From positions 1,860,001-1,924,000 of the forward strand of contig NZ_CP044065.1 in NCBI RefSeq assembly GCF_008693385.1: DNA of 64,000 nt. The letters are read 5' to 3'. Source of the DNA: Cupriavidus pauculus (GTDB lineage Bacteria; Pseudomonadota; Gammaproteobacteria; Burkholderiales; Burkholderiaceae). Positions 1-64,000 of this stretch are shown piece after piece. Within the stretch, counting starts at the first letter, position 1. Every line of letters starts with the position of its first letter. Position numbers and translations under genes: made by a program. A model generated the notes under the pieces. That model did not search any database. It was not told the origin of the DNA and was given only the letters and a program-made list of their open reading frames with translations.

Positions 1-1
1 G

Positions 2-58
2 CCGGACGAGGTGCTCGATGCGTTGGGAGCGTTTGCGCGGCGGGTGCAGGGCCGTTGA
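2..58 (+). CDS. C-terminal end of an unidentified protein (partial)
   Basis: An open frame enters from the left edge and closes with TGA at 56-58. It gives an 18-residue tail, PDEVLDALGAFARRVQGR. The tail is amphipathic and would suit an alpha-helical C-terminus, but it is too short to assign a family. Its stop lies 28 bases from the stop of the convergent BrkB-family gene, with no obvious terminator between them. Only the frame and the stop can be supported. Confidence 0.5.
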   Translation, partial: PDEVLDALGAFARRVQGR

Positions 59-85
59 GCGTCGCGCCCGCGCCGTTCGATGCGC

Positions 86-2478
<2,393 letters not shown>

Positions 2479-2496
2479 GCCGGAGACAACCGCCCG

Positions 2497-3930
2497 ATGC
2501 CCGCCGCCAAACCCGATTCGTTCCTCGACCTCTGCCGCGCCGCCATCGGTCCGCAGCATGTATTGACCGAGACCGAGGACAAGGCCCCCTTCCTCACCGA
2601 CTGGCGCCGCCGCTACACCGGCGATGCGCTGGCCGTCCTGCGGCCCGGCAGCACGCAGGAGGTGGCCGCGGTCGTGCATGCCTGTCATGCGCATGGCATG
2701 GCGATCGTGCCGCAGGGCGGCAATACCGGCCTTTGTGGCGGCGCCACGCCGGCGGCTGGCGAAGCGGCCGCGAACGGCGTGGTCGTGCTGTCGCTGCAGC
2801 GGCTCAACCGCGTGCGGCAAGTAGATCCGCTCAACAACACGGTGACCGTGGAAGCGGGCGTGATCCTGCAGCAGTTGCAGGACGCGGCGCGCGAGCACGA
2901 CCGGCTGTTTCCGCTGAGTCTGGCGGCCGAAGGCAGCTGCACGATCGGCGGGAATCTGTCGACGAATGCCGGCGGCACGGGCGTGCTCCGCTATGGCAAT
3001 ACGCGCGACCTGTGCCTCGGGCTCGAGGTGGTCACGGCCACGGGCGAGATCTGGGATGGGCTGCGGGGATTGCGCAAGGACAATACGGGGTACGACCTGC
3101 GCGATCTGTTCATCGGGGCCGAGGGCACGCTCGGGATCATTACCGCTGCGGTCATGAAGCTCTATCCGGCGCCGCGCGCGCGCGTGACGGCGCTGGCCGC
3201 GCTCCAGAGTCCGCGCGACGCGCTCGCGCTGCTCTCCATCGCGCAATCGCATGCGGGTTCCATGCTGACGGGCTTCGAACTGATGTCCGAGCTCTGCATG
3301 ACGCTGGTCACGCGGCATTATCCGCAGCTGCGCTATCCGTTCGCGCAGGCGTATCCGCAGCTCGTGCTGCTGGAGCTCTCCGATAGCGAGAGCGAGGAAC
3401 ATGCGCGCGCGATCTTCGAGACGATGATGACTGCCGCGTTCGACGCGGGTGTGGTGATCGATGCGGTGGTGGCGGAGTCCGTGCAGCAGTCACGCGATTT
3501 CTGGAACCTGCGCGAGCATATTCCGCTGGCGCAGGTCGAGGAAGGCAAGAACATCAAGCACGATATCGCGGTGCCGATCTCGCGGGTGGCGGAGTTCATC
3601 GAGACCACGGACGATTTGCTGCAGACCGTGTTTCCGGGCGCGCGCATGGTCACGTTCGGGCATCTCGGCGATGGCAACCTGCACTACAACGTGTCGCCGC
3701 CCGAGGGCGGGGACCACGATGCGTTCCTGGCGAACCAGGACACGGTGAACCGGATCGTGCACGACAGCGTGCACCGCTTCAACGGCTCGATCTCGGCCGA
3801 GCACGGGCTCGGGCAGCTCAAGCTTGGGGAGAATGCGCGCTACAAGAGCGGGGTGGAGCTTGCCCTCATGCGCGCGATCAAGCAGACGTTCGATCCGCGG
3901 GGACTGATGAATCCGGGGAAGGTGGTCTGA
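2497..3930 (+). CDS. FAD-binding 2-hydroxyacid dehydrogenase (GlcD/D2HGDH type)
   Basis: The 477-residue flavoprotein has a PCMH-type FAD domain at about residues 40-220, with PQGGNTGLCGGATP and GNLSTNAGGTGVLRYG. A FAD-oxidase C-terminal domain follows, with the metal/substrate signature GHLGDGNLHYNV and the closing AEHGLGQLK. The family oxidises D-2-hydroxyacids such as D-lactate, glycolate or D-2-hydroxyglutarate and passes electrons to quinone or ETF. The single-subunit form next to wrbA looks most like D-2-hydroxyglutarate/D-lactate dehydrogenases, but the substrate cannot be fixed from sequence. A GGAG ribosome site precedes the ATG, and the DUF2069 stop is 18 bases upstream, so it may be the third gene of the wrbA operon. 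Confidence 0.9.
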   Translation: MPAAKPDSFLDLCRAAIGPQHVLTETEDKAPFLTDWRRRYTGDALAVLRPGSTQEVAAVVHACHAHGMAIVPQGGNTGLCGGATPAAGEAAANGVVVLSLQRLNRVRQVDPLNNTVTVEAGVILQQLQDAAREHDRLFPLSLAAEGSCTIGGNLSTNAGGTGVLRYGNTRDLCLGLEVVTATGEIWDGLRGLRKDNTGYDLRDLFIGAEGTLGIITAAVMKLYPAPRARVTALAALQSPRDALALLSIAQSHAGSMLTGFELMSELCMTLVTRHYPQLRYPFAQAYPQLVLLELSDSESEEHARAIFETMMTAAFDAGVVIDAVVAESVQQSRDFWNLREHIPLAQVEEGKNIKHDIAVPISRVAEFIETTDDLLQTVFPGARMVTFGHLGDGNLHYNVSPPEGGDHDAFLANQDTVNRIVHDSVHRFNGSISAEHGLGQLKLGENARYKSGVELALMRAIKQTFDPRGLMNPGKVV

Positions 3931-3956
3931 GCCCGCTGCGCGCGCTCACCCGGCCC

Positions 3957-4075
3957 AAAGGCGCCCTCACCCCCGGCCCCTCTCCCCTGGGGAGAGGGGA
4001 GCAAACCTAAAACAATCAGTTCTCTCCCCCTCTCCCCCGGCCCCTCTCCCCCAAGGGGGAGAGGGGAGCAAACCC
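3957..4075. repeat. Two copies of a G/C-rich palindromic repeat (REP-like) between convergent genes
   Basis: Perfect inverted repeats CCCCTCTCCCC/GGGGAGAGGGG occur at 3977-3987/3989-3999. CCCCTCTCCCCC/GGGGGAGAGGGG occur at 4041-4052/4055-4066. Each is preceded by CCCGG and followed by GAGCAAACC, so the unit is repeated in tandem about 65 bases apart. A related hairpin lies at 35171-35199. Such CTCTCCCC palindromes are common extragenic repeats in proteobacteria. Here they sit between convergent genes and may also act as bidirectional transcription stops. Confidence 0.75.
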
Positions 4076-4090
4076 TCAATCGCGAGGGTC

Positions 4091-4402
4091 TCAATGCCGC
4101 GTCAGCTGCGAGGCCTGGCCGTCGAACAGTTCGGCGCATAACGCCTCCCCCTCCTCCGTCAGGTGCGCGGTGCCGCGTCCTTCCTCGTCCATCGTCGTCT
4201 CCGCCAGCTCGAGTTGCTCGAGCTGGGTCAGCACGCGGCGCAGGACGCTCATCTGTACGCCCGCGCGCTTGCTGATGCGCGCCAGCGACCAGCGTTTGCC
4301 GTCCGTCTCCTGGCTGGCCGTCCATAGCACCTGGAGGATACCGGCGACCGCCGGGTCCATGTCCTCCGCGCCAGTCTCTTCTGCCGGGGTCTGGTCTTCC
4401 AT
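4091..4402 (-). CDS. Small winged-helix-like protein of unknown function
   Basis: The 103-residue product begins MEDQTPAEETGAEDMDP with an acidic N-terminus. A predicted helix-turn-helix follows (RWSLARISKRAGVQMSVLRRVLTQLEQL, about residues 37-64), then a short wing with ETTMDEEGRGTAHLTEEG. The fold resembles the DNA-binding core of MarR/ArsR proteins without a dimerisation extension. A GGAG site lies just before the ATG at 4402. It starts 20 bases after the stop of the MocR-type regulator and is probably cotranscribed with it. I do not recognise a named family. A small DNA-binding regulator is the best inference. Confidence 0.7.
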   Translation of the reverse strand: MEDQTPAEETGAEDMDPAVAGILQVLWTASQETDGKRWSLARISKRAGVQMSVLRRVLTQLEQLELAETTMDEEGRGTAHLTEEGEALCAELFDGQASQLTRH

Positions 4403-4422
4403 GTTGTTGTCTCCGCTCTGGG

Positions 4423-5868
4423 TTATCCGGACATCTCCTGCACCGGCCCCGTGCGCGCCTGCTGCGATGCCACAAGCTTGCCCAGCGTCACCACGGCCGC
4501 CTCGATCTCGGGCGTCCAGGCCGCGCTGTAATTGAGCCGGATGCAGTTCGTATAGGTCGGTACCGCCGAGAACATATGCCCCGGCGCCACCGTGATCTTG
4601 CGCTCCAATGCCGCGTGATACAACACCATCGCATCCACGCCCTCGGGTAGCTGCACCCACATCACATAGCCCCCCGTGGGCCGCGACGTGCTGGTGCCGG
4701 GCGGGAAGAAGCGCCGCACCGCGGCGGCCATGATGTCGGCCTGCTGCGCATAGGCCTTGCGCACGCGTCGCAGGTGGAAGTCATAGCCGTCGTTCTTGAG
4801 GAACTCGGCAATGGCCAGTTGCGGAATGGCGGGCGTGGTCAGCGTGTTCAGGAACTTGAGGCGCTCCACGGTCTCGCGGTACCGCCCCGGCAGCGCCCAG
4901 CCGATGCGCCACGCATTGGTCAGCGTCTTCGAGAACGACGCGCAATGCAGCACGATGCCCTTCGTATCGTAGGCCTTCAGCGAAGTCGGGTGCGCATCGC
5001 CGTAATAGAGCTCGCCATAGACGTCGTTCTCGATGACCGGAATATCGCGCTCGGTGAGCAGCGCCACGAGCTGCCGCTTGCGCTCGTCGGGCATCTGGAA
5101 ACCGAGCGGATTCTGGAAATTCGGCATGACCATGCATGCCTTGATGTTCCGCTCGTCGATGAGCCGCATCAGCGACGGCAGGTCCATGCCCTCCACGGGA
5201 TCGGTCGGCACCTCCACCGCGCGCATGCCCAGCCGCTCGATCGCGTGCAGCATCGCGTAGTAGGTCGGCGACTCCACGGCGATGGCATCGCCGGGCTTGG
5301 CCACCGCCTGCAGGCACAGGTTGATCGCCTCGGTCGCGCCGATGGTGATGATGATCTCGTTGGGATCGACCGTATAGCCGTTCTCCAGATACCGCCGCGT
5401 GATCTGGCGAATCAGCTGCGGCTGGCCCGGCGGCAGATCGTCGAGCACGCTCCACGTCGCGTAGCGGCGCCCGATATTGTTGGCGTACTGGTTGATGCGC
5501 TGCCATGGAAACAGCGTGGGATCGGGATACGGCGACCCGAGCGCGATGGCCTCGTCCGACCGGATCGAACGCAGCGTGGACAGCACCATGCCGCTCACAT
5601 CCACGGCCGACGGCCGCGGATCGGGCCGCGACGGCCGCAGCTCGACGGGTGGCTCCTCGCGCCGCGCGCGCACGAAATAGCCCGATTGCGGACGGCTCTC
5701 GATGATCCCCCGGCTCTCCAGCAGCACGTAGGCGCGGATGACGGTCGTGATGCTGAGCCGATGATGCTGGCTGGCCTGCCGTACCGACGGAATCCGCTCC
5801 CCGGGCAACAGCACGCCCTGCTGCACCAGCGCCTCGATGTCCGTCGCAAGCTTCTCGTATAGGTTCAC
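4423..5868 (-). CDS. MocR-type transcription factor (GntR HTH fused to PLP aminotransferase fold)
   Basis: The 481-residue product, starting at GTG (VNLYEKLATDIEAL), is usual MocR/PdxR length. Residues 1-75 form the GntR winged helix (GERIPSVRQASQHHRLSITTVIRAY). After a linker, residues 105-475 are an aminotransferase class I fold with TIGATEAINL, MPNFQNPLG and ENDVYGELYY. The Schiff-base lysine is K314 in SFSKT. Such proteins sense PLP or an amino-compound adduct and regulate amino acid or vitamin genes. No classical target gene is adjacent; the divergent side is the molybdenum cluster read in the same direction. Upstream ATGs in the same frame would run into the moeA-like gene, so the GTG at the start of the GntR fold is preferred. 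Confidence 0.88.
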   Translation of the reverse strand: MNLYEKLATDIEALVQQGVLLPGERIPSVRQASQHHRLSITTVIRAYVLLESRGIIESRPQSGYFVRARREEPPVELRPSRPDPRPSAVDVSGMVLSTLRSIRSDEAIALGSPYPDPTLFPWQRINQYANNIGRRYATWSVLDDLPPGQPQLIRQITRRYLENGYTVDPNEIIITIGATEAINLCLQAVAKPGDAIAVESPTYYAMLHAIERLGMRAVEVPTDPVEGMDLPSLMRLIDERNIKACMVMPNFQNPLGFQMPDERKRQLVALLTERDIPVIENDVYGELYYGDAHPTSLKAYDTKGIVLHCASFSKTLTNAWRIGWALPGRYRETVERLKFLNTLTTPAIPQLAIAEFLKNDGYDFHLRRVRKAYAQQADIMAAAVRRFFPPGTSTSRPTGGYVMWVQLPEGVDAMVLYHAALERKITVAPGHMFSAVPTYTNCIRLNYSAAWTPEIEAAVVTLGKLVASQQARTGPVQEMSG

Positions 5869-5909
5869 CGCCTGCCAGCCTTTCCACTGAGTCAATGACG
5901 GCCAGCCGT

Positions 5910-5924
5910 CACCCCCATGGGGTG
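5910..5924. terminator. Short hairpin after the moeA-like gene
   Basis: CACCCC (5910-5915), loop CAT, GGGGTG (5919-5924), just downstream of the moeA-like stop codon on the minus strand. No T-run follows, so it is only a weak candidate for transcription termination or mRNA end stabilisation ahead of the MocR gene. Confidence 0.3.
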
Positions 5925-5926
5925 CC

Positions 5927-6808
5927 TCAGCACAGCCAACGGCTGAGATCGTAATACGGAACGCGGACTTGTGTCCTCTCGGACATATGCGGAGCGATGC
6001 GGACCAGGCCCGACGCATCGCCGAGCGTCGCGAGGGAGCCATCCGGCCGGGTATCGGCGCGCACCCAATCGGTGCCATCGGCGGCCGTGGCGCGCTCGAC
6101 GCGCCAGAACGCATCGCCCTCGCCATGCTGCGGCACGGCAAAACCGGGCGCCACCCGGCTGACGGGCGGATAGATCGACGCGCGGCCCTGCATGCGGCGC
6201 AGCATCGGCGTGACCAGCAGGACGAACGTCACATAGGCGGCGGCCGCGTCGGCGGGCAGGCAGACCAGCGGACGGTCGCGCAGCCGTCCCAGCAGGACAG
6301 CGCGGCCGGGGTTCATATCGACCTGCCGGCACAGCAGCTCGCCACCGGCGGCGACCAGCGCCGCGGCAAACCGCTGCGGGGCGCCGCTGACGAACACCAC
6401 GTCGCACTCGCCTTCTTCGACCAGATCGACCAGCGCGTCGTGCAGACGGGCCCCATCCTCGGCGACGTGGCCGCGCCGGCGCACCACGGCGCCGAGCGAG
6501 TGGACCAGCGCCTCGAGCATCGGCCCGTTGGCGTCGGGCGCGTGCTCGGTGGGCGCCTCGCCCACGCGCAGCAACGCAACCTCGATCAGCCGGTACACGG
6601 GCACCTCGACATACCCCTGCGCGGCCAGCGCGGCGATATGGCCGGGCTGCAGCAACGTGCCCGCACCGGGCAGCGGTTCGCCGGTCCGGGAAACGAGGTC
6701 GTCCGCGAGCACGCGGCCGGCCGCGAGTTCGAGCCAGACTTGTTCGGACTCGCGCACGGGCGCCACGCTCGCGGCAAAGCGGGCCTGGGCTTCATCGAAC
6801 TTCAGCAT
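5927..6808 (-). CDS. Shortened MoeA-like molybdopterin-binding protein
   Basis: The product has 293 residues against about 400 for MoeA. The N-terminal segment (MLKFDEAQARFAA...LAAGRVLADDLVSRTGEPLPGAG) matches MoeA domain I. Next comes a hinge (VPVYRLIEVALLRVGE) leading into a MoaB/MogA-like MPT-binding domain with DANGPMLEAL and CDVVFVSGA. The whole MoeA domain II, with its usual RTGD/GADAVV region, is missing. The SGGxSxGxxD loop is reduced to SGAPQRF. MoeA inserts molybdate into adenylated molybdopterin, and the lost motifs make that activity doubtful. It starts nine bases after moaB, whose TAG stop forms part of the AGGAG ribosome site. Its role is probably tied to cofactor handling for the linked YdeP-like enzyme. 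Confidence 0.75.
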   Translation of the reverse strand: MLKFDEAQARFAASVAPVRESEQVWLELAAGRVLADDLVSRTGEPLPGAGTLLQPGHIAALAAQGYVEVPVYRLIEVALLRVGEAPTEHAPDANGPMLEALVHSLGAVVRRRGHVAEDGARLHDALVDLVEEGECDVVFVSGAPQRFAAALVAAGGELLCRQVDMNPGRAVLLGRLRDRPLVCLPADAAAAYVTFVLLVTPMLRRMQGRASIYPPVSRVAPGFAVPQHGEGDAFWRVERATAADGTDWVRADTRPDGSLATLGDASGLVRIAPHMSERTQVRVPYYDLSRWLC

Positions 6809-6817
6809 CGCACGCTC

Positions 6818-7321
6818 CTAGCGGAAACCGGAGGCGAAATTGCAGGGCCGCGTGCGGCTGTCCAGCTGCGCGCGCAGCAGGCCGTTCCACGCGGTCAGGC
6901 ACGAATCCTCCGAGCCCGGCACGCAGAAGACGATGCGGCCGTTGGCCGTGCCCGCCAGCGCGCGCGACTGCATCGCGGAGCCGCCGACGGTCTGGTACGA
7001 CAGCGAGCGAAACAGTTCGCCAAAGCCGTCGATCTCGCGATCGAACAGCGGCCGCACGGCTTCCGGCAGCGCGTTCCTCTCGTGAAAGCCCGTGCCGCCG
7101 TTGGTGAGGATGATCTGGATATCGTCCGCGACGATCCAGTCGCTGAGCACGCGGCGGATCTGATAGCGGTTGTCCGGCACGATCGCGCGCCGCACGCAGC
7201 GGTGGCCGTCCTCGGCCAGCAGCCGCGCGAGCAGGTCGCCCGACGTGTCGTTATCGGCTGTGCGCTTGTCGCTGACGGTGAGGACCGCGCAGGCCAGCGA
7301 AAGGCGATGATCGAGGGCCAT
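6818..7321 (-). CDS. moaB: Molybdenum cofactor biosynthesis protein B
   Basis: The 167-residue product matches the MoaB/MogA fold. It has the first strand ACAVLTVSDKRT, the MPT-binding loop LTNGGTGFHERN and the later GSAMQSRALAGTANGRIVFCVPGS segment with PGS. MoaB-type proteins adenylate molybdopterin before metal insertion. It sits between fdhD (15-base gap) and the moeA-like gene (9-base gap), so the four-gene set fdhF-like/fdhD/moaB/moeA-like is read as one unit. The function fits maturation of the neighbouring bis-molybdopterin oxidoreductase. Confidence 0.92.
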   Translation of the reverse strand: MALDHRLSLACAVLTVSDKRTADNDTSGDLLARLLAEDGHRCVRRAIVPDNRYQIRRVLSDWIVADDIQIILTNGGTGFHERNALPEAVRPLFDREIDGFGELFRSLSYQTVGGSAMQSRALAGTANGRIVFCVPGSEDSCLTAWNGLLRAQLDSRTRPCNFASGFR

Positions 7322-7336
7322 GATGGAACTCCTGTG

Positions 7337-8206
7337 TCAGCGCCCGCCTGGCGCGCGCGTGTATTCGACGTAGCCGTCCTTGCGGCAGAAACTGAGCAGG
7401 CGCACGCCCGCCATCTCGGCGATGCGGATGGCCAGCGACGTCGGCGCCGAGATCGTGGCCACCAGCTGGATGTTCATGCGCGCGGCCTTGCGCACGAGCT
7501 CGTAGCTCGCGCGGCTGGACAGGAACACGAAGCCGTCGTCGAGCGGCACGCGCGCGCTGGCCAGATGGCCGATCAGCTTGTCCAGCCCGTTATGGCGCCC
7601 CACGTCCTCGAAGACGTAGCGCACCGAGCCATCGGCACCGCACCACGCGGCCGCATGCACGCCGCCCGTGGCGCGCATCAGCGTCTGCCAGGCGGGCAGT
7701 TCCGCCGCGGCGCGTTCGATCATGTCGCGCGTGGGTTCCAGCACCGCGCGCGGCGCGGCAATCGGCACCGGCTGCAGGTCCAGCAGCTCGATGCTCTCGA
7801 TGCCGCAGACACCGCAGCCCGTGCGGCCGGCCATGGCGCGGCGGTGCTCCTTCATGGCCATGAACGCGCGCTGGCTGATCCGCATCTGGACTTCGAAGCT
7901 GTCGCAGCCTTCGACGACTTCGACCTCGTAGATCTCGGACGCGCTATCGACGATGCCTTCGGTCAGCGAGAAGCCGATCGCGAACGCCTCGAGGTCGCGC
8001 GGCGTCGCCATCATGACGGCATGGGAAATATCGTTGTAGACCAGCGCGACCGGAACTTCCTCGGCCACGTTGTCCTCGCCCTCGGTGGCCACGCCGGCCT
8101 TGTGGCGGACGATGCCGCGCTCGACGAAGCCGGGCCGCTCGCCCGACGAGGCGTCGAAATCTGGCGGGGAAACGGAGACTGGAGGGGACGGTTCGGTGGA
8201 CGTCAT
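7337..8206 (-). CDS. fdhD: Formate dehydrogenase accessory sulfurtransferase FdhD
   Basis: The 289-residue product carries the CGxC motif in RTGCGVCG (C131, C134), through which FdhD passes sulfur from IscS to the molybdenum cofactor of formate dehydrogenases. Other family marks are TPRDLEAFAIGFSLTEGI, EDVGRHNGLDKLIG and SSRASYELVRKAA. I placed the start at the ATG giving MTSTEPSPPVSV. An ATG 24 bases upstream (MPSACENP) is also possible but has no better ribosome site. The gene follows the YdeP-like oxidoreductase and precedes moaB, which supports a dedicated sulfuration step for that enzyme. Confidence 0.93.
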   Translation of the reverse strand: MTSTEPSPPVSVSPPDFDASSGERPGFVERGIVRHKAGVATEGEDNVAEEVPVALVYNDISHAVMMATPRDLEAFAIGFSLTEGIVDSASEIYEVEVVEGCDSFEVQMRISQRAFMAMKEHRRAMAGRTGCGVCGIESIELLDLQPVPIAAPRAVLEPTRDMIERAAAELPAWQTLMRATGGVHAAAWCGADGSVRYVFEDVGRHNGLDKLIGHLASARVPLDDGFVFLSSRASYELVRKAARMNIQLVATISAPTSLAIRIAEMAGVRLLSFCRKDGYVEYTRAPGGR

Positions 8207-8339
8207 CGGGTTCTCGCATGCAGAAGGCATGGATCCATGGTATCCGACCTTGACCGGGGAGAGGCGTACAGTTGCGCGGCCGCCGCCCGATGACAGCATC
8301 GGGCGGACATCGGCCTGACATCGGGCGGACCCGAGCGCG
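8207..8339. other. Intergenic spacer between the YdeP-like gene and fdhD with a GTACAGTTG motif
   Basis: The 133-base spacer holds GTACAGTTGCGC at 8266-8277. It matches GTACAGTTGTGC at 10770-10781, upstream of the YdeP-like gene, at 11 of 12 positions. No hairpin with a T-run is visible. The shared motif may be a binding site giving fdhD its own regulated start, but this is inference from only two copies. Confidence 0.35.
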
Positions 8340-10652
8340 TCAGGCCTGCAGCGCGGCCCGGCGCAGCAGCACGGGAATCGACTTGGAGGTCGGGGTGCCG
8401 GAACGGTCGCCGATGCTTTCCAGCGGCACCAGCGGGTTGGTTTCCGGGTAGTACGCGCCCAGGCAACCGGCGGGAATGTCGTAGTCCACGAGCAGGAAGT
8501 CCTGCGCATGGCGTTCGATGCCATCGTCCCACACGGACGTGATATCGACGCGCTCGCCCGCGGCAAAGCCCAGGCGCTCGCGGTCGGCCGCATTGATGAA
8601 CACCACGCGGCGCAGCCCGAACACGCCGCGATAGCGGTCGTCGAGGCCGTAGATCGTCGTGTTGTACTGGTCGTGCGAACGCGTGGTCATCATGACCATC
8701 AGGTCCTCGCCGTACTTCTCGCGCGCGCGCTTGATCGGCGTGTCCTTGTCGATCGCATGCACGAGGAACGTGGCCTTGCCCGACTCGGTGCGCCAGATGC
8801 GGTTGCGCGAGGCGGGCGTCAGGTGGAAGCCGCCCGGCTTCGCCACACGCGCGTTGTAATCCTCGAAGCCCGGAATCACCTTCTCGATGGCATCGCGGAT
8901 GCGGCTGTAATCGCTCGCATACCACTTCCAGTCGACCTTGTCCGAGCCGAGCGTGGCCGCGGCCATGCCCGCGACGATCGCGGTCTCGGACATCAGGTCC
9001 GGCGACGCGGGCTTGTTCATGCCGTACGACATATGGACCATGCAGACCGAGTCCTCGACGGTCACGCCCTGCGGCACGCCGTCCTGCAGGTCGATCTCGG
9101 TCCGGCCCATCGTCGGCAGGATCAGCGCGTCCCCATCCATGATCAGATGGCTGCGGTTCAGCTTGGTCGCGATATTGACCACGAGGTCGCAGTTGCGCAG
9201 CGCTTGCCACGTGCGCGGCGTGTCCGGCGTGGCCATCGCGAAGTTGCCGCCCAGGCCGATAAAGACCTTCGTGCGGCCGTCGAGCATCGCCTGGATGGCG
9301 CCCACGACGTCCTGGCCATGGTGGCGCGGCGGCTCGAACTGGAACACCTCGCCCAGCCGGTCGAGGAACTCCTCGCTCGGCTGTTCCTCGATGCCGACGG
9401 TGCGATCGCCCTGCACGTTCGAGTGACCGCGCACGGGCATCAGGCCCGCGCCGGGGCGGCCGATATTGCCGCGCAGCATCATCACGTTGGACAGCATCTG
9501 GATCGTGCGGACCGAGTTCTTGTGTTGGGTGATGCCCATGCCCCAGCACGAGATGACGCGCGGGCTCTTGACGTACACGTCCGCCAGCGCGTCGATGTCC
9601 TCGCGGGGCACGCCCGACTCGGCCACGATATCGGCCCAGCTCTCGGCGCGCAGGTCTTCGATGAACGCGTCGAAGCCGGACGTATGGGTCTCGATGAAAT
9701 CGACGTCGATGACACGCGGGGCGCCGGCCGCGATGGCCGCGTCGTCGAGTTCCACGACGCGCTTGCCCAGGCCCTTGATCAGCGCGAAGTCACCGGCCAG
9801 CTTCGGCGTGACGAACATCGATGCGATCTGCGTGCTGGAACCCGTGAGCATTTCGCTCGGGTGCTGCGGGCTTGCAAAGCGTTGCAGGCCACGTTCCTTC
9901 AGCGGATTGATCGACACGATGGTCGTGCCGCGGCGCGCCGCCTCGCGCAGCTCGCCGAGCATGCGCGGGTGGTTGGTCGCCGGGTTCTGGCCGAAGATCA
10001 TGATCGTGTCGGCGTGCTCGAAGTCGTCCAGCAGCACCGTGGCCTTGCCCACGCCCACCGTCACCGGCAGGCCACGGCTCGTGGCCTCGTGGCACATGTT
10101 CGAGCAGTCGGGGAAATTGTTCGTACCGTACATGCGCACGAACAGCTGGAACAGGAAGGCGGCCTCGTTGCTCGCGCGGCCCGACGTGTAAAACGTGGCG
10201 GCGTCGGGGTTCGGCAGCTTGCGCAGATGACGCGCGATCAGCTGGAACGCGTCGTTCCATGCTATCGGCACGTACTTGTCGGTCTGCTTGTCGTAGACCA
10301 TCGGATGCGTGAGCCGGCCATGCTGCTCGAGCTCGTAGTCCGATTGCTTCAGCAGATCAGTGACCTTGTGCTGGGCGAAGAAGGCTGGCGTGACGCGCTT
10401 GCTGGTCGCCTCCGCGGCCACGGCCTTGACGCCGTTTTCGCAGAATTCGAACGTCGAGGCGTGCTGGCGATCGGGCCAGGCACAGCCGGGGCAGTCGAAA
10501 CCGTCCGGCTGGTTTTGCTTGAACAGCAGCTTGTATTTGCCGCCGGCCACCTTTTCCTTGACCAGATTGATGGCGACGTACTTGAGGGCACCCCAGCCGC
10601 CGGCCGGGTGCGTGTAGGGGGCCACATGGCCCTTTTCTGGGGTGTTGCTCAT
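8340..10652 (-). CDS. FdhF/YdeP family molybdopterin oxidoreductase
   Basis: The 770-residue product has the length and order of E. coli YdeP (about 760). N-terminal cysteines occur at C54, C57 (DCPGCAWPD) and C71. The molybdopterin domain begins near residue 115 with HPMVYDKQTDKY, TFYTSGRASNEAA and CSNMCHEATS (C183, C187). A C-terminal MPT-binding domain follows, with TTRSHDQYNTTIYGLDDRYRG. There is no twin-arginine signal, so it is probably cytoplasmic. The family is related to formate dehydrogenase H, but the electron partner and substrate are unresolved; YdeP is linked to acid resistance in E. coli. A 180-base AT-rich upstream region with repeated ACTGTAC half-sites suggests specific regulation. 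It heads the fdhD-moaB-moeA-like cluster. Confidence 0.88.
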   Translation of the reverse strand: MSNTPEKGHVAPYTHPAGGWGALKYVAINLVKEKVAGGKYKLLFKQNQPDGFDCPGCAWPDRQHASTFEFCENGVKAVAAEATSKRVTPAFFAQHKVTDLLKQSDYELEQHGRLTHPMVYDKQTDKYVPIAWNDAFQLIARHLRKLPNPDAATFYTSGRASNEAAFLFQLFVRMYGTNNFPDCSNMCHEATSRGLPVTVGVGKATVLLDDFEHADTIMIFGQNPATNHPRMLGELREAARRGTTIVSINPLKERGLQRFASPQHPSEMLTGSSTQIASMFVTPKLAGDFALIKGLGKRVVELDDAAIAAGAPRVIDVDFIETHTSGFDAFIEDLRAESWADIVAESGVPREDIDALADVYVKSPRVISCWGMGITQHKNSVRTIQMLSNVMMLRGNIGRPGAGLMPVRGHSNVQGDRTVGIEEQPSEEFLDRLGEVFQFEPPRHHGQDVVGAIQAMLDGRTKVFIGLGGNFAMATPDTPRTWQALRNCDLVVNIATKLNRSHLIMDGDALILPTMGRTEIDLQDGVPQGVTVEDSVCMVHMSYGMNKPASPDLMSETAIVAGMAAATLGSDKVDWKWYASDYSRIRDAIEKVIPGFEDYNARVAKPGGFHLTPASRNRIWRTESGKATFLVHAIDKDTPIKRAREKYGEDLMVMMTTRSHDQYNTTIYGLDDRYRGVFGLRRVVFINAADRERLGFAAGERVDITSVWDDGIERHAQDFLLVDYDIPAGCLGAYYPETNPLVPLESIGDRSGTPTSKSIPVLLRRAALQA

Positions 10653-10750
10653 AACGGGGGGCGACTTCCTCGGACTCCGCGCGGAGCTCGATTCGGCCCC
10701 GCGACATGAGGGGTAGCCTATGGGACTGGAGGGGTGCGGGGAGCACACAG

Positions 10751-10833
10751 ACTGTACCGGATGGAAGGAGTACAGTTGTGCAATGCACGCTCATATATGC
10801 GCGAAAGTACACATATTTAGCCTAACTGTACTC
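10751..10833. promoter_or_regulatory. Cluster of ACTGTAC half-sites in an AT-rich control region
   Basis: The sequence has ACTGTAC at 10751-10757, GAGTACAGTT at 10768-10777 and its exact inverse AACTGTACTC at 10824-10833. GTACACA sits between them, in the only AT-rich stretch for several kilobases (CATATATGCGCGAAAGTACACATATTTAG). The 10-base arms flank likely promoter sequence for the YdeP-like gene. The last arm touches the stop region of the P450 gene. This looks like a multi-site operator, with regulator unknown. Confidence 0.5.
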
Positions 10834-12055
10834 ATGCACCGAGTTGGACCACCGGCTCGCGCGCTGCCGGCAGCACCTGGAGCCCGCGGATATTGCCCTG
10901 ACGGCGCCATTGGGGGTGCACGGTGTCGGTCAGCGTCAAATGGGGCACGCGGCGCAAAAGCGTGGTCAGCGCCACTTCCATTTCCAGCTGGGCCAGCCGC
11001 GCGCCCAGGCAATAGTGGATACCGCCGCCGAACGCGATCTGCTTGCCGGCATCGGTACGCGTGATATCGAGCCGGTCCGGATGGGCGAAACGCGCCGGAT
11101 CGCGGTTGGCGGCGCCGATCATCATGAACACCACCGTCCCGCGCGGAATTGTCACGCCCTCGATGGTCGCGTCCTCCAGCGCGGCGCGCGTCATCGCCTG
11201 CACCGATGCGTCGTAGCGCAGGCATTCGGCGATGGCCTGCGGCATCAGCGACAGGTCCGCCTTGAGCTTTGCGAGCTGGTCGGGATGCCGGAACAGCGCG
11301 AGCAGCGCGTTGCCGATCATGTTCGATGTGGTCTCGTGCCCCGCCGCGAACAGCAGCAGAATCTGCGAGATCACCTCGTCGTCGCTGAGCCGGTCGCCAT
11401 CGACCTCGGCCGTGACGAATGCCGAAACGAGGTCCGTGCCCGGGGCCTTGCGGCGCGCCTCGACCACGGTGCGGAAGTACGCCTCCAGCTCCTCGGCGGC
11501 GGCATTGGCGCGGGCGAGCGTGTCCGGTCCCAGCGGCGCCACATCGAGCGCCATGCTGACGGCGGCCGTGGCCGCGCCGAGACGCAGGCCGTCTTCCACG
11601 GGCAGGTCGAGCAGGCGGCAGATGATGGCCACGGGCAACGGGGTGGCGAGATCCCGCATGAGGTCGAACTCGCCTTCCGCGGGGAGCGCATCGATCAGTT
11701 GATCGGACGCGGCCTGCGAGACGTTGCGAAGGGAATCGATATTGCGGCCGCTGAAGGCCTTGGTGGCGAGCGCGCGCAGCCGCGTGTGCACGGGCGGATT
11801 CATGAACAGGAACATGCGGCTCAATGCCTGGAACACGGGCTGTTCGGGGCCTGTCTCGCCATAGCGCGCGCGCACGCCGGCGAGCAGGGCCTTGCCGAGC
11901 CGCCGGTCCGCGAACATCGCTTCGATCAGCGAGAAGTTCGCGGTCATGGCCAGATTGGGTGCCAGATAGTGCAGCGCATCGCCGTTGTGCAGCTGCGCGT
12001 ACAGCGGGTACGGATTCTCGAAGAACTCGGGGGTCGACAGATCGCTCAGTTTCAT
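10832..12055 (-). CDS. Cytochrome P450
   Basis: The 407-residue product is typical for a soluble bacterial P450. The I-helix oxygen-activation motif is AGHETTS, the K-helix ExxR is ECLRYD, and the heme loop is FGGGIHYCLGARLAQLE with axial Cys at residue 349. It would hydroxylate a small hydrophobic substrate using electrons from a ferredoxin, but no ferredoxin or reductase gene is adjacent. The ATG at 12055 has only a poor ribosome site. A strong AAAGGAGGAT lies about 40 bases farther upstream, without an in-frame ATG, GTG or TTG that I could place at the right distance. The gene sits alone between the YdeP promoter and the COG3904 gene. Confidence 0.92.
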   Translation of the reverse strand: MKLSDLSTPEFFENPYPLYAQLHNGDALHYLAPNLAMTANFSLIEAMFADRRLGKALLAGVRARYGETGPEQPVFQALSRMFLFMNPPVHTRLRALATKAFSGRNIDSLRNVSQAASDQLIDALPAEGEFDLMRDLATPLPVAIICRLLDLPVEDGLRLGAATAAVSMALDVAPLGPDTLARANAAAEELEAYFRTVVEARRKAPGTDLVSAFVTAEVDGDRLSDDEVISQILLLFAAGHETTSNMIGNALLALFRHPDQLAKLKADLSLMPQAIAECLRYDASVQAMTRAALEDATIEGVTIPRGTVVFMMIGAANRDPARFAHPDRLDITRTDAGKQIAFGGGIHYCLGARLAQLEMEVALTTLLRRVPHLTLTDTVHPQWRRQGNIRGLQVLPAAREPVVQLGA

Positions 12056-12172
12056 CTCACGGGCCGCCCCGCGCGCCAGTACGTCGCGGGGCTATCCTCC
12101 TTTGGGGGGGAATTCTAGGGAGCGATGGGGGCCCGTGTTTTCAAATACGACGCGTTTGCGGGTCAAAGGCCT

Positions 12173-13762
12173 TCATTCGAAGGCCATGCCGGAGGCGGAA
12201 CGCGCGAACAGCGCGCGTTCGGTCCTCTGGCGCTGCGCGTCGGGCAGCGAGCGGACGAGCCGGTAGAAGGACAGCGTAGCCTCGCAGACCTTGCCCGGCT
12301 GCCTCGCGTAGAGCTCGGGGTTGTGGAGTATGCGCGCGTGTTCCACGGGCAGCAGGCGCACGGCGGTGGCGATCATCGCGTCGGCCTCGTGACGGTTGGC
12401 GCGTGCCTGGGTGTTGCGCGGGGGCGCCGGGGTCAGCAGCGCGATCATCGTCGCGCGTTCCTCTTCCACGAGCGCGGGGGGCAGCATGGCGGCGGTGCGG
12501 ATACTGCCGTCGATCAGCGCGTCGCACGCCGCGCCGCCCATGCCGCGCGCGGCGGACAACTGGGCGAGGTGCATGTCCATATACCGGTCGAGCAGCGCGC
12601 CGTCGGCCGCGCCGAGCAGGGGTGGCAGGGAGACGCGGATAAAGGCGCGCGCCGCGGCCATGACGTCGGCGTCGGTGCCACCGCCCGCCATCGTGGCCCA
12701 GCTTTTGTCCGTGAGCGCGGGCAGCGAGCCGGGGAAGCGGGATTCGTAGGCTTGCACGAGGGCGTCGGCGGCGAGCGCGTCGGCGAGCGCGGTCTTTGGC
12801 GCTGCCGTCGATGGGTCCGCCGCTGGGACCGCCGCTGGGTCCGTCGATGGATCCCTCGACGCCGCTCCCGGCGACACAGGCGTCGACGCCCCCAGCAATC
12901 CCGCACGCGTGATCACATGCGCGTCGATCAGTTCCTCCCGCGTCGGATACCACGCCGACCGGTTAGGCGTCGCCGCCACGCGCGCGATAAACGCCTCGGG
13001 CAACCCCGCCGCGCGATAGGTGGCGATCATCCGCTCCGAGGCCAGATGCTGCGCGGGTGCGTACGTGCCCGGCACCGCGGGCAGATGAAAGCCGATGCGC
13101 GCTTCCGGCGAAGCCGTGCGATCCTGCCCCGCGAGAAAGACGAACGTGCACGCGCTGCTGCAGCGCGCATCCACATGCGTATCGAGCCCGCGTTCGCGTA
13201 CGAGCCGCGCGAGCATCTCGCCCTCCACGAGCCGGCCACCGCGCGAATCGAGCCGCAGCATCCTCGCATTCGGCGTCGCGGCCAGCACCGCCCTCACGCG
13301 CGCGGTCACGCCTTCGCGCAGCATGCCCGTCAGCAGGATGTCGCGCCCATCGGGCGACGCCTCCACCCGAACCTCGCCCAGCGGGTCGTTGCCGAGCGCG
13401 ATATAGGCGAACTCGCGCCCGACAGGCACCATCGACGTCACCGCCAGATAGCCAAGCGACACGGCGCTCAACGCCACCGATCCACGCGCCAGCCATGTCC
13501 ACACGCGCGACCCGCCGCGCGCCCGATAGCCCCGCGCCGACCGCCAGATGCCCGTCAGCGCCCAGCCCCACAGCAACGCCGTCGCCACGAGCATCGCCAC
13601 GCAGATCGCGGCGCCGATGCGCAACGGCACGCTGCCGTTGGCGAGCCAGTCCTGCAGCGGCGCCAGCGCGATCAGCAGTACCGCCGGGAGGTTGCCGTTG
13701 AGCCAGTAAGACACCGGCAGCGAGTACTCGCCGCGCCAGTGCCGGCGGAAATAGCCCGTCAT
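12173..13762 (-). CDS. Membrane-anchored ClpP-like (COG3904) protein
   Basis: The 529-residue product starts MTGYFRRHWRGEYSLPVSYW. It has three or four hydrophobic segments in the first 140 residues (PAVLLIALAPL, IGAAICVAMLVATALLWGWAL, LARGSVALSAVSLGYLAVT). A ClpP/crotonase-like domain follows at about 165-290, with LRLDSRGGRLVEGEMLARLV and CSSACTFVFLAG. This matches COG3904, periplasmic proteins related to ClpP. The S in SSACTF sits where a serine nucleophile would be. A Ala/Pro/Ser-rich linker (SPGAASRDPSTDPAAVPAADPS) leads to a C-terminal helical domain that I do not recognise. The biological role is unknown. The run of direct repeats in the linker DNA (GATGGGTCC variants near 12820-12850) suggests slippage-prone growth. 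Confidence 0.7.
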   Translation of the reverse strand: MTGYFRRHWRGEYSLPVSYWLNGNLPAVLLIALAPLQDWLANGSVPLRIGAAICVAMLVATALLWGWALTGIWRSARGYRARGGSRVWTWLARGSVALSAVSLGYLAVTSMVPVGREFAYIALGNDPLGEVRVEASPDGRDILLTGMLREGVTARVRAVLAATPNARMLRLDSRGGRLVEGEMLARLVRERGLDTHVDARCSSACTFVFLAGQDRTASPEARIGFHLPAVPGTYAPAQHLASERMIATYRAAGLPEAFIARVAATPNRSAWYPTREELIDAHVITRAGLLGASTPVSPGAASRDPSTDPAAVPAADPSTAAPKTALADALAADALVQAYESRFPGSLPALTDKSWATMAGGGTDADVMAAARAFIRVSLPPLLGAADGALLDRYMDMHLAQLSAARGMGGAACDALIDGSIRTAAMLPPALVEEERATMIALLTPAPPRNTQARANRHEADAMIATAVRLLPVEHARILHNPELYARQPGKVCEATLSFYRLVRSLPDAQRQRTERALFARSASGMAFE

Positions 13763-13859
13763 GTTGTTTGACCCTGAATTGTTGTTGGTGTTTTGAACGC
13801 GCGAGCAGCATAGCGCCGGCCGCCGCCAAGCGTCAAAGCCCCGCCCAGCCCGCTGTTGG

Positions 13860-13878
13860 ATTTTCATCCAATGAAAAT
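13860..13878. promoter_or_regulatory. Perfect inverted repeat upstream of the Bug-atuA operon
   Basis: ATTTTCAT (13860-13867), CCA, ATGAAAAT (13871-13878): 8-base arms, 3-base centre, 89 bases before the receptor start. It is an AT-rich island in GC-rich DNA and has the symmetry of a dimeric repressor site. The linked IclR gene at 16607-17515 is the obvious candidate ligand; that pairing is inference. Confidence 0.5.
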
Positions 13879-13966
13879 ATCGGGCTTTTGTTTGACGGGG
13901 TTTCCGGGCCCTTCCTACCATGTGCCGCACAGAGTTTCGCTACGAAACCACTCCGGAGACAGCCCG

Positions 13967-14938
13967 ATGAAATTCCTGCCTTTCGCGTGCGCCATGTTCG
14001 CCGCCACGCTGAGCGCCCTGCCCGCCGGCGCCGCCGAAACGTTCCCCTCGAAGCCGCTGCGCCTCGTCGTGCCATTCACGCCCGGCGGCACCACCGACAT
14101 CCTCGCGCGGCTCGTCGCGCAAAAGACCGGCGAAGTCCTCGGCCAGTCGATCGTCGTCGACAACCGCCCCGGCGCGGGCGGCAATATCGGCGCGGAAGCG
14201 GTGGCGCGCAGCACGCCCGACGGCTACACGCTGCTGATGGGCACGCTCGGCACGCAGGTGACCAACCAGTTCATCTACGCGCGCATGCCGTACGACAGCG
14301 CAAAGGATTTCACGCCGGTCACGCTGGTCGCGAACTCGCCCAACGTGCTGCTGATCAACAGCACGCTCGACGCGCATTCGATCGGCGAACTGATCGCGCT
14401 GGCCAGGCGCGAACCGGGCAAGATCAACTATGCCTCGACGAGCACCGGCGGCTCGCCTCACCTCTCCGGCGAACTGCTGAACATGATGGCGGGCACGCGC
14501 ATGCAGCACGTGCCGTACAAGGGCGCGGCGCCCGCAATGACGGACTTGCTCGCGGGGCAGGTCAACCTGATGTTCGACAACCTGCCGTCCGCGCTCGCGC
14601 AGATCCAGGCCGGAAAGGTCAAGGCGCTGGCCGTCACGGGCACGAAGCGTGCATCCGTGCTGCCATCGGTGCCCACCGTGCGCGAATCGGGCCTGCCCGG
14701 CTACGAGGTGAATTCGTGGTTCGGCCTGCTCGTGCCCGCGGGCACGCCGCCCGAGCGCGTGCGGCAGCTCCAGCAGGCGGTGGATAAGGTGCTCGCGATG
14801 CCCGAGGTCAAGCGGCGCATCGAGGAGCTCGGCGCGGAGCCCGGCGGCGAAGGCTCGGCCGCGTTCGCGAAGCAGATCGGCGGCGATACCGAGAAGTGGT
14901 CGCGCGTGATCCGCACCGCCGGCATCGTGGCGCAATAG
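13967..14938 (+). CDS. Bug-family tripartite tricarboxylate transporter substrate-binding protein
   Basis: The 323-residue product has a cleavable signal peptide (MKFLPFACAMFAATLSALPAGAAE). The Bug/TctC core follows: FPSKPLRLVVPFTPGGTTDILAR, VVDNRPGAGGNIGAE, PDGYTLLMG and the late HVPYKGAAPAMTDL. Bug proteins bind carboxylates in the periplasm, and orphan members often signal rather than transport. No TctA/TctB gene is nearby. A GGAG site precedes the ATG at 13967. The gene leads an operon with the two atuA-like genes, so its ligand is probably the acid that those enzymes act on. Confidence 0.93.
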   Translation: MKFLPFACAMFAATLSALPAGAAETFPSKPLRLVVPFTPGGTTDILARLVAQKTGEVLGQSIVVDNRPGAGGNIGAEAVARSTPDGYTLLMGTLGTQVTNQFIYARMPYDSAKDFTPVTLVANSPNVLLINSTLDAHSIGELIALARREPGKINYASTSTGGSPHLSGELLNMMAGTRMQHVPYKGAAPAMTDLLAGQVNLMFDNLPSALAQIQAGKVKALAVTGTKRASVLPSVPTVRESGLPGYEVNSWFGLLVPAGTPPERVRQLQQAVDKVLAMPEVKRRIEELGAEPGGEGSAAFAKQIGGDTEKWSRVIRTAGIVAQ

Positions 14939-14978
14939 CCATCGCCGTCGCCCGTCGATATCAACCAGGCAGACCATC

Positions 14979-16334
14979 ATGACCCAACCCAGAACGCTGC
15001 GCATCGGCTCCGGCTCCGGCTGGTGGGGCGATCGCGTCGAACCCGCGGCGCTGTCCGCGCGCCTCGGCCGGCTCGACTACCTGTGCTTCGAAACGATGGC
15101 CGAGGCGACCGTCTCCGCCGCGCAGGTCCGCAAGCGCCGCGACCCGACCTTCGCCGGCTACGACACCTACCTCGACGAACGCATGCGCGCGGTGCTGCCG
15201 CACTGCATCGCCCATGGCACGCGCATCGTCAGCAACCAGGGATGGATCCACCCGCTCGGCGCGGCCCGGCGCGTGGCCGCGCTGTGCGAGGAACTCGGCC
15301 TGCCCGGCGTGAAGATCGCCGCGGTGACGACGACCGACCTGACAAAGACGATCTGCGAACTCGACCTGACGCTGCTGGAGAGCGGCAAGCCCGTCGCCAC
15401 GCTCAAGGACACGCTGATCAGCGCGGAGCCCTATGAAGGCGCGGCACCGATCGTCGAGGCATTGCGCGCCGGCGCGCAGATCGTCATCACGGGCCGCGTG
15501 GCCGACCCGTCGCTGTTTCTCGCGCCGATGATCCACCATTTCGGATGGGCGGCCGACGATGTCGCGCGGCTGGCCAGCGGCAGCGCGATCGGCCATCTGC
15601 TCGAGTGCGGTGCGCAGGTGACGGGCGGCTACTTCGGCGACCCCGGCTACAAGGATGTGCCCGAGCCGTGGAACCTCGCGTTCCCGATCGCCGAGGTCGA
15701 GGCCGATGGCACCGCCATCATCGGCAAGGTGGACGGCACGGGCGGCCGTATCGATCTCGAGACCGTCAAGGAGCAGATGTTCTACGAGGTGCATGACCCG
15801 CGCCGCTATATCACGCCCGATGTCATCGTCGATTTCTCCACGGCGCGGCTCGAGCAGGCCGGGCCCGATCGCGTGCGGCTGAGCGGCGTGAGCGGCCAGC
15901 CGCGCACCGATACGCTCAAGGTCTCGCTCGGCTGCACGGAAGGCCATATCGGCGAGGACATGTTCTTCTATGCGGGGCCCGGTTGCCTCGGCAAGGCCGA
16001 ACTGGCGAAGACCATCCTCGCCGAACGTTTTGCGCTGGCGAAGCTCGACGCGGAGGAACTGCGCATCGACTTTCTCGGCGTCAACGCCGTGCATGGCGCG
16101 GCGTCCCCGGTGCCGGCCTGCGAACCCAACGAGATTGCCGTGCGCGTGGCCGCGCGCACGCGCACACGCGAAGAAGCCGCCAAGGTGGGCCGCGAGATCG
16201 ACAGCATGGCCGTCTGCGGGCTGGCGTCCACAGGCAAGCGCGTGCCGCATCAGGACCGCACGCGCGAGATCATCGGCGTATGGTCGGCGCTGGTGCCGCG
16301 CACGCTTGTCGCTTCCCACGTGCAGTTCGTCTGA
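14979..16334 (+). CDS. AtuA-like acyclic terpene utilization protein (DUF1446)
   Basis: The 451-residue product matches the AtuA/DUF1446 family. Its N-terminal RIGSGSGWWGDRVEPA, the LDYLCFETMAEAT segment, VITGRVADPSLFLAPM and YFGDPGYKDVPEPWNLAFPIAEV are highly characteristic. AtuA is required for citronellol/geranyl catabolism in Pseudomonas, but its reaction is unproven. In many Burkholderiaceae the gene is found with Bug receptors and CoA enzymes, not with terpene genes. The next gene supplies the short C-terminal AtuA partner, which in other genomes is fused to this protein. Confidence 0.88.
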   Translation: MTQPRTLRIGSGSGWWGDRVEPAALSARLGRLDYLCFETMAEATVSAAQVRKRRDPTFAGYDTYLDERMRAVLPHCIAHGTRIVSNQGWIHPLGAARRVAALCEELGLPGVKIAAVTTTDLTKTICELDLTLLESGKPVATLKDTLISAEPYEGAAPIVEALRAGAQIVITGRVADPSLFLAPMIHHFGWAADDVARLASGSAIGHLLECGAQVTGGYFGDPGYKDVPEPWNLAFPIAEVEADGTAIIGKVDGTGGRIDLETVKEQMFYEVHDPRRYITPDVIVDFSTARLEQAGPDRVRLSGVSGQPRTDTLKVSLGCTEGHIGEDMFFYAGPGCLGKAELAKTILAERFALAKLDAEELRIDFLGVNAVHGAASPVPACEPNEIAVRVAARTRTREEAAKVGREIDSMAVCGLASTGKRVPHQDRTREIIGVWSALVPRTLVASHVQFV

Positions 16335-16346
16335 AAGGAGACTCCG

Positions 16347-16712
16347 ATGCGTGTTCCGCTGCGCCGCGTGGCGCATACCCGCTCCGGCGACAAGGGCAAT
16401 ACCTCGAACACGGCCGTCATCGCCTACGCGCCCGAGTTCTACCCCCACCTCAAGGCGCAGCTGACGGCCGCCGCGTTCAAGGCGCACTACGGCACGCTGA
16501 TCGCCGGCGACGTGACGCGCCACGATGTCGATGGCCTGCAGGTGCTCAACTTCGTGGCCGAGGGTGCGCTGGGCGGCGGCGTATCGCGCAGCCTGGCCAT
16601 CGACAATTACGGCAAGGCACTGGCCAGCGCGGTGCTGCGTTTCGAGGTAGAGATTCCCGAGGCGCTGGCGCCGTTGCTGCGCGGGCCCGGCGCGCGCGGG
16701 GATGCGCACTGA
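16347..16712 (+). CDS. AtuA-related small partner protein
   Basis: The 121-residue product starts MRVPLRRVAHTRSGDKGNTSNTA. The RSGDKGN signature and the following IAYAPEFYPHLKAQLT, together with FVAEGALGGGVSRSLAIDNYGK, match the short AtuA-associated domain that is fused to DUF1446 in longer relatives. It starts 12 bases after atuA with an AAGGAG site, so the two are probably made in equal amount and form one complex. Its last 106 bases overlap in antisense the C-terminal coding end of the convergent IclR gene. The acidic and basic tail PGARGDAH is probably not conserved. Confidence 0.82.
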   Translation: MRVPLRRVAHTRSGDKGNTSNTAVIAYAPEFYPHLKAQLTAAAFKAHYGTLIAGDVTRHDVDGLQVLNFVAEGALGGGVSRSLAIDNYGKALASAVLRFEVEIPEALAPLLRGPGARGDAH

Positions 16713-17515
16713 GGCTCGCCGGCCGACGCGAGCGTCCGTGCGGAGGTCCCGGCCCCCGGGCCCGTCGATGCACGGGTCCACGCGGTCGCGATCTGGCTCG
16801 CTTCCTGTCGGAGGCGGCGCGCGAGCGTGGCCTCGCGGGCGCGTAGCCGCGTGCTCAGCCCGGCCACGCTCAGCGCGCCGATCGGGTGCCCCTCGTGGTC
16901 GAGGATCGGCACCGCGATGCCGCCCATGCCGTCGATGACCCAGTCGAGGAACATCACGTGCCCGCGCGCATGCGCGGCGTCGATTTCGCCATCGATCGCC
17001 GCCACCGTGAGCCGCGGGTAGTTGACGAGCTTGCGCGCGGTCTGCTGCAGCCGCCGCGCGCGTTCCACGGCGGGCAGCCACGCGAGCACCGCCAGACTGC
17101 CCGCCCCGACGCCGAGGGGCCGTCGCGTGCCGACCGTGACGTAGTGCGCATGCACGGGATGCGTCCCCGGTTCGAGGTCCGAGCACACGGCCTCTCCGTG
17201 GCTCGCTTCCGTGAGCACGGCCGTGTCCTCGAATGCCTCGACAAGGCGTTGCAACGCGGGCCGCGCGAGCTGCCGCAGATCGACGCGCCGCTGGGCCACA
17301 TCGGCGAGCTGGAAGATCTCGGGGCCGATGCCGTAGCGACGCCGATCGTCGCGTGTGGCAAACCCTTCCTGCACGAGCATGTCGAGCAGCCGCGACGCCG
17401 TGGCCGGGTCGAGACCGGTCGCGCGCGCCACGTCGCTCATGCGGCGGACCTCGGGGTCGGACAGCGCGCGCAGTACCGAAAGCGCGCGCTGGACCGGGGA
17501 AGGACGCGATGCCAT
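16607..17515 (-). CDS. IclR family transcriptional regulator
   Basis: The 302-residue product begins MASRPSPVQRALSVLRALSD. A winged helix occupies residues 1-75 (RMSDVARATGLDPATASRLLDMLVQEGFATRD). An IclR effector domain extends to about residue 250, with VHAHYVTVGTRRPLGVGAGSLA and the closing GALSVAGLSTRLRA. Usual IclR length is near 260. The extra tail of about 40 residues is rich in Ala, Ser, Gly and Pro and is encoded antisense to the atuA partner gene, so it looks like stop-codon loss and readthrough. It is the last gene of the operon that starts at 21959 and could control it and the convergent Bug-atuA operon. Confidence 0.87.
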   Translation of the reverse strand: MASRPSPVQRALSVLRALSDPEVRRMSDVARATGLDPATASRLLDMLVQEGFATRDDRRRYGIGPEIFQLADVAQRRVDLRQLARPALQRLVEAFEDTAVLTEASHGEAVCSDLEPGTHPVHAHYVTVGTRRPLGVGAGSLAVLAWLPAVERARRLQQTARKLVNYPRLTVAAIDGEIDAAHARGHVMFLDWVIDGMGGIAVPILDHEGHPIGALSVAGLSTRLRAREATLARRLRQEASQIATAWTRASTGPGAGTSARTLASAGEPQCASPRAPGPRSNGASASGISTSKRSTALASALP

Positions 17516-17541
17516 GGTGGCCTCCGTCGATGGAACCGGTG

Positions 17542-18186
17542 CTAGGCGAATTGCAGCGCCGCGCCCGTCAGTTCCTGCAAACGGCCCGGCGTGACATCGG
17601 GTGCGAGTTCGATGACGCGCAGTCCATCCGGCGTCACGTCGATGACGGCAAGGTCCGTGATGATGCGGCTGACCACGTTCACGCCCGTCAGCGGCAGCGT
17701 GCACTGCGGCAGGATCTTGAGGTCGAAGCCGCCGTCTTTGCGCCGCGCCACGTGTTCCATGAGCACGACCACGCGCGCGACGCCGGCCACGAGGTCCATC
17801 GCGCCGCCCATGCCCTTGACCATCTTGCCCGGGATCATCCAGTTGGCCAGGTCCCCGCGTTCGCTGACCTGCATCGCGCCCAGGATGCTCAGGTTGATCT
17901 TGCCGCCGCGTACCATGGCAAACGCCTGGTCGCTGCTGACGATCGACGTGCCGCACACGGTCGTCACGGTCTGCTTGCCCGCGTTGATCAGGTCCGCATC
18001 GACCTCGTCTTCGGTCGGATACGGCCCGATGCCGAGCATGCCGTTTTCCGCCTGCAGCCAGACGTCGATATCGGCCGGCACATGGTTGGCGACGAGCGTC
18101 GGCAGCCCGATGCCGAGGTTCACGTAGAAGCCGTCCTGCAGTTCCGCGGCCGCGCGCGCGGCCATCTGTTCATGCGTCCATGGCAT
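17542..18186 (-). CDS. 3-oxoacid CoA-transferase subunit B
   Basis: The 214-residue product is of normal length. The CoA-transferase catalytic glutamate is E47 in [11 protein letters not shown]. Other family marks are [32 protein letters not shown] and [13 protein letters not shown]. With subunit A it moves CoA from succinyl-CoA or acetyl-CoA to a 3-oxoacid or similar acid, forming a thioester. It starts 15 bases after subunit A and precedes the IclR gene. In this operon its likely job is activation of the pathway's free acid. Confidence 0.92.
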
Positions 18187-18201
18187 ATCGGTGTCTCCTG
18201 C

Positions 18202-18900
18202 TCAGGCGGGGCGCGTGGTGCGCTTCTCGATGCGTTTCTCGGGATGGGCGTTGACGACGATGCGATGCACGTAGATGCCCGGCAGATGGATATCGTCGGG
18301 CGCGATCGCGCCGGTCTCCACGAGCCGCTCCACCTCGACGATGCAAAGCTTGCCGGCCATGGCCGCGGCCGGATTGAAGTTGCGCGCGGTATAGCGGAAG
18401 CGCAGATTCCCGGCGTGGTCGGCCACATCGGCCTTGATCAGCGCGACGTCGGGCACCAGCGAACGCTCCATCACGTACTGGCTGCCGTCGAACTCGCGCA
18501 CCTCCTTGCCCTCGGCCACCATCGTGCCGACGCCCGTCTTCGTGAAGAAGGCCGGAATGCCGGCCCCGCCCGCGCGCAGCTTCTCGGCCAGCGTGCCCTG
18601 CGGCGTGAACTCGAGCTCGAGTTCGCCGGCCAGGTACTGGCGTTCGAACTCCTTGTTCTCGCCGACGTAGCTCGCGATCATCTTGCGGATCTGGCGCGTC
18701 TCCAGCAGCTTGCCGAGCCCGAAGCCGTCCACGCCCGCGTTGTTCGAGATCGCGGTCAGGTTCTGCACACCGCTGTCGCGCAGCGCGTCGATCAGCGCTT
18801 CCGGAATCCCGCATAGCCCGAAGCCACCGACCGCAATCGTCTGTCCGTCGTGCACGACGCCTTCCAGCGCCGCCGATGCGGAGCCGTAGATCTTGTTCAT
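18202..18900 (-). CDS. 3-oxoacid CoA-transferase subunit A
   Basis: The 232-residue product starts [14 protein letters not shown] with the conserved [19 protein letters not shown] loop. It has [13 protein letters not shown], the [19 protein letters not shown] segment and [18 protein letters not shown]. These match ScoA/AtoD-like subunits of succinyl-CoA:3-ketoacid CoA-transferases. It is cotranscribed with subunit B. The upstream gene is the kinase-like protein (35-base gap) and a GGAGACAAGAAC site precedes the ATG. Confidence 0.92.
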
Positions 18901-18935
18901 GTTCTTGTCTCCTGAAATGCGTTGTCTTGTTCTGG

Positions 18936-19991
18936 CTATCGCATGCTGGCGGTCTGCTCCCATGCCAGTTCGGCCACGCGCGCAAAGCGCTCGCCCATCG
19001 CCTGCGCGTCGGCGCTGGCCGCCGTGCCCCGCGCGGCGCGGCCCCTGATGCCGTGCAGGATCGCCGCGAAGCGGAACATATTGAAGGCGACGTAGAAGTC
19101 GAGGTCGGCGATGCCGTCGCGCCCGGTACGCGCGCAGTAGGCGGCCACGTAGTCGGCTTCGTCGGGCAAGCCCGTCGCGGCAAGATCGAGCCCGGCGATG
19201 CCGCCGAGAATGTCGCGCGGCATGCGGTACATCATCGCGTGGTAGGCAAAGTCGGCCAGCGGATCGCCCAGGGTGGACAGTTCCCAGTCGAGCACCGCGA
19301 TCACGCGCGGCTCGGTCGGGTGAAAGATCATGTTGTCCACGCGGAAGTCGCCGTGCGTGATCGCCGTCGCGTCCGACGCCGGCAGATGCGCGGGCAGCCA
19401 ATCGACCAGCCGGTCCATCGCCGGGTGCCGCCCGGCCAGTTCATCGGCAAGGTACTGCTTCGACCAGCGCTCGATCTGCCGCGCGACATAGCCACCGGGC
19501 CGGCCGTAGTCGCCGAGTCCGATGGACGCGTAGTCGATACCGTGGAGCGCGGCCAGCGTCGCGTTCATGGCGTCCAGATAGGCGGCGCGTTCGGCAACGG
19601 GCACCTCGGGGAAGCTCGCATCCCAGAAGATGCGGCCATCGACCATGTCCATCACGAAGAACCAGCTGCCGATGACCGTATCGTCGGTACACAGGCCATG
19701 CACGGCCGGCACCGGGAATCCCGTCTGGCCCAGTGCCGCCATCACGCGCGCTTCGCGCTCCACCGCATGCGCGCCCTTGACGAGCTCGCCGGGCGGCTTG
19801 CGCCGCAACACATAGTGTGCCTCCGGCGTGCGCAGCCGGTACGTGGGATTCGACTGGCCGCCGCTGAACTGGTCGATCCGCATCGGGCCCGCAAACCCGG
19901 CCACGTTCTCTTCCATCCAGCGCCGCAGCGCCGCTTCGTCGATGCGATGCTGCGCGCGCACGGCGACGGTGCCGCCGCCGCGCTCAGCCAT
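18936..19991 (-). CDS. APH-type phosphotransferase, ACAD10/11-linked (hydroxyacyl-CoA kinase-like)
   Basis: The 351-residue product has an aminoglycoside-phosphotransferase fold. The nucleotide loop is [12 protein letters not shown] (43-54), the lysine/arginine strand is YVLRRKPPG, the catalytic loop is HGDFRVDN (213-220) and the metal loop is [11 protein letters not shown] (234-244). This subtype is not a resistance enzyme. It pairs with ACAD10/11-like proteins, and in Pseudomonas putida the LvaA homologue phosphorylates the 4-hydroxyl of hydroxyvaleryl-CoA. The ATG at 19991 overlaps the acyl-CoA dehydrogenase stop by eight bases, and GGAGGG precedes it. Phosphorylation of a hydroxyacyl-CoA in this operon is inference from that family link. 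Confidence 0.85.
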
Positions 19992-21177
19992 GATGCGCGC
20001 CCTCCAGCGTGTCGCGCTTGATCTTCTTGGCCAGCGACCATTTGTGGACCTCGGTGGGGCCGTCGTAGATGCGGAACGCGCGCAGTTCGCGGAAGGCCTG
20101 CTCGACGATCGTGTCGCGCGACACGCCGTTGCCGCCGAGGATCTGCACGCAGCGGTCGGCCACGCGGAACAGCGCCTCCGATACGGCTACCTTCGCCATC
20201 GAGCTCTCGGTGGTCGCCGAAGACCCGTCGTCGAGCACGCCCGCGCACCAGTCGATCATCAGCGCGGCCTGCTGCAGGTCGATGAGGTTCTCCGCCAGCA
20301 TGAAGCCCACGCCCTCGTGGTCGATCAGCAGCTTGCCGAAGGCCTTGCGCGTGGTCGCATAGGCGCGGGCGATCTCGTCCGCGCGCGCCACCGTGCCGAA
20401 CCAGCGCATGCAGTGCGAGAGCCGCGCGGGCGAGAGCCGCACCTGCGCGTAGCGGAAGCCTTCGTGGGCTTCGCCGAGCACCTGGTCCGCCGGCACGCGC
20501 AGGTCGTCGATCAGCAGCTGCGCATGGCCGCCGGGCATCGAGCTGTCGATCGTATCGAGCACGCGTTCCAGGCGGATGGCCGGGTGCGGCAGATCCACGA
20601 GGAACATCGTGGCCTGCGCGCGTTCGCCGTCGCCGGTGCGCGCCATCACGATGCCGACCTTCGCGCCTTCCGCGCCCGTAATGAACTTCTTGCGGCCGCG
20701 GATCACCCACTCGTTGCCATCCTGCACCGCGCGGGTCTGGAGCATCGACGGGTCCGAGCCCGCGCCGCCCTCCTCGGCCGGCTCGGTCATGAAGAAGGCC
20801 GAGCGGGCCTCGCCGCTGACCAGCGGCGCGAGAAAGCGCGCTTTCTGCGCGGCGGTGCCGACCTTGCCGATCAGGAACATGTTGCCCTCGTCGGGCGCCA
20901 TCGTGTTGACGGCCACGGGGCCGAGCGGCGACAGGCCCGAGCGCTTGAGCACCGCGGCCGTCTCGCGCTGCGTCAGGTGCGAACCGTCGGGCAGGATATG
21001 GGGCGTCATCACGCCCGCGGCGCGCGCCTTCGCGCGGAGCTCCTCGACCAGCTCGGCCGAGGGGCCGTGCGATGCGGCGCGCGGGTCCTGCTCGTACGGC
21101 ACGACCACATCGCGCACGAAGCGCTCGACGCGGTCCGCGATCTCGCGGCTTCTATCGGTGGGACACGGCGTAAACAT
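19984..21177 (-). CDS. Acyl-CoA dehydrogenase of the ACAD10/11 type
   Basis: The 397-residue product starts MFTPCPTDRSREIADRVERF. The FAD/substrate segment FFMTEPAEEGGAGSDPSM, GRKKFITGAEGA and the C-terminal CVQILGGNGVSRDT mark an acyl-CoA dehydrogenase. The position of the usual MCAD catalytic glutamate (YEGT) reads IYDGPTEVHK, with Asp, as in ACAD10/11-like enzymes. In the mammalian ACAD10/11 and LvaC systems the paired enzyme removes phosphate from a 4-phosphoacyl-CoA. Its kinase partner overlaps its end by eight bases. The substrate is unknown. Confidence 0.88.
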   Translation of the reverse strand: MFTPCPTDRSREIADRVERFVRDVVVPYEQDPRAASHGPSAELVEELRAKARAAGVMTPHILPDGSHLTQRETAAVLKRSGLSPLGPVAVNTMAPDEGNMFLIGKVGTAAQKARFLAPLVSGEARSAFFMTEPAEEGGAGSDPSMLQTRAVQDGNEWVIRGRKKFITGAEGAKVGIVMARTGDGERAQATMFLVDLPHPAIRLERVLDTIDSSMPGGHAQLLIDDLRVPADQVLGEAHEGFRYAQVRLSPARLSHCMRWFGTVARADEIARAYATTRKAFGKLLIDHEGVGFMLAENLIDLQQAALMIDWCAGVLDDGSSATTESSMAKVAVSEALFRVADRCVQILGGNGVSRDTIVEQAFRELRAFRIYDGPTEVHKWSLAKKIKRDTLEGAHHG

Positions 21178-21206
21178 GGAAATCCTTGATGTCGATGCGT
21201 TCAGGT

Positions 21207-21959
21207 TCAGAGGGTGTTGACGAGGTGCCCGCCGTCCACGGCGATCACCGCGCCCGTCATATAGCGCGAGGCATCGGAAGCCAGCAGCAGCAACGGACCG
21301 TCGAGGTCCTGCAGCTGGCCGAGCCGACGCTGCGGAATGCGCGTGATGAGCGCGCGGCCGGCATCGGTCTGCCAGAAATCGCGATTGAGTTCCGTATCGA
21401 TATAGCCCGGCGCGATCGCGTTGACGCGAATGCCGTGGCGCGCCCATTCGAGCGCGAGCGACTGCGTGAGCTGCACGACGCCGGCCTTGGACACCGCATA
21501 CGACACGACGCCGCCCGCCTGCCGCAGGCCCAGGATCGACGCGATATTCACGATGCTGCCGCCCCCGCGCTCGCGCATGCCGGCCGCCAGTGCCTGCGCG
21601 ACGAAGAACATGCCCTTGAGGTTCGTGTCGATCACGAGGTCCCAGTCGGCCTCGGTATGCCGGAGTGCCGCGCCTTCGCGCACGAGTCCCGCGTTGTTGA
21701 TCAGGATGTCGATGGGCCCGGCCGCCTCCACCATGGCCGCGCGCGAGGCGGCGTCCGTCACATCCAGCGCCACGCATTGGGCCTTGCCATAGGGCTCGAG
21801 CTGCCGCGCCACCTGTTCCAGCGCGTCCACGCGCCGTGCCGCCAGCACCACTTCGGCGCCCTGCGCGGCCAGGCGTTGAGCAAAGTGCGCGCCCAGCCCG
21901 CTCGATGCGCCCGTCACCAGTGCGCGCTTGCCCCGGAGGCCCAGCAGCGTGTCCGTCAT
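21207..21959 (-). CDS. Short-chain dehydrogenase/reductase (3-hydroxyacyl type)
   Basis: The 250-residue classical SDR has the nucleotide motif TGASSGLG, NNAG (INNAGLV), the catalytic serine in NIASILG and YAVSKAG. It would interconvert a hydroxyl and keto group on an acyl substrate with NAD(P). It is the first gene of the operon, with GGAG before the ATG, 29 bases upstream of the acyl-CoA dehydrogenase. Placement with CoA-transferase, kinase and ACAD suggests reduction of a keto acid or keto-acyl-CoA to the hydroxyl form that is later phosphorylated. That order of steps is inference. Confidence 0.88.
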   Translation of the reverse strand: MTDTLLGLRGKRALVTGASSGLGAHFAQRLAAQGAEVVLAARRVDALEQVARQLEPYGKAQCVALDVTDAASRAAMVEAAGPIDILINNAGLVREGAALRHTEADWDLVIDTNLKGMFFVAQALAAGMRERGGGSIVNIASILGLRQAGGVVSYAVSKAGVVQLTQSLALEWARHGIRVNAIAPGYIDTELNRDFWQTDAGRALITRIPQRRLGQLQDLDGPLLLLASDASRYMTGAVIAVDGGHLVNTL

Positions 21960-21997
21960 TCATCGTCTCCGTCGTTTTTTATGTCAGGACGAAATTG

Positions 21998-22015
21998 TAG
22001 GATGATTTCATCCTA
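21998..22015. promoter_or_regulatory. Perfect palindromic operator between divergent SDR operon and GntR gene
   Basis: TAGGATGA (21998-22005), TT, TCATCCTA (22008-22015), inside a longer TTG...CAA frame (TTGTAGGATGATTTCATCC continuing TATGTCAA). It lies in the 101-base gap between the SDR start and the GTG of the FCD-type GntR gene. Eight-base arms with a very short centre are typical of GntR/FadR-type sites. It probably controls both directions. Confidence 0.65.
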
Positions 22016-22060
22016 TGTCAACGATGGAAAGTCCGGGGGCAATCCATTAGAATCGCCGTC

Positions 22061-22768
22061 GTGACCCTATCTACCGCCCCTCTCCCCCTCTCGCCCGCCA
22101 ATGACGCCGCCGGCCGCAGCGCGTCGGACCAAGTGTTCTTCGGCATCCTGAAGGGCCTCGAGCTCGGCAGCTTCGTGCCGGGCCAGCGGCTCGTGGAGAC
22201 GGACCTCGTGACCGAGTTCGGCGTGGGACGCAATTCCGTGCGTGAAGCGCTGCAGCGGCTGGCCGCCGAAGGCATCGTCGAGCTGCCGCGCCATCGCGGC
22301 GCCATGATCCGGCGCCTGAGCCTGCAGGACACGCTCGATGTGCTGGATGTGGCCGAACGCATGACCGGCCTGCTCGCGCGCACGGCCGCGCGTGGCAGCG
22401 GCGATCGCGCGCATGCGCAGACGTTGCGCGCGGCGGTGCAGGAGCTCGTGAGTGCGGAGAAAGCGGAGCGAAGCCGGAGCGACGAGGCGCGTGGCGCCGT
22501 GGTGTCCTTCTCGACCGCGCGGCGGCGTTTCTACCGCGCGCTGCTCGATATGGGCGGCAATCAGGAACTGCGCCGGCTGTTCCCGACCATCCATATGCCG
22601 ATCGTCCATGCGCAGCATCGGCTCACGTCGCTGCAGCAAATGCGGCTGACGGACTACCGCCGCATCGCCACGGCGGTGCTCGCCGGCAGCGCCGACGAGG
22701 CGGAAGCCGCCGGCGCCGCGCACGTGCAGAACGTGCGAGAGGCCATTCTGGCGGATCGCCAGCCGTAG
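22061..22768 (+). CDS. GntR family regulator, FadR/FCD subfamily
   Basis: The 235-residue product starts at GTG (MTLSTAPLPLSP). The winged helix covers residues 20-85 (ASDQVFFGILKGLELGSFVPGQRL, FGVGRNSVREALQRLAAEGIVELPRHRG). A helical FCD ligand domain follows (LDVLDVAERMTGLLARTAAR, FHxx-like FSTARRRFYRALLDMGG). It is divergent from the SDR-ACAD-kinase operon and shares with it the perfect palindrome at 21998-22015, so it most likely represses that operon and itself. Typical FCD effectors are acyl-CoAs or carboxylates. Confidence 0.88.
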   Translation: MTLSTAPLPLSPANDAAGRSASDQVFFGILKGLELGSFVPGQRLVETDLVTEFGVGRNSVREALQRLAAEGIVELPRHRGAMIRRLSLQDTLDVLDVAERMTGLLARTAARGSGDRAHAQTLRAAVQELVSAEKAERSRSDEARGAVVSFSTARRRFYRALLDMGGNQELRRLFPTIHMPIVHAQHRLTSLQQMRLTDYRRIATAVLAGSADEAEAAGAAHVQNVREAILADRQP

Positions 22769-22804
22769 ATCGCACGGCGGGCCGACGGCACGAAAGGCAG
22801 GGCC

Positions 22805-23605
22805 TCAATCCCGCATCGGTGCCAGCGCCGCGGCGAACGCCTTCGCCATGAACTCGCGATCGGAGCCCGTCGTGAAATTGCGCGCGCCGCGCGCGACCCA
22901 TTGCAGCCGCTCGGCGCGCATCGCCGCCGCATCGGCCGGGCGCAGCCGCGTGACGTACGGCACGCCAGCCCGCTCGGCCGCCGCGACGAACGTCTCGAAG
23001 ATATCGCCGATGACGCGGCCATATCGATCGCCATCGAGCCCCATCTCGTGCGCGAGGTCGAAGCGGCCGAGCGCGACCATATCGATGCCCGGCACGGCGA
23101 GGATCGCATCGAGGTTGGCCAGCCCCTCCTCGCTCTCGACGAGCAGCGTGACCATGACGTTCTCGTTGGACCATGCCACATACCGATCCCATTCGGCCGC
23201 GCCCCGCCCCCGTGCCGCGCGGACGGTCGGGCATGCCCCGCGCATGCCGCCGTCGCCATCGACGCGAAAGCGCACGGCCGCCACCGCGGCCACGGCCTGC
23301 GCGGCCGTGCGCACGTCGGGCACATAGACGCCCATCGCGCCCGCCTCGACGGCCTTGCGCGCTTCCGACGCGCGATGATCGGGCACCCGCACCACGGGAC
23401 AGATGCCGCTCGCCTCGGCCGCGCGGATCAGCGCCACGGTCTCGCCGTAGCCGAACGGCCCGTGCTCCTGGTCGATAATCGCGTAGTCGTAGCCGGCGGC
23501 CGCGGCAATCTCCACGCAATCGGGGCTCGCAGTCTGGATATACATGCCGGCGATGCATTCGCCAGCGGCCAGCTTGACGCGCAGCGGATTCGGTGCGGGA
23601 TACAT
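22805..23605 (-). CDS. HpcH/HpaI family aldolase
   Basis: The 266-residue product has the class II pyruvate-aldolase barrel. Strand and metal motifs are YAIIDQEHGPFGYGE, VVRVPDH, GAMGVYVPDVRTA and LLVESEEGL with the metal Glu. GIDMVALGRFDLAHEMG carries the metal Asp. Such enzymes split 2-keto-4-hydroxyacids to pyruvate and an aldehyde. The gene has a strong AAGGAGG site and starts eight bases after the Bug receptor stop, as the last gene of the operon from 29091. It is convergent with the GntR gene at 22061. Confidence 0.9.
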   Translation of the reverse strand: MYPAPNPLRVKLAAGECIAGMYIQTASPDCVEIAAAAGYDYAIIDQEHGPFGYGETVALIRAAEASGICPVVRVPDHRASEARKAVEAGAMGVYVPDVRTAAQAVAAVAAVRFRVDGDGGMRGACPTVRAARGRGAAEWDRYVAWSNENVMVTLLVESEEGLANLDAILAVPGIDMVALGRFDLAHEMGLDGDRYGRVIGDIFETFVAAAERAGVPYVTRLRPADAAAMRAERLQWVARGARNFTTGSDREFMAKAFAAALAPMRD

Positions 23606-23613
23606 GCGCCTCC

Positions 23614-24636
23614 TTATTTGGCGGCCATGCCGACTTCGGCGGCCACGCGCCGGAAGCGCGTGATCTCTTCCTGCTGCAGCTTCTGCATCTGCGCGGGGGT
23701 CAGCGGAATGCCCTCGCTCCCCTTGGGCGCATAGAGCGTGCGGATGGTCGCATCGCTCGTCATCACCGAGCGGATCATCTCCCCGAGCTTCGCGCGAATG
23801 GGCGCGGGCGTGTCGGTGCGCACGTAGAACGCATTCCAGCTGTACTGCGAGAACTCGGAGATACCGCTCTCCTTGATGGTCGGAATCGACGGGAAGTCCG
23901 CATGTCGCGTATCGCCGGTAACCGCGAGCGCGCGCAGCTTGCCCGAGCGGATCAGCGTCGAGGCGCCGCCGAGGTCCACCATGCCGAAGTCGAGCTGGTT
24001 GCCGATGACCTCAGTCATCACCTGACCCTGGCCCTTGTACGGCACGTTGGTGAACTTCACGCCGGCCAGCTTGGCGAGCCACGCGCCCGTCAGCGCGAGC
24101 GTGGGCGAGAACGTGCCCATGTTGAGCCCCGCCGGCGACGCCTTCGCCTTCGCGACGAGGTCGGCAAACGTGTTGAGCTTCGAATCGTTGGCCACGAGAA
24201 TCACGTTCATGTTGCGGCCATACCCGGTCAGCGGCACGAAGTCGCGCATCGGGTCGTATTGCAGGTCCGCGTTGATGGCCGGGTTGACGGTCATCGGCCC
24301 GATGCTGCCCTGCAGGATCGTGTAGCCGTCCGCGGGCAGCGCCTTGACCGCCATGATGCCGATGGCGCCATCGGCGCCGGGCCGGTTCTCGACGATGACG
24401 GGCTGGCCGAGCATCGGCGACATCTTCTCCGCGTAGAACCGCGCGGTGGCATCGGCACCGCTGCCACCGGTGAACGGCACGATGATGCGGATCGGGCGGT
24501 TCGGCCAGCTGTCGCCAGTCTTCTCGCCAGTCCTGTCGTTGGCCCATGCCGACGTGCCCGCGCCGGCCAGGGTTGCGCCCAGCAGCGATCCAAAGGCGCC
24601 GCACGCGGTTAGGCAAAAGCTGCGTCTCGTGGTCAT
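23614..24636 (-). CDS. Bug-family substrate-binding protein, possible Tat substrate
   Basis: The 340-residue product begins MTTRRSFCLTACGAFGSLLGATLAGAG, a signal with the twin-arginine pattern RRSF followed by a hydrophobic stretch. It may use the Tat route, unlike the other receptors here. The Bug core follows: WPNRPIRIIVPFTGGSGADATAR, VENRPGADGAIGI, PADGYTILQGS, TNVPYKGQGQVMTEV and FGMVDLGGASTLIRSGKLRALAV. A GAGGAG site precedes the ATG. It sits between the isocitrate-lyase-family gene and the HpcH aldolase, so its ligand is probably a precursor of the acid they cleave. Confidence 0.9.
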   Translation of the reverse strand: MTTRRSFCLTACGAFGSLLGATLAGAGTSAWANDRTGEKTGDSWPNRPIRIIVPFTGGSGADATARFYAEKMSPMLGQPVIVENRPGADGAIGIMAVKALPADGYTILQGSIGPMTVNPAINADLQYDPMRDFVPLTGYGRNMNVILVANDSKLNTFADLVAKAKASPAGLNMGTFSPTLALTGAWLAKLAGVKFTNVPYKGQGQVMTEVIGNQLDFGMVDLGGASTLIRSGKLRALAVTGDTRHADFPSIPTIKESGISEFSQYSWNAFYVRTDTPAPIRAKLGEMIRSVMTSDATIRTLYAPKGSEGIPLTPAQMQKLQQEEITRFRRVAAEVGMAAK

Positions 24637-24678
24637 AACCTGTCTCCTCTAATTATCATGGTGTCGCGCGGGGGGCGC

Positions 24679-25569
24679 TCAGTGCGCCTGCGGCAGAAAC
24701 TGGCGTTCGAGTTCCTCCACGTCGTCGAAGCCGATCCATCGCTTGAAGTCCATCTCGCGCATCGGGGCGATCGGCACCGCCTCCGGCTGCAGCGTCCGGC
24801 GCAGCGCGGCCAGATTGCTCTGCAACGCCGCGGCCGCGGTCAGCAGCGGCAGCAGCGGAAACGTGCAGATACCGCCGAGCGCTTCGATCTGCTGCGTCGT
24901 GAGGTTGCGCTGCAGCTTGCCGAGCAGCGAGATCGCGAGCGGCCGCTGCACGGCCTCGCGCAATTGCACCAACCCCTCGAACGAGTCGAAACACTTGCTG
25001 ATGGGCTTGATCACATCGGCACCGGCCGCCGCATAGGCCTTGCCGCGCGCGAACGCTTCCTCGGGCGTGCGCGCATCGGTCCGCGCGATGATCGCCATCG
25101 ACGGATCGCGCCGCGCCGCCACGGCCGCGCGAATCTTGCCGACCGCCTCGTCGAGCGGCAGCAGCGATGTGGCATCGCTGACGGCCGGGCACTTCTTGGG
25201 CGAGATCTGGTCCTCGAGCGTCACGGATGCCGCCCCCGCGGCCTCGAACTCGCGCACGGTGCGCATCACGTTGATCGCATTGCCGTAGCCGGTATCGCAG
25301 TCGGCCATCACGGGCACCGGCACCGCGTGGCAGACCGCGCGCACGACCGACAGGTTCTCGGTCATCGTGTAGAGCTCCGTGTCCGGCATGCCGAGCATCG
25401 ACGCCGATACGCCAAAGCCGCTGACGACCACGGCCTCGAATCCCGCATGGACGATCATGCGCGCGCTCAGCGCGTCGTACGCGCCGGGCACCCAGAGCGT
25501 GCGGCCGGACTCGAGCCGCAGCCGCATCTGCACGCGGCGCGCGGTAACGGTAGGCAGGTCTTGCAGCAT
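24679..25569 (-). CDS. Isocitrate lyase/PEP mutase superfamily lyase
   Basis: The 296-residue product has the superfamily hallmarks: VPGAYDALSARMIVHAGFEAVVVSGFG, ADCDTGYGNAINV (metal-binding aspartates), VTLEDQISPKKCPAVSD (KKC loop) and IIARTDAR. Members include 2-methylisocitrate lyase, oxaloacetate decarboxylase and 2,3-dimethylmalate lyase. The length (about 295) fits this set, not isocitrate lyase itself. GAGGAG precedes the ATG at 25569, and the lactonase stop lies 10 bases upstream. In this operon it would cleave a hydroxylated di- or tricarboxylate; the exact substrate is unknown. Confidence 0.9.
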   Translation of the reverse strand: MLQDLPTVTARRVQMRLRLESGRTLWVPGAYDALSARMIVHAGFEAVVVSGFGVSASMLGMPDTELYTMTENLSVVRAVCHAVPVPVMADCDTGYGNAINVMRTVREFEAAGAASVTLEDQISPKKCPAVSDATSLLPLDEAVGKIRAAVAARRDPSMAIIARTDARTPEEAFARGKAYAAAGADVIKPISKCFDSFEGLVQLREAVQRPLAISLLGKLQRNLTTQQIEALGGICTFPLLPLLTAAAALQSNLAALRRTLQPEAVPIAPMREMDFKRWIGFDDVEELERQFLPQAH

Positions 25570-25579
25570 CGCGAACTCC

Positions 25580-26536
25580 TCAGGGGTGGGCATCGGCCGG
25601 TACGAGCGCCCGCGCCAGCACCAGACCCGGTTGATCGATCGTCGCGCACAGCACGGTGCCCGTGGACGACTCGGTGCAGTAGACCGTGCGCCGTCCTTCG
25701 CCGCCAAAGGCGACGTTGGTCACCGACGTGCCGGCCGGACTGCGCAACACCATGACCGGTTCCGCGCGCGCATTGAGCACCCACACGTGGCCCAGCCCGG
25801 GGTTGGCGGCCAGCAGCAGGCCATCGCGCGTCATCGCCAGACCATCGGGTCCGGCAGGGCCGTACGAGGTAAAGAACACGCCGACCTTCGATACGCCGCC
25901 GTCCGCATGCAGCGGCACGCGCCAGATGGCATTGGCGCGCGTCACGCCCAGATAGAGCACGCGCTCGTCCGGCGACAGGCACACGCCGTTCGGGCTCGGA
26001 ATGTTGTCGACGAGGACGTCGAGCCTGCCGTCGGGCGAAAGACGGTAAAGCCGCCCCGCGGGATCGTGCATGCCCGACTGGCCCTGGTCGGTGAAATACA
26101 GGTTGCCCGCGCGATCGAAGACCAGATCGTTGAGGCCCTTGAAGCTCTCGCTGTGCCGGCGCGACAGATGGGGCACCACGCTGCCGTCACGCACGTCGAT
26201 GCGCATGAGGCCGCGCCGGTAGTCGGCCGCGATCAGATGATCGTCGTCGTAGAACTTCAGCCCATTGGGCTCGCCGTCATACTGCGCGACCAGTGTCCAT
26301 TCGCCGTGGGGCGCGATGCGAAAGATGCGGCCGTGGGGGATATCGCAGACATAGAGGTTGCCCGCGCGGTCGAACACGGGGCCTTCCAGGAACGAATCGA
26401 CGGGATGGCCCGGCCGGTTGATCCGGCCCCACTCGGACACCGTCTCGCGGCGGAAGCGGTCCGGCAGCCGGGTAAAGATTTCCGCGTCCTGCACGACGGG
26501 CGGCTTCGGCGGAAACATTGCATGCATGCTCGTCAT
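25580..26536 (-). CDS. SMP-30/gluconolactonase family protein
   Basis: The 318-residue product is a six-bladed propeller of the SMP-30/LRE family. The metal ligand positions are in SFLEGPVFD (Glu), FKGLNDLVFD (Asn), SPNGVCLSPDE (Asn) and GPDGLAMTRDG (Asp). These enzymes hydrolyse sugar or carboxy-lactones with a divalent metal. The ATG overlaps the Bug receptor stop by four bases (ATGA), showing translational coupling. Ring opening of a lactone ahead of the lyase and aldolase steps is a sensible inference. Confidence 0.9.
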   Translation of the reverse strand: MTSMHAMFPPKPPVVQDAEIFTRLPDRFRRETVSEWGRINRPGHPVDSFLEGPVFDRAGNLYVCDIPHGRIFRIAPHGEWTLVAQYDGEPNGLKFYDDDHLIAADYRRGLMRIDVRDGSVVPHLSRRHSESFKGLNDLVFDRAGNLYFTDQGQSGMHDPAGRLYRLSPDGRLDVLVDNIPSPNGVCLSPDERVLYLGVTRANAIWRVPLHADGGVSKVGVFFTSYGPAGPDGLAMTRDGLLLAANPGLGHVWVLNARAEPVMVLRSPAGTSVTNVAFGGEGRRTVYCTESSTGTVLCATIDQPGLVLARALVPADAHP

Positions 26537-27513
26537 TCGGGCTGGATATTCGCGTTGGCGGCCACCGACTTCCAGCGGCCCACTTCATTGCGCATGAACG
26601 TCGCGAACTCCGCGCTCGGCATGCCGCCCACCTCCGCGCCGATGGACGCGTAATACGCGCGCACATCCTCGCCTTCCATCGCCTTGGCCACCTGCTTCTG
26701 CAGGAACGCGACGATCTCCGGCGGCGTGCCCCTGGGCGCGGCCAGCCCGGTCCAGTAGCGCATCTGGTAGTCGATGCCCGATTCGCCGAACGTCGGCACC
26801 TTGGGCAGGACGTCCAGCCGATGCGCGCCGCTGACCGCCAGCGCGCGCAGCTTGCCGGCCTGCACGAGCGTCAGCGCCGACGACGGCCCGCCCATCACGA
26901 TATCGACGGTGCCCGCGGCCACGGCGGCCACCGCCTCGCCCGCCCCCTTGAACGGGATATGGCGCAGCTGAATGCCCGCGGCCTGCGCGAACTGCTCGCA
27001 CGCGAAATGCAGCGAGCTGCCGACCCCGCCCGTGCCGTACGTCACCTCGCCCGGATGCGCCCTGGCATAGCGCACGAGTTCCGCCACCGTGTCGAAGCGC
27101 GTATTGGGTCCCGCCGCAAGCACCGCGGGCGACACCGACGTCGTGGTGATGGGCACGAAGTCGTTCGCGTGGTCCCACGCGAGCGTCTTGAATACGTACG
27201 GAAGCATCGTGTACGAGCCGTCGTTCGCCAGCAGCGTGGTGCCGTCCGGCGTGGCGCGCGCGACCTGCGCGATGCCGATGGTGCCGCTCGCGCCAGCCTT
27301 GTTCTCGACGAAGAACGTGTTGCCGGTCTGCTCGGTGAGCTTCTGCGCGATGCGCCGCGACATGGCGTCGAGGCCGCCACCGGGCGCGAACGGTACGACG
27401 ATGCGAACCGGTTTGGAGGGATAGGACTGGCCGTGCGCGAAGGCGGATGCGCAGGCCAGCAGCAGCGTCGCGAGCAGGCGCGCGCTGCCGAATCGCTTGA
27501 CGATGGGCTTCAC
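26533..27513 (-). CDS. Bug-family substrate-binding protein
   Basis: The 326-residue product starts at GTG (KPIVKRFGSARLLATLLLACASAFAHG), giving a clean Sec signal. The core has YPSKPVRIVVPFAPGGGLDAMSR, VENKAGASGTIGI, TPDGTTLLANDG, HIPFKGAGEAVAAV and VQAGKLRALAVSG. A GGGAG site lies before the GTG; an upstream start in frame would begin before the hairpin at 27614-27638 and is less likely. It is cotranscribed with the SMP-30 gene, whose start overlaps its stop. It probably recognises the lactone or acid used by this operon. Confidence 0.9.
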   Translation of the reverse strand: MKPIVKRFGSARLLATLLLACASAFAHGQSYPSKPVRIVVPFAPGGGLDAMSRRIAQKLTEQTGNTFFVENKAGASGTIGIAQVARATPDGTTLLANDGSYTMLPYVFKTLAWDHANDFVPITTTSVSPAVLAAGPNTRFDTVAELVRYARAHPGEVTYGTGGVGSSLHFACEQFAQAAGIQLRHIPFKGAGEAVAAVAAGTVDIVMGGPSSALTLVQAGKLRALAVSGAHRLDVLPKVPTFGESGIDYQMRYWTGLAAPRGTPPEIVAFLQKQVAKAMEGEDVRAYYASIGAEVGGMPSAEFATFMRNEVGRWKSVAANANIQPE

Positions 27514-27613
27514 GATGATGTCTCCCGGGAGGGGTGGGTTGTGCTGCTGTTTTTGCTTTGCTTGAGAACGATTATCAAAGCAGCGCACGGTCCGCGGCAC
27601 CCGTCCCGCCCGG

Positions 27614-27638
27614 TAAAACTCCACAATGCGGAGTTTTA
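27614..27638 (-). terminator. Perfect hairpin at the IclR stop codon
   Basis: TAAAACTCC (27614-27622), ACAATGC, GGAGTTTTA (27630-27638), perfect 9-base arms. The right arm contains the IclR stop (TAA on the minus strand at 27638-27636). On the minus strand the hairpin ends in GGAGTTTTACC, so it can be a short-tailed terminator or attenuator between the regulator pair and the Bug gene. A regulator-binding site is the other reading. Confidence 0.45.
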
Positions 27639-28403
27639 TTCGATCAGCCCCATCCGGCGGGCTTCGCGATGGAGCCGTTCGCGCAGCAGCGCGGCGGTCT
27701 CGTCGAGCACGGGACCCGACAGCCGCGTGCTGAGCCCCGAGACGCAGATGGAGAGGTAGGGCACCGGCCCCGGCACCGTGAGGCCGACCACGGACACGCC
27801 GCGGATCGTCAGCGCCTGCAGCAGCGCATAGCCGCGCGCGCGGCCGCTGTCCACGAGCGCCTGGACGCCGGCCGAATCGAGCCCGTAGTACGGATAGCGC
27901 GTCGCATTGCGCGCGAGGGCATAGGCCACCTCGTCCTGCGGCATCGACATCAGGATGGCCAGTCCGCCCGCGCCCGCGCCGAGCGGCCGCCGCACGCCGA
28001 CGTCGATCGGATGCGCCTGCACGGGCTGCGAGCCCATTGCCACATCCATGCAGACCGAGTCGCAGCCGTTGCGCCGGTTCAGGTAGATGGTCTCGCCCGT
28101 GATCGCGGCCAGATCCAGCACGACGGGCCGCCAGTGCGCGACGTCCAGCGACGTCTCGAGGCCGGTCAGCATGCCGAACTCGTGCGCGAGCTGGCCGAAC
28201 ACGATGCGGCTCGACCGCTCGTTGCGCGCGAGCATGCCGTTGGCCACGAGCCCCTGCACGATGCGCACGACCGTCGCCTCGGCCAGCCCCGCCGCCGCGA
28301 CGATCTCCTTGAGCCGCATGCCCGTGCGCCCGCCCATCGCGACGACGCGCAGGATATCGAGCGCGCGCTCGATGCTCTGGGTACCGGTGCGGCGCTCAGC
28401 CAT
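27636..28403 (-). CDS. IclR family transcriptional regulator
   Basis: The 255-residue product begins MAERRTGTQSIERALDILRV. The winged helix is at residues 10-75 (MRLKEIVAAAGLAEATVVRIVQGLVANGMLARNE). The effector domain has GETIYLNRRNGCDSVCMDVA, the conserved DVGVRRPLGAGAGGLAILMSM and YLSICVSGLSTRLSG near the end. Full length fits the family. Its start overlaps the GntR stop by eight bases. Two regulators of different families made from one transcript is unusual. They probably control the operon that follows and the divergent crotonase operon. Confidence 0.9.
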   Translation of the reverse strand: MAERRTGTQSIERALDILRVVAMGGRTGMRLKEIVAAAGLAEATVVRIVQGLVANGMLARNERSSRIVFGQLAHEFGMLTGLETSLDVAHWRPVVLDLAAITGETIYLNRRNGCDSVCMDVAMGSQPVQAHPIDVGVRRPLGAGAGGLAILMSMPQDEVAYALARNATRYPYYGLDSAGVQALVDSGRARGYALLQALTIRGVSVVGLTVPGPVPYLSICVSGLSTRLSGPVLDETAALLRERLHREARRMGLIE

Positions 28404-29091
28404 CTTGCTGTGCCGCGAGTTCCGCCAGCTCTGCCTCCACTTCGGCCGCGCCCGCGAGCAATACGAGGTCGGCAATCGCCTTGCCGCCGGCCGAGACGTG
28501 CGTGCGCATGGCGTCCGCGGCGGCATCGGCCTGCCCCGCGAGCATCGCCTCCACCACGAAGCCGTGCTCGCGGTACGAGCTCGGCACGCGCGCGTCGTTG
28601 ATCAGCCCCTTGCCCTGCCAGTAGATCGCGAGCCGGCGCCGCAGCTGGATGATCTGCTCCGACAGGAACGGGTTGGCCGCGGCCTGATAAACCACCTCGT
28701 GGAACCGCCGATTGGCCTCGACGTACGCGGCCGTGTCGCCGCGCGCAACCGTCGTGCCCGCTTCCTCGTGCGCGCGCGCCAGTGCCTGGCGACCCGACGC
28801 CGTCATGCGTTGCGTGGCCAGCCGCGCGACCACGCCCTCCATTTCCGCGAGCGTCTCGAACATGGCGACGAGCTCGGCCGCGCTCGGGCGATGCACAAAC
28901 ATGCCGGCGCGCGGCACGATGGTCACGAGCCCCTGCGCCGCCAGCATCAGCAAGGCCTCGCGCACCGGTGTGCGCGAACTGTCGAACTGCTCGGCCAGCC
29001 CTTTTTCGTCGATCTGTGCGCCGGGACGCAGCGCGCCGCTCTGGATGGCGGCAATGATGCTTTCTCGAATGCGATCCTGTAACGATTGCAC
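28396..29091 (-). CDS. GntR family regulator, FCD subfamily
   Basis: The 231-residue product from GTG at 29091 begins MQSLQDRIRESIIAAIQSGALRPGAQIDEKGLAEQF. DSSRTPVREALLMLAAQGLVTIVPRAGMFV is the helix-turn-helix and wing. The FCD domain follows, with MFETLAEMEGVVARLATQRMT, the metal/ligand segments ANRRFHEVVYQAAAN and YREHGFVVEAMLAGQADAA. A TTG 27 bases farther upstream is possible but lacks a better ribosome site. The start codon touches the palindrome GGGTATACCC. It leads the IclR-Bug-lactonase-lyase-Bug-aldolase operon. Confidence 0.88.
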   Translation of the reverse strand: MQSLQDRIRESIIAAIQSGALRPGAQIDEKGLAEQFDSSRTPVREALLMLAAQGLVTIVPRAGMFVHRPSAAELVAMFETLAEMEGVVARLATQRMTASGRQALARAHEEAGTTVARGDTAAYVEANRRFHEVVYQAAANPFLSEQIIQLRRRLAIYWQGKGLINDARVPSSYREHGFVVEAMLAGQADAAADAMRTHVSAGGKAIADLVLLAGAAEVEAELAELAAQQDG

Positions 29092-29101
29092 GGGTATACC
29101 C
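29092..29101. promoter_or_regulatory. Palindrome GGGTATACCC at the GntR start
   Basis: A perfect 10-base palindrome directly before the GntR GTG, in the 80-base divergent gap with an AT-rich core (AACAAAAATATCTATAG and CAAATATATC). FCD-type GntR sites of the NanR/LldR kind carry GGTAT/ATACC halves, so autoregulation of both directions is a fair inference. Confidence 0.45.
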
Positions 29102-29171
29102 CTGTTCGTCCTTAACAAAAATATCTATAGGCTGCGCAAATATATCAATTCGAGTCTGAGATATTACGGCA

Positions 29172-29933
29172 ATGGATGATAGCAAACCCGTTCTGACCGT
29201 GGAGGGCCGCATCGCCACCGTGTCGCTGCAGCGCCCCGCCGTGGCCAACCGGCTGTCTCCCGAAGACGTACGTACGTTGCGCGACCACGTGACGGCCGTC
29301 AATGAGATGGAACACGTACTCGTTCTGCGCTTCACTGGCGCCGGCAAATATTTCTGCAGCGGCTACGACATCGGCGCACTGGCCGGCAAGGCGGACGAGG
29401 GAGCCGTCAACTTCGGCGACGCGATGGACGTCATCGAGCAGGCGCGCCCCATCACGATCGCGGCCATCCACGGCGGCGTCTATGGCGGCGCGACCGATCT
29501 CTGCCTGGCTTGCGACTTCCGCATCGGCGTGCCCGACTGCGACATGTTCATGCCCGCGGCCCGGCTCGGCCTGCACTTCTATCGCGGCGGCCTGGAGCGT
29601 TACGTATCGCGGCTCGGCCTCAACGCGGCCAAGCATCTGTTCCTGACCACCGACCGCATCGACGCGCAGACGATGCTGCGCATCGGCTTCCTGACCGAGA
29701 TCGTGCCCGCCGACGGGCTGCAGGCGCGCGTCGGCGAACTGTCCACGCAGCTGGCCTCGATGGCGCCGATCTCGCTGCTCGGCATGAAGCGGCACCTGAA
29801 CGCGATCGCGCGCGGGGAGCTCGACGCGGCGGCGCTGGCGCGCGACCAGCATCGGTCGGAAACGTCGCAGGACCTTCGCGAAGGCGCGGCCGCGTGGAAA
29901 GAAAAGCGCGCACCGGTTTTCACGGGCAAGTAG
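29172..29933 (+). CDS. Enoyl-CoA hydratase/isomerase homologue with altered active site
   Basis: The 253-residue crotonase-fold protein has the oxyanion elements (YFCSGYDIGAL and HGGVYGGATDLCLACDFRIG). The two catalytic glutamates of enoyl-CoA hydratase are replaced. The first lies in GGATDL where GGCEL is usual (Glu to Asp). The second is in MPAARLGL where LPExxLG is usual (Glu to Ala). A simple hydratase mechanism is therefore unlikely; decarboxylase, isomerase or thioester-hydrolase activity in this fold is more plausible. It heads a rightward operon with a Bug receptor and a CaiB-type CoA-transferase. Its ribosome site is weak. Confidence 0.85.
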   Translation: MDDSKPVLTVEGRIATVSLQRPAVANRLSPEDVRTLRDHVTAVNEMEHVLVLRFTGAGKYFCSGYDIGALAGKADEGAVNFGDAMDVIEQARPITIAAIHGGVYGGATDLCLACDFRIGVPDCDMFMPAARLGLHFYRGGLERYVSRLGLNAAKHLFLTTDRIDAQTMLRIGFLTEIVPADGLQARVGELSTQLASMAPISLLGMKRHLNAIARGELDAAALARDQHRSETSQDLREGAAAWKEKRAPVFTGK

Positions 29934-30015
29934 TCGGCACGGAAAGTCAGCACGGAAATCGCAGCATGTTTGGGCAATGACCAGCAGTGGCGAGACAGCC
30001 ACGGAGGAGACACGC

Positions 30016-31011
30016 ATGACCCAGCAGTTGCATCACCGCAAGATCGCCGTCACGGCACTCATGGCAGCGGCGCTCGTGCCGATGGCGGCCGCCGCGCAGA
30101 ACGCCGCGGCCGGCTATCCGAACAAACCCATCCGCCTCGTCATCGGCTTTCCGCCCGGCGGCGGCGCGGACAACTCCGCGCGGCTGTACGGCGACGCGCT
30201 GAGCCGCGAGCTCGGCCAGCCCGTGGTCGTCGATAACCGCCCCGGCGCGGGCACCACCATCGCGGCCGAATTCGCCGCCAAGTCCGCCCCCGACGGCTAT
30301 ACGCTGCTGATCGCCACCGCGAGCCTGATGGGCGGGGACAAGGTCATGTACCCGAAGATCAGATATGAAGCGTCCGACTTCGCGCCGATCACGAAGCTCT
30401 CGGCCGCGCCGCTGATCCTCGCCGTCAACAAGGACGCCGGCATCAAGAGCGTGACGGACCTGATCGCGCAGGCGAAGGCCAGGCCGGGCAAGCTCAACTA
30501 CTCGTCGTCGGGCAATGGCGTGATCACGCATCTGGCCGCCGTGTATTTCACCAAGCTCGCCCACGTGGAGATGACCCATGTGCCGTACAAGGGCGGCGCG
30601 CCTTCGGCACAGGCCGTCGCGGCCGGCGACGTGCAGCTGACGTTCGGCACCGCGCCGTCGGTCAAGCCGATGATCGACACGCACAAGGTCATTCCGCTCG
30701 CGGTGACGTCGATGCAGCGCTCGAACTCGAGTCCGCAATTGCCGACCATCGACGAAAGCGGCCTCAAGGGCTATGACCTCTCCGTCTGGTACGGCCTGTT
30801 CGCGCCCGCGAAAACCCCGCCCGAGATCATCGACAAGCTCTACGCGGCCACCGCGAAGGTCATGTCCGATCCGGAACTCAAGAAACGCTTCCTGGTGCAG
30901 GGCGACGAGATCTCGATCTCCTCGTCGGTCGCCGAATTCCGCGAGTTCGCCGCGCGCGAAGGCAAGGTCGGCGTGGACCTCGCGGTCTCCAGCGGCGCAA
31001 AGATCGATTGA
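30016..31011 (+). CDS. Bug-family substrate-binding protein
   Basis: The 331-residue product has signal MTQQLHHRKIAVTALMAAALVPMAAAAQ. The receptor core is YPNKPIRLVIGFPPGGGADNSAR, VVDNRPGAGTTIAAE, APDGYTLLIATAS, MTHVPYKGGAPSAQAV and LPTIDESGLKGYDLSVWYGLFAPAKTP. GGAGGAG at 30003-30009 precedes the ATG. No membrane permease lies in the operon. It is placed between the crotonase homologue and the CoA-transferase, so its ligand is probably the free acid that is later made into a CoA ester. Confidence 0.92.
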   Translation: MTQQLHHRKIAVTALMAAALVPMAAAAQNAAAGYPNKPIRLVIGFPPGGGADNSARLYGDALSRELGQPVVVDNRPGAGTTIAAEFAAKSAPDGYTLLIATASLMGGDKVMYPKIRYEASDFAPITKLSAAPLILAVNKDAGIKSVTDLIAQAKARPGKLNYSSSGNGVITHLAAVYFTKLAHVEMTHVPYKGGAPSAQAVAAGDVQLTFGTAPSVKPMIDTHKVIPLAVTSMQRSNSSPQLPTIDESGLKGYDLSVWYGLFAPAKTPPEIIDKLYAATAKVMSDPELKKRFLVQGDEISISSSVAEFREFAAREGKVGVDLAVSSGAKID

Positions 31012-31027
31012 GCAGGAGCCACGCTTC

Positions 31028-32197
31028 ATGACGCAGGACACCTCGCAGCAACTTCCGCTGGCCGGCATCACCGTCGTCGATCTGACGCGCGTGCTCTCGG
31101 GCCCCTACTGCACGATGATGCTCGCGGACCTGGGCGCGCGCGTGATCAAGATCGAGAACCCCGACGGCGGCGACGACTCGCGGCAGGTCGGGCCGTTCGT
31201 CGATGGCGAGTCCGCGTACTTCGCCTCGATCAACCGCAACAAGCAGTCGATCGCGCTCGACCTCAAGCGGGCGGAAGACCGCGCGGTACTCGACCGCATG
31301 CTGGAGTCGGCGGACGTGCTCGTGGAAAACTTCCGCGCGGGCGTCATGGAGCGTCTGGGCTATACGTGGGAGGCACTGCACGCGCGCCATCCGCGGCTGG
31401 TCTTCGCGTCGATCTCGGGCTTTGGACAGACCGGGCCTTATCGCAACCGACCCGCCTACGACATGGTCGTGCAGGCGATGGGCGGCCTGATGAGCGTCAC
31501 GGGCGAGGCCGGTGGCAACCCCGCGCGCGTGGGCGTATCCATCGGCGATATCGGCGCGGGACTCTACGCGACCATCGGCATCCAGTCCGCGTTGCTCAAG
31601 CGCGTGCGGACGGGGCTTGGCGAGCGCGTCGATATCTCGATGCTCGACTGCCAGGTGGCGCTGCTCGAGAATCCGATCGCCCGGTACTCGGCCACGGGGA
31701 ACGTGCCCGCACCGCTCGGCACGCGGCATCCGTCCATCACGCCGTTCGACATGTTCGCCACCGGCGACGGATTCATCGTCATCGCCGTGGGCAACGATGC
31801 GCTGTTCGCCAAGCTGTGCGAAGCGCTCGACCGCCCCGAGTGGATACGCGATGCGCGCTTCGCCAATGTGCCGGCGCGCAACGCGCATCACGTCGCGCTC
31901 AAGGCCGTGCTCGAGGAACGCCTGGGCCACGACACTACCGCGCACTGGGAAGCGGCGCTGGAAGCCGCGGGCGTACCGCACGGCCCGCTCAACGGCGTGC
32001 CGCAGATCCTCGACAACCCGCATGTGGCGGCGCGCGAGATGCTGCTCGATATCGGCATCGGCGACGACAAGACGCTGCGCGTCGCGGGCAACCCCGTCAA
32101 GGTGGGTTCGGCGGGCGCGCTGCGCGACGTGCGCAACCCGCCCGCGCTCGATCGGGACCGCGAGGCGTTGCTGCGCGAGTTCGGCAACAACGCCTGA
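31028..32197 (+). CDS. CaiB/BaiF (family III) CoA-transferase
   Basis: The 389-residue product begins MTQDTSQQLPLAGITVVDLTRVLSGPYCTMMLADLGARVIKIE in full agreement with the family. The catalytic Asp is D145 in RPAYDMVVQAMGG, with VENFRAGVMERLG and HPSITPFDMFATGDGFIVIAVGND. Family III enzymes transfer CoA between acids through an aspartyl-CoA thioester. The gene starts 16 bases after the Bug stop. It ends 18 bases from the convergent gltI stop with no visible terminator. Confidence 0.93.
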   Translation: MTQDTSQQLPLAGITVVDLTRVLSGPYCTMMLADLGARVIKIENPDGGDDSRQVGPFVDGESAYFASINRNKQSIALDLKRAEDRAVLDRMLESADVLVENFRAGVMERLGYTWEALHARHPRLVFASISGFGQTGPYRNRPAYDMVVQAMGGLMSVTGEAGGNPARVGVSIGDIGAGLYATIGIQSALLKRVRTGLGERVDISMLDCQVALLENPIARYSATGNVPAPLGTRHPSITPFDMFATGDGFIVIAVGNDALFAKLCEALDRPEWIRDARFANVPARNAHHVALKAVLEERLGHDTTAHWEAALEAAGVPHGPLNGVPQILDNPHVAAREMLLDIGIGDDKTLRVAGNPVKVGSAGALRDVRNPPALDRDREALLREFGNNA

Positions 32198-32215
32198 CGC
32201 GCCTGTACTGCCAGA

Positions 32216-33115
32216 TCAGTCGAGTGCCTTGTCGTTCGGGGTCTTGAACAGCGCCTTCATGTCTTCCGACAGCGGGAAGTCGAGGTTCAGCCCCTTCGGC
32301 GGCACGGCCGCCTGGAACCACTTGGTGTACATCGTCTTGATCTCGCCGTCCTTCATCAGGCCGGCAATCACGTTGTCCGACAGCTTCTTGAACGGCGCGT
32401 CGTCCTTGCGCAGCATGCAGCCATAGGCCTCACGCGACTGCGGCTTGCCGACGACGACCCAGTCGTTCACGTTGCGGGCCTTCGCGCGCTCGCCGAACAG
32501 TAGCGCATCGTCCATCATGAACGCCACGGCACGGCCGGACTCCAGCGTCAGGAACGACTGGCCATGGTCCTTCGTGCTGATGATGTTCATGCCCATCTGC
32601 TGCTCGTCGTTCATCTTGCGCAGCAGGCGCTCGGACGTCGTGCCGGCCGTCGTCACGACGTTCTTGCCCTTGAGGTCGGCCCAGTCCTTGATGCCGCTGC
32701 TCTTGTTCACCATCATGCGCGTGCCGATGATGAAGATGGTGTTCGTGAACGACACCTGCTTCTGGCGCTCGAGGTTGTTCGTGGTCGAACCGCACTCGAT
32801 GTCGATCGTGCCGTTCTGCAGCAGCGTGATGCGGTTCTGCGCGGTGATCGGAATCTCCTTCACCTGCAGGTTCGGCAGCTTCAGTTGCTCCTTGATGGCC
32901 TCCACGATCTTCGTGTTGATATCGTAGGAATACCCCACCTGGCGCACGCCACCGAGGTTGTAGTTGAACGGAATCGAGGAATCCCGCACACCCAGCGTGA
33001 TGACACCCGTATCTTTGATTTTTTGCAGCGTGCCCGTGAGCGGCTCGGCGGCTTGTGCTGCGCCGCTCAACATACCTGCCGCGACCATCAGGCTAGCCAG
33101 CTTGGCAAAACTCAT
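32216..33115 (-). CDS. gltI: Glutamate/aspartate ABC transporter periplasmic binding protein
   Basis: The 299-residue product has signal MSFAKLASLMVAAGMLSGAAQA. Its core is very close to E. coli GltI as I remember it: IPFNY, LLQNGTIDIECGSTTNNLERQKQ, GTTSERLLRK, TKDHGQSFLTLESGRAVAFM, EAYGCMLRKDD and a C-terminal KALFKTPNDKALD. It binds glutamate and aspartate for the GltJKL permease, but the permease genes are not in this window, so it is an orphan or duplicate receptor. AAGGAG precedes the ATG. Four phased TTGACC hexamers sit just upstream. Confidence 0.93.
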   Translation of the reverse strand: MSFAKLASLMVAAGMLSGAAQAAEPLTGTLQKIKDTGVITLGVRDSSIPFNYNLGGVRQVGYSYDINTKIVEAIKEQLKLPNLQVKEIPITAQNRITLLQNGTIDIECGSTTNNLERQKQVSFTNTIFIIGTRMMVNKSSGIKDWADLKGKNVVTTAGTTSERLLRKMNDEQQMGMNIISTKDHGQSFLTLESGRAVAFMMDDALLFGERAKARNVNDWVVVGKPQSREAYGCMLRKDDAPFKKLSDNVIAGLMKDGEIKTMYTKWFQAAVPPKGLNLDFPLSEDMKALFKTPNDKALD

Positions 33116-33124
33116 TACGACTCC

Positions 33125-33160
33125 TTGACCTTGTTTGACCTCGTTGACCCCTCGTTGACC
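33125..33160. repeat. Four phased TTGACC hexamers upstream of gltI
   Basis: TTGACC occurs at 33125-33130, 33135-33140, 33144-33149 and 33155-33160, start spacing 10, 9 and 11 bases. On the gltI strand this is GGTCAA four times on one face of the helix. It lies 10-45 bases before the gltI ATG, overlapping the untranslated leader. It could be a repeated protein site or the result of slippage. Confidence 0.55.
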
Positions 33161-33390
33161 CAAGGGGAGCACGATGTGCAGCAAGATCGATGCCTGCCGC
33201 GCGCACCGCAACGGGGCATCGCGCCAGCCGTGCCGGATGCGGCTTATTTGAGGCTTATCCGAGGCTTTCGGCATTCATGGGATACCATGTGGCTTGCGCA
33301 GCCGCGATCCGCCAAAGCGCGACGCCCTTCCCAATCATGCGAAAGCCGGCGCCACGCCCGTTTTCAGCCCGCTAGGTAAATGCCCGCTGA

Positions 33391-35148
33391 ATGGACCACA
33401 ACATCTCCCTCATCACCACGCTCGCTGCCGGTTTCGGTATTGCACTGATCCTTGGCTTTATCGCCGAGCGCCTCAAGGTTCCGGCTCTGGTCGGCTACCT
33501 CCTTGCCGGCATCATCATCGGCCCGGCCACGCCGGGCTTCGTTGCCGACGTCAACCTCGCTTCCCAGCTTTCCGAGATCGGCGTGATGCTGCTGATGTTC
33601 GGTGTGGGGCTGCATTTTTCATTGAGTGACCTGCTTGCGGTCAAGCGCATCGCCGTGCCCGGCGCCGTCGCGCAGATGACGCTGGCCACCGTGCTCGGCA
33701 TGGGTATCGCCTGGTGGTGGGGCTGGAGCTGGGGGGCGGGGCTGATCTTCGGCCTGTCCCTGTCCTGCGCGAGCACCGTGGTACTGCTCAAGGCGCTGGA
33801 GACGCGCGGCGTGCTCGAGAGCATGAATGGCCGGATCGCCGTGGGCTGGCTCGTGGTGGAGGATCTGGCCACGGTGCTGGTGCTCGTGCTGCTGCCGCCG
33901 CTGGCCGGCGTGCTCGGCGGCGACATGGCCGGTGCCGCGGGCGCGGCCGGCACGCCCGGCGCGCATACCGCCGCGGCCGCGGCCGAAGCGGCCGGTGGCG
34001 ACCTCTGGCTCACGATCGGCAAGACGCTGCTGCAGGTGGCCGCGTTCGTGGCCGTGATGCTCGTGGCCGGCCGCCGCATTCTGCCGTGGCTGCTGTGGCA
34101 GGTCTCGCGCACCGGTTCGCGCGAGCTGTTCACGCTGTCCGTCGTCGCGTCCGCCATCGGTATCGCCTATGGCGCGGCCGAGCTGTTCAGCGTGTCGTTC
34201 GCGCTGGGCGCGTTCTTCTCGGGCATGGTCATGCGCGAGTCCGAGTTCAGCCATCGCGCGGCCGAGGAATCGCTGCCGCTGCGCGATGCGTTCTCGGTGC
34301 TGTTCTTCGTGTCGGTCGGCATGCTGTTCGACCCGCATATCCTGATCGAGGAACCGATTCATGTGCTCGGCGTGGTGCTGATCATCATGTTCGGCAAGTC
34401 CATCGCGGCGCTGGCCCTGGTGCTGGCCTTCCGTTATCCGCTCAATACGGCGCTGACGGTATCGGCCAGCCTGGCGCAGATCGGCGAGTTCTCGTTCATT
34501 CTGGCCGGGCTCGGGCTGTCGCTGAAGCTGCTGCCGCAGGAAGGCATGAGCCTCGTGCTGGCGGGCGCGCTGATCTCGATTGCGCTGAATCCGGTGCTGT
34601 TTGCGTGCATCGAGCCGCTACGCAAGTGGATACTCGAGAAATCGGAACTGGCGCGCCGGCTCGAACAGCGCGAGGATCCGTACGCCGAACTGCCGATGAC
34701 GACCGAGCGCAAGTACCTCGAGGGTCAGGTGGTGCTGGTGGGCTACGGCCGCGTGGGCCGCCGGATCGCCGCGGCGCTGGAGTCGAACGGCGTGCCGTAC
34801 GTGGTGGCCGAACAGAACCGCGAACTGGTGGAGAGCCTGCGCAAGCGCGGTATCGCCGCGGTGTCGGGCGATGCGGTGGATCCTGCCGTTCTCATTCAGG
34901 CGCATATCGCGAACGCGGCGCTGCTGGTGGTGGCCACGGCCAACCCGCTCGACGTGCGCCAGATGGCCAATATCGCGCGCGCGCTGAACCCGACGATCGA
35001 GATCGTGCTGCGCACGCATAGCGAGGAAGAGTCCGCGCTGCTCAACAAGGAGGGCGTGGGCAAGGTGTTCTTCGGCGAGGAAGAGCTTGCCAAGGGGATG
35101 TCGGGCCATGTGCTGGCCCGGTTTGCACCGAGGACGCACGCCGCCTGA
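33391..35148 (+). CDS. ybaL: YbaL-type monovalent cation:proton antiporter-2 (KefB-like)
   Basis: The 585-residue product has an N-terminal Na+/H+ exchanger domain of about twelve segments (FGIALILGFIAERLKVPALVGYLLAGIIIGP, FGVGLHFSLSDLLAVKRIAVPG, GWLVVEDLATVLVLVLLPPL). A C-terminal TrkA-N domain at about 445-560 has VVLVGYGRVGRRIAAAL. This order matches YbaL/KefB potassium efflux systems. An Ala/Gly/His-rich loop follows the VEDLA segment (GDMAGAAGAAGTPGAHTAAAAAEAAGG). It is not linked to a KefF-type subunit. The start is the ATG at 33391; another 24 bases of frame lie upstream without a better site. Confidence 0.9.
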   Translation: MDHNISLITTLAAGFGIALILGFIAERLKVPALVGYLLAGIIIGPATPGFVADVNLASQLSEIGVMLLMFGVGLHFSLSDLLAVKRIAVPGAVAQMTLATVLGMGIAWWWGWSWGAGLIFGLSLSCASTVVLLKALETRGVLESMNGRIAVGWLVVEDLATVLVLVLLPPLAGVLGGDMAGAAGAAGTPGAHTAAAAAEAAGGDLWLTIGKTLLQVAAFVAVMLVAGRRILPWLLWQVSRTGSRELFTLSVVASAIGIAYGAAELFSVSFALGAFFSGMVMRESEFSHRAAEESLPLRDAFSVLFFVSVGMLFDPHILIEEPIHVLGVVLIIMFGKSIAALALVLAFRYPLNTALTVSASLAQIGEFSFILAGLGLSLKLLPQEGMSLVLAGALISIALNPVLFACIEPLRKWILEKSELARRLEQREDPYAELPMTTERKYLEGQVVLVGYGRVGRRIAAALESNGVPYVVAEQNRELVESLRKRGIAAVSGDAVDPAVLIQAHIANAALLVVATANPLDVRQMANIARALNPTIEIVLRTHSEEESALLNKEGVGKVFFGEEELAKGMSGHVLARFAPRTHAA

Positions 35149-35170
35149 TCACGGGCGCCCCCCCTCTCGC

Positions 35171-35199
35171 CCTCTCCCCCCGGGCCGGGGGGGGAGAGG
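35171..35199. terminator. G/C-rich palindrome between convergent ybaL and chemoreceptor genes
   Basis: CCTCTCCCCCC followed by a GC-rich centre and GGGGGGGGAGAGG, an imperfect long inverted repeat of the same family as 3977-4066. It is in the 67-base convergent gap and lacks a clear T-run. It may stop transcription from both sides or simply be a dispersed REP-like element. Confidence 0.5.
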
Positions 35200-35215
35200 C
35201 CCATCCTCCCTGGCC

Positions 35216-36823
35216 TCAGGCGATGGCCAACCGCGGCTGCCCCCAGCTCACCGCCCGCGTCTCGCCACGATTCACCTCCCCGCCCTCGACCCGAAACGCC
35301 CCCACCGCCCCATCGAGCATCATCGCCTGCTCCTCCAGCGAGTGCGATGCCGCCGCGGCCTGCTCCACCAATGCCGCATTCTGCTGCGTCACGCCCTCCA
35401 TCTGGTTGATCGCCTCGTTCACCTGCTCGATCCCGCGGCTCTGTTCGTCGGAGGCCGAGGCAATCTCGCCGATCAGGTCGTTCACCCGGCGGATCGCGCG
35501 CTTGACGTCGCTCATGGTCTGGCCCGCCTGCGTGGCCTGCACCGAGCCCTCGCGCACGGACGCGACCGAATCGTCGATCAGGCCCTTGATTTCCTTGGCC
35601 GCCGCCGAAGACCGCTGCGCCAGGCTGCGCACCTCCCCCGCCACCACCGCGAACCCACGACCCTGCTCGCCAGCGCGCGCGGCTTCCACCGCCGCGTTCA
35701 GCGCGAGAATATTGGTCTGGAAGGCAATACCTTCGATCAGCGCCGTGATCTCGGCGATCTTGGCCGAGCCGCCATGCAGGTCTTCCATCGTGTGCACGAG
35801 GCGATCGACCACCGTGGCGCCCGCTTCCGCGACGTCATTGGCCTCCAGCGCCAGCGTGTTTGCTTCGCGCGCGTGGTCGGCGTTCTGGCGCACCGTGACC
35901 GTCAGTTCCGTCATGCTGGACGCCGTCTCTTCAAGCGAGGCCGCCTGCTGCGCCGTGCGCCCCGACAGGTCCGCGTTGCCGCTGGCGATCTGGCGCGACG
36001 CCGTGCTCACCGCCGACGTGGACTGCTGCACCAGCGTCATGGCCTCCCGAATTCGCCCGAGCAGCTGATTGAACGCCGTGGCCGCGTGGCCGATCTCGTC
36101 CATGCGCGCCACCGGCGCACGCACCGACAGATCGAGCGATTCGTTGACCTGCTCGATCGACGCGCGCATGCCTTCGAGCCCGCGCCGCACCACGCGGCAC
36201 AGCAGCCCGCCGAACACGAATGCCGCAATCGCCGCGACGATGGAACCGCCCACGACGTTGGCCACCGCCCAGTGATAGGCCTCGGTGTTGTCGGCCACCT
36301 GCAGGCCGGCAATCTTCGTGTTGTAGTCGACGTGGTCGTTGATGGCCTGGCGCAGCTGCGCGGCGCCCTTGTCGAGCGCGCCGCCCGGCGACAGCACCTG
36401 CCGCGCGGCCTCGATATCGTTCGCGTTGGACGCCGCGTAGAACGGCACCAGCGCCGTGCGATACGCCTGCATGCCCGCGCGATCGGCCGCGAGCATCTTG
36501 CGGTCGTCCTCGTCCTTGATGTCGTTCTGCTCGTAGTCGCGCAGCGCGGCGTCAAAGCGCCCCACGGCGCCCTCGATCACCTTGTCCAGCTGCGCCTTGG
36601 CCTGCGGGTCCGACAGCACGAGGTGCCGGTAGCCGAAGACGCGCATATCCGCCACGGCGCCCTTGGCGGCGTCGAGGTCCTTGAAGCTGGGCAATACCTT
36701 CGACTGCAGGTACAGCAGCCGCTCCTGCGAGCGATGAATCTGCCAGAGCGCGCAGGCGTTGACGGCCGAGAGCACGAGGGCGATGAGGACGAGCGTCAGG
36801 ACGATACGTTTGACGATGGTCAT
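35216..36823 (-). CDS. Methyl-accepting chemotaxis protein
   Basis: The 535-residue product has a TM segment at residues 5-27 (VKRIVLTLVLIALVLSAVNACALW). A helical periplasmic four-helix-bundle sensor follows to about residue 185, then a second TM (VVGGSIVAAIAAFVFGGLLC) and a HAMP region (VRAPVARMDEIGHAATAFN). The signalling domain has the hairpin tip IEGIAFQTNILALNAAVEAARAGEQGRGFAVVAGEVRSLAQRS. There is no C-terminal NWETF-like pentapeptide for CheR/CheB docking. The ligand is unknown. No che genes are adjacent. An upstream in-frame extension is unlikely, since the ATG at 36823 begins just before the first TM. Confidence 0.92.
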   Translation of the reverse strand: MTIVKRIVLTLVLIALVLSAVNACALWQIHRSQERLLYLQSKVLPSFKDLDAAKGAVADMRVFGYRHLVLSDPQAKAQLDKVIEGAVGRFDAALRDYEQNDIKDEDDRKMLAADRAGMQAYRTALVPFYAASNANDIEAARQVLSPGGALDKGAAQLRQAINDHVDYNTKIAGLQVADNTEAYHWAVANVVGGSIVAAIAAFVFGGLLCRVVRRGLEGMRASIEQVNESLDLSVRAPVARMDEIGHAATAFNQLLGRIREAMTLVQQSTSAVSTASRQIASGNADLSGRTAQQAASLEETASSMTELTVTVRQNADHAREANTLALEANDVAEAGATVVDRLVHTMEDLHGGSAKIAEITALIEGIAFQTNILALNAAVEAARAGEQGRGFAVVAGEVRSLAQRSSAAAKEIKGLIDDSVASVREGSVQATQAGQTMSDVKRAIRRVNDLIGEIASASDEQSRGIEQVNEAINQMEGVTQQNAALVEQAAAASHSLEEQAMMLDGAVGAFRVEGGEVNRGETRAVSWGQPRLAIA

Positions 36824-36890
36824 TGCAATGAAATCCTGGTTCTGTGTTGGAAGGGTCGACGCGACGCGCGGGTGTGCCCCCGCGCTGCCG

Positions 36891-38066
36891 TCACGCCGTT
36901 TGGAGCCGCGCTGCCACGCCGGTCTCGGCGCGCATCGGCACATTGGGAACAGGTGGGGATGCAGGTTGTAGGACCGCTGGCACGGCCGGCTGCCGCAGCA
37001 GGTCGCCATGCTCGGCGCAGAAGGCCATGCCGGCGTCATGCCCGATCTCGAACAGCCGCCGCAGGTTGGAGCGCGACCAGTCGGTGACTTCGGGCCAGTG
37101 CTCGGGCGGAATGCCGCCCATCAGATCGACCTTGAGCAGATTGCGCCTGGGCTGCCCCGTGGCGGCGTCGACGTTGTGCTCGAGCTCGAACAGCCGCACG
37201 TCCTGCCGCGCGAGCGCGACCAGCGGCGTGATGATCGACTGCACCCACGCGTCGTAGAGCCCGCGCGGCTTGCGGATCAGCTTCTCGGAGCCGAGGATGT
37301 CGAAGATCACGAGCGTATCGAGGTCACGATGCAGCCCCGGCGTGTCGGCGCTGTCGGAGACCAGCGCGCCGAAGTTCACGGGCTGGATCGCCGCGCCCTC
37401 GATGTAGTCGCTCTCGCCGATGCGATACGGCGGATAGATAAACGGAAACGCGAACGCCGCGCGGATATGGTCGGGCGTGATGTCTTCCTTGCCCCAGATT
37501 TCCATGCGCGACTGCGTGACGTTGTACGCGTTGATATAGAAGTGCGTATTGCCCGCGCGCAGCGCGTCGAAGTCGATCGCTTCCTCGGCAAACGGCAGAT
37601 GCGCGCACAGGCCGAGACTGTTCGGCGTGAGGCTGCTCGGCGACAGGCTCGCCAGCATCAGCCGCATCCAGTCCGCGTGCATGCCGTTGGGACTGTCGGT
37701 GCCGAACGCGTCGAAGAACGGACGCGTCCACGGCATCGCGGCGAGCCACTGCCGATAGACATCGGCCGTGTCGCCCGGCTTCATGAAGACTTTGTAGTTG
37801 ACCGGAAAAACGCGGTAGATCTCGTCGGAGACGCCGGCTTCCATCCAGCGTTCCAGCGCGGCGCGCCGGTCGCCGCCGCGTGGCACCGTGTAGAGCAGAC
37901 CCATGAGGGCCCCGGCGCCCGCAGTGGAGATGACATCGAACTCGATGCCGTTATCGAGAAATGCCGCTAGTGCGCCGGCAATCAGAGTGGAATTCGGCGC
38001 ACCGCCGCCAATCAACAACGCCTTTCTGGCCCCGCTGGATGCGGGACGCATTGCTGCATCGCTCAT
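36891..38066 (-). CDS. Patatin-like phospholipase homologue lacking the serine nucleophile
   Basis: The 391-residue product has the patatin N-terminal order: strand KALLIGGGAPNSTLIAGALAAFL (15-37), then VISTAGAGALMGLLY (45-59). In active patatins the second motif is GTSAGAL, with serine as nucleophile. Here residues 48-52 are TAGAG, so Ser is replaced by Gly. The catalytic Asp motif DG(G/A) reads YIEGAAIQP, with Glu. GEIG-like and FIYPPYRIGESDYIEG segments are otherwise well kept. The protein may bind lipid without hydrolysis, or use a different mechanism. AAGAGG precedes the ATG. The gene is 67 bases upstream of the chemoreceptor. Confidence 0.8.
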   Translation of the reverse strand: MSDAAMRPASSGARKALLIGGGAPNSTLIAGALAAFLDNGIEFDVISTAGAGALMGLLYTVPRGGDRRAALERWMEAGVSDEIYRVFPVNYKVFMKPGDTADVYRQWLAAMPWTRPFFDAFGTDSPNGMHADWMRLMLASLSPSSLTPNSLGLCAHLPFAEEAIDFDALRAGNTHFYINAYNVTQSRMEIWGKEDITPDHIRAAFAFPFIYPPYRIGESDYIEGAAIQPVNFGALVSDSADTPGLHRDLDTLVIFDILGSEKLIRKPRGLYDAWVQSIITPLVALARQDVRLFELEHNVDAATGQPRRNLLKVDLMGGIPPEHWPEVTDWSRSNLRRLFEIGHDAGMAFCAEHGDLLRQPAVPAVLQPASPPVPNVPMRAETGVAARLQTA

Positions 38067-38371
38067 GTTTTCGGCCTCTTGTTGTGCAGGCTGCCCCGTC
38101 GGCTGCCCACCGTGCCGTCTCCTCCCTCCGCTGGCGCCCCGCTATGGCGCCCCGTCTTTTGGTGAATACCTTTCCATGGGTAACGGCACGAATCGCCAGC
38201 GCCCACATCCATCCTTCGTGGGGTGTCTACTCCGTCACCTTTGGTGCGTGAACGCCCCACTGCCCCAGTGTGGTTCACCGCGCACCGGAATGGCCGGACG
38301 CTGGCGACAATGTAGCAACGTCAATACAATGCACGACTTCTTTCTTCTGCCCGCCGTCCCGCGTTTTCCCG
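38067..38371. other. Divergent intergenic region with an imperfect inverted repeat
   Basis: This 305-base gap lies between the patatin homologue and the AEC transporter. I see an interrupted palindrome at 38248-38278 (GTGAAC ... CACTG ccc CAGTG ... GTTCAC) and a TACAAT that may be a -10 box near 38326 without a good -35. No RNA gene or small open frame with a ribosome site could be supported. Confidence 0.35.
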
Positions 38372-39301
38372 ATGGACCTCACCCAGCTGATCCTTCCCAT
38401 GTTCGCCATTGTTATCGCGGGCTGGGCGCTTGCGGCCATGGGCGTGATCTCCCCGCGCGTGGGCGAAGGACTTTCGGACTATGTGTTCGCGGTGGCGGTG
38501 CCCGCGCTTATCGTGCAGACGATGGCGCAGCCGAACGAAGGCGCGGCCATCCATGTTGGGTACTGGATCGCGTACTTCGGCGGTTGCGCGCTCGTGTGGG
38601 GACTGCTGACGGCGTTCATGCGCTGGCGCGGCATGTCCGAAGGTCAGGCTGCCGTCATTGGCGGCTTTGCCTCGAGCCAGTCGAATACCGTGTTCTTCGG
38701 CGTGCCGATCATCCTCGCGGTGTATGGGGATGCGGGCAAGGTGCCGCTATTCCTGCTGCTGGCCGTCCACCTGCCGATCATGATGACCGCGGCCACGGTG
38801 CTGATCGAACGCGGCGATGGCGGCACGATGCGCGCGCGGCTCGGGGGCGTGGCCAACCGGCTCGCGCGCAACCCGATCATCATCGCGCTCGTGCTGGGCG
38901 GGATTCTGCGCACGCTGCGTATTCCGCTGACCGGCACACCCGCCACGATCGTGAACGCGTTCGGCGTCACGGCATCGACGTGTGCCCTCTTCTCGCTCGG
39001 CATCTCGATGCAGCAATACCGCCTGCGCGACGGGCTCGGCGTGGCGGCGCTGATCACGTTCGGCAAGCTCGTGCTGCACCCGCTGTTCGTCTGGGTCATC
39101 GCCTTCCACGTGTTCGACATGCCGCCCGCCTACGCGGGCGTGGCCACGATGTTCGCGGCCATGCCGGTCGGCATCAATTCGTATCTGCTGGCATTGCGCT
39201 ATCGCGCGGGCGAAGCCGCCGTATCGTCGGCGGTGGTGCTGTCCACGATCGTCTCGAGCGTGACGATCGCGGGGTGGATCAAGTGGTTGATGCGGGGGTG
39301 A
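38372..39301 (+). CDS. AEC family (auxin efflux carrier-like) transporter
   Basis: The 309-residue product begins MDLTQLILPMFAIVIAGWALAAMGVI, with ten hydrophobic segments in two halves. The conserved SQSNTVFFGVPIIL with Asn and the NPIIIALVLGG segment are family marks, as are FAAMPVGINSYLLALRY and the closing SSVTIAGWIKWL. AEC members in bacteria export or take up malate, malonate or other anions. No adjacent enzyme defines the substrate. The ATG at 38372 directly precedes the first membrane segment. Confidence 0.88.
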   Translation: MDLTQLILPMFAIVIAGWALAAMGVISPRVGEGLSDYVFAVAVPALIVQTMAQPNEGAAIHVGYWIAYFGGCALVWGLLTAFMRWRGMSEGQAAVIGGFASSQSNTVFFGVPIILAVYGDAGKVPLFLLLAVHLPIMMTAATVLIERGDGGTMRARLGGVANRLARNPIIIALVLGGILRTLRIPLTGTPATIVNAFGVTASTCALFSLGISMQQYRLRDGLGVAALITFGKLVLHPLFVWVIAFHVFDMPPAYAGVATMFAAMPVGINSYLLALRYRAGEAAVSSAVVLSTIVSSVTIAGWIKWLMRG

Positions 39302-39357
39302 GGGAAGCCTCGTCCACGCCCAATATCACGTCAACCGCCGCACGGCCGGCGATCCGA

Positions 39358-39495
39358 CTACACCTTCTTCTTGCCCGCCACTTCATTTCGAACACGCGAC
39401 TGCAGCGTACCGAAGGGTGCGGCCGGAAGTTGCGGCTTGGGTGGCTGTTTAGGTTTTTTGGCTTCGCGATTGCCGCGCAACTGACCCTTGGCCAT
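39358..39495 (-). CDS. 45-residue basic conserved hypothetical protein
   Basis: A short open frame with a strong AAGGAG site seven bases before its ATG at 39495 encodes a 45-residue peptide. It starts MAKGQLRGNREAKKPKQPPK and ends NEVAGKKKV. It is rich in Lys, Arg, Pro and Gln and probably disordered. The MAKGQ.R.NRE.KKPK start recurs, to my recollection, as tiny conserved hypothetical proteins in Burkholderiaceae. Its function is unknown; RNA or ribosome contact is a guess from the charge. The only other content of the 39302-39658 gap is a small hairpin at 39561-39577. Confidence 0.7.
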   Translation of the reverse strand: MAKGQLRGNREAKKPKQPPKPQLPAAPFGTLQSRVRNEVAGKKKV

Positions 39496-39560
39496 AGCGG
39501 TACTCCTTAGTCATTGTTTGCCGACTGGCAGTCCGAGCATACGCGCATAAGGGTCGCGAA

Positions 39561-39577
39561 AGGGAAATATCTTCCCT
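39561..39577. terminator. Short inverted repeat downstream of the Crp/Fnr gene
   Basis: AGGGAA (39561-39566), ATATC, TTCCCT (39572-39577), perfect 6-base arms, 80 bases past the Crp/Fnr stop on the minus strand and before the 45-residue gene. It may be a weak terminator or a regulatory site for the small gene. Confidence 0.3.
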
Positions 39578-39658
39578 GACGCCCGCGAAGGGCCGGAAGT
39601 CTTTTCGTCCGCTACCGTACCGATTCAACGATCGCCCACGATCACAATCGAGCCGGAA

Positions 39659-40372
39659 TCAGAACGCTGTCGGCAGAAGCCGCTCGAACTCGGTCTTCAC
39701 GACGGCATAGCACTCGCAGACGCGTGCCTCCAGCCCTGCGCGATCCAGAATCACGATATGTCCGTGGCTGTAGCGAATCAGCCCCGAAGCCTGTAGTTTC
39801 AAAGCGGCTTCTGTCACGCCGGATCGCCTTACTCCGAGCATGTTGGCAATGAGTTCCTGCGTCATCGCCAGATCGTCGGTGGCGAGCCGGTCGCGGCTCA
39901 GCAGCAGCCACCGGCAGAGTTGTTGATCAATGGAGTGATGTCGGTTGCAGACCGCCGTCTGTGCCATTTGAGTAATGAGCGCCTGCGTGTACCTCAGCAA
40001 CAGCTGCTGCATGGCGCCCCCGTGCCGAAACTCCTGCTTCAGTTTCGCGGCACTCATGCGATAAGCAGGACCCGCGCTTTGCACGACGGCGCGGCTCGGC
40101 GTGGTCTCCCCGCCCATGAAGATGGCGATGCCAACGATGCCCTCGTTGCCCACGATCGCAATCTCGGCGGAAGCGCCATCCGCCAGTACGTACAGCAGGG
40201 AAATGATGGCATCGACAGGAAAGTACACCCACGGTAGCCTGTCCCCCGATTCATGGACGACGTGTCCCAGGGGCATGTGCACCAGCTCCAGGTGAGGAGC
40301 AATACGGCTCATGTCGGCAGTGGGCAGCATCGCGAGCAACCGATTGGAGATTGGATCAGGGGCGATCGTCAT
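39659..40372 (-). CDS. Crp/Fnr family transcriptional regulator
   Basis: The 237-residue product begins MTIAPDPISNRLLAMLPTADMSRIAPHLE. A cyclic-nucleotide-binding-like barrel covers residues 20-130 (HVVHESGDRLPWVYFPVDAIISLLY, IVGNEGIVGIAIFMGG). The C-terminal winged helix has TQELIANMLGVRRSGVTEAALKLQ. The N-terminal cysteines of FNR are absent, so it is not an Fe-S oxygen sensor. Many such single regulators are linked to general stress genes. It is divergent from the glycosyltransferase gene across 96 bases, suggesting that it controls the GT4-debranching pair. Confidence 0.87.
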   Translation of the reverse strand: MTIAPDPISNRLLAMLPTADMSRIAPHLELVHMPLGHVVHESGDRLPWVYFPVDAIISLLYVLADGASAEIAIVGNEGIVGIAIFMGGETTPSRAVVQSAGPAYRMSAAKLKQEFRHGGAMQQLLLRYTQALITQMAQTAVCNRHHSIDQQLCRWLLLSRDRLATDDLAMTQELIANMLGVRRSGVTEAALKLQASGLIRYSHGHIVILDRAGLEARVCECYAVVKTEFERLLPTAF

Positions 40373-40468
40373 CACTTTTCTCCAGATCGTTGGCGGATGG
40401 CCGGGAGGGAGCGTGAAACCGGCGCCACCGACAGGCGTCGCCATCTTTTGCCAGACCCAGGAAGAACC

Positions 40469-41548
40469 ATGAGAATCGCCCAGATCGCGCCCCTTGCAGA
40501 ACGCTGCCCCCCCAGCCTATATGGCGGCACCGAACGGATCGTCTCTTATCTCACAGAGGAACTTGTGGCGCAAGGCCATGATGTCACCCTGTTTGCAAGC
40601 GGGGACTCGCTCACCAGGGCCGCGCTCGTATCGAGCTGTGACGTGGCGCTGCGCCTCGATGCAAGGATTCGAGACCCCTTGCCGTATTACGCCATGATGC
40701 TCGATGACGTCATGTCGCGCGCACACGACTTCGACGTGATGCACTTCCATATCGACATGCTGCACTACCCATTGCTGCAGCGGATGCCCTCAAAGGTCGT
40801 CACGACGCTTCACGGGCGACTCGACCTTGCAGATCTCCAACCGTTCTACAGACGATTTCCGCAGTTCCCCGTGGTGTCTGTGTCGGCCGCCCAGCGTCAC
40901 CCGATGCCGCCCGTCAACTGGGCAGGCACGGTGCTCCATGGTCTGCCTGGAGACCTGCTCGAATACCATGCCGAGGCGTCGGGCGGCTATCTGGCATTCC
41001 TGGGACGCATCTCGCCGGAAAAACGCCCCGACCATGCGATCAATATCGCAGCCCGCGCCGGACTGCCGTTGAAGATCGCGGCGAAAATCGACGAGGTCGA
41101 CCGCGTGTATTGGGAAGGAACGATCAAGCCCATGCTGGACTCCAACCCCTGTTGCGAATACGTGGGCGAGATCGACGAGAACGAGAAGGCGGCGTTCCTC
41201 GGGAACGCCGTTGCGCTGCTATTCCCGATCGCGTGGCCAGAGCCTTTCGGCCTGGTCATGATAGAGGCGATGGCGTGCGGCACCCCCGTGATTGCGTTCC
41301 GGTGTGGCTCGGTTTGCGAGGTCATCGAGCCCGGCGTCAGCGGCTTTATCGTCGAGACTGTCGATGATGCGGTGGCAGCGGTACATCAGCTGGGCCAGCT
41401 GCCGCGCGGTCGCGTGCGCGCCGCGTTCGATGCGCGCTTCACCGTGGGACGCATGGCACGCGATTACGTGCATATCTACCACAGCCTGGCTCTCCCCGCC
41501 GCGAGAAGCGTGCTGCGGGACGAGCCTGATGAACTCGAGCTCGCTTGA
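40469..41548 (+). CDS. Family 4 glycosyltransferase
   Basis: The 359-residue product begins MRIAQIAPLAERCPPSLYGGTERIVSYLTEELVAQGHDVTLFASGDS, a GT4 N-terminal domain. The donor domain has YLAFLGRISPEKRPDHAI and FPIAWPEPFGLVMIEAMACGTPVIAFRCGSVCEVI (the EX7E-type nucleotide-sugar clamp). It transfers a sugar from a nucleotide donor with retention, in the cytoplasm. It is followed after 11 bases by the debranching-type enzyme. Codon use from 39.6 to 43.8 kb is a little less GC-biased than in the neighbours, which may point to a separate origin. Confidence 0.9.
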   Translation: MRIAQIAPLAERCPPSLYGGTERIVSYLTEELVAQGHDVTLFASGDSLTRAALVSSCDVALRLDARIRDPLPYYAMMLDDVMSRAHDFDVMHFHIDMLHYPLLQRMPSKVVTTLHGRLDLADLQPFYRRFPQFPVVSVSAAQRHPMPPVNWAGTVLHGLPGDLLEYHAEASGGYLAFLGRISPEKRPDHAINIAARAGLPLKIAAKIDEVDRVYWEGTIKPMLDSNPCCEYVGEIDENEKAAFLGNAVALLFPIAWPEPFGLVMIEAMACGTPVIAFRCGSVCEVIEPGVSGFIVETVDDAVAAVHQLGQLPRGRVRAAFDARFTVGRMARDYVHIYHSLALPAARSVLRDEPDELELA

Positions 41549-41559
41549 AGGGAGAGTTT

Positions 41560-43770
41560 ATGCAGGTTGATTCGTTGCCCCATGGCGGCAATGCGACACT
41601 GGTCGCAGGTGCGCCTCGTGTGGCGCAGTTCTACATCCCTACGACGGCATCGCTTCAGGAGCGCCGGCCACGCACACTCAAGCATGGGGATACCTTCGGG
41701 CTATTCGATCACAACGGCGACGCGATCGGCGCGGTGGGAAGTCCGGAGGGTCTCTACCACCTCGATACCCGCCATCTGTCGTTCCTGCGGCTGTCCATCG
41801 ATGGCGCACGTCCCATGCTGCTATCTTCGACGCTGAGCGACGACAATTCCGCGCTGACTTGCGATCTGACAAATCCGGACCTCTCGGACGAAGACGGACG
41901 CCTCAGGCTGGAACGAGACCTGATTCACCTGCGCCGCACGCGTTTCCTGTGGAACGGCACTTGCTACGAGCGGCTCGCGGTACGCAACTTCGACGAACGC
42001 GCGCGCCGCGTACGCATCGAGATCCACTTCGCCGCGGACTTCGCCGATCTGTTCGAAGTGCGAGGCACCCAACGCGCGCGGCGTGGAACCGATCACGACG
42101 CGGCGCTAGCGCCGGCGGCCGTCACGTTGTCGTATACGGGCCTGGACAATGTCTTGCGCAGCACCGCGCTTGGCTTCCACCCGACACCGGATGACCTGAA
42201 GAAAGACTGCGCAACGTTCGATCTGGTGCTCGATCCGTTGTCGTCGAAGCAATTGTTCGTCGAGGTCCGCTGCACTTCGCCGTCGGCGGATCCTGCGGGC
42301 CCCGTGACGTTTCTCTCGGCGCTGCGTAAGTCCCGGCGAGAGCTGCGACGGATGACCAGGCGCGAAACCGCCATCAGGACGTCGAATGAATCGTTCAACG
42401 AGCTGACTCGCCGCAGCGTCTCAGACCTGCATATGCTCAGGACGGAGACACCTCACGGCCCCTACCCTTATGCCGGGATCCCATGGTTCAGCACCGCATT
42501 CGGGCGAGACGCGATCATCACGGCCCTGCAGATGTTATGGCTGGATCCGCAGCTGGCGCGTGGCGTGCTGCAGTACCTGGCGGCAAAGCAGGCAACCACG
42601 ATCGATGCGAGCGCCGACGCCGAGCCTGGAAAAATCCTCCACGAGACTCGCCATGGCGAGATGGCGCGACTGGGAGAGGTGCCATTCGGGCTCTATTACG
42701 GAAGCGTCGACGCCACGCCACTGTACGTCGTCCTCGCCGGCGCCTACCTCCAGCGCACCGGCGACATGGAAACCATCCGGGCGCTCTGGCCGAACATCCG
42801 TGCCGCTCTCGATTGGATCACCGATTTTGGCGATCGCGATGGCGATCTGTTCGTCGAGTACGGTCGACAGTCCTCGGAGGGGCTGATCAACCAGGGGTGG
42901 AAGGATAGTCGCGATTCCGTCTTCCATGCGGATGGACAGCTGGCGCCGGGACCCATCGCGCTGGTCGAAGTGCAGGCCTACACCTATGGCGCGTGGAACG
43001 CGGCGTCGCTTATCTGCTCGGCGCTTGGGGATACAGCGGGGGCGGCGACCCACGGCGCCAGGGCGGAGGCCCTGCGCGATGCGTTTGACGCCCGCTTCTA
43101 CGATCAGGAGCTAGGGACGTATGTCCTGGCGCTGGATGGCGACAAGAAGCCTTGCAGAGTCCGGACTTCTAACGCAGGTCACGCGCTGTTCACGGGCATC
43201 GCCCGGCCAGAGCGCGCCCAATCGGTGATTGCGGCGTTGATGGATTGCAGGACATTCTGTGGATGGGGGGTTCGCACGGTCTCGTCCGAGGCGGCGCGCT
43301 TCAATCCGATGAGCTATCACAACGGATCCGTCTGGCCGCACGACAACGCCCTGATCGCGCAGGGCATGGCGCGCTATGGCCATCACGCGGAGGCCATTCG
43401 CATATTCGAGGGTCTGTATTCCGCATCGAACTACATCGATCAACGCCGGCTCCCCGAGTTGTTCTGCGGGTTCCCGCGTCGGCGCAGTCAAGGCCCGACA
43501 TTCTACCCAGTTGCCTGTTCGCCGCAGGCATGGGCGGCCGCGGCACCGGTACTGCTGTTGCAGGCGTGCCTCGGTCTGGACTTCGATCCGTACGAACCCG
43601 CGATAACGTTCAATACGCCGACCTTGCCGTCGTTCCTCGATGAAGTGCTGCTAGACAACCTGACGGTCAGCGGGACAAGTGCGAACGTGGCGATCCGTCG
43701 CGTGGAGGGGCGCATCGTCGTCGACGTGATAGCGCGCCGCGGCGCAATCCAGGTGCGCACCCGAGCCTGA
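41560..43770 (+). CDS. Amylo-alpha-1,6-glucosidase/glycogen debranching-type enzyme
   Basis: The 736-residue product has an N-terminal beta-sandwich domain of the glycogen-debranching N-terminal type (HGDTFGLFDHNGDAIG, GLYHLDTRHLSFLRL). A (alpha/alpha)6 barrel follows from about residue 290: GIPWFSTAFGRDAIITALQMLW, LFVEYGRQSSEGLINQGWKDS and FNPMSYHNGSVWPHDNALIAQGMARYG. It probably hydrolyses alpha-glucosidic bonds in a glucan or trehalose-like glycan. GGGAG precedes the ATG at 41560, chosen over a TTG 15 bases upstream. With the GT4 gene it forms a two-gene operon that may make and trim a storage or stress glucan. Confidence 0.88.
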   Translation: MQVDSLPHGGNATLVAGAPRVAQFYIPTTASLQERRPRTLKHGDTFGLFDHNGDAIGAVGSPEGLYHLDTRHLSFLRLSIDGARPMLLSSTLSDDNSALTCDLTNPDLSDEDGRLRLERDLIHLRRTRFLWNGTCYERLAVRNFDERARRVRIEIHFAADFADLFEVRGTQRARRGTDHDAALAPAAVTLSYTGLDNVLRSTALGFHPTPDDLKKDCATFDLVLDPLSSKQLFVEVRCTSPSADPAGPVTFLSALRKSRRELRRMTRRETAIRTSNESFNELTRRSVSDLHMLRTETPHGPYPYAGIPWFSTAFGRDAIITALQMLWLDPQLARGVLQYLAAKQATTIDASADAEPGKILHETRHGEMARLGEVPFGLYYGSVDATPLYVVLAGAYLQRTGDMETIRALWPNIRAALDWITDFGDRDGDLFVEYGRQSSEGLINQGWKDSRDSVFHADGQLAPGPIALVEVQAYTYGAWNAASLICSALGDTAGAATHGARAEALRDAFDARFYDQELGTYVLALDGDKKPCRVRTSNAGHALFTGIARPERAQSVIAALMDCRTFCGWGVRTVSSEAARFNPMSYHNGSVWPHDNALIAQGMARYGHHAEAIRIFEGLYSASNYIDQRRLPELFCGFPRRRSQGPTFYPVACSPQAWAAAAPVLLLQACLGLDFDPYEPAITFNTPTLPSFLDEVLLDNLTVSGTSANVAIRRVEGRIVVDVIARRGAIQVRTRA

Positions 43771-43812
43771 GCCCCCGAACGTCGGAGACGAGATCGCCCG
43801 CCCCGCCCCTCC

Positions 43813-43843
43813 AAAAAAAGAAGCCCGCCAAAAAGGAGCGGGC
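43813..43843 (-). terminator. Rho-independent terminator of the SDR gene
   Basis: On the minus strand GCCCGC (43843-43838), a loop, GCGGGC (43828-43823), then a T-rich tract corresponding to AAAAAAA at 43813-43819. Stem and T-run fit an intrinsic terminator for leftward transcription from the SDR gene, about 150 bases past its stop, and could also end the debranching operon weakly. Confidence 0.75.
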
Positions 43844-43924
43844 CCGGAGCGACTTATCGCAATGCTGTGCGCGCCGTCGCCGCGCACGGACGAAAATGTA
43901 TGGGCTTGTGCGTAGGCCGGCTGT

Positions 43925-43985
43925 CGGCGTTCGTCTGATTCGTTCGATTCGTTTCGTTTGATTCGTCCGGTTCGTCCGATGCGCC
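43925..43985. repeat. Degenerate TTCGT-rich short repeat
   Basis: The stretch reads as ten or so imperfect copies of GATTCGT/GTTCGTC without a strict period (for example TCTGATTCGTTCGATTCGTT). It lies between the terminator and the SDR stop codon. No protein or RNA signal is evident; it looks like replication slippage in a spacer. Confidence 0.45.
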
Positions 43986-43992
43986 ATGCGAC

Positions 43993-44730
43993 TCAGTGGC
44001 CCGCGCTCTGGCCGCCGTCCACGTGCAGGATCTCGCCCGTGATGAACGGGGCCGACTCCAGGAACAGGACCGCTTCCGCGATATCGCTCATTTCGCCCAT
44101 ATGGCCCACGGGGTGCAGCTTGCCCAGCGCCTCATAAGTTTCCGGTGCGTGCATCGGCGACTTGATGATGCCGGGAGACACGGCGTTCACGCGGATATTG
44201 CGCTTGGCGTATTCGATGGCCAGCGACTTGGTGGCCGAGTTGATGCCGCCCTTGGTCAGCGACGCGAGCACCGAGGGCACGCCATCCACGGCGTGGTCGG
44301 TCAGGCTGGTCGTGATGCTGACCACATGGCCCTTGCCCTGCTTCTCCATTTCGGCCACGGCCAGTTGCGTGATGTAGAAGAAGCCCGCGAGGTTCACGCC
44401 GACCTTCGTCGTGAAGTCCTCCTGCGTGTAGCTCGTGAACGGCTTGGCGATAAAGATGCCGGCGTTGTTGACCAGCGCGTCCACGCGGCCGAACTTTTCC
44501 ACGGCGGCGGCCACGGCGCGGCGCGCGGTGTCCGGATCGGCGATGTCGCCCGCCACGGCGACGACGTCCTGATCGTCACCCTGCCTGATGCCACGCGCGG
44601 TGGCGACCACGCGATAACCGCGTTGACGATAGGCCTTCACCAGCTCTGCGCCGATGCCTTGCGATGCGCCGGTAATGATGGCGACCTTCTGCGTCGCTTG
44701 CGTGGATTGCGTGGTTTGCGTTGTGCTCAT
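43993..44730 (-). CDS. SDR-family protein with an altered catalytic tyrosine
   Basis: The 245-residue product has the nucleotide loop TGASQGIGAELV (20-31) and NNAG (88-91). The YxxxK catalytic motif is replaced: residues 152-161 read PSVLASLTKG, so K160 is kept and the tyrosine position is Ala 156. Later parts (NAVSPGIIKSPMH, HVDGGQSAGH) are standard. NADPH binding is likely, but classical carbonyl reduction is doubtful. The N-terminus MSTTQTTQSTQATQ is coded by a 9-base tandem repeat. GAAGAGG lies before the ATG at 44730. It is downstream of the ynb-like operon but has its own 150-base leader. Confidence 0.82.
   Translation of the reverse strand: MSTTQTTQSTQATQKVAIITGASQGIGAELVKAYRQRGYRVVATARGIRQGDDQDVVAVAGDIADPDTARRAVAAAVEKFGRVDALVNNAGIFIAKPFTSYTQEDFTTKVGVNLAGFFYITQLAVAEMEKQGKGHVVSITTSLTDHAVDGVPSVLASLTKGGINSATKSLAIEYAKRNIRVNAVSPGIIKSPMHAPETYEALGKLHPVGHMGEMSDIAEAVLFLESAPFITGEILHVDGGQSAGH
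44692..44727. repeat. Four copies of a 9-base repeat coding the SDR N-terminus
   Basis: CGTCGCTTG, CGTGGATTG, CGTGGTTTG and CGTTGTGCT in tandem (44692-44727), encoding the Thr-Gln-(Thr/Ser/Ala) repeats of the SDR N-terminus on the minus strand. It is a likely slippage site that varies the length of a flexible N-terminal tail. Confidence 0.55.
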
Positions 44731-44880
44731 GATGAACCTCTTCAATATTGGGATTGACCTTGGCGTCTTGCGCTTGCCAATCGAACCGTCGTGGTCGATG
44801 GCGTAAATCTAGGTCAGCCCCGGAGATTCATGAACGGCCTGCCTCCACAAACACTTGTGCGCGGCGGTAACAAATGCGGA

Positions 44881-45837
44881 TTACGGTACCCACCAGAACC
44901 GCGTGATATGGAAGAACACGGGCGCCGCAAACACCACGGAATCGAGCCGGTCCAGCATGCCGCCGTGGCCCTGGATCATGTGCCCCCAGTCCTTGATGCC
45001 CCGGTCGCGCTTGATGGCCGACATCACGAGCCCGCCGAAGAACCCCATCAGCGCGATGACCAGCGCCACGGCCCCCGCCTTCAGCGGCGAACCGTAAGGC
45101 GTGATCCACCACAGCGACGCGCCCAGCGCCGTCGCGCTCAGCACGCCGCCGACAAACCCCTCGACGGTCTTGGAAGGCGACAGCGTCGGCGCGATCTTGC
45201 GCTTGCCGACGAGCTTCCCCCATACGTACTGCAGCACATCGCTGCCCTGCACCACGATCACGAGAAACGCGATCAACAGCAGGTTGCGCTCCTCGAAATC
45301 GGGAATCGGCAGCGTAAGCAATGCGGGCACGTGGGAGATGCAGAACACGCAGATCATCACCGCCCACTGCACGCCCGCGCATCGCTCCAGAAAGCGCGTG
45401 GTCTCCGAAGACACCGCGGCGAGAATCGGCAGGAACAGGAACGCATAGACCGGGATAAAGATCGAGAACAATCCATACCAGCCGATGTACACGAGCACGT
45501 ACTGCGCGGGCAGAAAGAAGAAGAACGCCGCGACGATCGCGCGATGGTCGCCGCGCCGCGTGGTGGTGATCGTCACGAACTCGCGCAGCGCATAGAACGA
45601 CAGCAGGCCGAACAGGATCACGATCGCGCCGCGTCCCATCGCGAACACCACGCCAAGAATGCCGATCATCCACCACCACGCGGAAACGCGCGACGCGAGG
45701 TTGTCGATCACGTTGTTGGGCTGGCCCTTCGCCACACGCCAGCGCAGGATCGACGTGACCAGCGACGCGAAAATCAGCACGCCGAACGCGCCGGCAAACA
45801 GCAATTGGGTCTCATGCATCATGTGCAGGCTCTGCAT
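44881..45837 (-). CDS. ynbB: YnbB-like CDP-diglyceride synthase (CdsA family)
   Basis: The 318-residue product has about eight membrane segments and the CdsA signature near its end: SAIKRDRGIKDWGHMIQGHGG, then LDRLDSVVFAAP, matching S-x3-KRD-x4-KD-x5-GHGG-x2-DRxD. CdsA makes CDP-diacylglycerol from phosphatidate and CTP at the inner membrane. The LSPSKTVEGFVGG segment is also conserved. It is the last gene of a six-gene operon and starts five bases after the acyltransferase stop. The normal housekeeping cdsA sits elsewhere in such genomes with the ispU/dxr genes, so this is a second, pathway-specific copy (inference). Confidence 0.88.
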   Translation of the reverse strand: MQSLHMMHETQLLFAGAFGVLIFASLVTSILRWRVAKGQPNNVIDNLASRVSAWWWMIGILGVVFAMGRGAIVILFGLLSFYALREFVTITTTRRGDHRAIVAAFFFFLPAQYVLVYIGWYGLFSIFIPVYAFLFLPILAAVSSETTRFLERCAGVQWAVMICVFCISHVPALLTLPIPDFEERNLLLIAFLVIVVQGSDVLQYVWGKLVGKRKIAPTLSPSKTVEGFVGGVLSATALGASLWWITPYGSPLKAGAVALVIALMGFFGGLVMSAIKRDRGIKDWGHMIQGHGGMLDRLDSVVFAAPVFFHITRFWWVP

Positions 45838-45842
45838 GGTGA

Positions 45843-46511
45843 TCAGTCTTCCAGCTCGGGGGCGATCGACAGCAGCCCATTCCGGGCGCGCTCGAGAAAT
45901 GCTTCCTTGGACTCGTCAGGGGCCAGCGTCAGCGGCGTGCCGAACGTCACCGTACAGAGCAGCGGCACCGGCACGATCTCGCCCTTCGGCATCACACGAT
46001 TGAGGTTGTCGATCCAGACGGGCACGAACTCGACGGGCGCATCGACGGTATCGGCCGTGCAGCTGCGCGCGAGGTGGTAGATGCCGCTCTTGAACGGAAG
46101 CAGCCGCGCGTCCGTCGTGTTGCGCGTGCCCTCGGGGAAGATGATCAGCGACGATCCGGCGGCCAGCGCGTCCTTCATCTGCGAGACCGGATCCGCGACC
46201 GCACCGCCGGCCGCTCCACCCTGCCCGCCGGTCCGATCGATCAGTAGCGCATGGAACACGTCACGCCCGATGAATCGCCGGAGCGGCGACTTCAGCCAGT
46301 AATCGGCGCCCGCCACGGGCCGCGTAGAAGGCCGCAGATCGGGTGGCAGGCTGCCCCAGATCAGCACGAAATCGCCATGGCTGCTGTGGTTGGCAAAGTA
46401 CACGCGCTGCGCGGCGGACGGGATGCAGCCGTTCCATCGCGCCTGCATACCGGTCAATAGCCGCGCAAAGCCGATGATCGCGCGCGCGACGAGTCTTGCT
46501 ATCCAGTTCAT
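45843..46511 (-). CDS. PlsC-type 1-acyl-sn-glycerol-3-phosphate acyltransferase
   Basis: The 222-residue product has the acyltransferase motifs NHSSHGDF (HX4D), LIDRTGG and FPEGTRN with a hydrophobic N-terminus (ARAIIGFARLLTG). It would transfer an acyl group to lysophosphatidate, giving the phosphatidate used by the following CdsA-like enzyme. E. coli ynbABCD lacks a linked acyltransferase, so this is an added step. It lies 28 bases downstream of the small membrane protein. A Gly-rich insert (TGGQGGAAGGAVAD) follows motif II. Confidence 0.87.
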   Translation of the reverse strand: MNWIARLVARAIIGFARLLTGMQARWNGCIPSAAQRVYFANHSSHGDFVLIWGSLPPDLRPSTRPVAGADYWLKSPLRRFIGRDVFHALLIDRTGGQGGAAGGAVADPVSQMKDALAAGSSLIIFPEGTRNTTDARLLPFKSGIYHLARSCTADTVDAPVEFVPVWIDNLNRVMPKGEIVPVPLLCTVTFGTPLTLAPDESKEAFLERARNGLLSIAPELED

Positions 46512-46539
46512 GCGGTAAAGACGTCCAGGAGAAAAGAAG

Positions 46540-47010
46540 TCATGACAGCCGCGCGAACAGGATCAGCATCGCGGCCACCCATTGCCATGCGGCCAGCAGC
46601 GCCGCGTATTTGAGGAAGCGGCTCGCGCCGCGCACACGATCGGCCAGCGGACGCGGCGGCAGCTTGCTCGCGTCGCTGGCGGAGATCCACCCGAGCGCGA
46701 CCATCGCGGCATCCAGCGAACGCAGATCGCCCTCGCCCTGCATATGCGCCAGTGCCGCGAACAGGCCCCGATCGATCTCGATGCGGATAAGCAGGACCAG
46801 CTGCGTCAGTGCGGCGAGTCCGCACAACGCGCCGATCCATAGCCACTGCGATCCGGCCGACAGCATGATGCCGGCCAGCAGCACATCGGCAAACGCAAGC
46901 ACGAGGCCCACCACATTGAGCCGCGCGGCCGCGCGCAGCGAAGCGTTGGCCGCATGCACGAGCCAGCGCGCGTCGAGGGGCGGCAGGGTAGCGTCGTCAC
47001 TGTGCGGCAT
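46540..47010 (-). CDS. Small membrane protein of the ynb-like operon
   Basis: The 156-residue product starts MPHSDDATLPPLDARWL. It has two paired hydrophobic segments (VVGLVLAFADVLLAGIMLSAG and LWIGALCGLAALTQLVLLIRI) and a terminal one (YAALLAAWQWVAAMLILFA). It ends in a short ARLS tail. I do not recognise a named family. Its start lies inside the ynbD-like gene (14-base overlap), so it is translationally coupled and likely to act in the same membrane complex or to protect a lipid intermediate; that is inference only. Confidence 0.75.
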   Translation of the reverse strand: MPHSDDATLPPLDARWLVHAANASLRAAARLNVVGLVLAFADVLLAGIMLSAGSQWLWIGALCGLAALTQLVLLIRIEIDRGLFAALAHMQGEGDLRSLDAAMVALGWISASDASKLPPRPLADRVRGASRFLKYAALLAAWQWVAAMLILFARLS

Positions 47011-48385
47011 GCGATGGCTCCACGAACTGCTCCACAAACGTTGTCAGCGCCGCCACGCTGGCGGGCCCCAGCACCACATGCGGCCGCGCCGCGCGCAGCG
47101 CGGCAAGCGCCTGCTCCGCCGTGCATCGCCGATGCACGGCCAGCCAGCATGCCACCACGAGCGCGCTGCGCGAATACCCGAGCGCGCAGGTGACCAGCAC
47201 GGTCCGCCCCTCGCGATGCCATGCCTCGATCTGCCGCACGGCGCGCTGCAACTGCGCCTGCGACGGCACCGTCAGGTCCAGCACGGGCACGCAGCAATAC
47301 GCATCGCTCTCCACTCGCCGCGGAAACTCGGCGGTCAGGTCCAGCAGCGCATCGGCATCCGCCTGCCGCATCTCGGCTTCGCCAGGCAGGCGGCCGATCC
47401 ACACGCCATCCGCCACGTGATCGACCGCCGCATGCCCGCGCGTCCACCAGCGCGAGTTGAGAAACGCGCCCGCCAGATACGGGGCGAGCATCCACCAGGC
47501 CGCCATCGGCAACGCGCCGTCGTCGCCCTTGCCAAAGCCTTCCGCGCGACCCATGCGATAGATCCATGCCACGCACAGCAACGCTAGCGCGACCCAGACG
47601 AGTACGAGCCATGCGGTCACGGAGACCTGCAAGGCGGCCAGCGACAGCAGCAGCACCACGCCGGCGCCGATGCCATAACGCAAGGCCAGCGCGCGCGCCC
47701 GCGGATCGATGCCCGACGGCTCGACGCCCACCGCCAGCCCCGTGGCTTCCGCGGGCACGACCGCGCGCGCGAGCGGAAACGCGAACACGCAGAGCCATCC
47801 CACGAGCCAGCCCGTCGGCAGGTCGATCAGGTGATGCTGGTAGGTCGTCAGCACCGACACGCCGATCAGCGCGAACCAGCCATGCAACAGCCACCGCCAG
47901 CGGCCGGACAGATGCAATGCATAGGCGACCCACAGCACGACCAGCAGGCTGATATGGAGCGACGGCGCCTGATTGAACGGCTTGTCGAACCCGCCGAGCA
48001 GCGTGAACAGCTGGCCCGCCCATCCATCGGCGGGCGGACGATCGAACGCAAACCGCAGCGGGAACGCGACAAAGCACACGACCGACACGACCTGCGCCAT
48101 CAGCAGGCGCTTCACGTGCGTGAGCAACCCTTCGCGCGTCCGCCACAGGAAGAACGAGAGACCGTACAGCAGATCGATCGACCAGTACGGCAGGATGGTC
48201 CACGGCACGAACGGGATATACCGCTCCCAGTCGTAGTGGAAGTACGGCACGTTCGCGCGCTGGCTTGCGAGCCAGTTGGCGGCGTTATAGGTGCCGAAGA
48301 AGAGCACCGCCATGCCGGCCAGCAGCGTAATGGCCAGCCCCCACGGGCGGCGTGCCGGTATTGCGCTGGCGACGACGCTTGCCAT
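46997..48385 (-). CDS. ynbD: YnbD-like PAP2/dual-specificity phosphatase membrane protein
   Basis: The 462-residue product has an N-terminal membrane PAP2 phosphatase domain with RFAFDRPP, QAPSLHIS and TTYQHHLIDLPTG. A C-terminal dual-specificity/tyrosine phosphatase domain follows, with the CX5R loop VTCALGYSRSALVV (C400, R406). This fusion is the architecture of E. coli YnbD. It could remove phosphate from a phosphatidyl-alcohol phosphate made by the YnbA-like enzyme. Its start overlaps the stop of the hydrolase-methyltransferase gene by one base (TGATG). Confidence 0.87.
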   Translation of the reverse strand: MASVVASAIPARRPWGLAITLLAGMAVLFFGTYNAANWLASQRANVPYFHYDWERYIPFVPWTILPYWSIDLLYGLSFFLWRTREGLLTHVKRLLMAQVVSVVCFVAFPLRFAFDRPPADGWAGQLFTLLGGFDKPFNQAPSLHISLLVVLWVAYALHLSGRWRWLLHGWFALIGVSVLTTYQHHLIDLPTGWLVGWLCVFAFPLARAVVPAEATGLAVGVEPSGIDPRARALALRYGIGAGVVLLLSLAALQVSVTAWLVLVWVALALLCVAWIYRMGRAEGFGKGDDGALPMAAWWMLAPYLAGAFLNSRWWTRGHAAVDHVADGVWIGRLPGEAEMRQADADALLDLTAEFPRRVESDAYCCVPVLDLTVPSQAQLQRAVRQIEAWHREGRTVLVTCALGYSRSALVVACWLAVHRRCTAEQALAALRAARPHVVLGPASVAALTTFVEQFVEPSHAAQ

Positions 48386-50181
48386 CACGCCACCCGCCGC
48401 GCGAGGCTCACGGTAAAGATGCCCCAGGGATCGATCCGCTGCGCGACTTTTTCGAACCCCGCTTCCCGCACGAGTTCGTCCATCTCCGCCTGCGAGCGGC
48501 GCCGCATGACCCATGCCGACCCCGCGCGATGGCTGGTCAGCGCGCGCGCGATGAATTCCAGCTGCGGATGCCACGGCTGCCCCGTGTAGACGAGGTACCC
48601 GCCGGGCCGCACCGCGCGAGACAGACCGCCGAGCGAGCGCGCCACCATCTCGTTGTCGCCGAACAGCTCGTACAACCCGGAGACGATGGCCAGCGTGGGC
48701 GCGGGATCCAGCGCGGCCAGACTCTCGGCATCGAACGCATCGCCGCGCACGAAGCGCGCCATATGCCCGAGCCCTTTCGCGCGGATCAGCGCGCTGCCCT
48801 GCTCGACATTGAGCTCGCTGTAGTCGCGCAGCAGGATGCTCTCCACGGCGGCGCCATTGAGCGCCCCGAGCCGCTGCTGCTGCGAAGCGAGCGCCTCCAG
48901 CACATAGCGGCCATGGCCCGCCGCGATATCGACGATCCGCGCCGGTGTGCCGGACGCATGCAATCGCGCGATCGCCTCGCCGATCAGTTCCTCGACGTGC
49001 ACCTTGCGCTGCCGGATACCGCGCCAGCCGATCGCATCGAGGTAATTGCGATCCATCACCTTGCCGATGCCGAATCGCCCCGCCGCCTCGTTGCGATACA
49101 CGTAATCGAGCGTCGATCCCGAATCGAATCCGGTCTCGTGGCCCAGCCGCACGCCGCGCGACAAGGTGCCGCCGAAGCGCAGGCCCGCGCGCGTGACCGC
49201 CCAGTACAGACCTGCCGGGCTCATCGGCGCCAGCGGTTGCGCGAGGCGATCGGACTCGTCGCGGAAGGGCCCTTCCCGGTCGGCGTGGCGCAGCGATACG
49301 CGCGCGGACGGCGCCTCGCACTCCTGCACGATAAACCGCCGCGCCGCGCTCACGGCCTTTGCGCGATCGCGCTCGCCCAGCGTGTCGTGATAGAAGCCGT
49401 CGAGCACGATCTTCTCCTTGACGCGCGCGCCCAGGCGATCGAAGAACGCATCCTGCGGTCCGCGATGGACTACCCAGTCCGCGCCCGAGATCAGCAGTTG
49501 CGTCGGCACCGTGATGGCCGCGGCATCCGCCACGATGCGCTCGGCCGCGTCGTACAGGTCGAGCAGAATGTTCACGGCGATCGGCCGCGTGATCAGCGGA
49601 TCGGTGTCGTAGCTCGCGATGCGTTCGGGATCGTGCGTGAGGAACTTCGCCTTGACGTAGCTGTTGACGAAGAACTTGCCGCGCAGCTTGTGCATCAGCC
49701 TGAGCCCCGGCCGCGCGAACGGCACATAGAGCTTGACCTTGAACGCCGGCGACGCCAGCACCAGTGCGCGCAGCGGCGGTGCGTAGTCGTGGACCCATGT
49801 GGACGCCAGCACCGCCCCCACGCTCTGCGCGACCACGGCCATCTCCGCGACGGCAATCCCGTAGGTGGCGCCGATATGATCGACAAAGGTCTGGATATCG
49901 CGCACCGATGTGGCCAGGCTCGGGCTGTAGCCGCGCTCCCCGGGCGACCGGCCATGCCCGCGCGCGTCCCACGCAAAGAATGCGTGCCCCGGCAGATCGA
50001 ATTCGTCCACGAGGTGCGCGACGCGCCCGGAGTGTTCATGGCCGCGATGGAACAGCAGGACCGCGCGCTTCGGCAAGGCGTCATCGACCGCCGCCCAGTA
50101 TCGGTAGAACAAGGTCTGGCCGTCGTGCGTCTGGAACTGCGATTCGATCGGGGTTCGCGGGGTTCGCGGGATAGAAGCCAC
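48385..50181 (-). CDS. ynbC: YnbC-like alpha/beta hydrolase fused to SAM-dependent methyltransferase
   Basis: The 598-residue product starts at GTG with a GAGGAG site. Residues 20-290 are a lipase-like alpha/beta hydrolase: FHRGHEHSGR, AWDARGHGRSPG, nucleophile S120 in VAQSVGA and FYHDTLGE with the catalytic His. Residues 330-595 are a class I methyltransferase with VDIAAGHGRYVLEAL, the acidic segment ESILLRDYSELNVEQG and a C-terminal AGFEKVAQRIDPWG. The hydrolase resembles monoacylglycerol lipases/lysophospholipases. The fusion matches E. coli YnbC. It probably removes an acyl chain and methylates the headgroup of a special lipid (inference). It starts six bases after the YnbA-like stop. Confidence 0.88.
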   Translation of the reverse strand: MASIPRTPRTPIESQFQTHDGQTLFYRYWAAVDDALPKRAVLLFHRGHEHSGRVAHLVDEFDLPGHAFFAWDARGHGRSPGERGYSPSLATSVRDIQTFVDHIGATYGIAVAEMAVVAQSVGAVLASTWVHDYAPPLRALVLASPAFKVKLYVPFARPGLRLMHKLRGKFFVNSYVKAKFLTHDPERIASYDTDPLITRPIAVNILLDLYDAAERIVADAAAITVPTQLLISGADWVVHRGPQDAFFDRLGARVKEKIVLDGFYHDTLGERDRAKAVSAARRFIVQECEAPSARVSLRHADREGPFRDESDRLAQPLAPMSPAGLYWAVTRAGLRFGGTLSRGVRLGHETGFDSGSTLDYVYRNEAAGRFGIGKVMDRNYLDAIGWRGIRQRKVHVEELIGEAIARLHASGTPARIVDIAAGHGRYVLEALASQQQRLGALNGAAVESILLRDYSELNVEQGSALIRAKGLGHMARFVRGDAFDAESLAALDPAPTLAIVSGLYELFGDNEMVARSLGGLSRAVRPGGYLVYTGQPWHPQLEFIARALTSHRAGSAWVMRRRSQAEMDELVREAGFEKVAQRIDPWGIFTVSLARRVA

Positions 50182-50186
50182 GGCAC

Positions 50187-50825
50187 TCACTCCTCGGTGG
50201 ACGGCGTGCTGCGCGATGATGCGGCGCGCGCTACGGTAGCTTCCTGCACGCCACGCTGCACGCGCCGTACGATGGTGGCGATGGAGAGCAGGCACAGCAC
50301 GCCCCAGATCCAGCCGCCATAGTGACCGGGACCGAAGCCGAGGCCCAGCCAGAGCCCGAGCGCGCCGAGCACGAACGCGCGGTCGCTCTTGCCGAGCGGG
50401 CCGTCGTAGCGGCGGCTGGCGCCGACCATCGGCCCGATAAGTCCCGCGCACTCGACCATCACGGCGAGCACGGCGAACGGCAGGACGCCGGTACCGAACG
50501 GCAGTACGAATGGAATCACGAGCGCGAGGTCGGAGACGATATCGCCAAGTTCGTTGAGGTAGGCGCCGAGCACACTCTGCTGGTTGTGCTCGCGGGCCAG
50601 CATGCCGTCGATGGCATTGAGGGCCATGCGCAGGAACAGCCAGACCGGCATCAGCAGGAATATCCCCGGCAGCCAGATCAGCGCGCCCACGAGGCCGCCC
50701 ACGACGATCGACCCCACCATGGCCGCGAGGGTCACCTGATTGGCGGTAACGCCGCGCGCGGCCAGCTTTTGCACGAGCGGCCGAAGCCGCGCCTGGAATT
50801 TCGGTTTGATCTGGTAGAGCGTCAT
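50187..50825 (-). CDS. ynbA: YnbA-like CDP-alcohol phosphatidyltransferase
   Basis: The 212-residue product begins MTLYQIKPKFQARLRP, close to YnbA as I remember it. Six membrane segments surround the CDP-alcohol motif: N70-A-I-D73-G74-x2-A77-R78-x8-G87-x3-N91-x3-D95. The usual first and third metal-binding aspartates are both Asn (N70, N91), so the metal site differs from PgsA/PssA-type enzymes. It would condense CDP-diacylglycerol with an alcohol. GVTANQVTLAAMVGS and SDRAFVLGALG are further family marks. It is the first gene of a tightly spaced six-gene operon. Confidence 0.87.
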   Translation of the reverse strand: MTLYQIKPKFQARLRPLVQKLAARGVTANQVTLAAMVGSIVVGGLVGALIWLPGIFLLMPVWLFLRMALNAIDGMLAREHNQQSVLGAYLNELGDIVSDLALVIPFVLPFGTGVLPFAVLAVMVECAGLIGPMVGASRRYDGPLGKSDRAFVLGALGLWLGLGFGPGHYGGWIWGVLCLLSIATIVRRVQRGVQEATVARAASSRSTPSTEE

Positions 50826-50940
50826 CTTGGCTTGTGTGTTCTTGTTCCCGATGCGTGCCGCCGACCTGCTGCCGGCGATCATACTGCGTTCGCCCGCCGC
50901 GATTGTCTCCCATAAGCGACATTCAGGGAACCGTTTGGCG

Positions 50941-50969
50941 TTGACATCACCGGATCGAACCCATAAACA
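50941..50969 (+). promoter_or_regulatory. Probable sigma-70 promoter for the KaiC-like gene
   Basis: TTGACA at 50941-50946, 17-base spacer, TAAACA at 50964-50969, about 100 bases before the ATG at 51069. The -35 is perfect, the -10 weak. The gap of 243 bases to the ynb-like operon holds no gene. A TATGAT on the minus strand near 50880 may be the -10 of the ynb operon. Confidence 0.45.
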
Positions 50970-51068
50970 GGTGTCAGCCGCCGGCAGGACGGCCGCCGGA
51001 AATCTGGGGTAACCGCCCACTCGTCTACAATGACGCGCATCGGCACACTGCGGGCAACCTACTGACCT

Positions 51069-52535
51069 ATGACCAAGCAACTCGTACGCGTGGAATCGGG
51101 CGTACCCGGACTGGACACCATCCTGTGCGGCGGCCTGGTCCAGGGGGCGTCCTACATCGTGCAGGGCAGTCCCGGCGCCGGCAAGACCATCCTTGCAAGC
51201 CAGTTCGCGTTCCGTCAGGTGCGCGGCGGTGGGCGAGTCCTCTACGCGACGCTACTTGCCGAGTCTCATGACCGCCTCTTCCAGGCGCTCTCGACGTTCG
51301 ACTTCTACGACCCATCGATCGTCGGCCAGGACATCTTCTACATCAGCCTGTTCAAGGTCCTGCGCGACGAAGGCCTCCCCGCGCTCGTCAATGCGCTGCG
51401 CGCCGAACTCGCGCGCCAGCGCTGTACCACGCTGGTCCTCGACGGCCTGCTGATCGCAAAGGATCGCGCGGAGACCGCGCTCGACGTCAAGACGTTCGTC
51501 GCCGAACTGCAGAGCCATGCCGCGTTCACGGGCTGCACGGTGCTGTTCCTGACCAGCGCGCGCGTCGATGACGTGAGCCCCGAGCACACGATGGTCGATG
51601 GCGTGCTGCAGCTCAAGGAAGAACTGGTCGGCATCCGCACCGTGCGGCTCATTCGCGTGTCCAAGTCGCGCGGCAGCGCGGCGCTAGGCGGCTATCACCA
51701 GTACCGCATCTCCAATCAGGGCATCGACGTCTATCCGCGCCTGGAGGCACAGCACGGCAGGCCGTCCGAGGACGAGGTGGTCGTGCACGCGCGCGCCGCG
51801 AGCGGCGTCGATGGCTTCGAGGCCATTACCGGCGGCGGCATTACCGCTGCATCGGTCTCCCTGCTGCTGGGGCCCGCCGGCAGCGGCAAGACCACGTTCG
51901 GCCTCAACTTCCTGCACCAGGCCACGCCGGAGGCGCCCGCGCTGTATTTCGGCTTCTACGAATCGCCGAAGCGGCTGCGCGCGAAGGCGCAGGCCCTGGG
52001 CATCCCGCTGGAGCCGCTGGAACGGTCGGGCGCGCTGCATATCGACTGGCATCCGCTCACGGAGAACCTGCTGGACTCGCTCGGCCATCAATTGCTCAAT
52101 ACCGTGCGCGCGAAGGGTATCCGCAGGCTGTTCGTCGATGGCATTACCGGCTTCGAGCGCGCGGCGGTGCACCCTGCCCGGCTCGTCGAGTTCTACACCG
52201 CGCTCTCCAACGAGCTGCGCACCCTCGGCGTGACGGCCATCGGCACGCTGGAGACGCGCGACATCCCGGGCGTGACCGGATTCCACACGCTGCCCGAGTA
52301 TTCGAGCCTGATGGACAACCTCGTGTCGCTGCGGCACGCCGTGATCAACGGCGAACTGCGACGGTTCATCAGCATCGTCAAGATGCGCGACAGCGCGTTC
52401 GACAATGGACTGCACGAAGTGCAGATCGGCCAGGGTGGCCTGCAGGTACGCAGTCGCATGACGATCACGTCCGACGCGTTCGGCGGACAGCAGGCAACCT
52501 TTGAATCCGGCCAGCAACTTTCCGCGCGGATCTGA
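51069..52535 (+). CDS. KaiC-like ATPase with two RecA domains
   Basis: The 488-residue product has two KaiC-type ATPase domains. Domain 1 has VESGVPGLDTILCGGLVQG and Walker A GSPGAGKT (33-40) with acidic strand TLVLDGLL. Domain 2 has GVDGFEAITGGGI and Walker A GPAGSGKT (268-275) with LFVDGITGFE. The double-domain layout equals cyanobacterial KaiC, but the Ser/Thr autophosphorylation region cannot be confirmed. No kaiA or kaiB is nearby. The partner is the single receiver protein that follows after three bases. Such pairs occur with LabA, histidine kinases or GGDEF proteins in proteobacteria and are linked to stress or signalling, with few assigned roles. Confidence 0.88.
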   Translation: MTKQLVRVESGVPGLDTILCGGLVQGASYIVQGSPGAGKTILASQFAFRQVRGGGRVLYATLLAESHDRLFQALSTFDFYDPSIVGQDIFYISLFKVLRDEGLPALVNALRAELARQRCTTLVLDGLLIAKDRAETALDVKTFVAELQSHAAFTGCTVLFLTSARVDDVSPEHTMVDGVLQLKEELVGIRTVRLIRVSKSRGSAALGGYHQYRISNQGIDVYPRLEAQHGRPSEDEVVVHARAASGVDGFEAITGGGITAASVSLLLGPAGSGKTTFGLNFLHQATPEAPALYFGFYESPKRLRAKAQALGIPLEPLERSGALHIDWHPLTENLLDSLGHQLLNTVRAKGIRRLFVDGITGFERAAVHPARLVEFYTALSNELRTLGVTAIGTLETRDIPGVTGFHTLPEYSSLMDNLVSLRHAVINGELRRFISIVKMRDSAFDNGLHEVQIGQGGLQVRSRMTITSDAFGGQQATFESGQQLSARI

Positions 52536-52538
52536 TCC

Positions 52539-52973
52539 ATGGCAACCGTAGTCGTCATCGACGACGAAACGATGAATGCCGATGCGCTGGCGTTCATGCT
52601 CTCCACCGAGGGCGTGCGCGTGGTGACGGCCGCCGACGGTGCGGAGGGGCTGCGCGTGATTGCCGCGGAGTCCCCCGACGTCGTCGTGACCGATTTCATG
52701 ATGCCGGTCATGACGGGGCTCGAACTCGCCCGCGCGTTGCGCACGGAGCCGCAGTACGCGGCCTATGCCCATCTTCCGCTGATTCTGCTGACCGCCGCGC
52801 AGGCCGATATCGGCCGCAGCCATCCCGAACTGTTCGATGCGGTGCTCGAGAAGCCTTGCCCGCCCGCCGACGTCATTGCCACCGTGCTCGAATGGATCTG
52901 CAAGCGTGGCGGCCCCAGCGGGGACGGTGGCAATACCGGCGGCAACAACGGCGGCAATAGCGACGCACCATGA
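52539..52973 (+). CDS. Single-domain response regulator
   Basis: The 144-residue CheY-like receiver has the acidic pocket IDDE (D8, D9), phosphoacceptor D52 in VVVTDFMMP, T85 and K105 in LEKP. There is no output domain. A Gly/Asn-rich tail (GGNTGGNNGGNSDAP) follows residue 125. It starts four bases after the KaiC-like gene, so it probably controls that ATPase or relays its state. No histidine kinase gene is adjacent, so its phosphodonor is encoded elsewhere. Its stop overlaps the LysR start (ATGA). Confidence 0.88.
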   Translation: MATVVVIDDETMNADALAFMLSTEGVRVVTAADGAEGLRVIAAESPDVVVTDFMMPVMTGLELARALRTEPQYAAYAHLPLILLTAAQADIGRSHPELFDAVLEKPCPPADVIATVLEWICKRGGPSGDGGNTGGNNGGNSDAP

Positions 52974-53905
52974 TCGTCCCCGCCGGCGGCGCCAATGCGA
53001 TCCAGCCGATGGAACTCGGGTTCTTCTCGTCGCTGGTCGCGGCGGGCAGCCTGAGCGCCGCGGCGCGTGACCTCGGCGTGTCCACCGCGGCCGTCAGCAA
53101 GCGGCTCTCGCAAATGGAAGCGCGGCTCGGCATGCCGCTGGTCGTCCGCACCACGCGGCGCATGAGCCTGACGCCCGAGGGCGAAGTCCTCCTCGAACAT
53201 GCGCGGCGCATCCTTGCCGATATCGACGACCTCCAGCAACTGCTGTCGAACGCCGCGGGACGGCCCAGCGGCCTGCTGCGCGTGAACGCGACGCTCGGTT
53301 TCGGCCGCATGCATCTGGCGCCCGTCATCGCCGAGTACAGCCGCATGTACCCCGACGTCGATGTGCAGCTGCAGCTGTCGGCCGACCCGCCGCCCTTGTC
53401 GGAAGACGCATTCGATGTCTGCGTGCGTTTCGGCGAACCACCCGATGCGCGCATCATCGCGCGCAAGCTTGCCCCGAACCGCCGCCTGCTGTGCGCCGCC
53501 CCGAAGTACCTGCGCGAGCATGGCGAACCGCTGACGCCCACCGATCTGCTGCGTCACAACTGCATCGGCATCCGCCAGGGCAGCGATGCGTATGGCGTGT
53601 GGCGACTGACGCCGCTCAAGGGGGCCAAGTCGCGCACGGAAACCATCCACGTGCGGGGCAACCTGACCACCAACGATGGCGAGATTGCCGTGACGTGGGC
53701 GCTCGGCGGGCTCGGTATCGTCATGCGCGCGGAATGGGATATCGAACGCTATCTGCGCAGCGGCCGCCTCGTGCAGGTATTGCCGCAGTACGCGACGCCG
53801 GAAGCCGATATCTATGCCGTGTATCCGCACCGGCACCGGCTGTCGTCACGCATCCGGCTGTTCGTGGATTTTCTTGCGACGCGGTTTGCGAAGCTGGGCC
53901 ACTAG
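52970..53905 (+). CDS. LysR family transcriptional regulator
   Basis: The 311-residue product has the N-terminal helix-turn-helix (FFSSLVAAGSLSAAARDLGVSTAAVSKRLSQMEARLGMPLVVRTTRR) and a LysR substrate domain with GRMHLAPVIAEYSRMYPDV and NLTTNDGEIAVTWALGGLGI. It lies in one reading unit with the receiver gene (ATGA overlap), which is odd for LysR genes, since they are usually divergent from their target. Its last 60 bases overlap the 3' end of the convergent LysR gene. The target genes are unknown. Confidence 0.85.
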   Translation: MIVPAGGANAIQPMELGFFSSLVAAGSLSAAARDLGVSTAAVSKRLSQMEARLGMPLVVRTTRRMSLTPEGEVLLEHARRILADIDDLQQLLSNAAGRPSGLLRVNATLGFGRMHLAPVIAEYSRMYPDVDVQLQLSADPPPLSEDAFDVCVRFGEPPDARIIARKLAPNRRLLCAAPKYLREHGEPLTPTDLLRHNCIGIRQGSDAYGVWRLTPLKGAKSRTETIHVRGNLTTNDGEIAVTWALGGLGIVMRAEWDIERYLRSGRLVQVLPQYATPEADIYAVYPHRHRLSSRIRLFVDFLATRFAKLGH

Positions 53906-54787
53906 CGCGCCCTCCGCTTCCAGCCAGCTACGGAACGTCGAGATCAGCGGATCGCCCTCGCGCGCCTCCGGCACGTAAGTGCAATAGCTGCGCGACGGCA
54001 GCCGCGGCCCCGCGAACGGCATCACCAGCCGCCCCGCCTCCAGATCGCTGGCCACCAGCGCGGAAGGGGCCACCGCCACGCCCACACCGTCGATTGCCGC
54101 CTGGATCGTCAGATAGAAATGGTCCAGCGTCATCGACGAGGCGGGCCGCAGCGCGGGCAATCCGGCCTTGGCCAGCCAATCGGGCCACAACCGCGGCAGG
54201 CTCGTCGTATGCAGCAGCGTATGCCGCTCGAGATCCGCGGGTGCGCGCAGACGTCCACGCTGCTTCAGCGCGGGGCTGCAAACGGGAACCCGTTCCTCGG
54301 TCAGGAACGGCCGCATGACATACCCGTAGAACGTGTCGGGCCCACCCCGCACGATCAGGTCGTACTCGCCCGTCAGGCTCTCGACGGGTTCGTTCGACGT
54401 ATCCATCGTGATTTCGACATCGGCATGCGCGGCCCGAAACGCCGCGAGCCGCGGCACCAGCCAGCGCAGCGCGAACGTGGCCGACGCGTTGATCGTCAAC
54501 CCGCGCGGCGCGGCGCGCGGCAACCCATACCGCGACGTCGATTGCGCAAGGTGCGCGAACAGCGGCCCGATATCGTCGAGATACGCGCGCGCGGCCGCGG
54601 TGAGGGCGACGCCGCGATGCTGCCGCTCGAACAATGGCGCGCCGAGCCATTCCTCGAGGGTACGCACCTGCTGGCTCACGGCGCCCTGCGTCACATGCAG
54701 TTCGGCCGCCGCCTCCTTGAAACTGCCCAGACGGCCCGCGGCCTCGAAAGCGCGCAGGGCATTGAGCGGCGGCAGCAATGGCTTCAT
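53846..54787 (-). CDS. LysR family regulator, GcvA-like
   Basis: The 313-residue product begins MKPLLPPLNALRAFEAAGRLGSFKEAAAELHVTQGAVSQQVRTLEEWLG, typical of the GcvA/AmpR branch. The substrate domain has WLVPRLAAFRAAHADVEI, IVRGG, and IQAAIDGVGVAVAPSALV. It is divergent from the EamA gene across 113 bases and probably controls it. The 3' end overlaps the convergent LysR gene by 60 bases. The basic tail RKPRRKKIHEQPDA may be an extension. Confidence 0.88.
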   Translation of the reverse strand: MKPLLPPLNALRAFEAAGRLGSFKEAAAELHVTQGAVSQQVRTLEEWLGAPLFERQHRGVALTAAARAYLDDIGPLFAHLAQSTSRYGLPRAAPRGLTINASATFALRWLVPRLAAFRAAHADVEITMDTSNEPVESLTGEYDLIVRGGPDTFYGYVMRPFLTEERVPVCSPALKQRGRLRAPADLERHTLLHTTSLPRLWPDWLAKAGLPALRPASSMTLDHFYLTIQAAIDGVGVAVAPSALVASDLEAGRLVMPFAGPRLPSRSYCTYVPEAREGDPLISTFRSWLEAEGALVAQLRKPRRKKIHEQPDA

Positions 54788-54794
54788 CGGTTTA

Positions 54795-54813
54795 GCTTTT
54801 CTATTGCAAAAGC
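54795..54813. promoter_or_regulatory. Inverted repeat in the LysR-EamA control region
   Basis: GCTTTT (54795-54800), CTATTGC, AAAAGC (54808-54813), perfect 6-base arms directly upstream of the LysR ATG. The T-n-A pattern and AT-rich surroundings suit a LysR autoregulatory site. Confidence 0.35.
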
Positions 54814-54900
54814 CCAATTTATCTGGTTTGCGCGCCCATCACAAGATAGATATTCTGCACCGATTCGATTTCCAACCCATCCCGCTCCAAGGAACCCCGC

Positions 54901-55743
54901 ATGTTCGGCATCACCGGAGGCCTGGTCCTGCTGGCCGCAGTGCTCCACGCAAGCTGGAACGCCCTCCTCCACGGCAATCGGGACCGCGCGTTATCCATGA
55001 CGTGGATGAGCATCGCGATCGCGGCCGTCGCCACGGCCGTCATTCCGCAGGTTCCGCTCCCTTCCGCCGCGGCATGGCCGTATATCGTCGCGTCGGGGCT
55101 CGTGCATAACGCGTACAACCTCGCGCTGATCCAGTCATACAAGCGCGGCGATCTCGGGCAGGCCTATCCGATCGCCCGTGGCACATCGCCGTTGCTCGTG
55201 GCGCTGGGCGCCGCGCTATTCGCGGGCGAGCGCCTCGACCCGCTGCATGCGTTCGGGGTGTTGCTGGTCTCGGCCGGCATCGTCGCCCTGGCGCTGCAAC
55301 GCAGCCATACCACGCGCGCCGGCATCGCCATCGCACTGGTCACGGGTGCGACCATCGCGCTCTATACGGTGATCGACGGCATCGGCGTGCGGCATACCGA
55401 CGGACAGCCCATCGCCTATACCGCGTGGATGTTCGTGTTCTACTGGGCAATGCCGGCCTGGTTCATCGCCACACGCGGCATCCGCGCGCTGTGGGCGCCC
55501 GTCCGCGCCAACCCCGCATCGATCGGCGCCTCGATCGGCGGCGGCCTGCTGTCCATCGCCGCGTACGGCATCGTGATCTGGGCACTGCAGTCGGACGCGA
55601 TGAGCGGCGTGTCCGCGCTGCGCGAGACGAGCGTCGTCTTCGCCGTGCTGATCGGACGCGTGGCCCTCAAGGAAACCGTGAGCGCCATGCGGTGGGTGGC
55701 GTGCAGCGTGGTGACCGTGGGCGCCATATGCCTGGGGGTCTGA
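54901..55743 (+). CDS. EamA/DMT family transporter
   Basis: The 280-residue product has ten predicted membrane segments in two EamA repeats. The first runs ITGGLVLLAAVLHASWNALLHG to LVSAGIVALAL; the second runs AGIAIALVTGATIALYTVIDGIG to VVTVGAICLGV. YKRGDLGQAYPIARGTSPLLVALGA is highly typical. These exporters carry amino acids or metabolites; the substrate is unknown. The ATG at 54901 lies in a divergent pair with the GcvA-like LysR. The next gene is an SDR 63 bases downstream, perhaps in the same transcript. Confidence 0.88.
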   Translation: MFGITGGLVLLAAVLHASWNALLHGNRDRALSMTWMSIAIAAVATAVIPQVPLPSAAAWPYIVASGLVHNAYNLALIQSYKRGDLGQAYPIARGTSPLLVALGAALFAGERLDPLHAFGVLLVSAGIVALALQRSHTTRAGIAIALVTGATIALYTVIDGIGVRHTDGQPIAYTAWMFVFYWAMPAWFIATRGIRALWAPVRANPASIGASIGGGLLSIAAYGIVIWALQSDAMSGVSALRETSVVFAVLIGRVALKETVSAMRWVACSVVTVGAICLGV

Positions 55744-55806
55744 ACCCACCGTTGCACCGCGCGCCGCCATCCCGCAATATCCCTTTATAACGTGGAGAAC
55801 AAACGC

Positions 55807-56568
55807 ATGACCACCCCATCCGAATCCCCCCTGATCCTGGTCACCGGCGGCAGCCGGGGCGTCGGCGCGGCCACGGCCAGACTGGCGGCCGCAAAGGGCT
55901 ACGACGTCGCCATCAGCTACGTCTCGAACGCATCGGCCGCAGACGCGGTCGTCGCCGATATCAAGGCGATCGGCCGCCGCGCGCTGGCCATCCGCGCCGA
56001 CAGCGCCGACCCGAAACAGGTGGAAGGCATGTTCGACGCCATCGACCAGAAATTCGGACGCATCGATGTGCTCGTGAACAACGCGGCCATGCTGTCGCTG
56101 CAGTCGCGGCTCGAAGACCTGAGCTACGAACGCATGCAACGGATCTTCGCGGTCAACACGATCGGCCCGATCCTCTGCGCCCAGCAGGCCATCCGGCGCA
56201 TGTCCCACCGCCACAACGGCAAGGGCGGCTCCATCGTCAACGTGTCGTCGGCGGCAGCGAGGCTAGGCAGCCCCAACGAATACATCGACTACGCGGCGTC
56301 GAAAGGCGCGCTGGAAACGTTCACCACGGGACTGGCCAAGGAACTCGCCCGCGAAGGCATCCGCGTGAACTGCGTCCGTCCCGGCCATATCTATACCGAG
56401 ATGCACGCCAGCGGCGGCGAACCGGGCCGCGTGGACCGCGTCAAGGACTCGATCCCGATGGGCCGCGGCGGCCAGCCCGAAGAAGTCGCACGCGCGATCC
56501 TGTGGCTGGCGAGCGATGAGGCTTCGTTCGTGACGGGGACGTTCCTCGATGCGACAGGGGGGAAATGA
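55807..56568 (+). CDS. Short-chain dehydrogenase/reductase, FabG-like
   Basis: The 253-residue product has TGGSRGVGAATARL, NNAAM, catalytic S in NVSSAAARLG and Y in YIDYAASKGALE, so the triad is intact. The end (SFVTGTFLDATGGK) is normal. The variant Y-A-A-S-K spacing is regular. It would reduce or oxidise a small carbonyl with NAD(P). The ATG at 55807 is preferred over a GTG 15 bases upstream because GGAG sits before it. It follows the EamA gene and ends 30 bases before the convergent yddG stop. Confidence 0.88.
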   Translation: MTTPSESPLILVTGGSRGVGAATARLAAAKGYDVAISYVSNASAADAVVADIKAIGRRALAIRADSADPKQVEGMFDAIDQKFGRIDVLVNNAAMLSLQSRLEDLSYERMQRIFAVNTIGPILCAQQAIRRMSHRHNGKGGSIVNVSSAAARLGSPNEYIDYAASKGALETFTTGLAKELAREGIRVNCVRPGHIYTEMHASGGEPGRVDRVKDSIPMGRGGQPEEVARAILWLASDEASFVTGTFLDATGGK

Positions 56569-56598
56569 TCGGGGGAAACGAGCGGCGCGCGCGGCCGG

Positions 56599-57528
56599 TC
56601 AGGCCGCCGGCTTTTTCGCCGACGCGAGACGATTGCCCTTCCCCCGCGTGGCCAGCCAGCAAAGAATCGACCCCGCCACGACCATTGCCGCGCCCTTCCA
56701 GAATGCCAGCGACAAGGGTGCGCGCAGCAACATGGCCGCAAGCGCGGCAGACAGCACCGGGATGAAATACGATGCACCCGCCAGCACGGTCACGTTGCCA
56801 TGCAGGATGCCAACGTTCCACGCGGCATAGCCAAACCCCATGGCGCAGGCCGCGAGCGCAAGGTAGACGACACCCGCGACATCGAACGCCATGGTCTCCC
56901 CGCCCGTGAACAGATACTTGCCCCACAGCACGAGCGCGGTCAGGATAAAGAACAGCGTGACACCGTTCTTCCCCTCCGCCATCCGCGCGGTCACGGCGCA
57001 ATACCCGGCCCAGATCATCGCGCCAGCAAACGCCAGCCCATAACTCAGCGGGTTGTCCCGAACATTGGCCGTCATGCTCGCGACATCGAGCCCGACATCC
57101 CCGCCGAGCACGGAACAGACACCCAGTATCGCGACGAGAACGCCGGGCACGATGAGCCAGTTGGCCCGCTGCCCATTGAACACAATCGCCGCCAGCATGG
57201 TGAACGTCGGCCAGAGGTAATTGACCATCCCCACCTCGATGGCCTGCCGGCCGGTATTGGCATAGCCAATCGACAGCGACAGGCAGACCTCGTACGAGAC
57301 GAAAAGAAGACTGCCCCAGACGCGATACGCGCGCGGCAATGCGTTCAGCCTCACGGGGCCGACCGAGAACCACAACAACACGGATGCGACCGTATAGATC
57401 AGCGCCGCCCCACCCGTCGCGCCGAAATGATCGCTGACGCCACGGATCAGACCGACGATCGAACTCCAGAGAACGACGGCGAGGAGGCCGACGAGGGTGG
57501 CCTGTTTCGGGGTGGGTGGGACTGCCAT
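56599..57528 (-). CDS. yddG: YddG-type aromatic amino acid exporter
   Basis: The 309-residue product closely resembles E. coli YddG as I recall it: KQATLVGLLAVVLWSSIVGLIRGV, GSLLFVSYEVCLSLSIGYA, RQAIEVGMVNYLWPTFT, NWLIVPGVLVAILGVC and GFGYAAWNVGILHGNVTVLAG. It has ten membrane segments. YddG exports aromatic amino acids and paraquat-like compounds. It starts 60 bases after the TetR stop, in the same direction, and is probably under that regulator. Confidence 0.9.
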   Translation of the reverse strand: MAVPPTPKQATLVGLLAVVLWSSIVGLIRGVSDHFGATGGAALIYTVASVLLWFSVGPVRLNALPRAYRVWGSLLFVSYEVCLSLSIGYANTGRQAIEVGMVNYLWPTFTMLAAIVFNGQRANWLIVPGVLVAILGVCSVLGGDVGLDVASMTANVRDNPLSYGLAFAGAMIWAGYCAVTARMAEGKNGVTLFFILTALVLWGKYLFTGGETMAFDVAGVVYLALAACAMGFGYAAWNVGILHGNVTVLAGASYFIPVLSAALAAMLLRAPLSLAFWKGAAMVVAGSILCWLATRGKGNRLASAKKPAA

Positions 57529-57588
57529 AACGTCACCGGCTTGAACGGAAGGGCGAACATTCTACTGGACGCCGCCGGCGGCCTCGTG

Positions 57589-58200
57589 TCACACCTTCGA
57601 TGCGTCCCAGGCCGACAGGATCCGCGTGATCGCGGCATCGAGCGTCGCGTGCCGGGCGCCATCGCGCGCCAGCGTGGAAACGCCGAGCAGGAATCCGTCG
57701 AACACGGCCGCCAACGCCCTGGGGTCGGTATCCGGATACAGTTCACCGTCGTCGATCCCGCGCTGCACGCACGCCACGAAGCCCGCCCTGGTCCGCGCCC
57801 GTGAGCGCGTCAGCGGCTCGACCAGCGCCGCGTGTTCTTCGGACGGTGCGCTCATGGTGCCCAGGGCGACCATGCACCCCTTGGGATGTCCACGCTCGCA
57901 CTGCATCCGTACGGACTGGCGCAGCGCGGTCTCGATGGCATCGCGCGGCGCGAGTTCCGTGTCCCACAGGCATTCCGTCACCTGCGCATAGGTAGAGAGG
58001 TATCGCTCCATGCATTCCTGGAACAACGACTCCTTGGAGCCAAACGCGGCATAGAAGCTTGGCGCCGAGATGCCATCGCCTATACCGGCCTTCAGCTGGC
58101 TCAGCGAGGTCGATTCATAGCCATGTTTCCAGAAGATATGCAGCGCTTGTTCCACCGCCTTGTCGCGGTCGAACGTTCGAGGGCGTCCCATGACGGCCAT
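57589..58200 (-). CDS. TetR family transcriptional regulator
   Basis: The 203-residue product begins MAVMGRPRTFDRDKAVEQALHIFWKHGYESTSLSQLKAGIG, the TetR DNA-binding domain, with APSFYAAFGSKESLFQECMERY. The C-terminal domain resembles the AcrR/NemR-like type, with HPKGCMVALGTMSAP. The Cys in KGCM is conserved in NemR-like sensors. A GGAG lies before the ATG at 58200; an ATG nine bases later is possible. It is divergent from the MFS gene and upstream of yddG. It probably represses one or both. Confidence 0.87.
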   Translation of the reverse strand: MAVMGRPRTFDRDKAVEQALHIFWKHGYESTSLSQLKAGIGDGISAPSFYAAFGSKESLFQECMERYLSTYAQVTECLWDTELAPRDAIETALRQSVRMQCERGHPKGCMVALGTMSAPSEEHAALVEPLTRSRARTRAGFVACVQRGIDDGELYPDTDPRALAAVFDGFLLGVSTLARDGARHATLDAAITRILSAWDASKV

Positions 58201-58274
58201 GACGAACTCCAGAAGACTGTCCTGACTAACATACTAAACGATACAAAAGTTGTTGACCATCCCTTTCCGCGCTA

Positions 58275-58293
58275 GTAATGTACCGATCATTAC
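58275..58293. promoter_or_regulatory. Inverted repeat in the tetR-MFS control region
   Basis: GTAATG (58275-58280), TACCGAT, CATTAC (58288-58293) lies in the 111-base gap between the divergent TetR and MFS genes. A second AT-rich stretch, CTAACATACTAAACG, is at about 58229. The size and symmetry fit a TetR-family operator. Confidence 0.5.
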
Positions 58294-58311
58294 ATATGTT
58301 GGACGACCTCC

Positions 58312-59511
58312 GTGACCACGCTTACCTCGACAGGCATCAACACCGGCGGCGAGCGCCTGCCGCTGGGCGCGCTTCTCGCACTCGCAATGACCGGTTTCCT
58401 CTGCATCATCACCGAGACCCTGCCGGCCGGGCTCCTGCCCCAGATCGCGGCGGGGCTCGGTATCTCGACGTCGCTGGCCGGCCAGACGGTCACGGCCTAT
58501 GCGCTGGGCTCGCTGCTCGCGGCCATTCCGCTGACCATCGCCACGCGTGGCTGGCCCCGGCGGCACGTGCTGTTGCTGACCGTCGCCGGTTTTCTCGTCT
58601 TCAATTCGATTACCGCCGTGTCGTCGAACTACTGGCTGACCCTCGCGGCACGCTTCCTTGCCGGTGTGGCGGCGGGGCTCGCGTGGAGCCTTCTTGCCGG
58701 CTATGCACGCCGGATGGTGCCGCCGCATCAGCAGGGCAAGGCACTCGCCGTGGCAATGGTCGGCACGCCAGTCGCGCTGTCTCTGGGTGTTCCGGTCGGG
58801 ACATGGCTCGGTACCGTGCTCAACTGGCGCATTGCATTCGCGATGATGTCGGGCCTGACACTGGTGCTGATGGTCTGGATCCTCGCCAAGGTGCCGAACT
58901 ACCCCGGACAAGCCGGCCACGAGCGCCTGCCCCTGCTCCGGGTGTTCACCACGCCCGGCGTTCGCCCCGTGCTGGCGGTGGTCATCGCGTGGATGCTGGC
59001 CCATAACCTCCTCTACACCTATGTGGCCCCATTCGTTGCGCAGGCGGGTCTGGCCGGGCGCGTCGACGCGGTACTGCTGATCTTCGGCGCGGCCGCGCTC
59101 GTCGCCATCGGCTTCGCGGGCCGCCTCGTCGATCGCCACTTGCGCGCGGCGGTGCTGGTCAGCCTGCTGACCTTCGCCGTGGTATCGCTGCTGTTTATCT
59201 GGTTCGCGCGCGCACCGGCGGCCGTGTATGCGGGCACCGCGGTATGGGGGCTGACCTTCGGCGGCGCGGCGACGCTGTTGCAGACCGCGCTGGCGGACAC
59301 GGCCGGCGACGGCGCCGACGTCGCCCTGTCGATGAATGTCGTGGCCTGGAACGGCGCCATCGCGGGCGGTGGCCTTCTCGGAGGCGTGCTGCTGAATATG
59401 TGGGGGGTGTCGTCGTTTCCGCCCGTGCTCGTGCTATTGCTGGCCATCGGATTTGCCATTGCATGGTCGGCGCGCGCGCATGGCTTCAGACCGGGGGCGC
59501 GCCATGGATGA
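58312..59511 (+). CDS. MFS transporter (DHA1-type efflux)
   Basis: The 399-residue product starts at GTG and has twelve predicted membrane segments. The motif ETLPAGLLPQIAAGLGIS is shared with sugar or drug efflux MFS proteins (SotB/YdhP-like). RFLAGVAAGLAWSLLAGYARRMVPPHQQGKALAVAMVGTPVALSLGVPVGTWLG is the motif C-like region for H+-antiport efflux. Its substrate is unknown. It is divergent from TetR, as usual for self-regulated efflux pumps. The ribosome site (GGACGACC) is weak. Confidence 0.88.
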   Translation: MTTLTSTGINTGGERLPLGALLALAMTGFLCIITETLPAGLLPQIAAGLGISTSLAGQTVTAYALGSLLAAIPLTIATRGWPRRHVLLLTVAGFLVFNSITAVSSNYWLTLAARFLAGVAAGLAWSLLAGYARRMVPPHQQGKALAVAMVGTPVALSLGVPVGTWLGTVLNWRIAFAMMSGLTLVLMVWILAKVPNYPGQAGHERLPLLRVFTTPGVRPVLAVVIAWMLAHNLLYTYVAPFVAQAGLAGRVDAVLLIFGAAALVAIGFAGRLVDRHLRAAVLVSLLTFAVVSLLFIWFARAPAAVYAGTAVWGLTFGGAATLLQTALADTAGDGADVALSMNVVAWNGAIAGGGLLGGVLLNMWGVSSFPPVLVLLLAIGFAIAWSARAHGFRPGARHG

Positions 59512-59566
59512 CGACGCCGGTTTCCACGCGCATATATCGCATCAGGCACCTTCATGGAAAGTGTTT

Positions 59567-59600
59567 GACTGATCGAACAGTCAGCATTTAGACTGATCAG
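59567..59600. promoter_or_regulatory. Direct and inverted GACTGATC repeats upstream of the cupin gene
   Basis: GACTGATC at 59567-59574 and 59591-59598, 24 bases apart, with GACTG-ATCGAA-CAGTC (59567-59582) and palindrome CTGATCAG (59593-59600). It lies 24-57 bases before the cupin ATG. The two sites on similar helix faces suggest an operator; the nearby LysR gene is a candidate ligand. Confidence 0.4.
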
Positions 59601-59623
59601 ACCTTCAACGCAAAGGACGAGAA

Positions 59624-60220
59624 ATGGAAAATCAAACACCGAGGCGCGCGCAGGATCCGGTCATTCGCCGCATCGTTACCGGCCATGACGCCAACGGCCG
59701 CGCGATCGTTCTCGAAGATCGCGCCGCGCCTTCCATCCGGCACAACCCCGCCCATCATGGGCATGTCTCGGTGGAAATGTGGAAGACGGAAGGCGCACCG
59801 GTCGCGGTAACGGCCGAGGAAGCCGATCCGACGACGGGCCCCAAGCAGATCCACCCGCCGGAACGCGGCACGGTGTTTCGGATTTCGGAGATTCCTCCCG
59901 AAACCGAGGAAATGCGAAACATGGGTCCAGAACAGGTCGCGGAAGTCTTCAAGGCCTTCGGCAACGACACCATTTCCACGTTCGGAAAAGCGCAGCGGCA
60001 TCCGTTCATGCACCGCACCGAGTCCGTGGACTATGCGGTGGTCCTGGAGGGCGAGGTCTATCTGGTTCTCGACGATAGCGAAGTGCTGGTTTCCGCTGGC
60101 GACGTGGTCATCCAGCGCGGGACGAACCATGCATGGAGCAATCGCTCGGGCAAGCCCGTGCGCATGCTCTACGTCCTGATCGACGGCAAGTTCGACGACG
60201 CGCTCAGGACGAAGTTCTGA
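59624..60220 (+). CDS. Cupin domain protein
   Basis: The 198-residue product has a C-terminal cupin barrel with the motif-2-like segment GDVVIQRGTNHAWSNRSGKPVRMLYVLIDG (His in TNHAW). Motif 1 is weak (HRTESVDYAVVLEGEVYLVLDD, with ESVDYA where HxH is expected), so metal binding may be partial. The N-terminal 100 residues (VIRRIVTGHDANGRAIVLEDRAAP) are also typical of proteins of this cupin type. Members act as dioxygenases or binding proteins; the substrate is not known. It is convergent with a LysR gene and stands alone. Confidence 0.8.
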   Translation: MENQTPRRAQDPVIRRIVTGHDANGRAIVLEDRAAPSIRHNPAHHGHVSVEMWKTEGAPVAVTAEEADPTTGPKQIHPPERGTVFRISEIPPETEEMRNMGPEQVAEVFKAFGNDTISTFGKAQRHPFMHRTESVDYAVVLEGEVYLVLDDSEVLVSAGDVVIQRGTNHAWSNRSGKPVRMLYVLIDGKFDDALRTKF

Positions 60221-60236
60221 GCCGCGCGCGACGCGC

Positions 60237-61151
60237 CTAGCTTCCCTGCGTCGATGTCGCGAAATAATGCGCGTGCCGCCTGATCAGGTTGGCCATATGG
60301 TCGGCGATCGGCAGCAGTGGCGTGCTGCTGCGCCTGACCAGGCTGATGCTGTAGCTCGGCAGCGGCTCGACGAGCCTCAGGGCCTGCAGGGAGTCGGACG
60401 ACCCCGGCTGCTCGATCATGATGCGCGGCAGCGCGCAGAGCATATCGCTCTGCACGAGCAGCGTGTTGAGCGTCCACGTCATGTCGCACTGGAGCAGGCG
60501 CGTCGGCCGCGGTAATCCGCGCTGCCGGAACGCTTCAAGAATCGCCGACCCGGGACCCTTGCCCACGGGTCCCGTCAGCACCCATACGGCGCCGGCGAGC
60601 TCGGCCAGCGATCGCGCCTGACCGAGCGGATGGCCGCGACGGCATACGACGACCAGGTCGTTATAGAAAAGGTGCTCGACGTCCAGCGTGGATTCCCGTT
60701 CCTCCGGGACGGCCACGATGGCCATGTCGAGACTGCCCTGATGCAGCGGGCCGATATGGTCGAAGTAGGACCCCCCGAACATGTTGACGTTCACGGCCGG
60801 ATACCGCCGCTGGAAGTCCTTCAGCACACCGGGCATCAGCGCGACGCCGGCCGACGGGCCGACACCCATCGAGAGCGCCCCCTCCAGCTTGCCGTGCCGC
60901 TGCGCGATGTCCTCGGCAGCCTTGTTGGCCTGCGAGTCAATCAGCCGGGCGTGCGCGAGCAATGCCTCGCCGGCCTCGGTGAGCACGACGCCGCGCGACC
61001 GGCGCTCGATCAGCACCACATGCAGCCCCTCCTCCAGCGAGCGAATGTTCTTCGCCAGCGCTGGCGCCGTCACGCCGCGGCTCCGGGCCGCGCCTCTGAG
61101 GCTTCCCATATCCGCCACGGAAATAAAGTCGCGTAGTTGCTGCAGTGTCAT
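60237..61151 (-). CDS. LysR family transcriptional regulator
   Basis: The 304-residue product begins MTLQQLRDFISVADMGSLRGAARSRGVTAPALAKNIRSLEEGLHVVLIERRSRG, a full LysR helix-turn-helix. The effector domain has GPSAGVALMPGVLKDFQRRYPAV and VEHLFYNDLVVVCRRGHPL. It is divergent from the Bug receptor across 147 bases containing a perfect hairpin. It probably controls the Bug-dehydrogenase-aldehyde dehydrogenase operon. The start at 61151 is the only ATG that keeps the whole N-terminal helix. Confidence 0.9.
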   Translation of the reverse strand: MTLQQLRDFISVADMGSLRGAARSRGVTAPALAKNIRSLEEGLHVVLIERRSRGVVLTEAGEALLAHARLIDSQANKAAEDIAQRHGKLEGALSMGVGPSAGVALMPGVLKDFQRRYPAVNVNMFGGSYFDHIGPLHQGSLDMAIVAVPEERESTLDVEHLFYNDLVVVCRRGHPLGQARSLAELAGAVWVLTGPVGKGPGSAILEAFRQRGLPRPTRLLQCDMTWTLNTLLVQSDMLCALPRIMIEQPGSSDSLQALRLVEPLPSYSISLVRRSSTPLLPIADHMANLIRRHAHYFATSTQGS

Positions 61152-61205
61152 CGCATCGAGCCGGAAGACTGATTACCCTGGGTATACGAAGTGTGCTCAG
61201 AGTAC

Positions 61206-61229
61206 ACCAACGGCTTTCTTGCCGTTGGT
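61206..61229. promoter_or_regulatory. Perfect hairpin in the LysR-Bug control region
   Basis: ACCAACGGC (61206-61214), TTTCTT, GCCGTTGGT (61221-61229): 9-base arms, 6-base loop. It is 70 bases before the Bug ATG. It may be a LysR-type operator or a leader hairpin. A GGGTATAC block (61180-61187) lies a little upstream. Confidence 0.45.
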
Positions 61230-61298
61230 AAATTTCCAGTCATGGCCCCGTTGCCACAAAAAAGAAACAGCCCTTCAGGCTGAGACGAGGAGACAGAC

Positions 61299-62279
61299 AT
61301 GGAACGCATCAGGAAGGCCCTCGCGGCCGCGATATTCGCTATGGCGTCGATGCTCGCCGCCACGTCCGCACCGGCCGCGGAGTACCCGGCCAGGGCGGTC
61401 ACCGTCTACGTCGGATTCGCGGCGGGCGGCCCGACCGACGCCGTCGCGAGGCTGCTTGCGGAAGGGTTGACCAGAAAGTTCGGCCAGCCGTTCGTGATCG
61501 ACAACCGCCCCGGTGCCAGCGGCGAGCTCGCCGCCAACCTGCTGAAGAAAGCCGCCCCCGACGGCTACACGCTGATGGTGGGTGCCAACGGCACGCTCGC
61601 CATCCTCCCCGCGGTGAAGAAGGGACTCGGTTACAACCCCCTTGTCGATTTCACTTCCATCGCGCCGGTTGCCCGGTTTCCGTATTACCTCGTCGTCTCC
61701 CGCGACTCCACGCTGACCTCGTATCAGGATCTGGTCCAGGCGGGACGCACGCCGGGCAAGGGCCTGACCTTCGGCTCCGCGGGACCCGGATCGGCCAACC
61801 ATCTGGCGGGCGAATGGTTCTCGAAAAAGGCCGGCATCCACGCCACGCATGTTGCGTACAAGGGCGACGCCGCGGCGCTGAGCGACCTGATCGCCAACCG
61901 CATCGACTTCGCGTTTCTCGCCGGCTCGCTGGTCCTCGCGCAGGCCCAGTCGAAGAACCTCAGGATCCTGGGGTCGTCCGCATCGTCGGCCGATGTGGGC
62001 CGGCCAGGCATCCCCGTGCTGGGCAGCGCGTCCCTGCCCGGATTCTCGGCCGAACCCTGGAATGGGTTGCTCGGCCCCGCCGGCCTGCCGCGCGACATCG
62101 TCGGCAAGCTCAATGCCGCGGTCAACGACATCATGGGGAGCGAGCGCGTGGCCACCCGCCTCAGGGAAATGGATCAGTACCCGTTCCCCGGTTCCCCCGG
62201 CAGTTTTGCCGATCACATCCGCGTGCAGACGCAACGCACCGCGGACATCGTCCGAACGTCGGGCCTCACGTTCGAGTAA
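61299..62279 (+). CDS. Bug-family substrate-binding protein
   Basis: The 326-residue product has the signal MERIRKALAAAIFAMASMLAATSAPAAE and the Bug core: YPARAVTVYVGFAAGGPTDAVAR, VIDNRPGASGELAA, APDGYTLMVGANG, THVAYKGDAAALSDLIA and SLPGFSAEPWNGLLGPAGLPRD. GAGGAG precedes the ATG. Unlike the others it reads VGFAAGGPTDA where VPFxPGG is common. The gene leads an operon with a YihU-like dehydrogenase and an aldehyde dehydrogenase. No permease is adjacent. The ligand is probably the hydroxyacid or its precursor. Confidence 0.9.
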   Translation: MERIRKALAAAIFAMASMLAATSAPAAEYPARAVTVYVGFAAGGPTDAVARLLAEGLTRKFGQPFVIDNRPGASGELAANLLKKAAPDGYTLMVGANGTLAILPAVKKGLGYNPLVDFTSIAPVARFPYYLVVSRDSTLTSYQDLVQAGRTPGKGLTFGSAGPGSANHLAGEWFSKKAGIHATHVAYKGDAAALSDLIANRIDFAFLAGSLVLAQAQSKNLRILGSSASSADVGRPGIPVLGSASLPGFSAEPWNGLLGPAGLPRDIVGKLNAAVNDIMGSERVATRLREMDQYPFPGSPGSFADHIRVQTQRTADIVRTSGLTFE

Positions 62280-62293
62280 TCAGGAGCATTCAC

Positions 62294-63184
62294 ATGAAAG
62301 CAGGATTCATCGGCCTTGGCCGAATGGGATTCGCATTGGCAACGCATCTGCGACGCAACGACGTGAACGTCGCCGTGTTCGATCTCCATCCGGACCCCGT
62401 GGAAAAACTTGCCGCGCTGGGCGCGCGCGCCGGCACCAGTGTCCGGGACGTGGCCGAACAGGCGGATGTCGTCTTCACGATGCTGCCCGGACCGCGGCAA
62501 TCGCGCGACGTCGTGCTCGGCGCCGATGGCGTGCTGGCCCATATGCGCCCCGGTGCGCTGTTCGTCGAGCTCAGCACGATCGATATCGATACCGTTGACG
62601 ACATCGCCCGCGCCGCCAACGAAAAGGGCATCCGGTTTGCCGACGCCCCGGTCGGCCGGCTCGCGACGAACGCCGATCGCGGAGAGTCGCTGTTCATGGT
62701 CGGCGCCAGCGATGCCGACTTCGAAGCCGTGCGGTCCATTCTGCTCAGGATGGGCACCACGGTCCAGCACTGCGGCAATCCGGGCGCCGGCACGCGGATG
62801 AAGCTCATCAACAACCTCATGGTGCTGTGCTACTGCCAGCTCAATTCCGAGGCGCTGGTCCTCGCCAGTTCGCTGGGCATGGACGTGAAGAAGACCTTCG
62901 ATGTGCTGACGGGCACCACGGCCTCGAATGGCCAGCTCAAGGAGAAGTGGCCCATCAAGGTACTCAAGGGCGACCTCACGCCCGGCTTCGACATTGCCCT
63001 CGGATTCAAGGACCTGACGCTCGCCTGCCAGGCCGCGCAATCCAGCGGCGTCTCGCTGCCCGTCGGCAACCTCGTGCGGAGCATGTTCCAGCTGGCACGC
63101 AACGCCGGCTACGACGGCAACGACACATCGTCGATGACGGAGTTCTGGGCGAATGCCAACGGCATCGCCGCCCCCCGCTGCTAG
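62294..63184 (+). CDS. YihU-like beta-hydroxyacid dehydrogenase
   Basis: The 296-residue product has the NAD(P) loop GFIGLGRMG (4-12), the substrate strand DAPVGRLATNADRG (117-130), catalytic K170 in GTRMKLINN, and KVLKGDLTPGFDIALGFKDL. In most 3-hydroxyisobutyrate dehydrogenases the substrate loop is DAPVSGG; the PVGR version and KLINN match sulfolactaldehyde reductase/4-hydroxybutyrate dehydrogenase YihU. It probably interconverts a 3- or 4-hydroxyacid and a semialdehyde. It starts 14 bases after the Bug stop with AGGAG. The next gene is an aldehyde dehydrogenase that could oxidise its product. Confidence 0.88.
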   Translation: MKAGFIGLGRMGFALATHLRRNDVNVAVFDLHPDPVEKLAALGARAGTSVRDVAEQADVVFTMLPGPRQSRDVVLGADGVLAHMRPGALFVELSTIDIDTVDDIARAANEKGIRFADAPVGRLATNADRGESLFMVGASDADFEAVRSILLRMGTTVQHCGNPGAGTRMKLINNLMVLCYCQLNSEALVLASSLGMDVKKTFDVLTGTTASNGQLKEKWPIKVLKGDLTPGFDIALGFKDLTLACQAAQSSGVSLPVGNLVRSMFQLARNAGYDGNDTSSMTEFWANANGIAAPRC

Positions 63185-63228
63185 TCGGCACCGCGACTCT
63201 GGTGTCCCACTTTGTAAAGGCCTGACAA

Positions 63229-64000
63229 TTGAACTACGCACAATTCATCGCCGGCCAGTTCCGGCAAGGCGCCTCCGGCAAGTACATCCACATCTTCAAC
63301 CCGGCCAATGGCCAGCCGCTGGGCGAATACGCCTGCGCGTCCGAAGCGGACGTCGAGCAGGCCATCTCCGCGGCTGCGGATGCCTTCCGCAGCTGGCGGG
63401 TCAGGTCGCCGCTGGAGCGCTCTTCCCTCTTGCGCCGCGTTGCCGAGCTGATGAAAGAACGCGAGGAAGCATTCGCGCGGCAGATCTCGCTGGAACTCGG
63501 CAAGCCCATCGCGGAGTCCCGCAAGGAAGTCGCCACGGCATGGGAGATGTTCGAATGGTCGGCGGAGGAAGCCCGCCGGCTCTACGGGCGCGTCATTCCC
63601 GCGCGCACCCGTGGCACCACGCAGACCATGCTGCTGGAACCCATGGGTCCCGTCGCGGCGTTCGCGGGGTGGAACGCGCCGGCCATCACCCCCGCGCGCA
63701 AGATCAGCGGCGCGCTCGCCGCCGGCTGCACCGTCGTGCTGAAGCCATCGGAGGAGACGGCCGGCGTAGCGCTGCTCCTGGCGCAGGCGATCCAGGACGC
63801 CGGCATTCCCGACGGCGTCGTGAACATGGTGTTTGGCGACGCCGCGGAGATTGCCGGGCAACTGTGCGGCTCGCCGAAGATCGCCATGCTCACCTTCACC
63901 GGGGCGACCGCGGTCGGCAAGACGCTGGGCGCCAAGGCGGCCAGCACGCTGAAACGGGCAACGCTGGAACTGGGCGGCCATGCGCCCGTCATCGTCACGG
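63229..64000 (+). CDS. Aldehyde dehydrogenase family protein (partial, N-terminal part)
   Basis: Only the first 257 residues are in the window. An in-frame TGA at 63223-63225 and an AAAGG site point to the TTG at 63229 as start: MNYAQFIAGQFRQG. The NAD-binding part has FAGWNAPAITPARKISGALAAGCTVVLKPSEETAG (Asn of the oxyanion hole in GWN) and FTGATAVGKTLGAKA. LELGGHAPVIV carries the general-base Glu. The catalytic Cys lies beyond the right edge. It looks like a succinate-semialdehyde-dehydrogenase-type enzyme and follows the YihU-like gene after 44 bases. Confidence 0.88.
   Translation, partial: MNYAQFIAGQFRQGASGKYIHIFNPANGQPLGEYACASEADVEQAISAAADAFRSWRVRSPLERSSLLRRVAELMKEREEAFARQISLELGKPIAESRKEVATAWEMFEWSAEEARRLYGRVIPARTRGTTQTMLLEPMGPVAAFAGWNAPAITPARKISGALAAGCTVVLKPSEETAGVALLLAQAIQDAGIPDGVVNMVFGDAAEIAGQLCGSPKIAMLTFTGATAVGKTLGAKAASTLKRATLELGGHAPVIVT

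Follow-up and report, generated by a model that had tools for sequence, protein, structure and literature searches.

The ynb-type lipid operon of Cupriavidus pauculus: a conserved YnbB-acyltransferase pair and a phosphatidyltransferase-fold protein with asparagine at two signature positions

Introduction

The closest described counterpart of the locus analyzed here is the ynbABCD operon of Escherichia coli K-12 (b1408-b1411), on which the available portions of several published sources bear. YnbB makes CDP-diacylglycerol (CDP-DAG) in vitro but does not support phospholipid synthesis (review PMC7018664); it is unable to replace CdsA, and its overproduction raises the glycolipid MPIase, whose level is normal in a ynbB knockout (PMC6362211). 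YnbB and GlcNAc-PP-DAG are discussed in the review PMC10881803, and ynbB is dispensable for phosphoglyceride-linked ECA (ECA-PG) (PMC8609368). MPIase biosynthesis, in which GlcNAc-PP-DAG is formed by CdsA/YnbB, thus has YnbB in common with the present system, whereas the available text reports no role there for YnbA, YnbC or YnbD, and the accessible part of PMC6362211 does not name YnbA ('ynba' occurs 0 times). No function is ascribed to YnbD in the portion available of PMC7413402, where complementation of PGP phosphatase and of C55-PP phosphatase both failed. The cholinephosphotransferase annotation of YnbA has been withdrawn (PMC3781023), ynbC appears in a mutation table (PMC13313352), and 'ynb' is absent from the accessible part of PMC12419801. 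The view that ynbABCD has never been given a function, taken in the original prediction from sequence, is therefore partly outdated, YnbB having been tied to MPIase and YnbD having failed in complementation. Among the matches listed, the open-licence literature held no description of the N/N motif or the six-gene set discussed below, and searches on PTPMT1-like enzymes, Asn-motif CDP-alcohol transferases and PF12147/YnbC listed nothing on this system.

CDP-alcohol phosphatidyltransferases are defined by the canonical motif D1xxD2GxxARx8GxxxD3xxxD4. In M. jannaschii PSS (MjPSS), D1 and D3 coordinate both metals; every motif-residue mutation tested (to Ser or Asn) reduced or abolished activity, and D62N, at the third Asp, lost activity with negligible or no rescue by Mg2+ (PMC8633023, in the portion available).

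Gene layout and conservation

In the window, the 64,000-nucleotide stretch of Cupriavidus pauculus DNA that was analyzed (host genome of 7.06 Mb in three contigs), open reading frame calls place six genes on the minus strand at 44881-50825, separated in transcription order by 5, -1, -14, 28 and 5 bases:

50187..50825, minus strand: YnbA-like CDP-alcohol phosphatidyltransferase-fold protein, N/N variant, 212 aa (A)
50541..50618, minus strand: YnbA-like active-site motif N70-xx-D73-G-xx-A-R-E79-x7-G87-xxx-N91-E92-xx-D95, from sequence and alignment
48385..50181, minus strand: YnbC-like fusion of a monoacylglycerol-lipase-type hydrolase and Methyltransf_20, 598 aa, GTG start, from Pfam (C)
46997..48385, minus strand: YnbD-like protein with a membrane PAP2 domain and a C-terminal dual-specificity phosphatase (DSP) domain, 462 aa (D)
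46540..47010, minus strand: small membrane protein without a Pfam or NCBIfam family, 156 aa (S)
45843..46511, minus strand: PlsC-type acyltransferase with HX4D and FPEGTR, 222 aa, PF01553 (P)
44881..45837, minus strand: YnbB-type CdsA (phosphatidate cytidylyltransferase), 318 aa, PF01148 (B)

The closely packed leftward set that had been predicted is thereby confirmed in its reading frames, strand and gaps. Its ynb-like identity is also upheld, by Pfam matches and by identities to E. coli K-12 MG1655 of 44.6% for YnbA, 58.5% for YnbC, 40.7% for YnbD and 36.2% for YnbB, and homologues of all four proteins lie in one operon. The E. coli K-12 operon has the order A-B-C-D and is devoid of S and P, whereas the window has A-C-D-S-P-B. 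A flanking KaiC-like gene, a response regulator and an SDR were considered as further members and excluded, since among the loci of at least 8 kb that were compared only one (L017) shares them.

Genome searches covered the window's phylum, plasmid records, phage records and, for the family searches, 14 control genomes. Conservation was followed in 127 loci chosen by YnbC, comprising E. coli, the named loci (best 80 of 545) and 46 others, which are not independent because some share a genome. The order A-C-D-S-P-B occurs in 81 of them; in 27 (18 named ones, all from Burkholderia, and 9 of the others) B and P face away from A-C-D-S, and the remainder have variant orders or reach contig ends. S is present in 120 loci and missing from seven, namely E. 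coli, L141, L142 and four on short or cut contigs (L031, L037, L060 and L073). The gene set is conserved in beta- and gammaproteobacteria and is also found in the alphaproteobacterium Shinella; PF12147, the methyltransferase half of YnbC, was detected in 20 of 120 family genomes and 31 of 397 phylum genomes. In view of the 81 complete orders and the 120 loci with S, P and S are normal operon members and E. coli carries a reduced form. Comparison across many genomes, which had been proposed as a check on the constancy of these two proteins, hence finds them regular; both had been described as added, and while they are indeed present, theirs is the usual state.

A core pair and an optional module

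A search of the 397 phylum genomes with the YnbA alignment (E <= 1e-12) gave 41 strong matches (at least 172 bits) and 14 weak ones (52-72 bits). YnbC lies within 4 kb of 31 of the 41 YnbA genes, and every one of the 31 YnbC genes has a YnbA within 4 kb (31/397 genomes), so that the genes travel together, as predicted, rather than occurring mostly apart. Eight of the ten YnbA genes without YnbC stand in A-P-B or A-B-P triads; another is a fragment adjoining a B fragment (L151), and the sequence read around the last (L152) contains no partner. The 14 weak matches form a sister subfamily, which P and B adjoin in all cases except L168.

Scores against the YnbB profile fall, among the matches listed, into two groups, at least 250 bits and approximately 145 bits and below, with one 172-bit fragment between them. 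At the upper level, YnbB-type genes occupy 81 places in 78 of the 397 genomes, and one is present in 52 of the 54 genomes that encode a YnbA or sister-type protein (Fisher p 8e-43, uncorrected for species relatedness). Such a gene lies within 9 kb of 35 of the 41 YnbA places and 13 of the 14 sister places (48 of 55 together), leaving six YnbA places without one. Conversely, at the threshold applied, 33 of the 81 YnbB-type places lacked an N/N match within 9 kb; among 20 of these that were inspected, nine do carry a sister-type N/N protein missed at the earlier threshold, ten hold P-B without a full N/N protein (L258 having a weak partial sister match) and one has B alone, so that P adjoins B in 19 of these 20 further loci.

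On the strength of the triads, the sister subfamily and the YnbB-type neighborhoods, P and B form the tightest pair, to which A is often added, and C-D-S makes up an optional module. The idea of a six-gene core gives way to one of YnbB and P, often with an N/N transferase, since eight of the ten YnbA genes without YnbC belong to triads. The system holds up, is well conserved and proves more general than was first thought; what makes it interesting is the class of N/N transferases, with its YnbB and P partners, rather than two extra genes.

The acyltransferase, the CdsA and the proposed tailoring proteins

P matches the Acyltransferase family PF01553 at 55.4 bits. A profile built from its own family gives 326 bits for the window protein, as against 22-32 bits for the four other PF01553 proteins of the genome and 41.5 bits for E. 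coli PlsC; E. coli YihG was considered as the missing P, and was not found by this profile. Among relatives of P, the NHxSxxD motif is present in 116 of 116 and FPEGTR in 114 of 116.

B matches CTP_transf_1 (PF01148) at 223.9 bits, above the profile cut-off and with the C-terminal signature in place, and reaches 93.9 of the 385 bits that serve as cut-off for the equivalog NF008635. Its relatives retain GHGGxxDRxD[SG] in 117 of 117 cases, SPxKTxEG in 115 and K[RS]DxxxKD in 88. The C-terminal catalytic half and signature are common to B and housekeeping CdsA, whose N-terminal half is unlike that of the YnbB type (PMC7018664, available part). A second CdsA-type gene elsewhere in the genome scores 74 bits with the YnbB profile, compared to 527 for B, and is accompanied in that genome by four other CDP-alcohol transferases; the operon is therefore not the genome's only such pathway.

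YnbC matches Hydrolase_4 (237.6 bits) and Methyltransf_20 (496.3 bits). Monoacylglycerol lipases are its nearest PDB proteins (E 2e-17), and six PDB sequences match the methyltransferase profile at E <= 0.01, all of them other SAM methyltransferases that match weakly. The nucleophile motif, the acid and the SAM motif are kept in 126 of 126 relatives (exact AQSVG in 94); for the catalytic His motif, one pattern gives 125 and the tally all 126. The best named relative among the matches listed is from Cupriavidus pampae, at 92%.

In YnbD, the DSPc family (PF00782) is matched at 58.8 bits, above its cut-off of 33.5, with CX5R present, and protein-tyrosine phosphatases are matched in the PDB. The PAP2 domain falls below the cut-offs (23.8 of 27.2 bits for PF01569; 23.0 bits for PAP2_3), and its motifs recur in the relatives as PSLH in 122 of 123 (PSMH in L120), HHxxD in 123 and [KR]x4RP in 105. 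CX5RS is found in 122 of 123, the sole exception being on a short contig, and its Cys is preceded by His in one relative only.

A search for a family of S in Pfam and NCBIfam gave no match. Its structure model (pLDDT 91.9) consists of long helices, for which the PDB returned nothing at E <= 0.001 and TM-scores below 0.5 among the matches listed, an absence that shows little; D80, D100 and R125 are invariant in 26 aligned sequences.

The active site of YnbA

YnbA matches the Pfam family CDP-OH_P_transf (PF01066) by a narrow margin, at 27.2 bits with a cut-off of 22, and fold comparison assigns it the fold of a PIP synthase. It departs from the PF01066 signature in having Asn at D1 (N70) and at D3 (N91), a state present in 125 of 125 motif-bearing relatives and shared by E. 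coli K-12 YnbA. In contrast, the four paralogues in the same genome are all D/D, as are 51 of 53 control matches that were read, the other two (L214 and L223) giving no motif match. E79 and E92, the latter directly following N91, are likewise invariant in the 125 motif-bearing proteins, and 20 aligned YnbA show no variation at D2, the DG-xx-AR core, G87 or the putative base D95. One YnbA/sister-type protein, that of genome G347, has Ala at the first Asn position.

With both asparagines fixed in 125 of 125 sequences, along with E92 and E79, the N/N state looks selected rather than decayed. It goes against the mutagenesis results published for this family and poses a direct enzymological question: as the exchanges in YnbA resemble those that cripple a related enzyme when tested, YnbA may perform chemistry so far undescribed.

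It can also be observed that N/N proteins place two neutral asparagines at the positions that in MjPSS contact both metals, with a conserved acidic residue beside the second.

A proposed pathway and its alternatives

The reading that we favor, by a modest measure, is that of a dedicated secondary glycerophospholipid pathway operating beside the housekeeping one, with YnbA catalytic. P would convert lysophosphatidate to phosphatidate, as its family suggests, and B would use phosphatidate and CTP to form CDP-diacylglycerol, a product that E. coli YnbB makes in vitro (PMC7018664, available part). Since YnbB cannot feed bulk phospholipid synthesis, B would then hand CDP-diacylglycerol to its usual partner A, and this partnership would offer an explanation for the failure of YnbB to replace CdsA even though it makes CDP-diacylglycerol. 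A, with its altered metal site in which two Asn stand for two signature Asp, would transfer the phosphatidyl group to some acceptor. The C-D-S module, found in only part of the lineages, would act last, tailoring the product by means of the PAP2/DSP phosphatase, the acyl hydrolase and the methyltransferase, with S as a putative accessory membrane subunit.

In favor of this pathway count the conservation of the gene set, the co-occurrence of YnbA or sister-type proteins with YnbB-type genes, and catalytic motifs that are mostly intact in P, B, C and D; on the other side stand the impairment of MjPSS motif mutants, the absence of P from the E. coli operon, the YnbB/P pairs without a nearby N/N protein and the six of 41 YnbA places without a YnbB-type gene. 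The original prediction saw every step of phospholipid synthesis in the enzyme set; for P, B, C and D, the retention of most motifs supports this, but the transfer step is not a standard one, because YnbA is devoid of two of the four signature aspartates. A bolder proposal, which we put forward tentatively, is that the N/N proteins (YnbA and the sister subfamily) could constitute a new mechanistic class that joins YnbB-supplied phosphatidyl to an unusual, perhaps phosphorylated, acceptor. If so, their product would be a kind of lipid so far unseen in E. coli and other proteobacteria.

The inactivity of MjPSS D62N (PMC8633023) means that a non-catalytic YnbA or a different acceptor must be weighed as well. 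YnbA might be a CDP-diacylglycerol-binding partner or scaffold of YnbB, with the chemistry done by other proteins, as the replacement of both two-metal ligands by residues of the kind that inactivate MjPSS could indicate, together with further motif changes in distant relatives (R78 to Asn and E79 to Lys in a Fusobacterium protein, R78 to Lys in one from Moraxella). More variation would be expected of a degenerate partner, however, than the invariance of D2, DG-xx-AR, G87 and D95 in 20 sequences and of E79 and E92 in 125, and even the sister subfamily, in which the motif Arg is absent, keeps N, D2, E79 and D4; we consider such a role unlikely.

Slightly less likely again, in our estimate, is the transfer of phosphatidyl by YnbA to a phosphorylated acceptor, such as a sugar-1-phosphate, yielding diacylglycerol-pyrophosphate-linked lipids of the MPIase kind. 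The product would resemble GlcNAc-PP-DAG, the first intermediate of MPIase; the GlcNAc-P-dependent synthesis of GlcNAc-PP-DAG is described, in the text available, for membrane vesicles rather than purified enzymes; Asp to Asn changes would reduce negative charge where the acceptor phosphate would sit, and the phosphatase domains of YnbD could act on such products. Overproduction of YnbB, the partner of YnbA, increases MPIase (PMC6362211), and a cited paper describes YnbB in its title as dedicated to MPIase. Nevertheless, the available text reports normal MPIase in the ynbB knockout (PMC6362211) and phosphoglyceride-linked ECA that is independent of ynbB (PMC8609368), the operon is without sugar enzymes, and the retained putative base D95 would be superfluous for a phosphate acceptor.

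The two other readings are most improbable. Back-up phosphatidylglycerol synthesis, with YnbA as PGP synthase and YnbD as a PTPMT1-like PGP phosphatase, draws on a match of the YnbD DSP domain to PTPMT1 (3rgo, E 2.6e-6) that ranks behind other phosphatases, and is countered by the failure of E. coli YnbD in complementation of a Ts strain deficient in PGP phosphatase (PMC7413402, available part), by the D/D proteins in the genome itself and in all readable controls, and by YnbC, which has no place in such a pathway. A phosphatidylinositol-phosphate pathway as in mycobacteria or Bacteroidetes would fit the PIP synthases being nearest to YnbA in fold and in PDB sequence, but the NCBIfam scores (57.7 bits for archaetidylinositol-P synthase, cut-off 180; 37.9 for PIP synthase NF045883, cut-off 170) lie far below threshold, the actinobacterial enzymes (RsPIPS 5d91, MkPIPS 6wm5 and MtPgsA1 6h53; 16-23% identity to YnbA) have Asp at D1 and D3 (in the alignments, the mycobacterial ones) where YnbA has Asn, and inositol-1-phosphate synthase (PF01658) had 0 matches in the genome itself while 6 of the 14 control genomes match.

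E. coli strains, plasmids and distant relatives

E. coli K-12 itself holds most of the pathway favored here. A search for ynbABCD in 5426 complete E. coli genomes gave a match in 4579, with at least 80% of the operon present in 4242, and no match at megablast sensitivity in 847, so natural strains could be compared to look for the product. Arrangements with P occur in related loci: L150, whose YnbA is closest to that of E. coli in the tree, carries A-B-P beside azoR, and the E. coli plasmids L241 and L244 carry A-B-P-C. A phage origin was considered and set aside, YnbA having no match in 50,697 phage records.

Matches were obtained in 30 of 72,556 plasmid records. A cyanobacterial one carries A-B-P and an unfused Methyltransf_20 protein, and in one from Moraxella a single frame, interrupted by a stop, spans A and C and is accompanied by B, a patatin-type phospholipase, an SDR, and DSP and PAP2 as genes of their own; the patatin and the unfused methyltransferase suggest that acyl groups are hydrolyzed and methyl groups added in distinct steps. 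The full set is found in the Shinella record, where A is divergent, and a 2.1 Mb record of Fusobacterium vincentii, filed as a plasmid, has the order C-A-B.

Genomic context of the ynb-like genes

In locus L150, where genes for YnbA, YnbB and the PlsC-type acyltransferase lie beside azoR, the region directly upstream of this trio carries a gene for YdbH, an intermembrane phospholipid transport protein (PF11739), together with a YdbL-type gene (DUF1318) (10045-13203, minus strand). In E. coli K-12 the ydbH-ynbE-ydbL genes are located ~31 kb away. Given this arrangement, found in one genome, ynbA-ynbB-acyltransferase may be linked to transport. Two divergently oriented genes lie upstream of the window operon (51069-52973), one encoding a double KaiC-like ATPase and the other a response regulator; among the searched loci of at least 8 kb this pair was common only to the window and L017.

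Among 20 YnbB-type loci examined, L253 and L258-L266 carry acyltransferase-ynbB pairs, with a full transferase of the YnbA or sister subfamily (Asn at motif positions D1 and D3) absent nearby. The order ynbA-ynbB-acyltransferase-ynbC occurs on plasmids:

L241:12017-15934, E. coli plasmid, ynbA-ynbB-acyltransferase-ynbC
L244:7001-10918, E. coli plasmid, ynbA-ynbB-acyltransferase-ynbC

The wider L241 sequence examined also holds Tn3 transposase, colicin and toxin-antitoxin genes. On a Moraxella osloensis plasmid (L245:6956-9448), YnbA and the beginning of YnbC are encoded in a single frame, which is interrupted by an in-frame stop within YnbC. Genes for a patatin-type phospholipase, an SDR and a YnbB-type CdsA are found nearby, as are a DSP gene and a PAP2 gene that are separate from each other.

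In a Pseudomonas contig (L094:7308-7984) a frameshift appears to divide ynbA, and in an E. coli strain (L240:7670-8292) a deletion extends from pdxI into ynbD, so that just one end of each gene is left.
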